Part shown: piece after piece, positions 1 through 38,828 of the stretch | Numbering within the stretch: the stretch's first letter is position 1 | How the letters are laid out: each line of letters starts with the position of its first letter | IMG/VR virus record: IMGVR_UViG_3300030099_004576 | Location: 1-38,828 of that record | DNA length: 38,828 nt | From: a virus | Strand: one strand, 5' to 3' | Notes under the pieces: generated by a model | Seen by the model: only the letters and a program-made list of their open reading frames with translations | Database searches by the model: none | What the model was told of the DNA's origin: nothing | Position numbers and translations under genes: made by a program

Positions 1-1
1 T

Positions 2-862
2 AAAGCGGTCGGTAAGTATTTAGGGTTAGGTAGGAAGGCTACTTCTTCGGTCTCGTCACCTGCTCAAAAGGCAATGAACGAAAAAGTCGCTAGGTTGGTC
101 AATCAAAGTTCTCGAGTTGAAAGGCAGGGGATGGGGAGGCCAAAATACATAGAGCAGATGATAGGGGATCCAGATTTGTTACTTAATCTGCGACGAATTT
201 CAGACCTTGGGTCAAAGGCGACGTCCACGGCAGAAAAAAAATCAATTTTAAAAGACTTCAATGTTGATGTAAAAGGAATGTCTGATAAGGCCGTAGAAAG
301 GGCAGCTTCTGATTACATCAATGATTTAAACAAGATGGAGTTTGGCTTAGATGACTTTTTCCGTGACTACCCTTCAAGTATGAAGTCTATGCAACGACCA
401 TTGAGCAAGGGGCAAATAGAACGGAGGGGAGGGTCTATAGACATGAACTACGATCCGTTCGAAATGTCAGGGCCAGCTTACAACGATTACGTACAGGATG
501 CTAGTAAATTCGCGTTGGAATCCCTTAAAAAAGGGTCAACTCCTGCTCCAGGAAGCGCGGAATTCAGGATGGCTAAATATTTAGAGCAAGAAGGTTTTGG
601 AAAACCTGGTAGCACTGCCGTACAAAAGCTTATAAATGATGCTTCTATGGGGAACCGACCTGCAAGTAACGTCATCTCAGAAGCAATTGAGAAAGGGTTC
701 TTCTCTCCTCGACCAACTCCTAGGCAATTAATGTCCCCCACTTTTACAAACGAGAACGGGGGGAGGATTGGCAAGAAAATCAAAGTCTTGAAGAAAGAAG
801 GTCGACCACACGATCAAGCTGTAGCCATTGCACTATCTATGAGAGACCGAGGGGAGCTATGA
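2..862 (+). CDS. 5'-truncated phage protein ending in a KxGxPxxQAxAIALSM motif, possible virion or injected protein
   Basis: The frame is open from base 2. The first ATG is at 74, but the 24 codons before it read like protein, so the true start probably lies outside the window. From the ATG there are 262 residues, mostly charged and helical, with no membrane segment. The C-terminus (about residues 230-262) carries KEGRPHDQAVAIALSM, a short lysine-rich motif I recall from phage-encoded polypeptides of unknown role. The gene overlaps the next one by four bases (ATGA), so the two are probably translationally coupled. Sitting next to a large polyvalent-type protein, it may belong to a set of internal or ejected virion proteins; that is inference. 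Function is not recognised. Confidence 0.65.
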   Translation, partial: KAVGKYLGLGRKATSSVSSPAQKAMNEKVARLVNQSSRVERQGMGRPKYIEQMIGDPDLLLNLRRISDLGSKATSTAEKKSILKDFNVDVKGMSDKAVERAASDYINDLNKMEFGLDDFFRDYPSSMKSMQRPLSKGQIERRGGSIDMNYDPFEMSGPAYNDYVQDASKFALESLKKGSTPAPGSAEFRMAKYLEQEGFGKPGSTAVQKLINDASMGNRPASNVISEAIEKGFFSPRPTPRQLMSPTFTNENGGRIGKKIKVLKKEGRPHDQAVAIALSMRDRGEL

Positions 863-2733
863 AGCAAAAGAAGCGTAGACCTAAAGGCATGCTCCCGAAG
901 AAGCGGCGCATGTACCAGAACGGTGGTGGCGTCGGGGACCCCCCACAGGGTACTATCACCCCGCAAGATGCTTTGATGCGGGCAATGCAACCTGACAATC
1001 AATTCAGGTTGACTGGTGGGGACGCCCCATTCCGCACTATCAAGCAGGAGCAAGACCGTATGACAGCAGAGACTGTCGATGACAGCATGTTTGAGATGGC
1101 TAGGTTCCTCCCAGTTATCGGTGAGGGTATCGACGCTGCCGAGCTAGCTAAAGTAGCCGCTACAGGGGAGGACTTCTACGGGGAGGAGCAAGACCCAGCT
1201 ATGTTCGCTGGTATGACGGCGGCGGGGTACCTCATCCCAAACATACTTGAGAAGCCTTTGAAGTCGGCGTGGAGAGCCGTAAAGAAGTTCCCAGCGAAGC
1301 TACCGAAGAAGGAGTTCCGCGAACTACCTACGGAGAACAGAGAAGCTGTCCTGCAGAACCTCACTCAGGCTCACAGAGAAGTGTACGAAAGTCAGCTTGG
1401 TATGACCAAGGTTACACCAGAAGGAGAGTTTTACAGGATAGTTGCTCCACGTAACATCCGTCAGCTCCCGTCGCTGATGTCAGGGAGTAAGCTAGAGAAC
1501 GCTGTAGGTAAAGACGGGTTGATTCAAGTTGGTCAGATTGAGAACCTGATCAACAGCACAGACATCTCTGCCGTAGAGCGAGAAGCTCTAGAGGAGGTGA
1601 TGCAGACTGAGGCCTTCCAGTCTTTGCGTGAGATGGGGGGTGGTAGTAAAGTGGACTACAACAAGTTCAGGGACCTTACTTCTGGTCAAACATCCATCCA
1701 CAATAACATGTACGTGGAGAGGTCGAAAGAGTATGCAGACTACGGGATCGACAACTTAGGATTGAACCAAGGGAAGGACGTAGACAACCTTGTTAGAATT
1801 AGCCCCTCACCAGACATAGCACGTGCAGATGATGTAGGGTTGGCTCGCACCAATATCATCAAGCACAATATGACTGACTTGATGAGCAAAGAGTACGGTC
1901 ACTTCGGACGGGACGTCATCGGGCACTACCGCACTTTCGAACGTCCAGACGAGAAAGGGGTGCTGTACATCTCTGAGCTGCAAGCCGACCCGCTGCAAGC
2001 GCGTGGATCTGCAGGGGAGAAGCGTTTAGGTTTGAACATTGGGGAGGGAGGACCTACTACTAAGCAAGCTGCCCTTATCAAGAACCAAGACCAGTTCCTT
2101 ATCTCTCACATCCTAGAGCAAGAAGCGAAGGGGGCAGACAAGCTCCGCTTCCCGACAGGGGAGACGACAAGCAAGATTCAGGGGTACGGGAATCAGACCC
2201 GTAGAATCAGCAGGGCGAAGTCAGACGTAGAGTTGTACGAGAACATTTCTAAAGAAGCCAGGGCGAACGAGCTCGTGGACAAGACCTTCAAAGAACACCC
2301 GATGTTCAAGGGGAAGAGTGAGGGTGAGATTGTGTACCTGATGGATGCAATAGTGTCATCCAGGCGGCAAGGAATGTCTTTGTCTGACTCTAAGATATAT
2401 AGCGAGTATGAACAAGGGTTTAGAGCTCTTGGAGGAAATGAAAACACTACCCGAAAAGCTATCTTCGATTGGTACGACGCGACCAAGAAGCTGCGCTCTT
2501 CGCGTGAGCACCTATCTCGCATCAACGCTAGTGAGCAAGCCACTCAAGGCATTATGAAAGGTTACGACCGTCTCCCGAAAGCTTTGAAGAAGCACGGGTT
2601 GGATGCCACAAAAGTCACTGACGATGTAGGCAATACCTGGTGGGAGGTAGATATCCCCGCTCGCCTCGGAGAAGGTGTCGGGGAGATTCGTGCCTATAAG
2701 AAAGGGGGTAAGTTTAGAATCCTAAAGAAGTAA
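859..2733 (+). CDS. Large polyvalent-type phage protein (LPP-associated domain)
   Basis: 624 residues. The N-terminus is basic (MKQKKRRPKG) with a YQNGGG segment, a pattern I associate with virion-associated phage proteins. The C-terminal half matches the pattern of a domain found in phage large polyvalent proteins: GHYRTF at about 356-360, then VLYISELQADP at 368-378 (usually EIQSDW), RFPTGETTSKIQGY at 430-443, and YDRLPKALKKHG followed by GNTWWEVDI near 569-600. Such proteins are thought to enter the cell with phage DNA and to counter host defence or modify host targets. Here the usual QSDW is QADP, so the protein may be a degenerate or specialised member. A weakly hydrophobic stretch lies near 115-130. 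It starts inside the stop of the upstream gene. The domain assignment is fairly sure; the activity is not known. Confidence 0.75.
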   Translation: MKQKKRRPKGMLPKKRRMYQNGGGVGDPPQGTITPQDALMRAMQPDNQFRLTGGDAPFRTIKQEQDRMTAETVDDSMFEMARFLPVIGEGIDAAELAKVAATGEDFYGEEQDPAMFAGMTAAGYLIPNILEKPLKSAWRAVKKFPAKLPKKEFRELPTENREAVLQNLTQAHREVYESQLGMTKVTPEGEFYRIVAPRNIRQLPSLMSGSKLENAVGKDGLIQVGQIENLINSTDISAVEREALEEVMQTEAFQSLREMGGGSKVDYNKFRDLTSGQTSIHNNMYVERSKEYADYGIDNLGLNQGKDVDNLVRISPSPDIARADDVGLARTNIIKHNMTDLMSKEYGHFGRDVIGHYRTFERPDEKGVLYISELQADPLQARGSAGEKRLGLNIGEGGPTTKQAALIKNQDQFLISHILEQEAKGADKLRFPTGETTSKIQGYGNQTRRISRAKSDVELYENISKEARANELVDKTFKEHPMFKGKSEGEIVYLMDAIVSSRRQGMSLSDSKIYSEYEQGFRALGGNENTTRKAIFDWYDATKKLRSSREHLSRINASEQATQGIMKGYDRLPKALKKHGLDATKVTDDVGNTWWEVDIPARLGEGVGEIRAYKKGGKFRILKK

Positions 2734-2734
2734 C

Positions 2735-2863
2735 ATGAACGAAGAAGACGACATCAGCTTCCTCAATCCCGAGCGGGTGAAGAAGACAGAAGAGAAACTC
2801 GAGAGCGGGGAGATATCTTGTAACATAGACTCCCCAGAAGACTGCGAATCCTGCAGCGGGTAA
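2735..2863 (+). CDS. Small acidic protein, 42 aa, Cys-rich C-terminus
   Basis: An ATG one base after the upstream stop opens a 42-codon frame (MNEEDDISFLNPERVKK...) ending at TAA 2861-2863. It is strongly acidic, and its last 14 residues hold three cysteines (CNIDSPEDCESC), which could bind a metal or simply form disulfides. It fills the space before the next promoter almost exactly, which supports it being real. No family is recognised. The alternative is non-coding trailer, but tight spacing and the absence of another gene on either strand make a small gene more likely. Confidence 0.5.
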   Translation: MNEEDDISFLNPERVKKTEEKLESGEISCNIDSPEDCESCSG

Positions 2864-2869
2864 TCATAT

Positions 2870-2877
2870 TATATTTG
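2870..2877 (+). promoter_or_regulatory. Bacteroidota-type -7 promoter box TATATTTG
   Basis: TATATTTG fits the Bacteroidota -7 consensus TAnnTTTG. It ends only four bases before the ATG at 2882, so transcription would start at or beside the start codon and give a leaderless or near-leaderless mRNA. No TTTG -33 element is seen about 19-21 bases upstream. The same 8-mer recurs before several other genes in this window. Confidence 0.7.
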
Positions 2878-2881
2878 TAGT

Positions 2882-3349
2882 ATGGCAACACTTTCGGTAA
2901 GCATAGACGAAAAAATTAGTATCGCAGGGAGAAACCTAGGTGGGTCAGTGACGTATCGCATAGGCAGTGTAAACGATATTTACCACAGGATTATTACCTG
3001 TCCAGCCAATAACGATACTACCATTGTCTCGTTTCAAACAGCAGTGCATACATCAGACAACGTAATCGATCTTGAAAACACGAAGTACATCCGTGTTAGC
3101 AATATTGATACGGACCAATGTGTCATGTCTTTGCAAATCTCAAACAATGAGAACGGTACTGCCGACGGGAGTACAAGCATTTTGTTGCCAGCACAACACA
3201 GCTTTATACTTAGTACAGTACACGAAGGCATAGCGTGTGACGACGATGCCGCTACCATCATCACTGATACAGCTCTTCACGATTTAGAGTCTATCATTAT
3301 TGACCCACAAGGCAATGATGTGCAAGTAGAAGTGTTCGTAGCTAGCTGA
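2882..3349 (+). CDS. Probable beta-rich virion protein (small head or decoration type)
   Basis: 155 residues, alternating short hydrophobic strands and polar turns, with no signal peptide or membrane segment. It runs from an N-terminal beta region to a segment TKYIRVSNIDTDQC and ends with a strand-rich tail (VQVEVFVAS). The layout, an IRVSN or YIKN strand, then a LLPAQHSFILS-type loop and a strand at the end, resembles the two small proteins at 21099-21901, so it may be a distant relative. It has its own promoter and is the first gene of a small transcription unit. A virion role is inferred from composition and neighbours. Confidence 0.6.
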   Translation: MATLSVSIDEKISIAGRNLGGSVTYRIGSVNDIYHRIITCPANNDTTIVSFQTAVHTSDNVIDLENTKYIRVSNIDTDQCVMSLQISNNENGTADGSTSILLPAQHSFILSTVHEGIACDDDAATIITDTALHDLESIIIDPQGNDVQVEVFVAS

Positions 3350-3391
3350 TGGGGAGTAAAGGATACTTCAACCCCAGACTAAAAAAATTCA

Positions 3392-3880
3392 ATGAACTTA
3401 AAAGAACCAAGCTTGCAGCTCGAGGTGGTGCGCTTCAGCAGCGAGAAAGACAGCACCAACGGCCTCCTGTTCGATATCACAGGGGACCATCGTGAGTTTT
3501 TATGTTACACCTTAGAAGATGAGCTCAGAGAACAAAAAATCAAAAGCGAAACTCGAATCCCTGAAGGAGAGTATGAAATCACTTTACGCACGTTTGGTGG
3601 GTTTCATAACCGATATCAAAAACGATTCGCTGATATACATCTGGGAATGCTGTGGGTACGTGACGTCCCTGAGTTCTCGGATATACTCATTCATTGTGGA
3701 AATACTGACGAAGACACGTCGGGCTGTCTCCTCGTGGGTGACTCGCAAGAAAACAACCAAGTAAAGAAGAACGGCTTCATCGGGCACTCCACCCGTGCCT
3801 ACTTCCGACTCTACCCCCTAGTGGCAAACCAGCTTCGTGACGGGAACCGCGTTACAATCAAGTACACAGACTTGAGTTAA
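3392..3880 (+). CDS. DUF5675 family protein
   Basis: 162 residues matching the DUF5675 pattern: CYTLEDE near residues 37-43, the turn IPEGEYEI at about 57-64, and the core ILIHCGNTDEDTSGCLLVG near 98-116. The His and Cys around the HCGN...SGC core recall the active-site layout of L,D-transpeptidase-like folds, although catalysis is not proven for the family. DUF5675 genes are common in phages and prophages and are often found near lysis or structural genes. A role in wall modification or lysis is a guess. Its end overlaps the tail of the minus-strand gene at 3877 by four bases, so transcripts converge here. The start at 3392 keeps the complete first strand of the domain and follows an A-rich stretch. 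Confidence 0.8.
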   Translation: MNLKEPSLQLEVVRFSSEKDSTNGLLFDITGDHREFLCYTLEDELREQKIKSETRIPEGEYEITLRTFGGFHNRYQKRFADIHLGMLWVRDVPEFSDILIHCGNTDEDTSGCLLVGDSQENNQVKKNGFIGHSTRAYFRLYPLVANQLRDGNRVTIKYTDLS

Positions 3881-4299
3881 GACTCTAGTTTGTTATAAAA
3901 GCGCTGTACCATCAAACGCCCTTTCTGTGACAGGGCATACCTCACCCTATAGTTGTATTTAGTTTCTTCTCGGAAGAGGTGGTCTTCACGACATTCAGAC
4001 AAGGTCTTCTTCTCAAAGTGCTTGTATAGATACCCCTCTCGAACCATAGGGTATACAATCCTATCAGCAAGTTTATCCTTGTACATACCGTAGTCTTTAG
4101 ATGCAAAGTCTAAGGTCCAAAACTCTAAGTCGTAGCACCAAAGGAGAAAGTATAGCTCCGTTTGATACAAGTCGTGTTGCTTCTGACACCATAACAGGTT
4201 CTCTCTCAGGCGCTTGAGGTGGTTCTTTTTTACGTATTTTTGAGGGAGAGGGGACATGTCCCGAAACATCCTCTTTTTACTTACAGTACTTCGCGGCAT
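3877..4299 (-). CDS. Winged-helix (MarR-like) phage protein, the only minus-strand gene
   Basis: 140 residues, basic, Tyr and Trp rich. The layout fits a winged helix-turn-helix: helices around TELYFLLWCYDLEFW, a recognition-type segment KDKLADRIVYPMVREGYLY, then a loop and the wing YRVRYALSQKGRLMVQRFY near residues 117-135. I recall proteins with this RVRYALSQKGRLMVQRFY ending from marine phage genomes. DNA binding and transcriptional control are inferred from fold only. It converges on the DUF5675 gene and diverges from the gene at 4298, whose start codon it shares in the palindrome CATG (4297-4300). Later starts at Met11 or Met15 are possible; Met15 lies in another CATG (4255-4258). Being antisense to the rest makes it a candidate regulator. 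Confidence 0.75.
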   Translation of the reverse strand: MPRSTVSKKRMFRDMSPLPQKYVKKNHLKRLRENLLWCQKQHDLYQTELYFLLWCYDLEFWTLDFASKDYGMYKDKLADRIVYPMVREGYLYKHFEKKTLSECREDHLFREETKYNYRVRYALSQKGRLMVQRFYNKLES

Positions 4300-4618
4300 G
4301 GATAACAGAGAAAAGTTCTTGATAGAGGTTCAGAAGCTGCATGTCCTGCTTGAGGCCATAACTCAAAAGTACGATATGGAAGACGAAGTGGTTAATATCA
4401 TGCTTACAGGTATGGTAGATACTGATGAAATGGGGGAGCCAGTTCTCAAAGCAGTATATAGCTTGAACGTAGATAACGAAGATCTCCTCATGGAGGCTTT
4501 GGACTTCTTACACTTCTCTTACAGTGTGCCTGTAGAGCTTAATGATGATTTGGAATCTGAGACTTGGTATCTTTCTATTCTTGATGAATTGAACGATATT
4601 GACCCATCTCTGAACTGA
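4298..4618 (+). CDS. Hypothetical acidic protein, 106 aa
   Basis: I start this gene at ATG 4298 (MDNREKFLIEVQKLH), not at the upstream in-frame ATG 4256, because the extra 14 residues would run over the body of the divergent minus-strand gene. The protein is acidic and probably alpha-beta, with two sections that may be related (MLTGMVDTDEMGEPVLKA and the later SYSVPVELNDDLESE). There is no signal peptide or membrane helix. Its TGA overlaps the next ATG (TGATG), so it is coupled to a run of small genes up to the terminase. No family is recognised. Confidence 0.6.
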   Translation: MDNREKFLIEVQKLHVLLEAITQKYDMEDEVVNIMLTGMVDTDEMGEPVLKAVYSLNVDNEDLLMEALDFLHFSYSVPVELNDDLESETWYLSILDELNDIDPSLN

Positions 4619-4854
4619 TGCAAGGTCTTATTAGGAAGATTGTAATTGGGAGGGACCCGAAGGATGCTATGGCATACTATGTCGGGATGCGTGCTGGTAG
4701 CGGTCAGGTAGCTGCTATCATACTTGACGATGCGCACTTACATCATTACGGGAAGATGCGATACTTAGTGTATCTAGATATAGATGACGTGCAGGTGCTT
4801 TGGAAGGCCATCGACGATATGCCCTGCATACTTGAATACGATTTGAATTTTTAA
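4618..4854 (+). CDS. Hypothetical small phage protein, 78 aa
   Basis: 78 residues with an alpha-beta pattern: IVIGRDPKDAMAYYVG near residues 8-23, a hydrophobic strand AAIILDDAHL, then RYLVYLDIDDVQVLWKAID. The GRDPKDAMAYYVG segment looks like a conserved core and I have an impression of similar small proteins in marine Bacteroidota phages, but I cannot assign a function. It is translationally coupled to both neighbours (TGATG upstream; the next ATG is three bases after its stop). Confidence 0.6.
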   Translation: MQGLIRKIVIGRDPKDAMAYYVGMRAGSGQVAAIILDDAHLHHYGKMRYLVYLDIDDVQVLWKAIDDMPCILEYDLNF

Positions 4855-4856
4855 TT

Positions 4857-5108
4857 ATGCAAGAAAACCTTTTTACCGAAGGTGGAGAGTTCCGAAAGCT
4901 CAATGGAGAGGATTACATCGGACCCTACCACGTACACCCCGATATAGGACCTATGATAGGTCCGTATCACTTGCCTACACCACACGAAAGGCTGATACCG
5001 ATAGGGTCGAGACAGCCGTTTCGTCAGTCTATGAGTGCTCCCCCAACATCACCGCCTAGCGGAGGTTCGAGCGGAGGATCTAGCGGTGGTTCTAGCGGCG
5101 GGTACTGA
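4857..5108 (+). CDS. Small protein with a GxYHVHP-type motif and Gly-Ser tail
   Basis: 83 residues. Residues 4-45 hold FTEGGEFRKLNGEDYIGPYH, then VHPDIGPMIGPYH and PHERLIPI. The combination of EF-x-L-NG-x-x-Y-x-G-x-YH-x-HP and GPMxGxxH is a motif I associate with virion-linked proteins of marine phages. Residues 68-82 are four units of S-G-G, a flexible tail that could be a linker without its partner or a surface-exposed end. His and Tyr richness might suit metal binding, but nothing proves that. It overlaps the next gene (TGATG). Confidence 0.6.
   Translation: MQENLFTEGGEFRKLNGEDYIGPYHVHPDIGPMIGPYHLPTPHERLIPIGSRQPFRQSMSAPPTSPPSGGSSGGSSGGSSGGY
5058..5102 (+). repeat. Gly-Gly-Ser coding repeat
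   Basis: About four copies of a 12-base unit (agcggaggttcg-like) encoding SGGS at the C-terminus of the 83-residue protein. Synonymous differences between copies suggest it is maintained as protein and not recently slipped. Confidence 0.75.
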
Positions 5109-5683
5109 TGAATATGTTGCACTACTTTGTCGTGGAACTCCCAAAAAAGTTCCGTGACGAAATCGATTTTGCCGATACCACGTTGAAGATTGATACTAAG
5201 TTCAACGAGTTCGAGCACAGAGTAAACGAAGGGGAGGTAAAGTACACCCCGTTGAAGTATGACACCCCAGTAAAACCTGGGGATACTCTGTACTTTCACC
5301 ACAACGTAGTGATAAACGGTGGGATGCCATTCGCAGACTACAAAGACCACTATCTCGTTAGTTTCGACCCAAAGGTGGCAGTCAATAGCCACGCTTACGC
5401 CTACAAGCCGAAAGGAACAGACGAGATACTTCCGCTAGAGGGGTGGAGCGTATTAGAGGAGTCGTTTGAAGCCGAGGTGGAAGAGGCGATGTTCGAAGTC
5501 GTAGAGTTTGAAAAGAAAGCTAGGACCACGGGGGTGGTGGCCGCTATGAGCGATCAGATTGCAGAGCTCGGGTTGTCTGTGGGGGACACCGTCGGGTTCA
5601 AAGAGAACAGGGACTACGAGTTCAAAGCCAACGATAAGGTTTACTTCCGTACCCGAGTAGAGGATTTGCTCTATGCCATCTAA
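5108..5683 (+). CDS. GroES-like co-chaperonin
   Basis: 191 residues. The C-terminal part reads as a GroES beta-barrel: TTGVVAAMSD near 139, then LSVGDTVGFKENRDYEFKAN and the closing YFRTRVEDLLYAI, equivalent to the E-D-I-L-A-I ending of GroES. The middle has KYDTPVKPGDTLYFHHNVV, also typical of a co-chaperonin barrel, so the protein may hold two related halves or one barrel with a long insertion. Phage co-chaperonins such as T4 gp31 pair with host GroEL to fold the capsid protein, which fits the nearby capsid module. It overlaps the next gene by 11 bases. Length is about twice that of bacterial GroES. Confidence 0.72.
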   Translation: MNMLHYFVVELPKKFRDEIDFADTTLKIDTKFNEFEHRVNEGEVKYTPLKYDTPVKPGDTLYFHHNVVINGGMPFADYKDHYLVSFDPKVAVNSHAYAYKPKGTDEILPLEGWSVLEESFEAEVEEAMFEVVEFEKKARTTGVVAAMSDQIAELGLSVGDTVGFKENRDYEFKANDKVYFRTRVEDLLYAI

Positions 5684-5966
5684 GAAGTTTACTACGCTGG
5701 ATGCAGCGAAGCGGTTGATGGGGAGCATGGAAGTCGCTATCGACAATATGATTGAGGAAATTAAAAAGCCTGTCGACTCCGAAGTGAACGGAAGCGCGAG
5801 GAAAGCGGAGTTGCAATCCATCAAGCAGACAGCCGTGGACTGCAAAGAGCTGTTGGTTGAAAGGCAGAAGTTGGAGCAGATGATGAAGGACCTTACTTTG
5901 GGGGGGGAAGTCTCTGAGGGTAAAGACTACACTGGTGGCTTCGCAGAAAAATTCAGTAAAAAGTGA
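5673..5966 (+). CDS. Coiled-coil hypothetical protein, possible small terminase candidate
   Basis: 97 residues, lysine and glutamate rich, predicted to be mostly helical. A long central helix from about residue 40 to 75 (ARKAELQSIKQTAVDCKEL and on) has heptad-like spacing, and the N-terminus is basic. Small, helical, oligomerising proteins just upstream of the large terminase are often small terminase subunits, but I see no clear helix-turn-helix, so that is speculation. It is coupled to the downstream gene (TGATG) and overlaps the co-chaperonin gene. Confidence 0.6.
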   Translation: MPSKKFTTLDAAKRLMGSMEVAIDNMIEEIKKPVDSEVNGSARKAELQSIKQTAVDCKELLVERQKLEQMMKDLTLGGEVSEGKDYTGGFAEKFSKK

Positions 5967-6247
5967 TGGATACAGATTGGCTTTTAGAAGTTTTAGAGGA
6001 AAACGAATGCTTACTAGCAGATGGTTTCGATACCGCACTAATAGGGGTAACTAGCGGTATCAACCCCGTAGCTGTTTACGATGTGAACCAGATGATGACC
6101 ATCTTGGTTAAGCGTGACGGGATGTCCATGGAGGATGCTAGGGAGCACTTAGAGTTTAATGTTTTAGGAGCTTATGTAGGGGAGAAGACCCCTGTATTCA
6201 TTGAACTAGACAAAATAAGGTCATGCGCGTATGTACAGGATTACTGA
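5966..6247 (+). CDS. Conserved phage protein of unknown function, 93 aa
   Basis: I use ATG 5966 because it overlaps the previous stop as TGATG; a GTG at 5963 is less likely. The core PVAVYDVNQMMTILVKRDGM, then SMEDAREHLEFNVLGAYVGE and TPVFIE, matches a widespread small phage family with the pattern DGM-x-x-x-E-A-x-E-x-x-EFNV-x-GA-x-VGE-x-TP. The role of the family is unknown to me. Its end overlaps the start of the secreted protein at 6223 by 25 bases, an unusually long overlap for this window. Confidence 0.7.
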   Translation: MDTDWLLEVLEENECLLADGFDTALIGVTSGINPVAVYDVNQMMTILVKRDGMSMEDAREHLEFNVLGAYVGEKTPVFIELDKIRSCAYVQDY

Positions 6248-7554
6248 TACTGCTGTGGGTTAACATTCCAGTTTACTCACAGTGTGATTTAGAAATACTC
6301 GATGTGGACCTCATCGGGGGTAGCGTAACGATTGCATTCAATAACACCGAGAACTGCGGGGGTACAGGTGGCCCCGATGGGGTTTCTGAAATCCAGTTCG
6401 GTTTTCAAGCTTTAGATAGCGATTGCAACGCAATGAATCAGGGGTGGGACTTTCCCTCTGGATTCTCTATATCTGATGATTCTAGTCACCCTGGTTGGTT
6501 GTACTCGGCTACGACTATGGAGTCCATTAATAACTGGACCAATCTTTATGATGAGCTGATAGATCCCCCATACTATACTGGCGACACTATATCATTCCCC
6601 ATTTACAACCCGTATCAAAACGATTGCGTAGATGGTCCTTTCGCAGCTCAACTGTACTGTAACCTTGAAGGGGGGATAGACTATTGGTTGAGCTTAGACC
6701 TCAGCGTACAAGTCGTGATTTGGCAGATAAGTTATGGTCCGACCATGTATGCTGAAGACGGGGGTTGGGCGGAGGTAGGCATCAACGGGGACGGGACTTC
6801 GACAGGAAGTGGAGTATACGACGACGAGAACTGGCAAGACAATTGGGTCATAGTTGGCCCGTGTGGGTGTCCTATACCTGAGGTTGTGATCGATACCGTT
6901 TATATCGAACTACCACCAGATACCGTCACAGTTGTTGAGTATGATACAATACCAATCCCCATAAACTGGTACTTCTACGATACTACCTATATATACTCCA
7001 CTGACACGCTCTATCTAACTGAGTATCTTACAGATACAATCTACGAGACTGAGTATGTATATGATACAACCTTGGTGGATAACTATATATACGACACAAC
7101 CTATGTATATATACTGGACACCATACTATCCACAGAATACGTTTATGACACCACCTATGTATACCTACTGGACACAGTACACGAGTACATAGTCCAAGAG
7201 CTTTGGTTGGACTGCGATACAGGTCTCCCGTGTGACGACCAGCCAGGGGTTGACGAGTGCGAAGAAATGGTGGTGTTTGTACCTAACGTATTTACCCCAA
7301 ACAACGATGGGGTGAACGATAGTTTCTATGCCCAGCAATCTGACCCTAGCTGTTGGTACGATTGGAGTATGTCAGTTTACAACAGGTGGGGTGGAGTAGT
7401 TTTTCAAACCGACGACCCAGAGTACGCTTGGGATGGAAGCTACAACGGAGGGGGGCACTACGTTCCTGACGGAGTTTACGCTTGGGTTATTAAGGGTAAA
7501 TCGTACTCTGGCAGGACCATAGGTATAGAGGGGACAGTACAGATTTTTAGATGA
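6223..7554 (+). CDS. Secreted repeat protein with T9SS type B (gliding-motility, CHU_C) C-terminal domain
   Basis: 443 residues. Residues 1-20 (MRVCTGLLILLWVNIPVYSQ) form a signal peptide with likely cleavage before Gln20. Residues 21-220 are a Cys-containing beta-rich domain. Residues 223-327 are low-complexity repeats of YDTTYVY and TEYVYDTTYVY units, probably an extended beta stalk. From about 349 to the end lies VFVPNVFTPNNDGVNDSF, then YNRWGGVVF, WDGSYNGG, VPDGVYAWVIKGK and a final strand: the gliding motility-associated C-terminal domain, the type B sorting signal of the type IX secretion system. The product should cross the inner membrane by Sec and be exported or anchored at the host surface. 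Its ATGA overlap with the terminase gene ties it to the late operon. A virion role is possible, but the signal peptide argues for host-surface display. Confidence 0.85.
   Translation: MRVCTGLLILLWVNIPVYSQCDLEILDVDLIGGSVTIAFNNTENCGGTGGPDGVSEIQFGFQALDSDCNAMNQGWDFPSGFSISDDSSHPGWLYSATTMESINNWTNLYDELIDPPYYTGDTISFPIYNPYQNDCVDGPFAAQLYCNLEGGIDYWLSLDLSVQVVIWQISYGPTMYAEDGGWAEVGINGDGTSTGSGVYDDENWQDNWVIVGPCGCPIPEVVIDTVYIELPPDTVTVVEYDTIPIPINWYFYDTTYIYSTDTLYLTEYLTDTIYETEYVYDTTLVDNYIYDTTYVYILDTILSTEYVYDTTYVYLLDTVHEYIVQELWLDCDTGLPCDDQPGVDECEEMVVFVPNVFTPNNDGVNDSFYAQQSDPSCWYDWSMSVYNRWGGVVFQTDDPEYAWDGSYNGGGHYVPDGVYAWVIKGKSYSGRTIGIEGTVQIFR
6889..7206 (+). repeat. Degenerate tandem repeat encoding Y-x-DT-x-Y units
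   Basis: Imperfect repeats of about 33-60 bases (tatgatacaacc- and tacgacacaacctat-like) encode alternating YDTTYVY, LDT and TEYVYDTT motifs in the secreted protein. The two most alike units lie at about 7075-7130 and 7135-7180. Confidence 0.7.
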
Positions 7555-9674
7555 GCGTTTTAGTTGATGTCAAAGGCTATGAAGAGAAAGCAGTGGCGAT
7601 ATGTCCCAACGGTACGCATGGTGACCACATCGAAATCGGTGGCATTCTCATTGTCCTTCCAAAGCCCCCTAAAGTCAAAGACATCCTCTACCAGAATTTA
7701 CCCATTAAGGATCAACACTGGAGGCGAGCTGATTTACCCAAAGAGATATCGCGTATTCGTTCTATGGATGAGTGGGCGGAGATGCCTCGGGAGTTTCGAG
7801 AAAAGTTTCGTCCATATATCGAAGAAGAATTTAGGCGTCGGCGTGAGGGCGTTTGGTTTTATAACCGAGGTGACGCTACATACATCACGGGGCGTCACTA
7901 CATGATGTTGCAGTGGTCGGTGCTAGATATCGGCCACCCCTACTACCTTGAGTTCCAAAGAGATATATTCTTACATTTGGCTGCGTGTGAGGCGGACCCT
8001 CGTTGTATTGGACAGTTATATACCAAGTGCCGTAGATCAGGATATACAAACATATGTTCCTCAGTCATAGTTGACGAAGCCAGCCAAGTGAAAGACAAGT
8101 TGCTTGGCATACAGAGCAAGACAGGTAAGGATGCCCAGGAAAACATCTTCATGAAGAAGGTGGTCACTATGTTCCGTAAGTACCCTTTCTTCTTCAAGCC
8201 GATTCAAGACGGTACCACCAACCCCCGTATGGAGCTAGCCTTTCGTGAGCCCTCTAAGAAGATTACTAAGAACAACAAGACCGCCACTGTAGGAGACGCT
8301 TTGAACACTGTTATCAACTGGAAGAACACGACTAACAACGCATACGACGGAGAGAAGCTACACTTACTGTATTTAGACGAAGCAGGTAAATGGGAAAAAC
8401 CCACCGATATAAGAGAGGCTTGGAGGATTCAGAGGACCTGTTTGATCGTAGGAAGAAAAATCGTGGGGAAGGCCATGGTCGGAAGCACCGTAAATCCCAT
8501 GGCAAAAGGGGGGAGCGAGTACAAAGATTTGTGGGGGGACTCGGACCCGCAGGAGAGGAACAAGAATGGGAGGACTAGGTCGGGTCTGTACAGGCTGTTT
8601 ATCCCTGCTTACGAATCGCTAGAAGGTTTCTTTGATGTCTATGGGAGGGCTATAGTAGAAGATCCAGAGCAACACGTAGAAGGCATAGATGGGGAGTACG
8701 TTCATATGGGGGCCAAGACGTTCTTGAAGAACGAAAGGGAGAGCCTAAAGCACGACGCATCAGAGCTCAATGAAACCATACGCCAGTTCCCGTTTACCAC
8801 TGACGAAGCCTTCCGAGATAGTATCGATGGGAGTTTATTTAATATCGGTCAGATATACGAGCAAGTAGAGCACAACGACAACCTCTTCCCCAACCCTGTG
8901 GTTACGGGGCAGTTTACTTGGAAAGGTGGGGTAGAGGATACCGAGGTGGTTTTCACTCCAAATCCAAAAGGAAGGTTCAAGGTAGCCTGGATGCCTCCAG
9001 TAGAACTTCGAAACAAAAAAGCTTATGACCGAACCAAGAGAATCGCTCCTCACCCTCACTTTGGTTGTGGGGGGGTGGACAGCTACGACCTCGATGCTAC
9101 TGTTGATGGTAGGGGATCCAAGGGCGCACTACATCTATACAACAAGTTCAATATGGAAGTACCTGCTAACATGTTTGTTCTTGAGTACGCTTCCCGTCCA
9201 CCGTTGGCCTCCATTTTTTACGAAGATGTCCTTATGGCAGCGGTATTCTACGGGTACCCCATTTTGATAGAGAACAACAAGTATGGGATAGCTAGGTACT
9301 TCGAGCAGCGCGGATACGATGGGTACTTGATGGACAGGCCAAAACACCTCTTCGCGGCAAACACGAATGTGAAGGTGAAGACCAAAGGGATACCATCGAA
9401 CTCGGTAGACGTGATTCAGTCTCACGCACAAGCTATCGAAGCGTACATCCATGATCACGTAGGTGTGAACAGGGATACTGGCGAAGTGGGGAGCATGTAC
9501 TTCAACCGCACCCTAGAGGATTGGATAGGCTACGACATTAGCAACCGAACCAAGTTTGACTTGACAATAAGCTCTGGTTTGGCCCTGCTAGCTGCACAGA
9601 AAGTGAAGCAAAAAAAGAAAGAGTCGAACTTCAACGAGAAGCGCTTCTTCAGGCGGTATAAGGTGAGGGGTTGA
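7551..9674 (+). CDS. terL: Terminase large subunit (packaging ATPase and nuclease)
   Basis: 707 residues. It moves DNA into the prohead by ATP hydrolysis and cuts the concatemer. Visible motifs: a substrate-side segment VWFYNRGDATYITGRHYMML at 101-120; a degenerate Walker A region at 155-167 (YTKCRRSGYTN); Walker B LLYLDEA at 272-278 with D276 and E277; a coupling motif GSTVNPM at 311-317; FPFTTDEAFR at 413-422, common to this class; and the nuclease start GGVDSYDLDAT at 507-517 with D510 as the likely metal ligand. The missing clean GxGKS P-loop is seen in other phage large terminases. Size and FIPAYESLEGFFDVYG recall terminases of crAss-like and other Bacteroidota podoviruses. It overlaps the upstream secreted-protein gene by four bases. 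Confidence 0.93.
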   Translation: MSVLVDVKGYEEKAVAICPNGTHGDHIEIGGILIVLPKPPKVKDILYQNLPIKDQHWRRADLPKEISRIRSMDEWAEMPREFREKFRPYIEEEFRRRREGVWFYNRGDATYITGRHYMMLQWSVLDIGHPYYLEFQRDIFLHLAACEADPRCIGQLYTKCRRSGYTNICSSVIVDEASQVKDKLLGIQSKTGKDAQENIFMKKVVTMFRKYPFFFKPIQDGTTNPRMELAFREPSKKITKNNKTATVGDALNTVINWKNTTNNAYDGEKLHLLYLDEAGKWEKPTDIREAWRIQRTCLIVGRKIVGKAMVGSTVNPMAKGGSEYKDLWGDSDPQERNKNGRTRSGLYRLFIPAYESLEGFFDVYGRAIVEDPEQHVEGIDGEYVHMGAKTFLKNERESLKHDASELNETIRQFPFTTDEAFRDSIDGSLFNIGQIYEQVEHNDNLFPNPVVTGQFTWKGGVEDTEVVFTPNPKGRFKVAWMPPVELRNKKAYDRTKRIAPHPHFGCGGVDSYDLDATVDGRGSKGALHLYNKFNMEVPANMFVLEYASRPPLASIFYEDVLMAAVFYGYPILIENNKYGIARYFEQRGYDGYLMDRPKHLFAANTNVKVKTKGIPSNSVDVIQSHAQAIEAYIHDHVGVNRDTGEVGSMYFNRTLEDWIGYDISNRTKFDLTISSGLALLAAQKVKQKKKESNFNEKRFFRRYKVRG

Positions 9675-9679
9675 TTTAT

Positions 9680-9687
9680 TATATTTG
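9680..9687 (+). promoter_or_regulatory. Bacteroidota-type -7 box TATATTTG before the portal gene
   Basis: TATATTTG followed by tggg, 24 bases upstream of the portal ATG at 9712. Unlike most of its copies here it leaves a short leader. It separates the portal-fibre operon from the terminase gene. Confidence 0.65.
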
Positions 9688-9711
9688 TGGGTAATAATTA
9701 CTTGACCCCAC

Positions 9712-12144
9712 ATGTATAACAATAAGAGTGACCAGTCAGGTGGTTTCCCCAATCCCTTGGCCCCATACGAGGAGAAAATCTCCAAGGAGTATGGGTTGAA
9801 ATATGCCAAGGCCATAGAAGGACAGTGGGGGAGCACGGACAGCACATCTTCAACTTACGGGGGTAGGAAGAATATTTTTGCTCGCAATAGGGACTACGCT
9901 AACGGGACACAAGACACGAGCATATACAAGCAGCTCCTAAACGCTCTAGACCCAAACAATGGGGACGGGAGTCTGATGAACTTAGACTTCACGTCTGTCC
10001 CTATCCTGCCTAAATTCGTTCGTGTCGTAGTCAATAAGATTCTGTCTAGAAACCCATACCCTAACCTAGAGGCTGTGGATCCGCTCTCTTCTTCGGAGAA
10101 GAACCGAGAGAAAAACAGGATCAAGAATCAAATCAAGCTCCGCCCCCAGTTGCAGAAGCTGAAAGAGCTGACGGGAGAGGTGCTAGTAGGCGAGGACCCC
10201 GACATGCTCCCCGAAACCATTGAGGAGGCAGAAATCTTGATGGATACCAACATCAAGACCGATGCAGAGATTGCCGCCCAAGTAGCCACGGATATGACTT
10301 TGTCTTGGAACAACTTCGAGGACAACACCTTCCGTCGCTGCGTTAATGACCTCGCAGCTTTGGGCATGAGCGTGGTGAAGCGTACCAACGACTCTAACTA
10401 TGGTATTCGGGTAGAGTATGTCGACCCAGTCAACTTCGTGCATAGCTACACTGACGATCCCAACCTAGACGATATTGTATACGCAGGTTGCGTTCGGGAG
10501 ATACCCCTGCAAGAGCTGAAGCGACTAGCGGGGGACCAGTTGACGGAAGAAGACATGAAGAAGATTACGAAGAACGCCAAGCGTGCGTCTTCGAACCGCT
10601 CTATGAAAGCCCCTTACTACCCGTCTAAAATTGACAAGAGTCAGTACGGTGGGTATACGGTGGAGGTCTTGGACTTCGAGTTCAAGTCTGTAGACTGTAT
10701 GCACTTCGAAGAGAAAGAAAACCGATTTGGTAATACGGGGTTCTTCTTTCAGGGGATGAAGTACAAGGAGCGTACAGGTAGTGTATACGAGCGTACCCCA
10801 CATAAGATGGAAGTGGAGACGGTGTACTCAGGCATGTACATCCTCGGTACTGACCACATCTTGAACTACGGTCGTACAGCCAACGTGCCTAAAAACATCC
10901 ACGATATATCTCGTGCCAAACTTTCTTTCTCTGCTGTAGCGGTCAACCTCAACGACCAACTACCTAAGTCTATGGTGGACAGTTGTGTGGGTTTTGCCGA
11001 CATGTTGCAGCTCACCCACTTGAAGCTACAGCAAGCTATCGCTAAGGCCAAGCCAGATGGGTTGGTAATCGATATCGAAGGGTTGGAGAATGTACAGCTC
11101 GGCAAGGGTGGGGAGTTGCAGCCTCTAGAGCTCCACGACATTTACGAGCAGACGGGGGTATTCTACTACCGCAGTAAGAACCCCGAGGGTGGGTTCCAAA
11201 ACCCCCCAGTACGAGAAATTGGGAACAGCATCCGCAACATCAATGAGTTGATTGCGCTGTACAACCACTACTTGCGTATGATCCGCGATACCACGGGGAT
11301 TAACGAGGCGGTCGATGCTTCTACTCCAAAGAGCGATGCCCTCGTGGGGGTTCGAGAGCAGGCTATTGCAGCTAGCAACAACGCCACCTATGACGTCACT
11401 AACGCGGCTATGATTCTCTACAAGAAGGTGTGTGAGGATGTGGTCAAGTGCCTGCAGATTCTCCCTCCTGATTCGGTCATCTTCAAGGCGTATGAGAATG
11501 CTATCGGAGAAACGAACATGGGGGTGTTGTCTTCTTTCAGCGACTTGCCGATGTACAACTTCGGGGTGCAGGTGCAAAGAGAGATGGAGGACAAGGACAG
11601 GGTGTATCTAGAGCAGAACATTCAGATCGCTTTGTCCCAGAAAGAGCTTGATCTAGAAGATGCTATGGCGGTTCGAGCTATGAAAGATGTGAACCAGGCC
11701 GAACAGTTGCTGATGGTTAGGCGAAAGAAGCGCATGAAGAAGCAGCAAGAAATCGCTATGCAGAATTCTCAGATGCAGTCTCAGCAGGCTCAACAGGCCG
11801 CCCTGGTTGCGTCGCAAGCGAAGCAGCAGGAGATGCAGATGACGGCGCAGCTAGACGCTCAGAAGATTCAACTCGAGACCGAAGCAGAGATTGCCATTGC
11901 AAAGGTGAAGCACGAGATGCAGAAAGAAATTGAGCAATTGAGACTTTTGAATCGCAATGCAGACAAGACTGCCGATCAGATAAATCGATTACAGGTAGAA
12001 AAACAGAAAGACGACAGAAAGGACGAGCGGGTAAAGAAGCAAGCTGTGGAGCAAAGCAAGCTAATCTCCCAGCGTAAAGGCGAGCGAGGGGCTCTAGAGG
12101 AGCAAGGAGCTACTGGTTTTGATATTTCACAACTGCTACAATAA
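9712..12144 (+). CDS. Portal protein
   Basis: 810 residues. It forms the dodecameric vertex through which DNA enters and leaves. The N-terminal part contains ARNRDYANGTQDTSIYKQLL at about residues 58-77 and the strand LDFTSVPILPKFVRVVVNKI, the arrangement I know from portals of crAss-like phages. The middle carries a DGLVIDIEGLENV segment and a long region with NELIALYNHYLRMIRDTTGI. The last 150 residues are a Gln, Lys and Met rich coiled coil (QSQQAQQAALVASQAKQQEM), a probable internal barrel or scaffold contact. Position directly after the terminase supports the call. Confidence 0.88.
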   Translation: MYNNKSDQSGGFPNPLAPYEEKISKEYGLKYAKAIEGQWGSTDSTSSTYGGRKNIFARNRDYANGTQDTSIYKQLLNALDPNNGDGSLMNLDFTSVPILPKFVRVVVNKILSRNPYPNLEAVDPLSSSEKNREKNRIKNQIKLRPQLQKLKELTGEVLVGEDPDMLPETIEEAEILMDTNIKTDAEIAAQVATDMTLSWNNFEDNTFRRCVNDLAALGMSVVKRTNDSNYGIRVEYVDPVNFVHSYTDDPNLDDIVYAGCVREIPLQELKRLAGDQLTEEDMKKITKNAKRASSNRSMKAPYYPSKIDKSQYGGYTVEVLDFEFKSVDCMHFEEKENRFGNTGFFFQGMKYKERTGSVYERTPHKMEVETVYSGMYILGTDHILNYGRTANVPKNIHDISRAKLSFSAVAVNLNDQLPKSMVDSCVGFADMLQLTHLKLQQAIAKAKPDGLVIDIEGLENVQLGKGGELQPLELHDIYEQTGVFYYRSKNPEGGFQNPPVREIGNSIRNINELIALYNHYLRMIRDTTGINEAVDASTPKSDALVGVREQAIAASNNATYDVTNAAMILYKKVCEDVVKCLQILPPDSVIFKAYENAIGETNMGVLSSFSDLPMYNFGVQVQREMEDKDRVYLEQNIQIALSQKELDLEDAMAVRAMKDVNQAEQLLMVRRKKRMKKQQEIAMQNSQMQSQQAQQAALVASQAKQQEMQMTAQLDAQKIQLETEAEIAIAKVKHEMQKEIEQLRLLNRNADKTADQINRLQVEKQKDDRKDERVKKQAVEQSKLISQRKGERGALEEQGATGFDISQLLQ

Positions 12145-12557
12145 TGGCTAGTAAAGTAAATCTCGATGTTTCAGAGAAGCTGGACATCACGTGTAGAAAG
12201 GGTGACACGTTCAATCTTAATCTGTTGCTTAAAGACTCTACAGGCACCGCTTTGACCCTGACCACTTCTGGGTATGAATTCTTAATGCAAGTCAGAGGTA
12301 GACAGAAGGTGAGGGGAGAGCGCAAACTGGTTGTTGGAAGCGTAAATCGTGGCAGGGCTGCAGATGAAGGAATCAATTTTTCATTTGCTACTGACGATTC
12401 AGGCAATTTGACAATATCGGCTAGTGACTCCATTATGCGGCAAGTGTCTCCAGGCCGATACGTTTATGATTTGCAGCAGATTCTTGATGGGGTTTCTACG
12501 ACTATTTTGAAGGGGAACTTCACTGTGAACGATGACATCTCTGAAGCTCTCGCCTAA
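12144..12557 (+). CDS. Beta-sandwich structural protein, possible fibre adaptor
   Basis: 137 residues, beta-rich: DITCRKGDTFNLNLLLKD at about 13-30, FLMQVRGR, then GRYVYDLQQILDGV and ILKGNFTVNDDIS at the end. A domain starting with R-K-G-D-T-F-x-L and ending G-x-F-x-V-x-D-D is common in small adaptor proteins that precede tail or head fibres. It lies between portal and fibre, coupled to both (TAATG on each side), so a fibre adaptor or head-fibre base is a reasonable guess. No catalytic motif is present. Confidence 0.65.
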   Translation: MASKVNLDVSEKLDITCRKGDTFNLNLLLKDSTGTALTLTTSGYEFLMQVRGRQKVRGERKLVVGSVNRGRAADEGINFSFATDDSGNLTISASDSIMRQVSPGRYVYDLQQILDGVSTTILKGNFTVNDDISEALA

Positions 12558-14203
12558 TGTCAACTACGATTACAGTAACTGATGGGACTACGGTAACGGT
12601 AACTCAGCCCGCCTCGAGTAGCATCTCTGTCTCTAGTCCAGGCGCAAAGGGCGATAAGGGAGATAAGGGTGACACGGGCGATACTGGTGCGACTGGAGCT
12701 ACAGGTGCGACTGGTGCTACAGGTGCTACTGGCGCTACAGGTGCTACAGGGCCGCAAGGTCCTGCGGGTTCTGACGGTGCCGACGGTGGAACAAACATCG
12801 TTGTAGATACTTCCCCGCAGCTTGGTGGGGACCTCGATGTCAATGGTAATGACATCGTAAGCACTTCGGACGGGGATATTGATATCAAGCCCAATGGAAA
12901 CGGGAAGGTCAATATAGATAGCTCTAGTTCATCGAGTGGTGTAAAAATATCAGACGGTCACGTCGAACTAAGGAGCGGAACTGGTAGCCCCGCGAAGATT
13001 GATTTCTACTGCGAAAGTGCGGCGGCACACAAAGTTACCGTCCAAGCTCCAGCTCACGCTGATTTTGCGGGAGATGTTCAGTTCACCCTGCCCACATCGA
13101 ATGGAAGTAACGGTCAGGTATTGAAGACCGATGGGTCTGGAAACCTGTCGTATGTAAATCAAACGTCTGACACGCAACTCACTACGGATCAAGTCCAAGA
13201 CATAGCTGGTGCTATGTTCAGTAGCAACACCGAGAGCGGTATCACTGCAACCTATCAAGACGCCGATGGTACTATCGACTTAGAAGTGGGTAGCCTGACG
13301 GTAGCGCAGGGTGGAACAGGAGCTACGTCTTTTGCTGACAAGGCCGTGTTGATTACGCAGGACAGCGGTACCGATACAGTATCTGCTGCGGCCATGTCTA
13401 CCAACGGTCAGCTTTTAATCGGGGGAACTAGCGGACCTGCTGTAGCAACCCTGACGGCTGGTAGCAACGTCACGATTACCAATGCTGACGGAGCAATTAC
13501 GATTGCCGCCGCTGGAGGTGGTGGCGGCGGTGGCGGTGGTGATATCGAGGGTGTGACTGCGGGGGATGGGCTCTCTGGTGGTGGCGACACAGGTAGCGTC
13601 ACACTTAATGTAGCGGCGGCTCAGACCACAATTACCTCTATCATCAACACGGGGATTACAAAGATTGGGACGGCTACTGATCAGGAGTACGTTGACTTCA
13701 GCACTGCAAACGAGGTCAACATCAAGGTCAATGATACAGAGCGACTCAGCGTAACAAATACAGGCGTTGACGTTACTGGTGAGCTCACATCAACAAAGAA
13801 TGTCTTTGCTAAAACCTCAAACACGGACTTCAGTGTTCAGGGGGACATTGTGAAGATTGGGACTGGTAGCACAACTCAAGGCGAATTGTGCTACTACAAG
13901 TCTGATGGAGCTTGGGCTGCCGCTGACGCTGATGCAGCTTCTACCTCTGGTGGGTGTCTTCTCGCTATCGCGTTGGGCACTGATCCAGACGTAGACGGAA
14001 TGCTGCTTCGTGGTATGTTTACTTTGGACCACGACCCAGGTACTATCGCTGATGAGTTGTATGTCTCTACTACGGCAGGGGATATTACTGGTACCGCACC
14101 CTCTGGTAGCGGAGATGTAGTCCGTGTAGTCGGGTATTGCCTCGACAGCACGAATGGTCAGATTTGGTTCAATCCATCGAATGACTTCATCGTCCTCTCA
14201 TAA
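12557..14203 (+). CDS. Collagen-like phage fibre protein
   Basis: 548 residues. After a short beta N-terminus, residues 29-78 are Gly-X-Y collagen repeats (GDKGDKGDTGDTGATGATG and on), which form a triple helix and make the fibre a trimer. Then follows TSPQLGGDLDVNGNDIVSTS, a shaft motif widespread in marine phage fibres, the trimer motif TVAQGGTGATSFADKAVL, a nine-glycine hinge near 319, and GLSGGGDTGSVTLNV. The C-terminal region (from about 380) has STKNVFAKTSNTDF and a compact beta head (GDIVKIGTG to NPSNDFIVLS). It is probably a head or tail fibre, with the receptor-contact part shared with the RCC1-type protein downstream. Coupled through TAATG to both neighbours. Confidence 0.82.
   Translation: MSTTITVTDGTTVTVTQPASSSISVSSPGAKGDKGDKGDTGDTGATGATGATGATGATGATGATGPQGPAGSDGADGGTNIVVDTSPQLGGDLDVNGNDIVSTSDGDIDIKPNGNGKVNIDSSSSSSGVKISDGHVELRSGTGSPAKIDFYCESAAAHKVTVQAPAHADFAGDVQFTLPTSNGSNGQVLKTDGSGNLSYVNQTSDTQLTTDQVQDIAGAMFSSNTESGITATYQDADGTIDLEVGSLTVAQGGTGATSFADKAVLITQDSGTDTVSAAAMSTNGQLLIGGTSGPAVATLTAGSNVTITNADGAITIAAAGGGGGGGGGDIEGVTAGDGLSGGGDTGSVTLNVAAAQTTITSIINTGITKIGTATDQEYVDFSTANEVNIKVNDTERLSVTNTGVDVTGELTSTKNVFAKTSNTDFSVQGDIVKIGTGSTTQGELCYYKSDGAWAAADADAASTSGGCLLAIALGTDPDVDGMLLRGMFTLDHDPGTIADELYVSTTAGDITGTAPSGSGDVVRVVGYCLDSTNGQIWFNPSNDFIVLS
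12641..12790 (+). repeat. Collagen-like Gly-X-Y coding repeat
   Basis: Fifty codons from about 12641 keep Gly at nearly every third residue, mostly as GAT and GDT triplets (nine-base units ggtgctaca or ggcgataag-like). The GAT run (12692-12750) is close to a perfect nine-base tandem and is prone to slippage in length. Confidence 0.85.
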
Positions 14204-15537
14204 TGCCAGACATAGCATCATTTAACGCAATTGACGTGGGTAACATAGCATCAATTAACGGTCAAGATGTCGCCTCTGGGGGACTTACGACTCCCAGTGA
14301 GGGAACAACTGGAATGCTTTACTTTGAAAAAGCACAGGCTGCGCGGTCATCAACAGTACCAGATACAGATGATTGGTTTACAGTTGATGTCCCATTTTTA
14401 TACAAACACGCTCTTCACAGTACAACAGATATTGTAAAGCTTAGGCTTGGTCAGTATCACTATTTTGGTTTGGATTCATCTGGCGTCCTTTATTCTGCTG
14501 GATATGCAAACACGAATTACATGGGTAGGTCCGTTGGCTCTGCTGGTTCTGGAACGGCGGCAAGGGACTTTGTTCAGACTCTTACTGGTGTAGCTAAGTT
14601 CGACATTCACAACAATGGTGCGTGGGCAATAAAAACAGATGGCACTTTGTGGTGGTGTGGTAGTATCTCTAGTTATGCTGATAGCGGAGATACGGGTCAA
14701 AGCACAACAACAGCCACTAACCAATGGCTACAGTTTGGGTCAGATACAGATTGGATAGACATTACTAGTTGGGGTCAATACCCGCAAAAGTCAATGGCTA
14801 TCAAAGGTGGGTCAGGGGCTCAATACCTATATGTCTGTGGTAGTAATGCTCAGGGTGGGCTCCCTGTAGGAACTACATCTGGCAGTACCAAGCCATGGAC
14901 GCGAGCAAAGTCAGGGTCTTCAACCGACCTCAATGAAACCTTTAATGCTGGTGGCTTAGATCTAGGGTATCAAAATGGGATGGCTGTTGCAGCGAACGGA
15001 AAGCTGTACGCTTGGGGGGAAGGAAACACTGGTGTGTTAGGAACTGGTAGCACTACTGACGTGTACTACGCCACACAAGTAGGGTCGGACACGGACTGGT
15101 CCAAACCGTTTGTTTACGCTGCCAGGAATGCGGGGTTGTGTATTAAGACAGATGGGACTCTGTATATGTCAACAAACAGTAGTAGCTCTTTGGGTATTCA
15201 ACCTGCTTCAGCTAATAGAACATATCAGCAAGTGGGCACAGATAGCGATTTTGAAGATCTCAAATACATAAGAAGGTCAACATCTGGAGGTTCTGACTTG
15301 ATATTCGTAAAGAAAAATGGTGCTTGGTATGCGAACTGGGATACTACGATAAGTTACCCTCACTCCTTCGGTGGCACTAGCGGTCTAATCGCGCCGTCAA
15401 CGAACACCTTTACAGCGTTGAACGACTTCTTGCAGGGTAGTGACGTTACTGCAACAATAACTGAAATTGAGTTTCAGAACATTGAAGCAAATAGCACGAA
15501 AGGACTCAACCTGTGGATTTGCACTTCAACCTCCTAA
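14203..15537 (+). CDS. RCC1-like beta-propeller protein, likely fibre tip or receptor-binding protein
   Basis: 444 residues with repeated blades of the RCC1 type: GVLYSAGYANTNYMG, GTLWWCGSISSY, QYLYVCGSNAQGGL, GKLYAWGEGNTGVLG, GTLYMSTNSSSSLG and GAWYANWD, spaced about 45-60 residues and separated by DTDW segments. Six or seven blades would close a propeller. Downstream of the collagen-like fibre and coupled to it, it is best read as a tip or adhesin that binds the host surface. The first 30 residues (IASFNAIDVGNIASINGQDV) are a short beta attachment segment seen in marine phage fibres. An enzymatic role is not indicated. The last 80 residues (ITEIEFQNIE) form a different beta tail. Confidence 0.78.
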   Translation: MPDIASFNAIDVGNIASINGQDVASGGLTTPSEGTTGMLYFEKAQAARSSTVPDTDDWFTVDVPFLYKHALHSTTDIVKLRLGQYHYFGLDSSGVLYSAGYANTNYMGRSVGSAGSGTAARDFVQTLTGVAKFDIHNNGAWAIKTDGTLWWCGSISSYADSGDTGQSTTTATNQWLQFGSDTDWIDITSWGQYPQKSMAIKGGSGAQYLYVCGSNAQGGLPVGTTSGSTKPWTRAKSGSSTDLNETFNAGGLDLGYQNGMAVAANGKLYAWGEGNTGVLGTGSTTDVYYATQVGSDTDWSKPFVYAARNAGLCIKTDGTLYMSTNSSSSLGIQPASANRTYQQVGTDSDFEDLKYIRRSTSGGSDLIFVKKNGAWYANWDTTISYPHSFGGTSGLIAPSTNTFTALNDFLQGSDVTATITEIEFQNIEANSTKGLNLWICTSTS

Positions 15538-15539
15538 TT

Positions 15540-15800
15540 ATGGCTACGAGATATGTAACTATTCAATCGGCAGAGAACTTGTTAGAAAAGTGGCAGGACA
15601 CCAACTGCCCAAACTTTGAGTGGGGGTATAACGAGCAGGATATTTCTGAGTGCTTAATTATAGATGATGGATATCAGGCGAGCTACGAGACGCTAGAAGT
15701 TGAAGTTGGTAGTCAAATGAGTTTTAGTTACCTGTGTGAAGAGACCAAAGGGGTAAAGACGTATACGCTATCGGCAGGCGAATATGGCGTGAAGCCATAG
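15540..15800 (+). CDS. Hypothetical small beta protein after the fibre genes, 86 aa
   Basis: I choose ATG 15540 (MATRYVTIQSAENLL), three bases after the fibre-tip stop; an upstream ATG would overlap the fibre gene by 25 bases. The protein has an N-terminal helix (SAENLLEKW) and then beta strands with three cysteines (NCPNF, SECLII and SYLCEE). No family recognised. Its place at the end of the fibre operon suggests a fibre-associated or assembly factor, but this is only context. Confidence 0.6.
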   Translation: MATRYVTIQSAENLLEKWQDTNCPNFEWGYNEQDISECLIIDDGYQASYETLEVEVGSQMSFSYLCEETKGVKTYTLSAGEYGVKP

Positions 15801-15804
15801 TATT

Positions 15805-15812
15805 TATATTTG
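15805..15812 (+). promoter_or_regulatory. Bacteroidota-type -7 box TATATTTG before the T9SS type A gene
   Basis: TATATTTG ends four bases before the ATG at 15817, exactly the spacing seen at 2870 and 26721. The message is predicted to be leaderless or nearly so. No -33 element is seen. It opens the export cassette. Confidence 0.72.
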
Positions 15813-15816
15813 TGGG

Positions 15817-18498
15817 ATGGCAAGCTCCACTGCAAATAGAGTAAGAAACCTGCTGAAAAAGCACGGTCTGAAGGGGGTAAATAAACCGAAGAGAACGCCT
15901 CAGCATCCGAAGAAGTCGCACATAGTGTTGGCGAAAGAAGGCAATAAGGTGAAGCTTATCCGATACGGTCAGCAGGGGGCAAAGACAGCAGGTAAACCAA
16001 AGGCGGGGGAGAGCGACCGCATGAAGAAGAAGCGAGCAAGCTTCAAGGCTCGGCATCGCCGCAACATAGCCAAGGGGAAGATGAGTGCTGCGTATTGGGC
16101 TAATAAAACTAAATGGTTCTTGCTCCTCCCTATCTTGTCTCTGCAGGCGCAGAGCTGGGTAAACGTAAATTTTGTTTCTGATCAGTACGCCGACGAAAGC
16201 TCATGGGAGATACTGTCTGACACTAACGTTGTCGCCTCAGGGGTAGCAGAAGAAGTTCTAGTAAACCTCTCCCCAGGACAGTATACGTTTGTAGCATACG
16301 ACGAGTTTGGTGACGGGATATGCTGTCAATATGGGGAGGGGTTTTTTACTTTAACGAACGGATGTGGGTTAGATATAGGGGTGTATGACTTCTCTTCTGC
16401 TCAAATCGAAATCCCATTCAACTTGCTCCCTTGCCCACCGCCAGTTGTTGGGTGCATGGATGAAGAGGCTAGCAACTATGACCCGTTGGCTGTTATTGAT
16501 GATTTCTGTCTATACAGCGTAAAGTTCAGATTGGATTTGAACGGGCCACACCCAGAGGGTATCGTAACGCCAGAGGTGAACACAAGTTGGTACGGCTGGT
16601 GCGGTAGTTGCAATCAAATGCAAGACCTAGACGGTGACGGTATATGGGAGGTTACGATTGATTTCCCGCTAGGTGACCACCTCTGGAAGTTTTCAGCAGA
16701 TGATTGGGCATATCAAGAAATGCCAGCGGGAGTTCTAAACTCCCCGTGCTTTTTGTTCGATGAATGGGGCTTTGTAAACAGGCCCTTAAACGTAGAAGGA
16801 TCGATGACGCTCCCTACCTTCTGTTGGGAGAGTTGCTTCCCTTGCGGTGCTATAGTTGGATGCACTGACTCTACCGCCACAAACTACAACCCTTGGGCTA
16901 ACTTCAATCAGGGGTGTAACGTAGTCGAGTCTGCTAACTGCAGCATTACGGAAACAGAGGTTTCTATTACAGTCATTCCCGACAATTACCCAGCAGAGAC
17001 TAGTTGGGGTTTAATTGACCTCACCGAGGGGGGCGTTATAGCCTCAATCAATACAGGAGACTTATCTGACGCCCCCGTGGGGATACCGATTGTGACAAAC
17101 ACCTGCGTGTCTATAGGTAGTGAAATCCAAATCCTTGTTCTAGACTCGTATGGTGATGGGATGAATGGATCACAGTGGGGGGGAGAAGACGGGAAAGTTA
17201 TAGTGGAAGCGTGTGGTGAAGAAATCTGGTCACTACCATCAGAAAACACAAACTTTGGATACAGCTTACAGGCTTCTTTCCCTGCCCCTGTATGCCAAAC
17301 CGTAGAGGACTTGGTGGGGTGTGGGGACCCAGAGTACTTAGAGTATAACCCCGACGCTACGGTGTTTCTCGATTTGCTTTGTGAAACGCCAGTGGTATAC
17401 GGATGTGTAGACACAGCATACTATAACTACAGTCCTGAGGCTAACGTAGAGGAGCAACCCGACTCTTGCTTTTACACCTTAACTCTTACTGACGGTGTTG
17501 GTGATGGATGGTTTGGTAGTTGGATTGGAGTAAAGCAAGGGGAGTGGATTTCCCCGCAGTACCAAATGGGGCCAGCAGATGGGGTGCAAGAAAGCTTTGA
17601 GCTATACCTCCCTTCTGACGAAGAGGTAGAGTTGTTCTTCTTCTCCACGCCACAGTCTTTGTTTACCGTGGCTCAGTGCGGTTTTATGCTTGAGGGCCCA
17701 ACGGGAGACACGCTCATCGACGTACCTCAGTGGAACATCATCCCATTTCCATACACATACACAGCGACGACATACTGCGGCAACCTTTGCGAAGAGTATG
17801 TCTATGGATGTTTAGACACTTTGGCCCAGAACTATACTGCACTAGCAAATACTGCTGACAGTAGTTGCTACTATGCCGCAGGATGTATGCAGGCTGGGTA
17901 TCTCGAGTATTACACTCAAGGGTATGAGGCCGACTATGATGACGGGTCTTGTTTAACGTTTGCCGTTTTTGGTTGCACAGAACCCAGTGCGCTCAACTAT
18001 GATGAGGGGGCTAATGTAGACAACGGCAGTTGTGTTCCTGTCGTCGTTGGTTGCATGGACGTGTCCGCTTACAACTATAGTATCGAGGCTAACACGGAGG
18101 GAGAGTGCTTGTATGACGCGGGGTGTGCCACAGGCCCAGGCGTACCATATTGGCTAAATGATTCTTGTTATGGGTGGGTGATTGAAGTAGACCCTTACTG
18201 TTGTGAGGCAGAGTGGGATGGTGGGTGTATTGGATTGTACGATTACTGTCAGCAGGGGTGGCCTACGGGTGTCACTGAATTAGCAGAGGAGGTTACAATC
18301 CGCCCAACGGTTGTAGAGCGTCAGTTTTATATAGACTCCCCATACCCGTTTGTCCTGACTGTCTTCGACGCTACAGGGAGGGAGGTGTTGCGGTCTTCAA
18401 GTCCGACGCAAGACGCATCGCAGTGGCCCCTAGGTACCTACCACTTGATTGTGGTGTCTGACAATCGCATGTTCAAGCAAACCATCGTTAAGCTATGA
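15817..18498 (+). CDS. Fusion of a basic phage domain to a secreted T9SS type A repeat protein
   Basis: 893 residues. Residues 1-100 are a basic domain (SHIVLAKEGNKVKLIRYGQQG, then SFKARHRRNIAKGKMSAAYW) that I know as a free-standing small phage protein ending near ANKTKW. It continues directly into FLLLPILSLQAQ at 101-112, a signal-peptide core with cleavage after Ala111. Met89 (base 16081) follows AAGGGGAAG and would start a normal Sec signal peptide, MSAAYWANKTKW plus the core. The exported part has DEFGDG and DSYGDG-type domains near 161, 442 and 558, a CBM48-like beta domain near 235-320, about nine GC-D-x-x-A-x-NY repeats from 212, and a type A T9SS sorting domain at about 826-893 (FDATGREVL, WPLGTYHLIVV, ending TIVKL). 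It overlaps the next gene by four bases. Either the gene makes two products or the fused protein is exported. Confidence 0.82.
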   Translation: MASSTANRVRNLLKKHGLKGVNKPKRTPQHPKKSHIVLAKEGNKVKLIRYGQQGAKTAGKPKAGESDRMKKKRASFKARHRRNIAKGKMSAAYWANKTKWFLLLPILSLQAQSWVNVNFVSDQYADESSWEILSDTNVVASGVAEEVLVNLSPGQYTFVAYDEFGDGICCQYGEGFFTLTNGCGLDIGVYDFSSAQIEIPFNLLPCPPPVVGCMDEEASNYDPLAVIDDFCLYSVKFRLDLNGPHPEGIVTPEVNTSWYGWCGSCNQMQDLDGDGIWEVTIDFPLGDHLWKFSADDWAYQEMPAGVLNSPCFLFDEWGFVNRPLNVEGSMTLPTFCWESCFPCGAIVGCTDSTATNYNPWANFNQGCNVVESANCSITETEVSITVIPDNYPAETSWGLIDLTEGGVIASINTGDLSDAPVGIPIVTNTCVSIGSEIQILVLDSYGDGMNGSQWGGEDGKVIVEACGEEIWSLPSENTNFGYSLQASFPAPVCQTVEDLVGCGDPEYLEYNPDATVFLDLLCETPVVYGCVDTAYYNYSPEANVEEQPDSCFYTLTLTDGVGDGWFGSWIGVKQGEWISPQYQMGPADGVQESFELYLPSDEEVELFFFSTPQSLFTVAQCGFMLEGPTGDTLIDVPQWNIIPFPYTYTATTYCGNLCEEYVYGCLDTLAQNYTALANTADSSCYYAAGCMQAGYLEYYTQGYEADYDDGSCLTFAVFGCTEPSALNYDEGANVDNGSCVPVVVGCMDVSAYNYSIEANTEGECLYDAGCATGPGVPYWLNDSCYGWVIEVDPYCCEAEWDGGCIGLYDYCQQGWPTGVTELAEEVTIRPTVVERQFYIDSPYPFVLTVFDATGREVLRSSSPTQDASQWPLGTYHLIVVSDNRMFKQTIVKL
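16450..18170 (+). repeat. Coding repeats of the GCxDxxAxNYxPxAxxDxxSC type
   Basis: About nine copies, roughly 25 residues each, start at 16450, near 16857, 17320, 17400, 17808, 17880, 17970, 18050 and 18120, some separated by other domains. Best conserved are GCTDSTATNYNPWANF, GCTEPSALNYDEGANVDNGS and GCMDVSAYNYSIEAN. This motif is common in surface proteins of marine Flavobacteriia. Confidence 0.78.
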
Positions 18499-19529
18499 GA
18501 CTACTACTGGCTCTACTCCTGTGCATTCCACTAGCGAGTGGGGCTCAGACACTGAAGAAGGCTTTTCGCTTCTCTACTTTCTACGCGGCTGTCAACGGCA
18601 ACAACTCTCTGTCTGACTACAATACGTACTCTGTATTCAATGGACCGCTGTCGACAGATATCGTACAGACTCCATTCGACTACTCTCTAACGCTAGGGAT
18701 ACGGAAGATTGCTAGGTTCAAGTATGAGAACCGAGCCAATGTATTCTACAACGGTGAGGAGCACTCTTACTCTGATGCAGCTACAATCGGTACGGTCAAA
18801 GGTTTTGAGTTCTTATTCGAAAGCGACTATCGCAGGCAGCAAGGGGTGCTGTACCTAGACCAGAACCACTTCCTTAGATACGTCGGTGGGAGGTTTGTGG
18901 GGAAGGTAGAGTATGTCCAGGATGGCTTTGCCGACGTCAGCTACCTCGAGGCTTCGCAGAGGCTGCGCATCAACTCCAAGGGTAAGCTGTCTTTCAATAT
19001 CGGGGCGGCACAACGCATCTCCGAGCCATATGGTTATGATCCGCTAAAGCAGTGGGAGCTCCCCAACGGAAGCCTGCATTACACTCAGCTTGCTTTGAGT
19101 GAGGGGTACAGCTATAACTTCGCTACAGGTGAGTATATGAATCCTGACGGAGATGTAGTGGCTAATAGCTTTGATGTTTGGCGGGAGGTTGTTATCCCTG
19201 AAGTGCTGAAGGATTATGTACAGCGTAAGCGATCAGAGCTAAACACAGAGTGGAACTACTCCTTAGTGGTCGGGTTCGACTACTACCACTACACCAAAGA
19301 CTTTTGGTTGCACTCGTGGGCCAATGTCTTGCCTCGACATTTCGATACGGGGTCAGAGTTTTCTTACTTCCAACTCAACGGGGGGCAGTGGGTGGACTAC
19401 AGTGGGGGACTGGTCTTTGGGTGGAAGCTCAATAGATCGTTCGGCTGGTTCCTAGAAGGACGATATAACAAGTACTGGAACAGAGAGTGGCACGACTTCT
19501 CGGTTGGGGTCAATTACGTAATATTCTGA
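18495..19529 (+). CDS. Putative outer-membrane beta-barrel protein encoded by the phage
   Basis: 344 residues. Residues 1-17 (MRLLLALLLCIPLASGA) form a signal peptide, cut before Gln18. The rest has alternating amphipathic strands rich in Tyr, Phe and Trp (FEFLFESDYRR, NHFLRYVGGRFVGKVEYV, LVVGFDYYHYTKDFWLHSWA, FLEGRYNKYWNREW) and ends in Phe (SVGVNYVIF), the form of the C-terminal recognition signal for BAM insertion. No PorP/SprF-type start (QDPQFSQYM) is present, so I do not call it a gliding or T9SS partner. The ATG overlaps the stop of the T9SS type A gene, which suggests matched production. Possible jobs are masking a receptor, anchoring the coupled exported protein, or envelope changes before lysis. 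None is proven. Confidence 0.72.
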   Translation: MRLLLALLLCIPLASGAQTLKKAFRFSTFYAAVNGNNSLSDYNTYSVFNGPLSTDIVQTPFDYSLTLGIRKIARFKYENRANVFYNGEEHSYSDAATIGTVKGFEFLFESDYRRQQGVLYLDQNHFLRYVGGRFVGKVEYVQDGFADVSYLEASQRLRINSKGKLSFNIGAAQRISEPYGYDPLKQWELPNGSLHYTQLALSEGYSYNFATGEYMNPDGDVVANSFDVWREVVIPEVLKDYVQRKRSELNTEWNYSLVVGFDYYHYTKDFWLHSWANVLPRHFDTGSEFSYFQLNGGQWVDYSGGLVFGWKLNRSFGWFLEGRYNKYWNREWHDFSVGVNYVIF

Positions 19530-19530
19530 T

Positions 19531-19815
19531 ATGGCAAAGGAGATTAACGAGGACATGGGATTCAACGTCAGCATTAAGTCGCTGGCTGGAATTGGAGTGG
19601 GGATGGCTTCTCTAATCGGAATGTGGTTTACTCTGCAGGCCGATATCGCCGAGGCCAAAGAGTTGCCTGAGCCTCTGCCCTCAGAGGTTTCCCGTATGGA
19701 GTTTGATATGAAAGACCAGTTGATTCGACAGACTATTATGTCTACTCAAGAAGATGTCGGTGAGATAAAAGAAGACATCAAACGGATAGAAGAAAAAATC
19801 GACCAACTCAAGTAA
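19531..19815 (+). CDS. Single-TM protein with C-terminal coiled coil, holin or spanin-like
   Basis: 94 residues. A hydrophobic segment near residues 17-36 (LAGIGVGMASLIGMWFTLQA) follows a short polar N-terminus; the rest is charged and ends in a coiled coil (EIKEDIKRIEEKIDQLK). This layout, one membrane anchor plus periplasmic coiled coil, is common among marine phage holin or spanin-like proteins. It lies between the exported barrel protein and an exported thioredoxin-fold protein, two bases after the former. A lysis role is inferred; a simple membrane anchor is the alternative. Confidence 0.68.
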   Translation: MAKEINEDMGFNVSIKSLAGIGVGMASLIGMWFTLQADIAEAKELPEPLPSEVSRMEFDMKDQLIRQTIMSTQEDVGEIKEDIKRIEEKIDQLK

Positions 19816-19823
19816 GATGAATT

Positions 19824-20189
19824 ATGAAAGCAATACTTGCCCTCTTTACAGCATTTGCGTTCTTCTCAGCGGCGGCCTATGTAGCCGAGGTTGCGGAGGC
19901 TGAGGTCTGCAACTCTGGTGTATGCGTCGTAGAGTTTAACGCCTCTTTCAACAAGAGCAATGGAGTAGAGTGGATAGAAAAGTTAAAGGACTGCACTACC
20001 TCCCGCATCGACATTGTAGAAAGCCCTGAGTTACAGCAGAAGCATAAAATCGTAGTAGTCCCTACTATTATTATCTTTAACGACGGGGAGGAAGTAGAAA
20101 GATTTCAGGCAAACATTATGATGGCTATAGAAGCCTCAAAGTCTGATGTGCAAGAAAGTGTAGATGAAATATTAATGAGCTCTTTTTGA
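19824..20189 (+). CDS. Exported thioredoxin-fold protein lacking the catalytic CxxC
   Basis: 121 residues. Signal peptide at 1-26 (FTAFAFFSAAAYVAEVAEA end). The body matches thioredoxin: strand VCVVEFNASFN where a true thioredoxin has VVDFWAxWCGPC, then helix, RIDIVESPELQQKHKIVVVP with the cis-proline position kept, TIIIFNDGEEVERFQA. Both active-site cysteines are gone (ASFNKSN); the only cysteines are in CNSGVC at the mature N-terminus and DCTTS. It is therefore unlikely to be a redox enzyme and may instead bind a protein partner in the periplasm. It follows the holin-like gene by eight bases. Confidence 0.75.
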   Translation: MKAILALFTAFAFFSAAAYVAEVAEAEVCNSGVCVVEFNASFNKSNGVEWIEKLKDCTTSRIDIVESPELQQKHKIVVVPTIIIFNDGEEVERFQANIMMAIEASKSDVQESVDEILMSSF

Positions 20190-20191
20190 TA

Positions 20192-20440
20192 ATGCCACAA
20201 GGAAAAGGAACATACGGAAATCAAGTGGGTCGCCCACCTAAGAAGATGAAAATCTTGAAAAAGGGTGGGAAGGTCCCTAAGCTTACAATTTTGAACAAGA
20301 CAGTTATGGTTAATCCCCCCAAAGGTTTTCACTGGATGGAGGAGCAGGGCCGTTACTACTTGATGAAAGGGGATTACAAGCCACACCCAGGAGCTGTCAA
20401 GCAAGCCAAGTTTAAGCAGGCGAACCACCCGAAAGGATAA
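20192..20440 (+). CDS. Small basic protein, 82 aa
   Basis: Start at ATG 20192 (MPQGKGTYGNQVGRPPKKMK); an upstream TTG at 20186 is less likely. Lys and Gly rich N-terminus followed by a beta core (PKLTILNKTVMVNPPKGFHW, RYYLMKGDYKP). Similar small basic proteins occur in groups in marine phages and probably bind DNA or sit in the virion. This is the first of four such genes. Coupled to the next by TAATG. Confidence 0.62.
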   Translation: MPQGKGTYGNQVGRPPKKMKILKKGGKVPKLTILNKTVMVNPPKGFHWMEEQGRYYLMKGDYKPHPGAVKQAKFKQANHPKG

Positions 20441-20631
20441 TGGCTAAAAAGTTCAACCCCAAGTACACAAAGGGTAGCTCGAATGTAGCGGAGCGCAAGA
20501 AGCTGATGGCTCAGATTTCTGCTATCTACGATAAGTATCGGGGCACTAAAAGCAAAAGGAAAAAGAAAGGATTCCCGCCCGCAGTAGAGGCGAGACTAAA
20601 ACAACTCATGAAAAGAAGAGATAAGATATGA
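20440..20631 (+). CDS. Small lysine-rich protein, 63 aa
   Basis: 63 residues, over a quarter Lys or Arg, with segments RKKLMAQISAIYDKYRGT and ARLKQLMKRRDKI that look helical. No family recognised. Charge suggests nucleic-acid binding, perhaps packaged with DNA. Its TGA overlaps the next ATG. Confidence 0.58.
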   Translation: MAKKFNPKYTKGSSNVAERKKLMAQISAIYDKYRGTKSKRKKKGFPPAVEARLKQLMKRRDKI

Positions 20632-20861
20632 AGATGAAAAAGAAAGACACCCCTATGTATATGAAAGGGGGTATGATGCAAAAGATGCCAGGTGGCGGTA
20701 TGATGCAAAAAATGCCAGGCGGTGGCATGATGAAAAAAAAGAATATGCCTATGTACATGTACGGGGGCAAGGTCTATGCCGAAAAGGGAGCTATGCTCAA
20801 GGCGATCTTGAAAGATCCTGCGCAAGCTAAGATGGCCCGCAAGGAACTTGGAATGAAATGA
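20628..20861 (+). CDS. Met and Gly-rich small protein with internal repeat, 77 aa
   Basis: 77 residues, 18 of them Met. Two full units of GGMMQKMPG and a partial third sit near residues 14-35, flanked by MYMKGG and MYMYGGKVY. The C-terminus, AEKGAMLKAILKDPAQAKMA, is a motif I have seen in small marine phage proteins. Function unknown; Met richness might reflect metal or membrane contact, but this is speculation. Coupled at both ends. Confidence 0.6.
   Translation: MKMKKKDTPMYMKGGMMQKMPGGGMMQKMPGGGMMKKKNMPMYMYGGKVYAEKGAMLKAILKDPAQAKMARKELGMK
20667..20732 (+). repeat. 27-base tandem coding repeat (GGMMQKMPG)
   Basis: Two complete 27-base units (20667-20693, 20694-20720) and a partial third encode GGMMQKMPG. 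Synonymous third-base changes between units show they are not a fresh duplication. Confidence 0.85.
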
Positions 20862-21070
20862 AGGTCCTAAAGAAGGGCGGAATGGCTGGCTTGGACGCTG
20901 CGCAAAAGCAAGTGTACAAGCGAGGCTTGGCCGCTTACATGTCCTCAGGGAATCGCCCGAAGGTTTCTCAGCACGCTTGGGCTATGGCTCGAGTGAAGTC
21001 TGCCTTCGGAAAGCGAGAGGCGGCGAAGATTCGTGCAGGAAAGGGCAAGAAGAAGGGCAAGAAGAAATAG
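20858..21070 (+). CDS. Small basic protein with an AWAMARVxSF motif (DUF5824-like)
   Basis: 70 residues. The centre, VYKRGLAAYMSSGNRPKVSQ then HAWAMARVKSAF, matches the pattern of a widespread phage and virus family (RGLxAY-x-SGxRP-x-x-x-x-AWAxARVxSF), which I associate with DUF5824. The C-terminus is a run of Gly-Lys (GKGKKKGKKK), a likely DNA-binding tail. It ends the cluster of small basic genes and is followed by a promoter. Biochemical role unknown. Confidence 0.68.
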   Translation: MKVLKKGGMAGLDAAQKQVYKRGLAAYMSSGNRPKVSQHAWAMARVKSAFGKREAAKIRAGKGKKKGKKK

Positions 21071-21073
21071 TAT

Positions 21074-21081
21074 TATATTTG
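21074..21081 (+). promoter_or_regulatory. Bacteroidota-type -7 box TATATTTG before the head module
   Basis: TATATTTG, 17 bases before ATG 21099. The short leader ends in an A-rich stretch with an AUAGGA that could act as a weak ribosome site. Confidence 0.68.
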
Positions 21082-21098
21082 TATACAAATAAATAGGA

Positions 21099-21494
21099 AT
21101 GGCTACCACCACTGCAACAATTACGCTTTCTAGTGCGGACCTGACGGGTGACGCGCTTTCGCTGTCCTCGACTGCTACGCTTACAAAAGCAGGCACTTTG
21201 ACGGGTTTAGACCAGACTACGGGTGTGGGTCGGAAGACGACTACGTCTGACTCTCAGTACACTCTTGTTGACAAGGCTGACTATGCCGACGACAAGGCCC
21301 ATAAGGTGTACATCAAGAACACTAGTACTGTGGCTACAGAGAATGCTATCATTACTGTTGAGTCACAGCTTCTTGGCCGCCTATACGCTGGCGATTGGGC
21401 CCTGATTCCTTACAACGGAGACCAGGATATTAAGATTACCCCTAGTGTGCCTACTGCCTTCACTATTGAGTTCATGGTCATCTACGAAGCCTAA
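21099..21494 (+). CDS. Small beta-rich virion protein (first of a pair)
   Basis: 131 residues, Thr and Ser rich at the start (TITLSSADLTGDALSLSSTA) with later strands AHKVYIKNTST, ARLYAGDWALIPYNG-like and a closing FTIEFMVIYEA. The YIKN strand, the W/F-A-x-IP-x loop and the ending are shared with the next gene, so the two are probably paralogues. Position ahead of scaffold and capsid suggests a decoration or minor head protein. Coupled by TAATG to the next gene. Confidence 0.68.
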   Translation: MATTTATITLSSADLTGDALSLSSTATLTKAGTLTGLDQTTGVGRKTTTSDSQYTLVDKADYADDKAHKVYIKNTSTVATENAIITVESQLLGRLYAGDWALIPYNGDQDIKITPSVPTAFTIEFMVIYEA

Positions 21495-21901
21495 TGGCAA
21501 CTATTAAGGCTAACCTTTCTTTGACTAGTGCGGCGGTGTTGACATCGCCCCTGTCCTTGAACGTCAATGCAGATTTGCTTGTCGATTCGGGTAGCCTGAT
21601 TCGTCAAAAGGTAAAAGGCACGGCTGCAGACACGAACGACTTGTGCATCTACATTGCCAATCAGTGTTCTGAGCGGGCTTACGTATACATCAAGAACCTC
21701 GAGACAGAGCTAGAAAACTATATCTACATCCACAACGATACCGATACAGGTTTGGTAGCCAAAATCGGTGGTGGAGAGTTCGCGTTCATCCCTGTCTCAC
21801 CTGACAAGAAATACGAAGTGTACGGCACTCGCGTCGATCAGATGGTAGAGTACGGTGTGTTTGGTAACGACAACTCTGCTAATCCTTACGGCGGAACCTG
21901 A
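21494..21901 (+). CDS. Small beta-rich virion protein (second of the pair)
   Basis: 135 residues. LSLTSAAVLTSPLSLNVNAD at the start parallels the first residues of the upstream protein; later YVYIKNLETE and GEFAFIPVSPDKKYEVYG match its YIKN and IP loop. It differs by a DLCIYIANQCSERA segment. Likely a second subunit of the same virion feature. TGATG couples it to the next gene. Confidence 0.66.
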   Translation: MATIKANLSLTSAAVLTSPLSLNVNADLLVDSGSLIRQKVKGTAADTNDLCIYIANQCSERAYVYIKNLETELENYIYIHNDTDTGLVAKIGGGEFAFIPVSPDKKYEVYGTRVDQMVEYGVFGNDNSANPYGGT

Positions 21902-22491
21902 TGAGGGCGTTCAATACAACCACAGGGTTTTCTTGTAAACAGGTTGCCATTGTAAAGTTGGTGCCTGACACGGGCGGGTATACCGCCACCCAAAGCAATA
22001 AGCTGATATACCCCCCCACCGAATTGATTTTGCCCGCTGAGACTTGTGAACTACTGTCTATTTATGGGGTGGGTAACGATTCCGACGGGACTAATAGTTT
22101 TAACAACGACGGCATCACGTTTTATTTTTTTCAGAAAGGCACAACAAGGTTCAATTCGTCTACGAGTGGAAATCATAGCCCAAATATTTCTGCGGACGAC
22201 TTTGTTGCTATGAACTTCTTGGGGATTAAAAAATCTACCTGTGATTCAGGTTCAAGTGATGGCGGGATAGAAACAGCAATCAGCGCATCTGGTAGTACTG
22301 ACGCAACTTTATTTTTCTCAGGGGGTAATACGCTTTCAGGAGACGATAACACTCTTGATAACCCTGTAATCTTGCACTCTGATAACGCAGAGAGGAAAGT
22401 GTTTTTTCAAGCCGCATGTGCAGGTGATGGACTTAGTATTAGTGGCAACACCACACCGATTACGTTTTACTTTGTATTAGGACACAACTGA
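21901..22491 (+). CDS. Virion structural protein, first of a tandem pair
   Basis: 196 residues, beta-rich. Shared layout with the next protein: LPAETCELLSIYG, ITFYFFQKGTTRF, NISADDFVAMNFLGI and a C-terminal ITFYFVLGH. These tandem proteins have no signal peptide. Placed between decoration-type proteins and the scaffold, they are probably head decoration or vertex proteins. A receptor-binding or fibre function is less likely given position. Confidence 0.65.
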   Translation: MRAFNTTTGFSCKQVAIVKLVPDTGGYTATQSNKLIYPPTELILPAETCELLSIYGVGNDSDGTNSFNNDGITFYFFQKGTTRFNSSTSGNHSPNISADDFVAMNFLGIKKSTCDSGSSDGGIETAISASGSTDATLFFSGGNTLSGDDNTLDNPVILHSDNAERKVFFQAACAGDGLSISGNTTPITFYFVLGHN

Positions 22492-23036
22492 TGTTTACTT
22501 ATAGTCAGACACGACGACTCTCTATTACTCCTACGTTAGATACTAGCGAATATGCAGAGGGCGATGTTCTTTTTGTAGGCACTGAGTTAAAGCTTCCTGC
22601 AAAGACGTGCGTGGTGGAGTCCATTTACGCTACTTGGAAAGATTCTGAGGCTACAGCGGGCGCTATTTTTCTTTACTTCTTTGAGTCAAATGATACTGCG
22701 ATTGGAACCATAAATGATGCGCCTAATATCACCGCTGCAAATCTTGTGGCTAATGGATTTTTAGGCGGCCAGAAAATTCACTTTGACTCTAGAATTGAGG
22801 GGGCATTTTCTGCGGCGGGAATTGGCATTCAAATGGGTTTTTCTGGGGGGCAAACCGATAGTGGAAATGATACCGTTGGACCTGTAGACCCTGTATTATT
22901 AAAGTCTACTAGAGAAGATAGAAAGATTTTTGTTCAAGGCGCATGGGTTGATGGAGGCAATACTAGTCAGGCAATCACCTCTGCCTCGGACGCACTGCAA
23001 ATACATTTCAACTTAGGTTTTAATAGAAACATTTAA
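22491..23036 (+). CDS. Virion structural protein, second of the tandem pair
   Basis: 181 residues. LPAKTCVVESIYATWKDSE, AIFLYFFESNDTAIG, NITAANLVANGFLGG and IHFNLGFNRNI align one for one with segments of the upstream protein, so the genes arose by duplication and then diverged strongly. Its ATG overlaps the upstream TGA. The next gene begins ten bases after its stop, within a leader motif described separately. Confidence 0.65.
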   Translation: MFTYSQTRRLSITPTLDTSEYAEGDVLFVGTELKLPAKTCVVESIYATWKDSEATAGAIFLYFFESNDTAIGTINDAPNITAANLVANGFLGGQKIHFDSRIEGAFSAAGIGIQMGFSGGQTDSGNDTVGPVDPVLLKSTREDRKIFVQGAWVDGGNTSQAITSASDALQIHFNLGFNRNI

Positions 23037-23046
23037 TTAAATACAA
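23032..23046 (+). promoter_or_regulatory. Shared AT-rich leader motif TTTAATTAAATACAA before scaffold
   Basis: TTTAATTAAATACAA runs up to the start codon of the scaffold gene and differs by one base from TTTAATTCAATACAA before the gene at 28042. In Bacteroidota, AT-rich unstructured leaders often replace Shine-Dalgarno pairing, so this may be a translation enhancer. It overlaps the last bases of the upstream gene. Confidence 0.4.
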
Positions 23047-24185
23047 TGGAACAAGAAGTTCAGCAAGAAGCGCCTGCCGTAGAGCAGGCGTCTGCACAAG
23101 AGGCAGTAATTGAAGAAGCACCAGTACAGGAAACCCCTGCACAGGAGCAACCAAAGATTCAAATCTTTGACAATCCAACAGACCTGGCAGCTAGCTTCCA
23201 AGAGGAATTCGCTGCCAATACCGATAGCACTCCTGCTACAGATGCAGAAGCTATCGAACCGCAAGTAGAAACTCCAGTTCAAGAACAGGCTATGCAGCCT
23301 GAACCAGAACAGGTGCAGTACAGCCAACAAGACGTAGAGGGTGCTGTCTTCTCATATCTCAGCGAGAGGCTGGGGAGAGACATCACCTCACTCGACCAAT
23401 TGGCTGCACCGCAAAAGCTCGACGAGGGGCTAGAAGTCATCGCCAAGTTCGTACAGGACACGGGGCGGAGACCTGAAGATTGGTTTGCATACCAGCAGTT
23501 GAATCCGTCCGAGATGGACGACTTCACCGCATTGCGTGTGCAGATGGCTTCGGATCACCCGAACCTCAGTGGCGAGGAAGTCAACCTCTTGCTCAAGAGC
23601 AAATACAAGTTGGACCCCGACGTTCATACCGAACAAGAGATTCAGCTTTCACAGCTTCAGCTCAAGATGGATGGGCAGAAGGCAAAAGACAGCATTGAAA
23701 CTTTGCGCTCAGGGTATATCGCCCCACAGCGACAGGAAGTCGAGCAGGCCGAGACGGAACCGCTCATTGACGAGTCCTGGATAGCGGAGATGTCATACAA
23801 CGTAGATGCACTAGAGGGGTTGGAATTCGACCTCGGTGGTGACAAGACGTTTACGTTCGGTCTTGATGATGCCTATAAAGGAGAGTTGAAGCAAAAGAAC
23901 GCCCAGCTAGAAAACTACTTTGACCCATACGTCAGAGAAGATGGTAGCTGGGACTATGACACGCTGTCTTCGCACCGTGCTGTTGTTGACAACATAGATG
24001 TAATCGTGCAGTCTGCCTATCGGCAGGGCATGAGCGATGGTCAACGTGGGGTGGTGACGAATGCAGCAAACGTACAGGCTGCAGCACCAAACGATGCTAG
24101 CGGTCAAAATCAAACTAACCCTCTCGCCGATCAGGTGAGACAGATCTTGCAGAAAAACAACAGTAAGGTCACATTCAACATTTAA
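23046..24185 (+). CDS. Scaffolding protein (probable)
   Basis: 379 residues, very acidic and Gln/Glu rich at the start (residues 1-100, repeated APVQE and PVQE words), helical in the middle, and ending in a Gln/Asn-rich and basic tail (ADQVRQILQKNNSKVTFNI). Scaffolds are typically acidic, helical and placed directly before the capsid gene, as here (11 bases). They guide capsid assembly and leave or are cleaved before packaging. No protease domain is visible. The call rests on composition and position. Confidence 0.75.
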   Translation: MEQEVQQEAPAVEQASAQEAVIEEAPVQETPAQEQPKIQIFDNPTDLAASFQEEFAANTDSTPATDAEAIEPQVETPVQEQAMQPEPEQVQYSQQDVEGAVFSYLSERLGRDITSLDQLAAPQKLDEGLEVIAKFVQDTGRRPEDWFAYQQLNPSEMDDFTALRVQMASDHPNLSGEEVNLLLKSKYKLDPDVHTEQEIQLSQLQLKMDGQKAKDSIETLRSGYIAPQRQEVEQAETEPLIDESWIAEMSYNVDALEGLEFDLGGDKTFTFGLDDAYKGELKQKNAQLENYFDPYVREDGSWDYDTLSSHRAVVDNIDVIVQSAYRQGMSDGQRGVVTNAANVQAAAPNDASGQNQTNPLADQVRQILQKNNSKVTFNI

Positions 24186-24196
24186 CATAGGAAAAT

Positions 24197-25609
24197 ATGG
24201 CTTCTATTGGAACCACGCGGGGAACAGACATCCCTGCTATTAACGCGGCAGGTACGGATTTCCGAATCACGCCCGAAACTTATACTACCATTGATAACTT
24301 GGTCAAGACCACTAAGGACTTGGTCATGCCAGATCTTGTAGAGACCTACGGCAACCAAGGTATCACGGGCTTTCTGAAACTGACTGGCGCCATCACCTCT
24401 GGTGGTAGCTCCGACCAAGTCGATTGGTGGGAGGTTGGCCGTCGTCACGCTACCTTTACTTATGTAACTGCAGACCACAGCAATGCTGATGGATCTTCTA
24501 TTACTTTTCAAGCAGGCGCGGACAGTTTGACCTCTAACGTACAGGCAAACGACGTCTTGATGGACAGCTCTACAGGCACACGTTTTATTGTTAAGTCTGG
24601 TGGCTTTAGCACTGGGACTGCTCAACCAGCAGTCCTTGTAAAGCTCGATGGAACAGCGGTTGACGTTTCTGCTGACCTTGACGGTACGGGTGGTGAGTTG
24701 ATTGTGCTTGGAAACATGTACGCTCAAGGAACGAACCAACCAACTGGATTCCGTGAGACAGGTGTTCTTAAGCGTAAGAACCCATTCATGATTATCAAGG
24801 GACGTCACGAAGTCAACGGTTCTCAGGCCACGAACATCGGATGGGTTAACGTCGGTGGCGGTGAGTATCGTTGGTTTATGTACGCCGAGCAAGAGGCTCG
24901 CAAGCGTTTTGAGGACCAGCGCGAGATGATGATGCTCTTTGGTGAGCAGCATGATGGATCTGGCGGTGCAGCTTTGGACAACGACCTCGCAGGTTCTGAA
25001 GGTTACTTCAGCGCTATCGATGATCGCGGCATCCAAGTTACTGGTGCTAATGCCAACCCGCTTGACAGCTTCTCTGAGATTGACGATATCATCATCGAGC
25101 TCGACAAGCAAGGTGCTCCTGCTGAGTATGCTATGTACTTGAACCGCAAGCAAGACCTCGCCATCGACGACATGCTCGCTAGCGGTATCGCTACGGGTGT
25201 CACGGCGGGTCTGCCAGGGCAGTTCGGTGCTTTCCAAAATCAGCCTGATATCGCCGTGCAGCTCGGATTCAAGAGCTTCACCCGTGGTGGATACACGTTC
25301 CACAAGCACGACTGGAAGCTCCTGAACGATCCTACTCTCTTGGGTGCAAGCAACCACATTCAGGGTGCTATGGTGCCTCTTGCTAACGTCGTTGACGCTC
25401 GCACGGGTAATAGCTCACCTTCATTGTCTTTGTACTACAAGGAGGCTAATGGCTACAGCCGTGAGATGGAGCACTGGGTGACTGGCGGTGGCGTCCTCGG
25501 ACACACCAACAACGGTGACGTGGGAACTGACCAAGCGGTCTTCCACTACCGTTCTGAGGTTGCTCTCTGCGTCCGCGCTGCTAATCACCACGTTGTCCTC
25601 AAGGGCTAA
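24197..25609 (+). CDS. Major capsid protein
   Basis: 470 residues with GC-rich, highly regular codon use compared with neighbours, as expected for the most abundant virion protein. It starts MASIGTTRGTDIPAINAAGT and contains VMPDLVETYGNQGITGFLKL near 41-60, EQEARKRFEDQREMMMLFGE near 231-250 and AEYAMYLNRKQDLAIDDML near 300-320, fitting a HK97-fold capsid of the size seen in crAss-like and related podoviruses. Ribosome site AGGAAAAT precedes the ATG. A stable hairpin follows the stop. No long antisense gene is credible here. Confidence 0.87.
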   Translation: MASIGTTRGTDIPAINAAGTDFRITPETYTTIDNLVKTTKDLVMPDLVETYGNQGITGFLKLTGAITSGGSSDQVDWWEVGRRHATFTYVTADHSNADGSSITFQAGADSLTSNVQANDVLMDSSTGTRFIVKSGGFSTGTAQPAVLVKLDGTAVDVSADLDGTGGELIVLGNMYAQGTNQPTGFRETGVLKRKNPFMIIKGRHEVNGSQATNIGWVNVGGGEYRWFMYAEQEARKRFEDQREMMMLFGEQHDGSGGAALDNDLAGSEGYFSAIDDRGIQVTGANANPLDSFSEIDDIIIELDKQGAPAEYAMYLNRKQDLAIDDMLASGIATGVTAGLPGQFGAFQNQPDIAVQLGFKSFTRGGYTFHKHDWKLLNDPTLLGASNHIQGAMVPLANVVDARTGNSSPSLSLYYKEANGYSREMEHWVTGGGVLGHTNNGDVGTDQAVFHYRSEVALCVRAANHHVVLKG

Positions 25610-25622
25610 TAACTTGAAGTGA

Positions 25623-25650
25623 GAGAGAGGGCCCTTCGGGGTTCTCTCTC
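25623..25650 (+). other. Stable 12-bp hairpin with UUCG loop after the capsid gene
   Basis: Bases 25623-25634 pair with 25639-25650 through 12 consecutive pairs (two are G-U), closed by a C(UUCG)G tetraloop, one of the most stable loops. There is no T-run after it, so it is not a standard intrinsic terminator. It may protect the 3' end of capsid mRNA or mark a processing point. Confidence 0.75.
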
Positions 25651-25672
25651 AACCTTCATAACGATAATAATC

Positions 25673-26161
25673 ATGGCTACATTCAAATCGCTTCAAGGAA
25701 GCATTACATCGGCTACATGCATTGTCATTGATGATGCGATTACCAGCTCTGGCAATACGGATTTTAGTGTTGATCAACCCGCGAACACTATTGTTGAGGA
25801 TGTTATTATCCGCGTTGTCGAGGCCCCGACTATCTCTAGCGGCGACATTGGCATCCTGATGGGATACAATAGTGACCACACGGGCACTGACGTTGTTGAT
25901 GGTGGCACTGACGGTCTTCTAGACGAAGGTACTACCATCCCTGCGAACACTGTATACAAGCTCGCCAATACAACGGACGTAACCTTTGTGGGGGGCTCTA
26001 CCGACGGCTTCGCCACTGGTGACGCTGCAAGCGAAACCGCTAACGCTTCGTACGCTACAGAGGCAAAGACTCTATTTGGTCGCATTAGTGCAAGCACTGC
26101 GGCTTCTGCTGCTGGAAAGTTTGAGATTCACGTTGTCTATAGACATTTCCACAACATTTAA
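25673..26161 (+). CDS. Head decoration-type protein (first of a pair)
   Basis: 162 residues from ATG 25673 (MATFKSLQGSITSATCIVID); the longer frame back to 25619 runs through the hairpin and is rejected. Beta strands DVIIRVVEAPTISSGDIGIL and GKFEIHVVYRHFHNI flank a Thr, Ser and Gly-rich middle with ATGDAASETANASYATEAKT. Layout matches the next gene (strand, hydrophobic DVxx segment, then an xYSxxxxxxFGRI strand and a final EYxx), so they are probably paralogues. A position right after the capsid gene points to a decoration protein. Its level is probably set by read-through past the hairpin. Confidence 0.66.
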   Translation: MATFKSLQGSITSATCIVIDDAITSSGNTDFSVDQPANTIVEDVIIRVVEAPTISSGDIGILMGYNSDHTGTDVVDGGTDGLLDEGTTIPANTVYKLANTTDVTFVGGSTDGFATGDAASETANASYATEAKTLFGRISASTAASAAGKFEIHVVYRHFHNI

Positions 26162-26182
26162 CCCAACAAATATTTAGAAACT

Positions 26183-26665
26183 ATGAACGAACTAATTCTT
26201 AAAAAACTAGACGCTAACGAAGTAAGGGCTTCAAAAGGCGTTGTAAATGTCGTAGAGACAAGTGCATCTTTTGTAGCGTCATCAGACAAAATCACTTCAG
26301 GCGCAATGCAACTTCCACCTAATGCTGTTATTTTGGATTGCTATGCTGTTGTTAAGACTGCACTTGCATATGCTACTGCTACTCTTGGCACAAGATTTGG
26401 AACTGCCGCTAGTGGCGCTCAAATCGTTGCTCTCGATGCTGACGGCCTAGCAGGGTCGGGAACTTCACTAGCTGCGGGCAAGGGGAACTCAACTGATGCG
26501 GAAAGAAACACTTCTTTAGGAGGTGCCGCTGCTGTTGTGGTAGTTGCAGACGCTGCTTACTCTGCTTCTGGGAGAGAAATTTTCGGAGAAGTAAAAGCGT
26601 CTACGGGAGCCTTTACTGCAGGGGAAGTTTTTTTCGCTGTCGAATACATGGTGCTCGGCGATTAA
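26183..26665 (+). CDS. Head decoration-type protein (second of a pair)
   Basis: 160 residues, Ala-rich. NAVILDCYAVVKTALAYATA near 47-66, GTRFGTAASGAQIVALDADG, then ASGREIFGEVKASTGAFTAG and a final FFAVEYMVLGD. The GREIFGEVxAS...F-x-A-G-x-x-F-x-VEY pattern is common in decoration or minor head proteins of marine phages. It ends the capsid unit: an intrinsic terminator lies 22 bases after its stop. Confidence 0.68.
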   Translation: MNELILKKLDANEVRASKGVVNVVETSASFVASSDKITSGAMQLPPNAVILDCYAVVKTALAYATATLGTRFGTAASGAQIVALDADGLAGSGTSLAAGKGNSTDAERNTSLGGAAAVVVVADAAYSASGREIFGEVKASTGAFTAGEVFFAVEYMVLGD

Positions 26666-26687
26666 TAAGCAACTCGAACTTTATGAG

Positions 26688-26712
26688 AAAGGGGGCTTCG
26701 GCCCCCTTTTTT
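26688..26712 (+). terminator. Intrinsic terminator
   Basis: AAA-GGGGGC, TTCG loop, GCCCCC-TTTTTT: a perfect six-base GC stem, extended by A-T pairs, followed by a T-run. Ends the capsid and decoration transcript. Confidence 0.92.
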
Positions 26713-26720
26713 ATTGTCGG

Positions 26721-26728
26721 TATATTTG
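26721..26728 (+). promoter_or_regulatory. Bacteroidota-type -7 box TATATTTG directly after a terminator
   Basis: TATATTTG lies nine bases after the terminator T-run and four bases before ATG 26733. The -33 region falls inside the terminator stem, so a normal -33 element is excluded here. Confidence 0.72.
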
Positions 26729-26732
26729 TAAT

Positions 26733-28010
26733 ATGAAATTCTTCTTGTTCCGTAGAGAGGCTGTCACGCCTTTCAGCACTGCAAAATCTAACACTGGAGA
26801 GAACTTATCAGTGTTTGGGGTGCCTGCAGAAAACCTGTCTCATATGACCGCTGAAGAGGGGAAGGTGAACTTCACATTCAAAGACGCAGGAGTGTATGAG
26901 CACAGCGCCTTGACGTCAAGAGAAGCGATAGAGCGAACTAAGGTTGCAGTAGCTTGTGAGGAAGGTCAAGAGTTTGAGTTCATGCGTAATGTCATGGAGT
27001 TCATAGGTTCTGATAGCAAAAAGAATGTGATGGTATTTGATACCGTAAGTGGGTTCTCTACTATCTCTCAAGCTAAAGTGTCAGGTAAAACTGAAGTCAA
27101 CGCTGTGGTCCCTGCCCTCCCTGTTGTTATGTCCACTCAAGCAATCAGCAATGACCCTGCATCTTCTGACTTGACACAGACCACTACCACCACGATTGCC
27201 GACATCACGTTCCCTGCCCCGTCGTTGATGCCAATCATCGACTATAACGAAACTGGACTAGCGGGACTGAGTCTTAACGACCAAGTGGGGGCGGCAAACA
27301 CTTGGGCCAACGCTGGTACTGGCGGCACTACATTCGACATCACGAACGACACAGGAACCCCAGACGTACAAAGGGACAACGGGATTATGGGGAGTAATGA
27401 CCTTGCGGTGCAGTTTGCTACCTCGGAAAGTTTGCACTTGGCTAATACTTTGGAAGTAGAAGGGGCGTATACAGCATACATGGTTGTTGGGACAACGGGA
27501 CCCTATAGCGTGTTTGGTGGCAGCGTATTCGCTCATTCTAGTCTAGGCACTCACATTGGATTCGGAACTACTATTGCTAGTGTTGACCCTGGTCCCGATG
27601 AGTTTCATGTGAACCACGCGATAGGGTCTACGTATAGACGCGCTTTTGTAAACACAAACAACACCGCCGACGGAACATCTGCGTACATTTTTCCTGACCT
27701 ACTTCTAGATCATCCTGATGTGAATACGTCTTTATTTGAAGGACAACAGACTTATGTTTTTGTCTTACGTAGAGATAAAGAAAACAATCTTTACGTACAC
27801 AATCACCTTGGAGATGTAGTAGGGTTTATACCCAAGCAAGAGGAGGTGGGCATTGGCCGAACTAGCGGTATTCTTTCGGTAGACCGCATCGGTGGTGACG
27901 CATTCAGGCATAACATCCCTAGGGTTGGGATAATCACTGAAGATATTGGGACGGTATTTGCGGCAAAGCTAGCCAAGGATTTGTTTGAAAAGTACAAGTT
28001 CTCAGTTTGA
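26733..28010 (+). CDS. Virion protein with C-terminal concanavalin/LamG-like domain
   Basis: 425 residues. Residues 1-120 are a small alpha-beta domain (MKFFLFRREAVTPFST, VAVACEEGQEFEFMRNVMEF) of unknown function. A Thr and Pro-rich linker near 125-160 leads to a beta jelly-roll that runs from PIIDYNETGLAGLSLNDQVG at about 166 to the end, with the strands AYTAYMVVGTTGPYSVFGG and NNLYVHNHLGDVVGF typical of concanavalin-type lectin or LamG folds. Such domains bind glycans or decorate capsids. With its own leaderless-type promoter, it is probably made in quantity. The call is by pattern; no catalytic residues are seen. Confidence 0.7.
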   Translation: MKFFLFRREAVTPFSTAKSNTGENLSVFGVPAENLSHMTAEEGKVNFTFKDAGVYEHSALTSREAIERTKVAVACEEGQEFEFMRNVMEFIGSDSKKNVMVFDTVSGFSTISQAKVSGKTEVNAVVPALPVVMSTQAISNDPASSDLTQTTTTTIADITFPAPSLMPIIDYNETGLAGLSLNDQVGAANTWANAGTGGTTFDITNDTGTPDVQRDNGIMGSNDLAVQFATSESLHLANTLEVEGAYTAYMVVGTTGPYSVFGGSVFAHSSLGTHIGFGTTIASVDPGPDEFHVNHAIGSTYRRAFVNTNNTADGTSAYIFPDLLLDHPDVNTSLFEGQQTYVFVLRRDKENNLYVHNHLGDVVGFIPKQEEVGIGRTSGILSVDRIGGDAFRHNIPRVGIITEDIGTVFAAKLAKDLFEKYKFSV

Positions 28011-28011
28011 T

Positions 28012-28019
28012 TATATTTG
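28012..28019 (+). promoter_or_regulatory. Bacteroidota-type -7 box TATATTTG before gene 28042
   Basis: TATATTTG begins two bases after the upstream TGA and is 22 bases before the ATG at 28042. A TTTG at 27984-27987 lies 24 bases upstream, slightly far for a standard -33 element. The leader carries the shared motif at 28026-28040. Confidence 0.68.
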
Positions 28020-28025
28020 AACTAC

Positions 28026-28040
28026 TTTAATTCAATACAA
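28026..28040 (+). promoter_or_regulatory. Shared AT-rich leader motif TTTAATTCAATACAA
   Basis: Fourteen of 15 bases match the sequence before the scaffold gene at 23032. It lies one base before ATG 28042. A translational enhancer is suspected. Confidence 0.4.
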
Positions 28041-28041
28041 T

Positions 28042-28881
28042 ATGACTGAAACAAAGCGTAGCCCTGGTCGGCCTAAAAAGACCTTGTCCGATGCGACCAA
28101 TAAAGTCGCCCCCCCAACTAAAACGACGCGAAGGAAAAGCACTGTAGTGCGCCGCACAGAGGAGGTGCTCAAGAACGTAGAGTACGAAATCATCAACGCA
28201 GGCGGTATCGTTACTATGCTCCCACAAAAAGGGCTTACAGTGTACGATGAAGAGAACGATACAGTTCGAGAAATCCGCTATTGTCCCAACGAGCCTAGCA
28301 TTTGGGCCGACGAGCAAGGCGACAAAGCAAGGAAAGAGGCCGTGGTGTTCCGTGACAAAAAGCTCTTTGTCCCTCGCGATAAGCCCAACATGCGTAAGTT
28401 CTTGGATATTCATCCCATGAACGCAGCTAATGGAGGCAACCTCTTCCGTCAGGTAGACAAAAAGCGCGATGCAGAGAAAGAATTAAAAGAAGAGTTCTTG
28501 CTCAACGATGCCATCTCTATGGTTCGCGACAAAAGCATCGAAGAGCTTCTTCCTGTAGCTATTTTCTTTGGGTTCAATGTTGATTCCCCTACTAGCGAGA
28601 TTCGCTTCAACCTACTGAACATCGCCAAGAAGAAGCCTGCGGAGTTCATTCAGTCCTTCGACAACCCGCAAGTGCAAGCACGATCTATCGTGAAGCAAGC
28701 AGGGGACTACCAGTTCATCAACCTCAAACCTGACGGGGTGTACTGGTTCGATAGCAACTCTCTCATCGTCTCTGTCCCTACTGGTCAAGACCCGATCGAT
28801 GTGATGACACGATTTTGCCTTACAGAGAAAGGAGCTTCGGTACTCAGCAACCTAGAGGATAAACTCTCTAGACTAGGTTAA
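28042..28881 (+). CDS. Conserved structural-module protein of unknown function, 279 aa
   Basis: 279 residues. A basic, Pro and Lys-rich N-terminus (KRSPGRPKKTLSDATNK) resembles an AT-hook-like GRPKK motif at residues 8-13 and may touch DNA. The rest is a mixed alpha-beta domain: EVLKNVEYEIINAGGIVTML, NEPSIWADEQGDKA, LFVPRDKPNMRKFLDIHP, then DKSIEELLPVAIFFGFNV and GDYQFINLKPDGVYWFDSN. The GG-x-x-x-x-LPQKG and F-L-x-x-HP segments look conserved, but I cannot name the family. It sits alone between its own promoter and a strong terminator, so it is a monocistronic unit. A DNA-contacting structural or assembly role is inferred. Confidence 0.6.
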   Translation: MTETKRSPGRPKKTLSDATNKVAPPTKTTRRKSTVVRRTEEVLKNVEYEIINAGGIVTMLPQKGLTVYDEENDTVREIRYCPNEPSIWADEQGDKARKEAVVFRDKKLFVPRDKPNMRKFLDIHPMNAANGGNLFRQVDKKRDAEKELKEEFLLNDAISMVRDKSIEELLPVAIFFGFNVDSPTSEIRFNLLNIAKKKPAEFIQSFDNPQVQARSIVKQAGDYQFINLKPDGVYWFDSNSLIVSVPTGQDPIDVMTRFCLTEKGASVLSNLEDKLSRLG

Positions 28882-28901
28882 GAGCCTAGTATACAGAAGG
28901 G

Positions 28902-28930
28902 AAGGCCGCCTCGAGCGGCCTTTTCTTTTT
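28902..28930 (+). terminator. Intrinsic terminator
   Basis: AAGGCCGC pairs with GCGGCCTT around a CTCGA loop (28902-28922), followed by TTCTTTTT. A smaller CTAGG...CCTAG hairpin covers the stop codon just before. It separates the 279-residue gene from the ring-protein unit. Confidence 0.9.
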
Positions 28931-28938
28931 TATATTTG
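28931..28938 (+). promoter_or_regulatory. Bacteroidota-type -7 box TATATTTG fused to a terminator T-run
   Basis: TATATTTG starts at the last base of the terminator T-stretch and ends five bases before ATG 28944. The two elements share bases, leaving no room for a separate -33 element. Confidence 0.72.
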
Positions 28939-28943
28939 TAATT

Positions 28944-29747
28944 ATGATAAGCGTACAGCGGGTATACGAAACCGTCAGGGAGATTTGTAACAAAGACCAG
29001 AAAGGGTTTGTTACCCCTTTGGTTTTCGACACCTTGGCACGCACAGCACAGCAGAACGTCTACAACGAGATGTTCAACGAACTGAAGATAGCCAACGCGC
29101 TACGTGCTTCAGGCAGGGATGCGGGTAGAGACAAGTCAGCCTATAAGATGGTCGAGGAGGATTTGGCTATGTTTATACGTCAAGTAGGCATTGAGGTTGA
29201 CGACGTTTCTGATGTTTATGAAGCAACAGTTACTGATGAAGACGGGAATGAGACTATAGTGAGTGTAGATCCTGAAGACGGGATTGGATTTGCAAAGCCT
29301 ATTGATTTGTCACGTATCATAAACATGTATGTTACGGGGACAAACACTTCTGTGGAGCTTATATACGACGCAGAAAAAGCACAGAGGGTGTTGCAAAGCA
29401 ATCTCTCCACCCCTACTCAAGAGTTCCCTGCGGCTTTGGTTATGGGGAACTACGTTCAAGTGTTTCCCGAAGCAGTGGAGGCAGTAACGATGGTGTATTA
29501 TAGGCAGCCACGATCTCGAGTAATCGCAACGAACGTAGTAGACTTTGAGTCCCACCCTACATACTCTACGATTTCTGTGGACCCTGCTACAGGGTTTACT
29601 ATTTTCAATGAGTTCGACTCCCGCAACTTCGATTTGCCCGAGCACTACTTCAACGAAGTGGTGTCAGAGATTGTCAAGATGATCGGGGTGCGGTTGAGGG
29701 ATACAACATTGGCGGCCTATGGGTTGCAACAAACGCAAGCTGAATAA
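28944..29747 (+). CDS. Head-tail connector or ring-type protein
   Basis: 267 residues. Helical N-terminus with KDQKGFVTPLVFDTLARTAQ near 18-37 (the N-x-x-Q-x-G-x-x-(S/T)PxxFNxLA pattern of this class), then FAKPIDLSRIINMY and AALVMGNYVQVFPEAVE-AVTMVYYRQP strands, and a C-terminal helix DLPEHYFNEVVSEIVKMIGV followed by RDTTLAAYGLQQTQA. This matches connector or ring proteins of crAss-like and other Bacteroidota podoviruses that stack below the portal. Sequence similarity is inferred from memory. The gene overlaps the next by TAATG. Confidence 0.72.
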   Translation: MISVQRVYETVREICNKDQKGFVTPLVFDTLARTAQQNVYNEMFNELKIANALRASGRDAGRDKSAYKMVEEDLAMFIRQVGIEVDDVSDVYEATVTDEDGNETIVSVDPEDGIGFAKPIDLSRIINMYVTGTNTSVELIYDAEKAQRVLQSNLSTPTQEFPAALVMGNYVQVFPEAVEAVTMVYYRQPRSRVIATNVVDFESHPTYSTISVDPATGFTIFNEFDSRNFDLPEHYFNEVVSEIVKMIGVRLRDTTLAAYGLQQTQAE

Positions 29748-30631
29748 TGGCACTATCTGACGGACAAAACTTTGTGACCTTGAGACAGGTGGTGGATGAT
29801 TTCATCATCACCATGGACAGCGATGACTTTATCAGCAACGTCAACGACGCGGCGATTAGAAACATTGCACTGCGAGGTATCCGAGAGTTTGGTTTCGATG
29901 TCAGCTCTCGCGTGCGGTCATTGAAGCGCACCGTAGATACAAGCAACAACACAGTGCAGTTGCCTGACGACTATGTAGACCTGGTAAAGCTAGGTGTCGT
30001 AGGAGAGGATGGGGTGCTGCACGTACTCGGGCAGAACAAAAACATCAACTATTCTCAACGCATACAGCAAATAGATACAGATGACCCTCCTGACGGGATT
30101 GTAGATAGCGATACTAGTTCAACCAGCAACAGTGGAACAGGGCCATTAGATATTGAGGTTAACAGAATCTTGAACAGAGAGGATAGCAAGGGCAGCACTT
30201 CAGGTACCGATAGTACAGACAACGACTTTGACTACTATGTCTTCCAAAACTACCTGTATCAAGGTGGCTTAGGGAGGTTGTACGGTGTCGGGGGTGGTCA
30301 CCTGCGTGGTGAGTACCGCCTCAACTTGGATCAAAACAGGATTGAGATAGACACTGAGTCTGGAGTAGCAGAGGTAGTAATCGAGTATATCGCTGATGAG
30401 GCCCGCTCTACCAACCCCGTCATCCACGTATACATAGAAGAGGCGCTGCGGTGCTTTATGTATTACAAGTTGTGTGAGCGCAAGTCTACTGTCCCCGCCA
30501 ACGAAAAGATGCGGGCTCGGGCAGAGTACTACAACGAGCGCCGCAAGGCTAAGGCGCGGCTAGGTAACTTCACAAAGGACGAGGCACTGAAGACAATCCG
30601 TAAAAACTTCAAGCAGGCTCCGAAGTACTGA
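29747..30631 (+). CDS. Connector/ring-type tail protein
   Basis: 294 residues. Pattern typical of a ring protein: TLRQVVDDFIITMDSDDFIS near 12-31, IRNIALRGIREFGFDV near 38-53, TVQLPDDYVDLVKLGVV near 72-88, then a Thr/Ser-rich loop and EVVIEYIADEARSTNPVIH, IEEALRCFMYYKLCERKS in the second half. The final RRKAKARLGNFTKDEALKTI is basic. With the preceding protein it would form a portal-to-tail collar. Coupled by TGATG to the giant tail gene. Confidence 0.74.
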   Translation: MALSDGQNFVTLRQVVDDFIITMDSDDFISNVNDAAIRNIALRGIREFGFDVSSRVRSLKRTVDTSNNTVQLPDDYVDLVKLGVVGEDGVLHVLGQNKNINYSQRIQQIDTDDPPDGIVDSDTSSTSNSGTGPLDIEVNRILNREDSKGSTSGTDSTDNDFDYYVFQNYLYQGGLGRLYGVGGGHLRGEYRLNLDQNRIEIDTESGVAEVVIEYIADEARSTNPVIHVYIEEALRCFMYYKLCERKSTVPANEKMRARAEYYNERRKAKARLGNFTKDEALKTIRKNFKQAPKY

Positions 30632-33600
30632 TGATTGAGAAACTACTCCCAAGGGTCTTGAACTCTTCTAGCGACAACCGCTTGAAGAAAAAGACCGAGA
30701 TGAACGACGCCTTAAACATCGTCGTCACTGAAGATTTTGACAACTTTGATAGCTCTGACGACACGGGTAACGAAGGGGTATTGAAGCCTGTGAAAGGCAA
30801 CGTGCATCAAGAAAAAGCAGATTCAATACTATTCACTGCTGACGGGAATCGCAGGGTCATAGGGAGTGTATCTGACGCTAAAACTGGGGTGGTTTTTTTC
30901 TTCGTGTATTCTACTCTAGCAGAGGAGCACGGTGTGTACGCATACGATACTCAAAACTACTTTGGCAGTGGGACCGATGTGTACTTAGAAGTTTACTCTA
31001 CAAGCGAGTTTAACTTCCAATCAAACGGTGTTGTACAGGGCACAGTGGTCCATGTGGCGGGTGATGCGGGCGATTTCCGTCCAATGCTGTACTTCACAGA
31101 CAACGTCAACGAGCCGCGCAAGCTAGATGTTTTGCGTGCCCGTGAAGACAACCCATACCAGTTTGAGGCGCTGCAGGCAGATCGAAAGGATTTCATCACT
31201 GCCTGTCCAAAGACTCCTATGCACCCCATTGTATTCGAGTTTGGTACGGACCCCTCTCGTGCAATAAGTGACTTTCGAGATACTCAAGGTTTTCAGTTTG
31301 CTTTTCAGTGCATTTACCGCAGTGGAGAGGAGTCAGCGTTGTCTACATACTCAGACATTGCCATCCCGCCGCAGTACCTGCAATACACTTCTAACTCTAC
31401 CCCCCCGTCTGTTGCTAACGTCTGTGTTTTGCAGATAAACCCAGAGGTTTTTGGAGCCCCCAACTTTACTGATGAAACTGAGTCAGTGAGAATCTTGGCT
31501 AGGCGTGGAAACAGTGGGTCTTTCTTCGTAATCGATGAGCGCCCCAACACGGGGGCCAATAACACCATCAGCTACAACTTCTACAACGATCAGGTTGTAA
31601 CGGGAATTACTACAGAAGAAGAACAAAAACAGTTTGACAGCCTGCCTAGAGTGGCTGAGGCAGTTGCTGTAGTAGAGGATAGGCTGTTTTATGGGAACTA
31701 CCTGGAAGGTTTTGATGAGCCTAACATACAGGCTCAACTCACAGTACAATACCAACAAAGGCCCACTGACCTTCTGTTTGTAGACATTGATGTGAAATCA
31801 ACGCTGATTACTCTAGACCCAGAGAGCACAGATTTAGAAGCCACACAGTTAGCACAGCGTGTCACAGGGATGACAATCGATACTAGCGAAGTTCCAAACA
31901 ACTTGCCTGCTGGTACCTCTATAGGATTTGAAGTGACCTTTAATCCAGGTCAGAGTTTCGACTTATACAACGCACAAAACTCCTATCACTTAAACCGATT
32001 TACTGACGCAGGTACGCTTCAGTCTCCCGCAGCTACTGTTTCTAGCGATATCCCCACTACAGGGTCTAACATCAACAAAACTTTTCTTTTCTGCAGGAAC
32101 TCAGGCGTGGGGACGTCAGATTTGAGGTGGAAGAATACTGAGCACCCAGGGAATCAAGCATCTGGCATTAGTCGAAAAGTAACGGTTGGGAGCTCCCCGA
32201 CTTCTGCTTTGAAGTTTTCTGGTCAGCCTGTCACCTTTTCTTGCAGCTTTGTTGTCATAGAGGCTGTCGACGATGGCCCTAGTTTTGCTTTGAACGCTAT
32301 AGTTCAATACCTCACGGGTGGCGGTGTGGTCGCTGTAGAAAACACTCAGCTTAACGATTTAGTATTCGCTCCTAACTATACTTATAACTTAGGTTTTGTC
32401 GACCCTAATAATGAGGAGGATCAAGACGACATAGATTTTAGCAAATTGTCTTTAGATACAGACAGAGCTAAAGGTCCAACAACAGCTATTATGCCAAGGC
32501 AAGGCGGGTTAGATAACGCTAGATTAATCTTCCCTGTTTGCGACGATGATGACGACACATCAAGCAGTGCCAGTCAACCTCAATATAAACCACCCACGGG
32601 GTATGCAATCGTGAATCAGGCCAACCTGTCTTTCAACTTGGTTGACCTCCCCCATCTTTTTGCAGACAACGCATCGAAAAAAGCGATTGCTTTAGAAATA
32701 GCTGATGTAAACGCTCTAGATGTGAGGAGCTGCATACCTGTGATAACAGCAGATAAGCTGAAATTACGTGGATACCGAGTCTTCAGTGCAGACTATTTAG
32801 AGACCCATAACATTTTAGATGTAGTTGAGGATGGCGAAGAGGTAGAGCCAGGCTTGTTGAGCTATGTATTGCACAACGTAGACAGCAGTACTGTTGGGAA
32901 TGACGCGATTTACTCAAATCCTATCAGCGGAGAACGAAGAAAGGTAGTTGGGTACTTGCACTCTGTTGGTCAGACAGGCTTAGAGGAGACAGACTTGTTG
33001 ATTGTCAACTCGTTTCGTAGAGAGGCGGTGCAACAGTTTCAACAAGCCAACCCTCAAGTCCCTATAGACCCGATAGCTGTCAATACGGCTGGGGTATCTA
33101 TGGTTGATGGTGAGGGTGGGTTGCAAGTGTTGGAGAAGGCAGTGGATATTGATGAAGAGTTCACACAGTCTGAGTTCCCAAGTGTTATAGGTATAAATAT
33201 CAACCCTATCCAAGACGAAGCAGAGGCTGATGATATTGGTTGCTTTGGGTTTGAACAAATATTTGGTGGACTTGCCACATTTAAGAAAAACGCTGAACTA
33301 ATATCATCAGATAATCCTCATCATTTCTTTCACTCCTTCGATCATCCAGACTCATCTATATATAATGGTATAGATTTGAGCCCTGGCGGTAGAACCATCA
33401 GTAAAGCAAGATGCCAAACCTTTGTTGATACTATAAATCCTGTCACAGGCGGCTTGATTCTTTCTGATTTGGGTTTTGCAGGCTCAGGCGATTTAGCAGA
33501 ACTTTCTTTTGTTCGGACCTCTATTGACTCTTTTTTTGCTGAAGGAGATGGTGCAGGAGACTACAGAAGTTTTAAAACCAACGCTAATCACGACTTCGGG

Positions 33601-36402
33601 GTCGTGTACTACGATGAGCGCGGTCGCTCGGGGGTAGTCAATAGGTTGGGGTCTGTGTTTGTAGGTGGGTACAACCCATCTGACGGGGCTAACGCAAACT
33701 CTGCAGGCAGACAAGGCAATCAAGGCAGGGCAGAAGTCGAGATTCAGCTTGGACACACCCCCCCACCGTGGGCTCACAACTACCAAATCGTTTATGCAGG
33801 TAATAGCTCAGTGCGAGACTTTATACAGTTTAGCACGGCTGGGGCTTTCTTTGCTGTAGATGGGGAGTCGGTAGAAAACGACAATATCTATGTATCTCTC
33901 AATTATTTGCAAGGGCACCCCACAGTTTCGTACACTAAGGCATATGGGGCCAAAGCTAATGACGGGACACAGAACCTGTATGTGTATTCGCCAGGCGACT
34001 ATTTACGGGTCGTATCATACTACGGCAATGAGCTAGCGGTTAGCTACCCTTCTAACTTAATATTTGAGATTGTAGACTTAGTTACCCTTGGGTCGGACTC
34101 CGATCAAAACCCGTTAGTAGCAGACGGATTAGATGTTCCTGAACATTTACAAGGACAGTTTTTAATCTTGAAAGACAACGTAGATGGTCTAGGTAAGTTT
34201 GCGCACGCAGATGTATTGAGCGGTGATAACGAGGCTACATCACCAAATCACGCTTGGAACAATCGCTGTATAGTAGAAATCATTTCCCCTCGTCGAGTAA
34301 CAAATCCCGAGGAAAGGGTCTACCATGAAATAAGCGAGGTGTATAACGTTGGTAGGAACGAAGAGGGTGAGCTTTTGCACCAAGCCCCTGTCATCACTGT
34401 TTCTAGAGGTGATGTGTGGTGGCGACAGGCCCCTGTAAATATCACTGAATGGAACGCTCAGGACGCAGTGTTTCAGCACCTTATCGAGGAAACAGACGGG
34501 AGTCCTATCGGACCTCGTTTCCGACCTTACTATATAGAGAGCGACAGGTTCAACGATACCATTGTCAACTCAGAGGTCAACGGATTCGGAAAGCGCAAGT
34601 TTGTAAGCACCCTACGCAACGAGGTGAGGCGTTTCTCTTCAGTTACTTTCTCTGACAAAAACGACTACAGTACGAAGAGACTACGGTACACGTCTTTCAA
34701 CGCTTTCAACGCCCCGTTTAAAGACCTACCAAACGAACACGGTAGTATTAACGCTTTGCTGAACTACTCTGACTCGTTGTTTGTAGTGCAAGAGGACAAG
34801 GCTAGTGCAATTCCTGTGTCTCGCAACGTACTGTCTGACGCTTTGGGTCAAGACACTTTGATTTCGTCCGATAAAATTTTAGGCAAGCAAGTGTTCTATG
34901 CTGGGGCTTACGGATGTGACAACAACCCTGAGTCAGTAATCAAGGTGGACACTAACGTATACTTTGCTCACAAGTCTCGGGGGGAGGTGTATAGGTTCAA
35001 CCCCTCTAACGGACTGCAAGTTATTTCTCGTAAGGGGATGAACTCTTTCTTCCGAGATGCTTTCGAAGATGTTGTCGAACAAGATGGAGAGATTCGCATT
35101 GTCAGTGGCTACGACCCACTGAAAGACGAGTATCTCATTACTATTGCTGGTTTGGAGGAAATCCCTCAAACTGACGATGTTCAGTATATGCAGCCTGAAC
35201 TACAGCTCATAAGTCCTGAAGCAGAAATTCAGTTTGATATTACTTCTGTCGATGTAGGGGACGACGTCATTATACCTGACGACGAAATACCTGACGTAGA
35301 GGAGGAAGAGGATGTAGCTGAGGAAGAGGAAGAGGAGACTACAGAACTTGGGGATCCTGGTTCTCCCGCTGTAAGTGGTGTTTTTGAACAACAGATACTA
35401 GCTACGTACTCTTTAAGAAAGGTATTCAACGTAGACCTTTGCATTCGGGTGCGCAACAGTTTCACAGGGGACGAACAAGACATAGGTTTTGACGATGAGG
35501 GCTATCTTAGTGTTGCAGAGCTGCAGCAGTTTATCGACTTAGGACAAGTTGGGCTTGTCAACATCGAAGTCATTCGTTGGTATGATCAGTCTGGGTTCGG
35601 TAATCACTGCTTCCAAACAAACCCTTTGAGGGCCCCACTAGTGGCTACAGAACAGGGTATTGTATACGGGGCGAACGGTCGAGTAGCTATCCTGTTCGAC
35701 ATCCACGACAATCGCAGTCAGGAGAACAAGAAGTACTTGATAAACGAATTGGAGACTCCGTTTGTAAACAGAGACTTCTTCTTCGCGTGGGAGAGAAGCC
35801 ACGCAGGGAGCAACTATAACGACCCAAGTGATCCCAACCCATTTGCGGCGGGGGGTAGTATGGGTACGCTCACTAGCCATAGCAGCATTCCTCCTATGAC
35901 GTTTGATGGTATAAATGATGGCCTGTACAACTACCCCGACGGTGATTACGAGGCAGACCCATACAACAGGGGTTTCGTTCAAGTTAGAGGAGATCGCGTA
36001 CAGGTATTTGCTTTTCGTACGACCTATACAAATGCGACTGCCGATTTCGGGCAGCTTGTACCTGAAGCTAGGGATGGTTTTGCGGCGGGCATGGGGCCAT
36101 CTCTAGTAAACCTTCATGTTAGTGCTGATGGCACAAGTAGAGACGTAACTATAAACCAGTACTCTGCAAACTTTGAGGGCGCTATAAAATCCTCGACAAA
36201 TTTTAATTTTGCGATAGGGACTGCTACCCCAGCAAAAAATAATTACGGCGTGCTAGGGTTCATGCAGGAAGTAAGGTTGTACGAAAGCCTACCCCCCACT
36301 GTTCGGGGAATCATTAGAGATGAAATAAACGCTGGTTGGGACTTGTACACCACGGACTCGTCAGACACCACAGATACAGACAACACTGAGGCAGCAACGT
36401 AA
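30631..36402 (+). CDS. Giant tail (stabilisation or muzzle-type) protein with C-terminal arabinofuranosidase-like domain
   Basis: 1923 residues. The start, IEKLLPRVLNSSSDNRLKKK then EMNDALNIVVTEDF, is typical of the large tail-stabilisation proteins of Bacteroidota podoviruses (P22 gp10-like idea, called muzzle in crAss-like phages), which seal the tail end. The following 1500 residues are beta-rich with repeats like GVVYYDERGRSGVVNRLG and KRKFVSTLRNEVRRFSSVTF. An acidic linker of Glu and Asp (VEEEEDVAEEEEEETTELG) near residues 1550-1575 leads to a lectin-like fold with YSLRKVFNVDLCIRVRNSF, DIGFDDEGYLS and VIRWYDQSGFGNH, the pattern of the catalytic-type domain of alpha-L-arabinofuranosidase B, here probably used for glycan binding or cleavage. 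The core is confident; the activity is not. Confidence 0.8.
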   Translation: MIEKLLPRVLNSSSDNRLKKKTEMNDALNIVVTEDFDNFDSSDDTGNEGVLKPVKGNVHQEKADSILFTADGNRRVIGSVSDAKTGVVFFFVYSTLAEEHGVYAYDTQNYFGSGTDVYLEVYSTSEFNFQSNGVVQGTVVHVAGDAGDFRPMLYFTDNVNEPRKLDVLRAREDNPYQFEALQADRKDFITACPKTPMHPIVFEFGTDPSRAISDFRDTQGFQFAFQCIYRSGEESALSTYSDIAIPPQYLQYTSNSTPPSVANVCVLQINPEVFGAPNFTDETESVRILARRGNSGSFFVIDERPNTGANNTISYNFYNDQVVTGITTEEEQKQFDSLPRVAEAVAVVEDRLFYGNYLEGFDEPNIQAQLTVQYQQRPTDLLFVDIDVKSTLITLDPESTDLEATQLAQRVTGMTIDTSEVPNNLPAGTSIGFEVTFNPGQSFDLYNAQNSYHLNRFTDAGTLQSPAATVSSDIPTTGSNINKTFLFCRNSGVGTSDLRWKNTEHPGNQASGISRKVTVGSSPTSALKFSGQPVTFSCSFVVIEAVDDGPSFALNAIVQYLTGGGVVAVENTQLNDLVFAPNYTYNLGFVDPNNEEDQDDIDFSKLSLDTDRAKGPTTAIMPRQGGLDNARLIFPVCDDDDDTSSSASQPQYKPPTGYAIVNQANLSFNLVDLPHLFADNASKKAIALEIADVNALDVRSCIPVITADKLKLRGYRVFSADYLETHNILDVVEDGEEVEPGLLSYVLHNVDSSTVGNDAIYSNPISGERRKVVGYLHSVGQTGLEETDLLIVNSFRREAVQQFQQANPQVPIDPIAVNTAGVSMVDGEGGLQVLEKAVDIDEEFTQSEFPSVIGININPIQDEAEADDIGCFGFEQIFGGLATFKKNAELISSDNPHHFFHSFDHPDSSIYNGIDLSPGGRTISKARCQTFVDTINPVTGGLILSDLGFAGSGDLAELSFVRTSIDSFFAEGDGAGDYRSFKTNANHDFGVVYYDERGRSGVVNRLGSVFVGGYNPSDGANANSAGRQGNQGRAEVEIQLGHTPPPWAHNYQIVYAGNSSVRDFIQFSTAGAFFAVDGESVENDNIYVSLNYLQGHPTVSYTKAYGAKANDGTQNLYVYSPGDYLRVVSYYGNELAVSYPSNLIFEIVDLVTLGSDSDQNPLVADGLDVPEHLQGQFLILKDNVDGLGKFAHADVLSGDNEATSPNHAWNNRCIVEIISPRRVTNPEERVYHEISEVYNVGRNEEGELLHQAPVITVSRGDVWWRQAPVNITEWNAQDAVFQHLIEETDGSPIGPRFRPYYIESDRFNDTIVNSEVNGFGKRKFVSTLRNEVRRFSSVTFSDKNDYSTKRLRYTSFNAFNAPFKDLPNEHGSINALLNYSDSLFVVQEDKASAIPVSRNVLSDALGQDTLISSDKILGKQVFYAGAYGCDNNPESVIKVDTNVYFAHKSRGEVYRFNPSNGLQVISRKGMNSFFRDAFEDVVEQDGEIRIVSGYDPLKDEYLITIAGLEEIPQTDDVQYMQPELQLISPEAEIQFDITSVDVGDDVIIPDDEIPDVEEEEDVAEEEEEETTELGDPGSPAVSGVFEQQILATYSLRKVFNVDLCIRVRNSFTGDEQDIGFDDEGYLSVAELQQFIDLGQVGLVNIEVIRWYDQSGFGNHCFQTNPLRAPLVATEQGIVYGANGRVAILFDIHDNRSQENKKYLINELETPFVNRDFFFAWERSHAGSNYNDPSDPNPFAAGGSMGTLTSHSSIPPMTFDGINDGLYNYPDGDYEADPYNRGFVQVRGDRVQVFAFRTTYTNATADFGQLVPEARDGFAAGMGPSLVNLHVSADGTSRDVTINQYSANFEGAIKSSTNFNFAIGTATPAKNNYGVLGFMQEVRLYESLPPTVRGIIRDEINAGWDLYTTDSSDTTDTDNTEAAT

Positions 36403-37397
36403 TGGCAGGGAAAACAGTAGCATACAGCAATAGAGGGGGGTTTTGGAAAACTCGATACTCCTTTGTCTCTTCATGTTATGGTTTTATTGATCGCTGCTTG
36501 ATTTCTTTTGCAAGCAACTTCACATCTGATGCGGTGTGGAAGCACGATGAAAACGAAAACAGGTGTACTTTCTACGATGCCACATACACTAGTGGCTTGA
36601 ATGTCACCTTTAACGAAAACCCCTCTGTAAACAAGGTATATAAGGCGTTCTCTTTGGAGTCTACCAATAACGTAAATGGGAGCAATACGTTTTTAGTCAA
36701 CAACAGCTCCTCACCCTCACAAGTAAAGACGGGGACGGCAGGGCCACTACAAGAGAAAGGGGGTATTATGTATGGGCATGTCGGTCAAAGCCAAACTCCG
36801 AACGGCACTACCATCAACCTTGTAGGTAGGATTACTAGGGTTGACAACGACGAGTCCGCAGGTGTCAGTTTAGATTCATCTGTAGCTAACGCCCCGTACA
36901 GGATTGTTTTTTCTGAGGGGGGGAAGAGCAACTTGAGCAACGATGGTATTAGCAACACCAAGTTCTTCATATACAACAATGACCCCCTCGCAGACATCCA
37001 GTACTTCACTGTCAACAGCAGTTCGCCTGTAGATATCAGCCTCGGGTATGCGGGGTTGCCATCAGACCTTACTCTCTCTAGTGCTAGCAATCTGTTTAGC
37101 AACACTGAGCCTGGAATCATTCGATTGCGAGTGGACTTTGAAAGCGCGGCGGCCGACTCAGAGGGCCTATCGCCTGCAGATATGTACAGCACTTGGTTCA
37201 ATGAGACTGAGACTGGAGGTGAAGACATCTATAGTGCAGGTGAATACTTGTTGTTCAGTGTCACCCCTGCAAGTATCAATGGAGATGACTTGAAAGGTCA
37301 GACTGCAGACGCTACTGTCCTTCTTGGCAACCAACCATATGAGCTGTATGCCTTGAATCTAGAGTACTCTCCAACGGACCTCGATCACAGCAAGTAA
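36402..37397 (+). CDS. Tail-associated structural protein, 331 aa
   Basis: 331 residues, beta-rich. GGFWKTRYSFVSSCYGFIDR at residues 12-31 and FYDATYTSGLNVTFNENPSV, NKVYKAFSLESTNN near 57-90 match a family that directly follows the giant tail protein in several Bacteroidota podoviruses. The C-terminal SPASING and AGEYLLFSVTPASINGDDLK segments end the fold. No signal or membrane segment. A tail-surface or collar role is inferred from context. Coupled through TAATG with the giant gene. Confidence 0.68.
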   Translation: MAGKTVAYSNRGGFWKTRYSFVSSCYGFIDRCLISFASNFTSDAVWKHDENENRCTFYDATYTSGLNVTFNENPSVNKVYKAFSLESTNNVNGSNTFLVNNSSSPSQVKTGTAGPLQEKGGIMYGHVGQSQTPNGTTINLVGRITRVDNDESAGVSLDSSVANAPYRIVFSEGGKSNLSNDGISNTKFFIYNNDPLADIQYFTVNSSSPVDISLGYAGLPSDLTLSSASNLFSNTEPGIIRLRVDFESAAADSEGLSPADMYSTWFNETETGGEDIYSAGEYLLFSVTPASINGDDLKGQTADATVLLGNQPYELYALNLEYSPTDLDHSK

Positions 37398-37406
37398 CTT
37401 ATTTCG

Positions 37407-37414
37407 TATTTTTG
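37407..37414 (+). promoter_or_regulatory. -7 box variant TATTTTTG before internal-protein genes
   Basis: TATTTTTG fits TAnnTTTG, ending four bases before ATG 37419. It is the only one of the eight boxes that differs from TATATTTG. Confidence 0.6.
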
Positions 37415-37418
37415 AATT

Positions 37419-38408
37419 ATGTCCGTACTTCTTAGTCTCATCCCTTCAGTCATAGGTACTGGCGTAGGCCTAGCCCAACAAGGCAAGCTGCGCCGAGACC
37501 TAGCCGAAAGGCAACAGGCTGCTGAAGGACAGTTCGACCGCAGCCTACAGGCTATCCGCGATATTAGTTTCGAACCAAGCCAACAGCTCCGTGACGCCCG
37601 CATGTCTCAACTCGAGGCAGGGAGGGCGATTGGGGATATGGCAGCGCAGAGAACTGACGAGGCTCAAGCTCGGGCCATCGCAGCTTTGCGTGACTCCCCG
37701 AGGGCCTTGCAATCAGCAGGGACTAGAGTAATAGACAGCGCTTTGGCTGCACAGCAACAGGCTGATGTAGCAGGGACGCAACAGACTTTAGCAGGGGAGA
37801 TGGGCATGGCGCAAGACGCCGAAAGAGCACGCATGCAAGCGCTGCAGCGAGACCTGTCTTTAGAACAGATGCTGATGAACAGGGCTGCTCAGGCTGGGGA
37901 CGTGGCGCAGTCAGGTATATTCGCTAGCCAAGCTGCCACTACAGAGGGGGTAATGGCTATGGGTAATGCACTCACACAGGGGTTGTTGCAGCAAGGTGAT
38001 TTCTTGAACAGAAACGCTACTGCACCTAATTACAACCCTGCAGATTTTGCCCAGTTCGGGACTGAATCGTCGACTCCAAGTAATCCAATTTTTGACCGTG
38101 GTGCAACGATAGGAGATATTCTGTCTCCAGAGCAACAAGCTATGATAAGTGCCGCTGGATTTGAAGAAGGCGGTTACATCGGGGAAGAAGGTGGGGTGAC
38201 CGAAGGGGAGTTCGACCACGACACCAACAAGAAGGCTATCATCGACGAGGAGAACGGACAGAAAGAAGGGGAGCTGACAGGTGGGGAGATGGTTCTCAAC
38301 CCAGAGCAGACCGACGGCATTACCACGCTAGTAGAGAAAGGGGATGCCGAGGGACTGCTGATGTTCTTGCGTGACCTCCTCAGCCAACCGCAGTTCCAAG
38401 AAGCATGA
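37419..38408 (+). CDS. Internal or injected virion protein with Ala/Gln-rich helices
   Basis: 329 residues. Starts with a hydrophobic segment (LLSLIPSVIGTGVGLAQQG), then Ala, Gln and Arg-rich helices (SQLEAGRAIGDMAAQRTDEA, SALAAQQQADVAGTQQTLAG), and ends with a Gly/Glu-rich region: EEGGYIGEEGGVTEGEFDHD, then GELTGGEMVLNPEQTDGITT and LVEKGDAEGLLMFLRDLLSQ. The last pattern (GGE-hMVLNPEQ and V-x-KGDxxxLxxFxRxLL) recurs in phage internal proteins. The composition suits a cargo protein that is ejected with DNA. It overlaps the next gene by four bases. Confidence 0.7.
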   Translation: MSVLLSLIPSVIGTGVGLAQQGKLRRDLAERQQAAEGQFDRSLQAIRDISFEPSQQLRDARMSQLEAGRAIGDMAAQRTDEAQARAIAALRDSPRALQSAGTRVIDSALAAQQQADVAGTQQTLAGEMGMAQDAERARMQALQRDLSLEQMLMNRAAQAGDVAQSGIFASQAATTEGVMAMGNALTQGLLQQGDFLNRNATAPNYNPADFAQFGTESSTPSNPIFDRGATIGDILSPEQQAMISAAGFEEGGYIGEEGGVTEGEFDHDTNKKAIIDEENGQKEGELTGGEMVLNPEQTDGITTLVEKGDAEGLLMFLRDLLSQPQFQEA

Positions 38409-38828
38409 GCAATCTACTGTTCACAGGTCAGGTCGCAATTCCAGATATCAAGGGGAGCGTACGGGATCTCAGCACAATCCTGCAGAACAACACTATCCTG
38501 CAGCAGAAGCAGCGTGAACTGCAGGCTAGGCAAACAGCAGCCACACAGAGGCGCAGGTCAGAGGTGATGAAGTCTCTGTATGGGGAAGGGCTGTCAGGTG
38601 TTCACGAGGCTGCCCTCCCGTTCGTTCGTCAAGCTCTCGATGAGGTGGCTCTGCAAATCGACCCACTGCTGGACCAAGAGGGTGGGGACTTGCTGGCACA
38701 GCGCATGATTCGCAACGCCCTAGACAGTGTCGCTAGATACCAAGACGACGATGCGTGGCACGAGGCAGAGCAGAGGTATATCGCTTTGGGGGATACGACC
38801 ACTGCAGAATATGCGAAGGTCAAAGGAG
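38405..38828 (+). CDS. 3'-truncated gene, probable internal virion protein
   Basis: ATG 38405 overlaps the upstream TGA (ATGA). The 141 residues seen run to the window end without a stop. N-terminus: MSNLLFTGQVAIPDIKGSVR, then Gln and Arg-rich helices (NTILQQKQRELQARQTAA, QRRRSEVMKSLYGEGLSG) and a mostly helical body (ALPFVRQALDEVALQIDPLL). Composition like the upstream protein suggests another ejected or internal protein; no named domain is visible in this part. Confidence 0.7.
   Translation, partial: MSNLLFTGQVAIPDIKGSVRDLSTILQNNTILQQKQRELQARQTAATQRRRSEVMKSLYGEGLSGVHEAALPFVRQALDEVALQIDPLLDQEGGDLLAQRMIRNALDSVARYQDDDAWHEAEQRYIALGDTTTAEYAKVKG

Follow-up and report, generated by a model that had tools for sequence, protein, structure and literature searches.

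Bacterial type II membrane proteins consist of a cytosolic N-terminal domain, one hydrophobic segment and a C-terminal part that is translocated. In flaviviruses, the hydrophobic C-terminus of the capsid protein serves both as its anchor on the cytosolic side and as the internal signal sequence of prM (PMC10383662). A two-protein precursor processed by signal peptidase has not been described for tailed phages in the openly accessible literature that we searched, which also yielded nothing to the point on phage-encoded T9SS substrates or on internal signal sequences in phage proteins. Here, we present a phage gene that appears to combine these elements. Our reading, to which we assign a probability of about 0.6, is that it is a maintained fusion that gives rise to one chain from Met1, comprising a cytosolic basic head, an internal signal and an exported cargo, and that this chain is probably split by the signal peptidase of the host.

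The gene resides in a virus record of 38,828 bases (the window, i.e., the whole stretch of DNA that was analysed). Among the matches listed for its terminase, the nearest named relatives are Flavobacterium and Cellulophaga phages (41–49% identity), and the host is therefore most likely a member of the Bacteroidota. A frame of 893 codons runs uninterrupted from the ATG at 15817 to the stop codon at 18496–18498. The initial annotation had seen in this single frame a small basic phage protein that passes into a signal-peptide core and then into a secreted protein of T9SS type A, and this layout was borne out. The gene, its promoter and the genes that follow are composed as listed here:

15805..15812, + strand: Bacteroidetes-type −7 element TATATTTG, 4 nt before ATG 15817
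15817..16116, + strand: basic head, residues 1–100, phrog_7595, net charge +27, normally a stand-alone protein ending at W100
16081..16083, + strand: codon of Met89, most plausibly just one of the conserved residues of the head (GKMSAAYWA motif)
16117..16149, + strand: internal signal core, residues 101–111 (FLLLPILSLQA), with a predicted signal peptidase cut at A111|Q112
16150..18495, + strand: predicted exported cargo, residues 112–893, with GC-x-D repeats and beta domains
18322..18492, + strand: T9SS type A C-terminal sorting domain (CTD), residues 836–892, assigned by TIGR04183 and by a fold match
18495..19529, + strand: next gene of the cassette, overlapping by ATGA, with its own signal peptide and predicted to be exported
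19531..19815, + strand: protein of 94 aa that is conserved in the cassette and has a single hydrophobic segment
19824..20189, + strand: thioredoxin-like protein, predicted to be exported, with its own signal peptide; a homologous protein serves as cargo in a second fusion (L276/L317, see below)

The identity of the head is well founded. In a profile search, residues 9–100 matched phrog_7595 (E 4e-39, profile positions 5–96 of 96), a family of small basic proteins of marine tailed phages (Roseobacter, Synechococcus and Puniceispirillum phages), in agreement with the earlier proposal that residues 1–100 correspond to a free-standing phage protein. The window head is full-length and contains the invariant family motif SFKARH..NI..GK.SAAYWA....KW. 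Other members, however, stop at KW or bear a short tail of the SPSKTK type, whereas in the window the Trp is followed in frame by a signal sequence and another 782 residues (793 after W100). In most of the 80 closest relatives, the head is a free-standing gene with a stop codon directly after ...KVKW (ANKVKW), the equivalent of W100. The basic domain is hence separate in relatives and ends at the ANKTKW point, which is the outcome that the initial annotation had named as revealing the fusion point; in the window it is not a stand-alone protein that ends at the conserved Trp but a phrog_7595 domain inside a fusion. An AF2 model of the head (mean pLDDT 82) consists of a helix, a beta hairpin and two helices; no solved structure matched it by sequence and none clearly by fold (best E 1.7). 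Since the head gene of named phages sits among late or structural genes and the domain weakly matches a PHROG family whose annotation reads minor head protein and DNA pilot (3.6e-6), a role in the phage head or with DNA can be suggested.

The region following the Trp varies among stand-alone heads. Six of them (L322, L323, L324, L326, L251, L260) carry hydrophobic tails of about 7–12 residues, such as LFLLFLC or ILILPLWLSL, which are possibly membrane tails or have arisen by chance. In L162, L164, L171, L172, L174, L211 and L249, a region that leads to an HNH-type endonuclease gene in another frame breaks into the head frame at this Trp or immediately behind it, and short hydrophobic extensions result. 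With several of them entering an HNH endonuclease gene in this way, short hydrophobic extensions after KW were not counted as further fusions. A hydrophobic protein is encoded directly downstream of 13% of the stand-alone heads (9/67) versus 6% of control ORFs, the cases being too few to carry weight.

The fusion point is shared by a group of phages from IMG/VR. The junction KW|[CF][LM]L[LF]PILSLQAQS is common to L082, L083, L084, L085, L086, L088 and L099, of which L082 and L083 are almost identical phages, such that six relatives besides the window were counted as distinct (seven fused sequences). The proteins with this junction show 74–95% identity, the range over the whole protein being 74–94% for the six that were aligned, and the codon after the junction Trp is TTC in the window and TTC, TGC or TGT in the relatives. 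The signal-peptide core expected just after the basic domain is present: WFLLLPILSL (residues 100–109) is the most hydrophobic stretch of 10 residues in the whole 893-aa protein. If the stand-alone head genes are read through, only 1 of 77 offers a comparably hydrophobic stretch of 10 codons past the stop. The A|Q cleavage motif is retained in all fused relatives and also in the homologues that are encoded by separate genes. A search for the junction pattern in genome_contigs returned no head among the matches.

Within this group, the head is evidently maintained. Across the seven fused sequences, the amino-acid difference is 0.13 for head codons 13–100 and 0.20 for the cargo, and the difference at four-fold sites is 0.65 and 0.52, respectively; judged by these values, the head is under purifying selection at the protein level and is more constrained than the cargo. 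No second copy of the head was found in the contigs of the fused phages, which are possibly fragments. The gene at 15817–18498 is a mosaic: codons 1–22 are nearest to L084/L085, codons 23–88 to L086 and codons from 89 onward to L082. Since the nearest relative changes along the gene in this manner, head segments are best described as having been exchanged by recombination.

One close relative sheds light on the modular nature of the protein. The mature cargo of L087 nests in the fused clade, where the window and L082 form its sister group (support 99/98), and starts with MNRLLTLLLLLPFSMMAQ|GSWVNV, i.e., behind a conventional signal peptide; a head was not found in its 67.9-kb contig. As L087 has this cargo with an ordinary signal peptide and without the head, the cargo works, or at least persists, on its own, and the head is, on comparison of these genes, a separable module. 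The boundary of the module exchange coincides with the end of the signal peptide, the predicted cleavage site. The otherwise closely related cargo of L087 (8100–8373) ends in a different, more canonical T9SS type A sorting domain, which suggests that CTDs have been swapped as well.

The sequence TAHHTTTG is the −7 element of the main sigma factor of Bacteroidetes. It is located exactly 4 nt before Met1 in 7/7 fused phages, although its variable bases differ (TATATTTG in five cases, TACATTTG in L088 and TATCTTTG in L099). In Flavobacterium johnsoniae, transcription starts 4–5 nt after the −7 element (PMC6847099), and because the 4-nt spacing fits this rule, the mRNA is predicted to be leaderless, with the A of Met1 as its first base. 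Most F. johnsoniae mRNAs are leadered (PMC6847099), and leaderless mRNA would therefore be a habit of the phage. Exact copies of TATATTTGT are present at window positions 2870, 9680, 15805, 21074, 26721 and 28931, all six on the + strand and upstream of genes; in four cases an ATG follows after 4–5 nt, a spacing that suggests leaderless phage mRNAs.

IMG/VR was also scanned for heads in which a codon of chosen classes continues the frame beyond the Trp. At least one other kind of long fusion was detected among the matches listed, represented by L276 and, found via its cargo, L317. Here, the junction reads KVKW|[ML]W[L][IL]L-M-L-S... and is followed by a signal core and a thioredoxin-like protein that is homologous (34% identity) to the product of the separate exported gene at 19824–20189 of the window. 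The cassette of L276 and L317 also includes homologues of the window gene starting at 18495. On the head tree, the union of both fused groups in one clade was rejected (p-AU 0.022, computed with a rough bootstrap on an alignment of 92 columns and for small samples of seven and two fused phages), and the two fusions therefore look independent. In L317, position 89 is TTT (Phe), and there is no in-frame ATG, GTG or TTG between codons 3 and 101; the only candidates after Met1 are codons 101, 102 and 108, which lie inside or behind the hydrophobic core. Since no usable in-frame start other than Met1 exists, the exported product of L317 must, on this reading of its codons, start at the head, with head and signal being translated together.

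The cargo itself resembles T9SS type A substrates of the Bacteroidota (TIGR04183/PF18962) in its signal-peptide-like core, its beta-rich and Cys-rich surface-type body and the modelled fold of its CTD. It differs from them in being encoded by a phage and in having its signal inside the chain, behind a basic domain of 100 residues. Seen from Met1, there is no N-terminal Sec signal peptide, the core being internal at 101–111; in the homologue L087, it is N-terminal. Residues 113–893 are acidic (net −102), and the cargo contains 39 Cys. TIGR04183 matches the C-terminus in 7/10 homologues (best relative E 9.4e-8), while residues 836–892 of the window protein score 17.8–22.5 bits, just under the cut-off of 23. 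The full-length AF2 model was poor (pLDDT 47) and only the match of the CTD was used: the modelled domain adopts the beta-sandwich fold of T9SS type A substrates and is similar to 8glk_D, a NucA-bound complex (E 9e-4, TM 0.75 by target, rmsd 2.2), as well as to 8qb1 (mirolase CTD), 8gl6 (RemA-CTD) and 8gl8. The earlier assignment of a type A sorting domain thus stands on the profile matches of homologues and the predicted fold, with the window's own profile score slightly below the cut-off. The cargo is a separate gene with its own signal peptide in L087 and L089–L091. No bacterial relatives of it were confirmed in genome_contigs, and named phages provided only one weak local match.

The surroundings hint at a cassette of surface-directed proteins, made up of T9SS substrates of types A and B, a thioredoxin-like protein and, probably, an outer-membrane protein. 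We infer that the product of 18495..19529 is probably an outer-membrane barrel. Directly upstream of the cassette, positions 14203–15537 encode a protein with RCC1-like repeats (WD40_RLD/RCC1 matches), preceded at 12557–14203 by a protein that has a collagen-like G-x-y repeat close to the N-terminal end. A probable second T9SS substrate of this phage is encoded at 6223–7554; besides a signal peptide of its own, it possesses a sorting domain of type B (CHU_C 61.8 bits, TIGR04131 40.3 bits). The cassette may serve to remodel the surface of infected marine Bacteroidetes.

The initial annotation had weighed three readings of the frame: a true fusion that is exported with a cytosolic head of 100 residues, which the comparisons above support; a recent loss of a stop codon or a sequencing error; and, as its favourite, two products from one gene. 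In the last of these, translation from Met1 would yield head plus cargo (or serve a role of the head only), and translation from Met89 an exported form with an n-region of 12 residues. Met89 is indeed invariant in the seven aligned fused sequences, MSAAYWANKTKW-FLLLPILSLQA|Q is plausible as a signal peptide, and AAGG lies close upstream of Met89 with an A at −3. It is also correct that the ATG at 16081 is preceded by AAGGGGAAG. This sequence, however, merely represents the codons of a conserved K-G-K and is equally present in stand-alone relatives, and the third base of the Gly codon does not show any SD bias (GGT three times, GGG twice, GGC and GGA once each). Met89 is just as conserved across most stand-alone heads, where, as their gene structure implies, it can have no role as an internal start. 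The SD-like energy at Met89 is unremarkable: it is equalled or bettered by 38 of 156 in-frame internal ATGs, including that of Met69 (16021), which has the stronger SD-like upstream sequence (−8.6 versus −6.2 kcal/mol). Moreover, Bacteroidetes do without SD sequences (PMC6847099), and in the phage of the window the majority of gene starts lack them. Synonymous variation near codon 89 is average or above (windows ranked 277–758 of 879), RNA folding in this region is not unusually structured (z +1.3), and the promoter 4 nt before Met1 in 7/7 phages predicts an mRNA that begins at Met1. A conserved second start with an initiation signal of its own was not found, the ATG being kept in the family of the window and absent in L317, which does not offer a substitute start either. 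With neither nucleotide constraint nor a distinctive initiation signal, production of two proteins via Met89 is not supported and we regard it as quite unlikely, even though some initiation at Met89 might conceivably occur in the window's own family. A start just after W100 (codon 102) was also considered and discarded: it is ATG in L084/L085 and CTA in L086 and L099, i.e., not conserved. In practical terms, gene callers that shift the start to Met89 for the sake of an N-terminal signal peptide would hide the head.

An assembly or sequencing error, or a meaningless recent loss of a stop codon, can practically be dismissed, since the same open junction recurs in diverged contigs from different metagenomes that exhibit many synonymous differences; nothing was found that speaks for such an artefact. 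The head might also be a passive leftover or a long n-region that has lost its function in the phage, leaving a cargo that alone matters. That L087 manages without a head and that L088 has an in-frame deletion within it would agree with this notion. It is nevertheless very improbable in view of a head that differs less than the cargo in amino acids despite higher synonymous change, retains the invariant family motif and is the sole copy in the contigs examined. A further alternative concerns the fate of the chain: left uncut, it would be a type II membrane protein permanently anchored by residues 101–111, its head lying in the cytosol and its C-terminal part beyond the inner membrane. The positive-inside arrangement, helix 91–108 of the AF2 model, which continues (with low confidence) from the head into the signal core, and the short hydrophobic tails after the same Trp in some stand-alone heads are all compatible with such an anchor. 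On the other hand, a core of about 10 residues is short for that purpose, the A|Q motif is kept in all fused relatives and separate-gene homologues, and a T9SS sorting domain requires release from the inner membrane for its carrier to reach the surface. We therefore consider an uncut chain unlikely.

Returning to the maintained fusion that is probably cut, the following course of events is envisaged. A leaderless mRNA from ATG 15817 would give a single chain from Met1, the head (residues 1–100) of which would fold in the cytosol. Residues 101–111, which replace the stop codon of the head gene, would act as an internal signal sequence, with the C-terminal lysines of the head (ANKTKW) providing its positive n-region. 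Translocation of residues 112 onward across the inner membrane would be the task of host Sec and cleavage at A111|Q112 that of signal peptidase I, and by virtue of its C-terminal sorting domain the cargo would travel through the T9SS to the cell surface. The head, extended by a short hydrophobic tail, would remain on the cytosolic side, presumably doing the job of the stand-alone protein, and an internal and a surface protein would be made at a fixed ratio of 1:1. Cutting is favoured by the kept A|Q site, the short core and the T9SS address. A reservation comes from the low hydrophobicity of the core: the mean KD value over 10 residues is about 2.1–2.5 in the fused cores of the window family and L276 and 1.9 in L317, compared with 2.4–3.4 in the stand-alone signal peptides of the same phages, which are longer and more hydrophobic. 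In addition, it would be unusual for a secreted bacterial protein to have a signal that is recognised efficiently when preceded by about 100 residues. Should the proposal be correct, Sec and the T9SS are able to handle cargo of this kind, and the phage relies on the signal peptidase of its host to process a two-protein precursor, as enveloped RNA viruses are known to do.

We tentatively go one step further and suggest, as an idea that may prove right almost as readily as wrong, that a polyprotein resembling an anchored capsid has evolved at least twice in these phages, with two unrelated cargoes, and that signal peptidase thereby furnishes a cytosolic and a surface protein at 1:1 or that assembly is tethered to the export site. 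Compared with bacterial type II membrane proteins, the fusion has the same cytosolic head, single hydrophobic segment and translocated C-terminal part, and is distinguished by its short core with a kept A|Q motif and by a cargo addressed to the T9SS. With the anchored capsid/prM of flaviviruses it shares a basic protein of about 100 residues with a hydrophobic C-terminus that is the signal of the next exported protein. The junction is cut by host signal peptidase in the flaviviral case (PMC10383662), while in the phage fusion the cut is predicted from the A|Q motif. The fusion differs in belonging to a DNA phage in a bacterium, with Sec and the T9SS in place of the ER, and in that nothing points to a second, cytosolic cut. 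The two are not evolutionarily related; the phage fusion resembles the flaviviral arrangement in principle only and not by descent.
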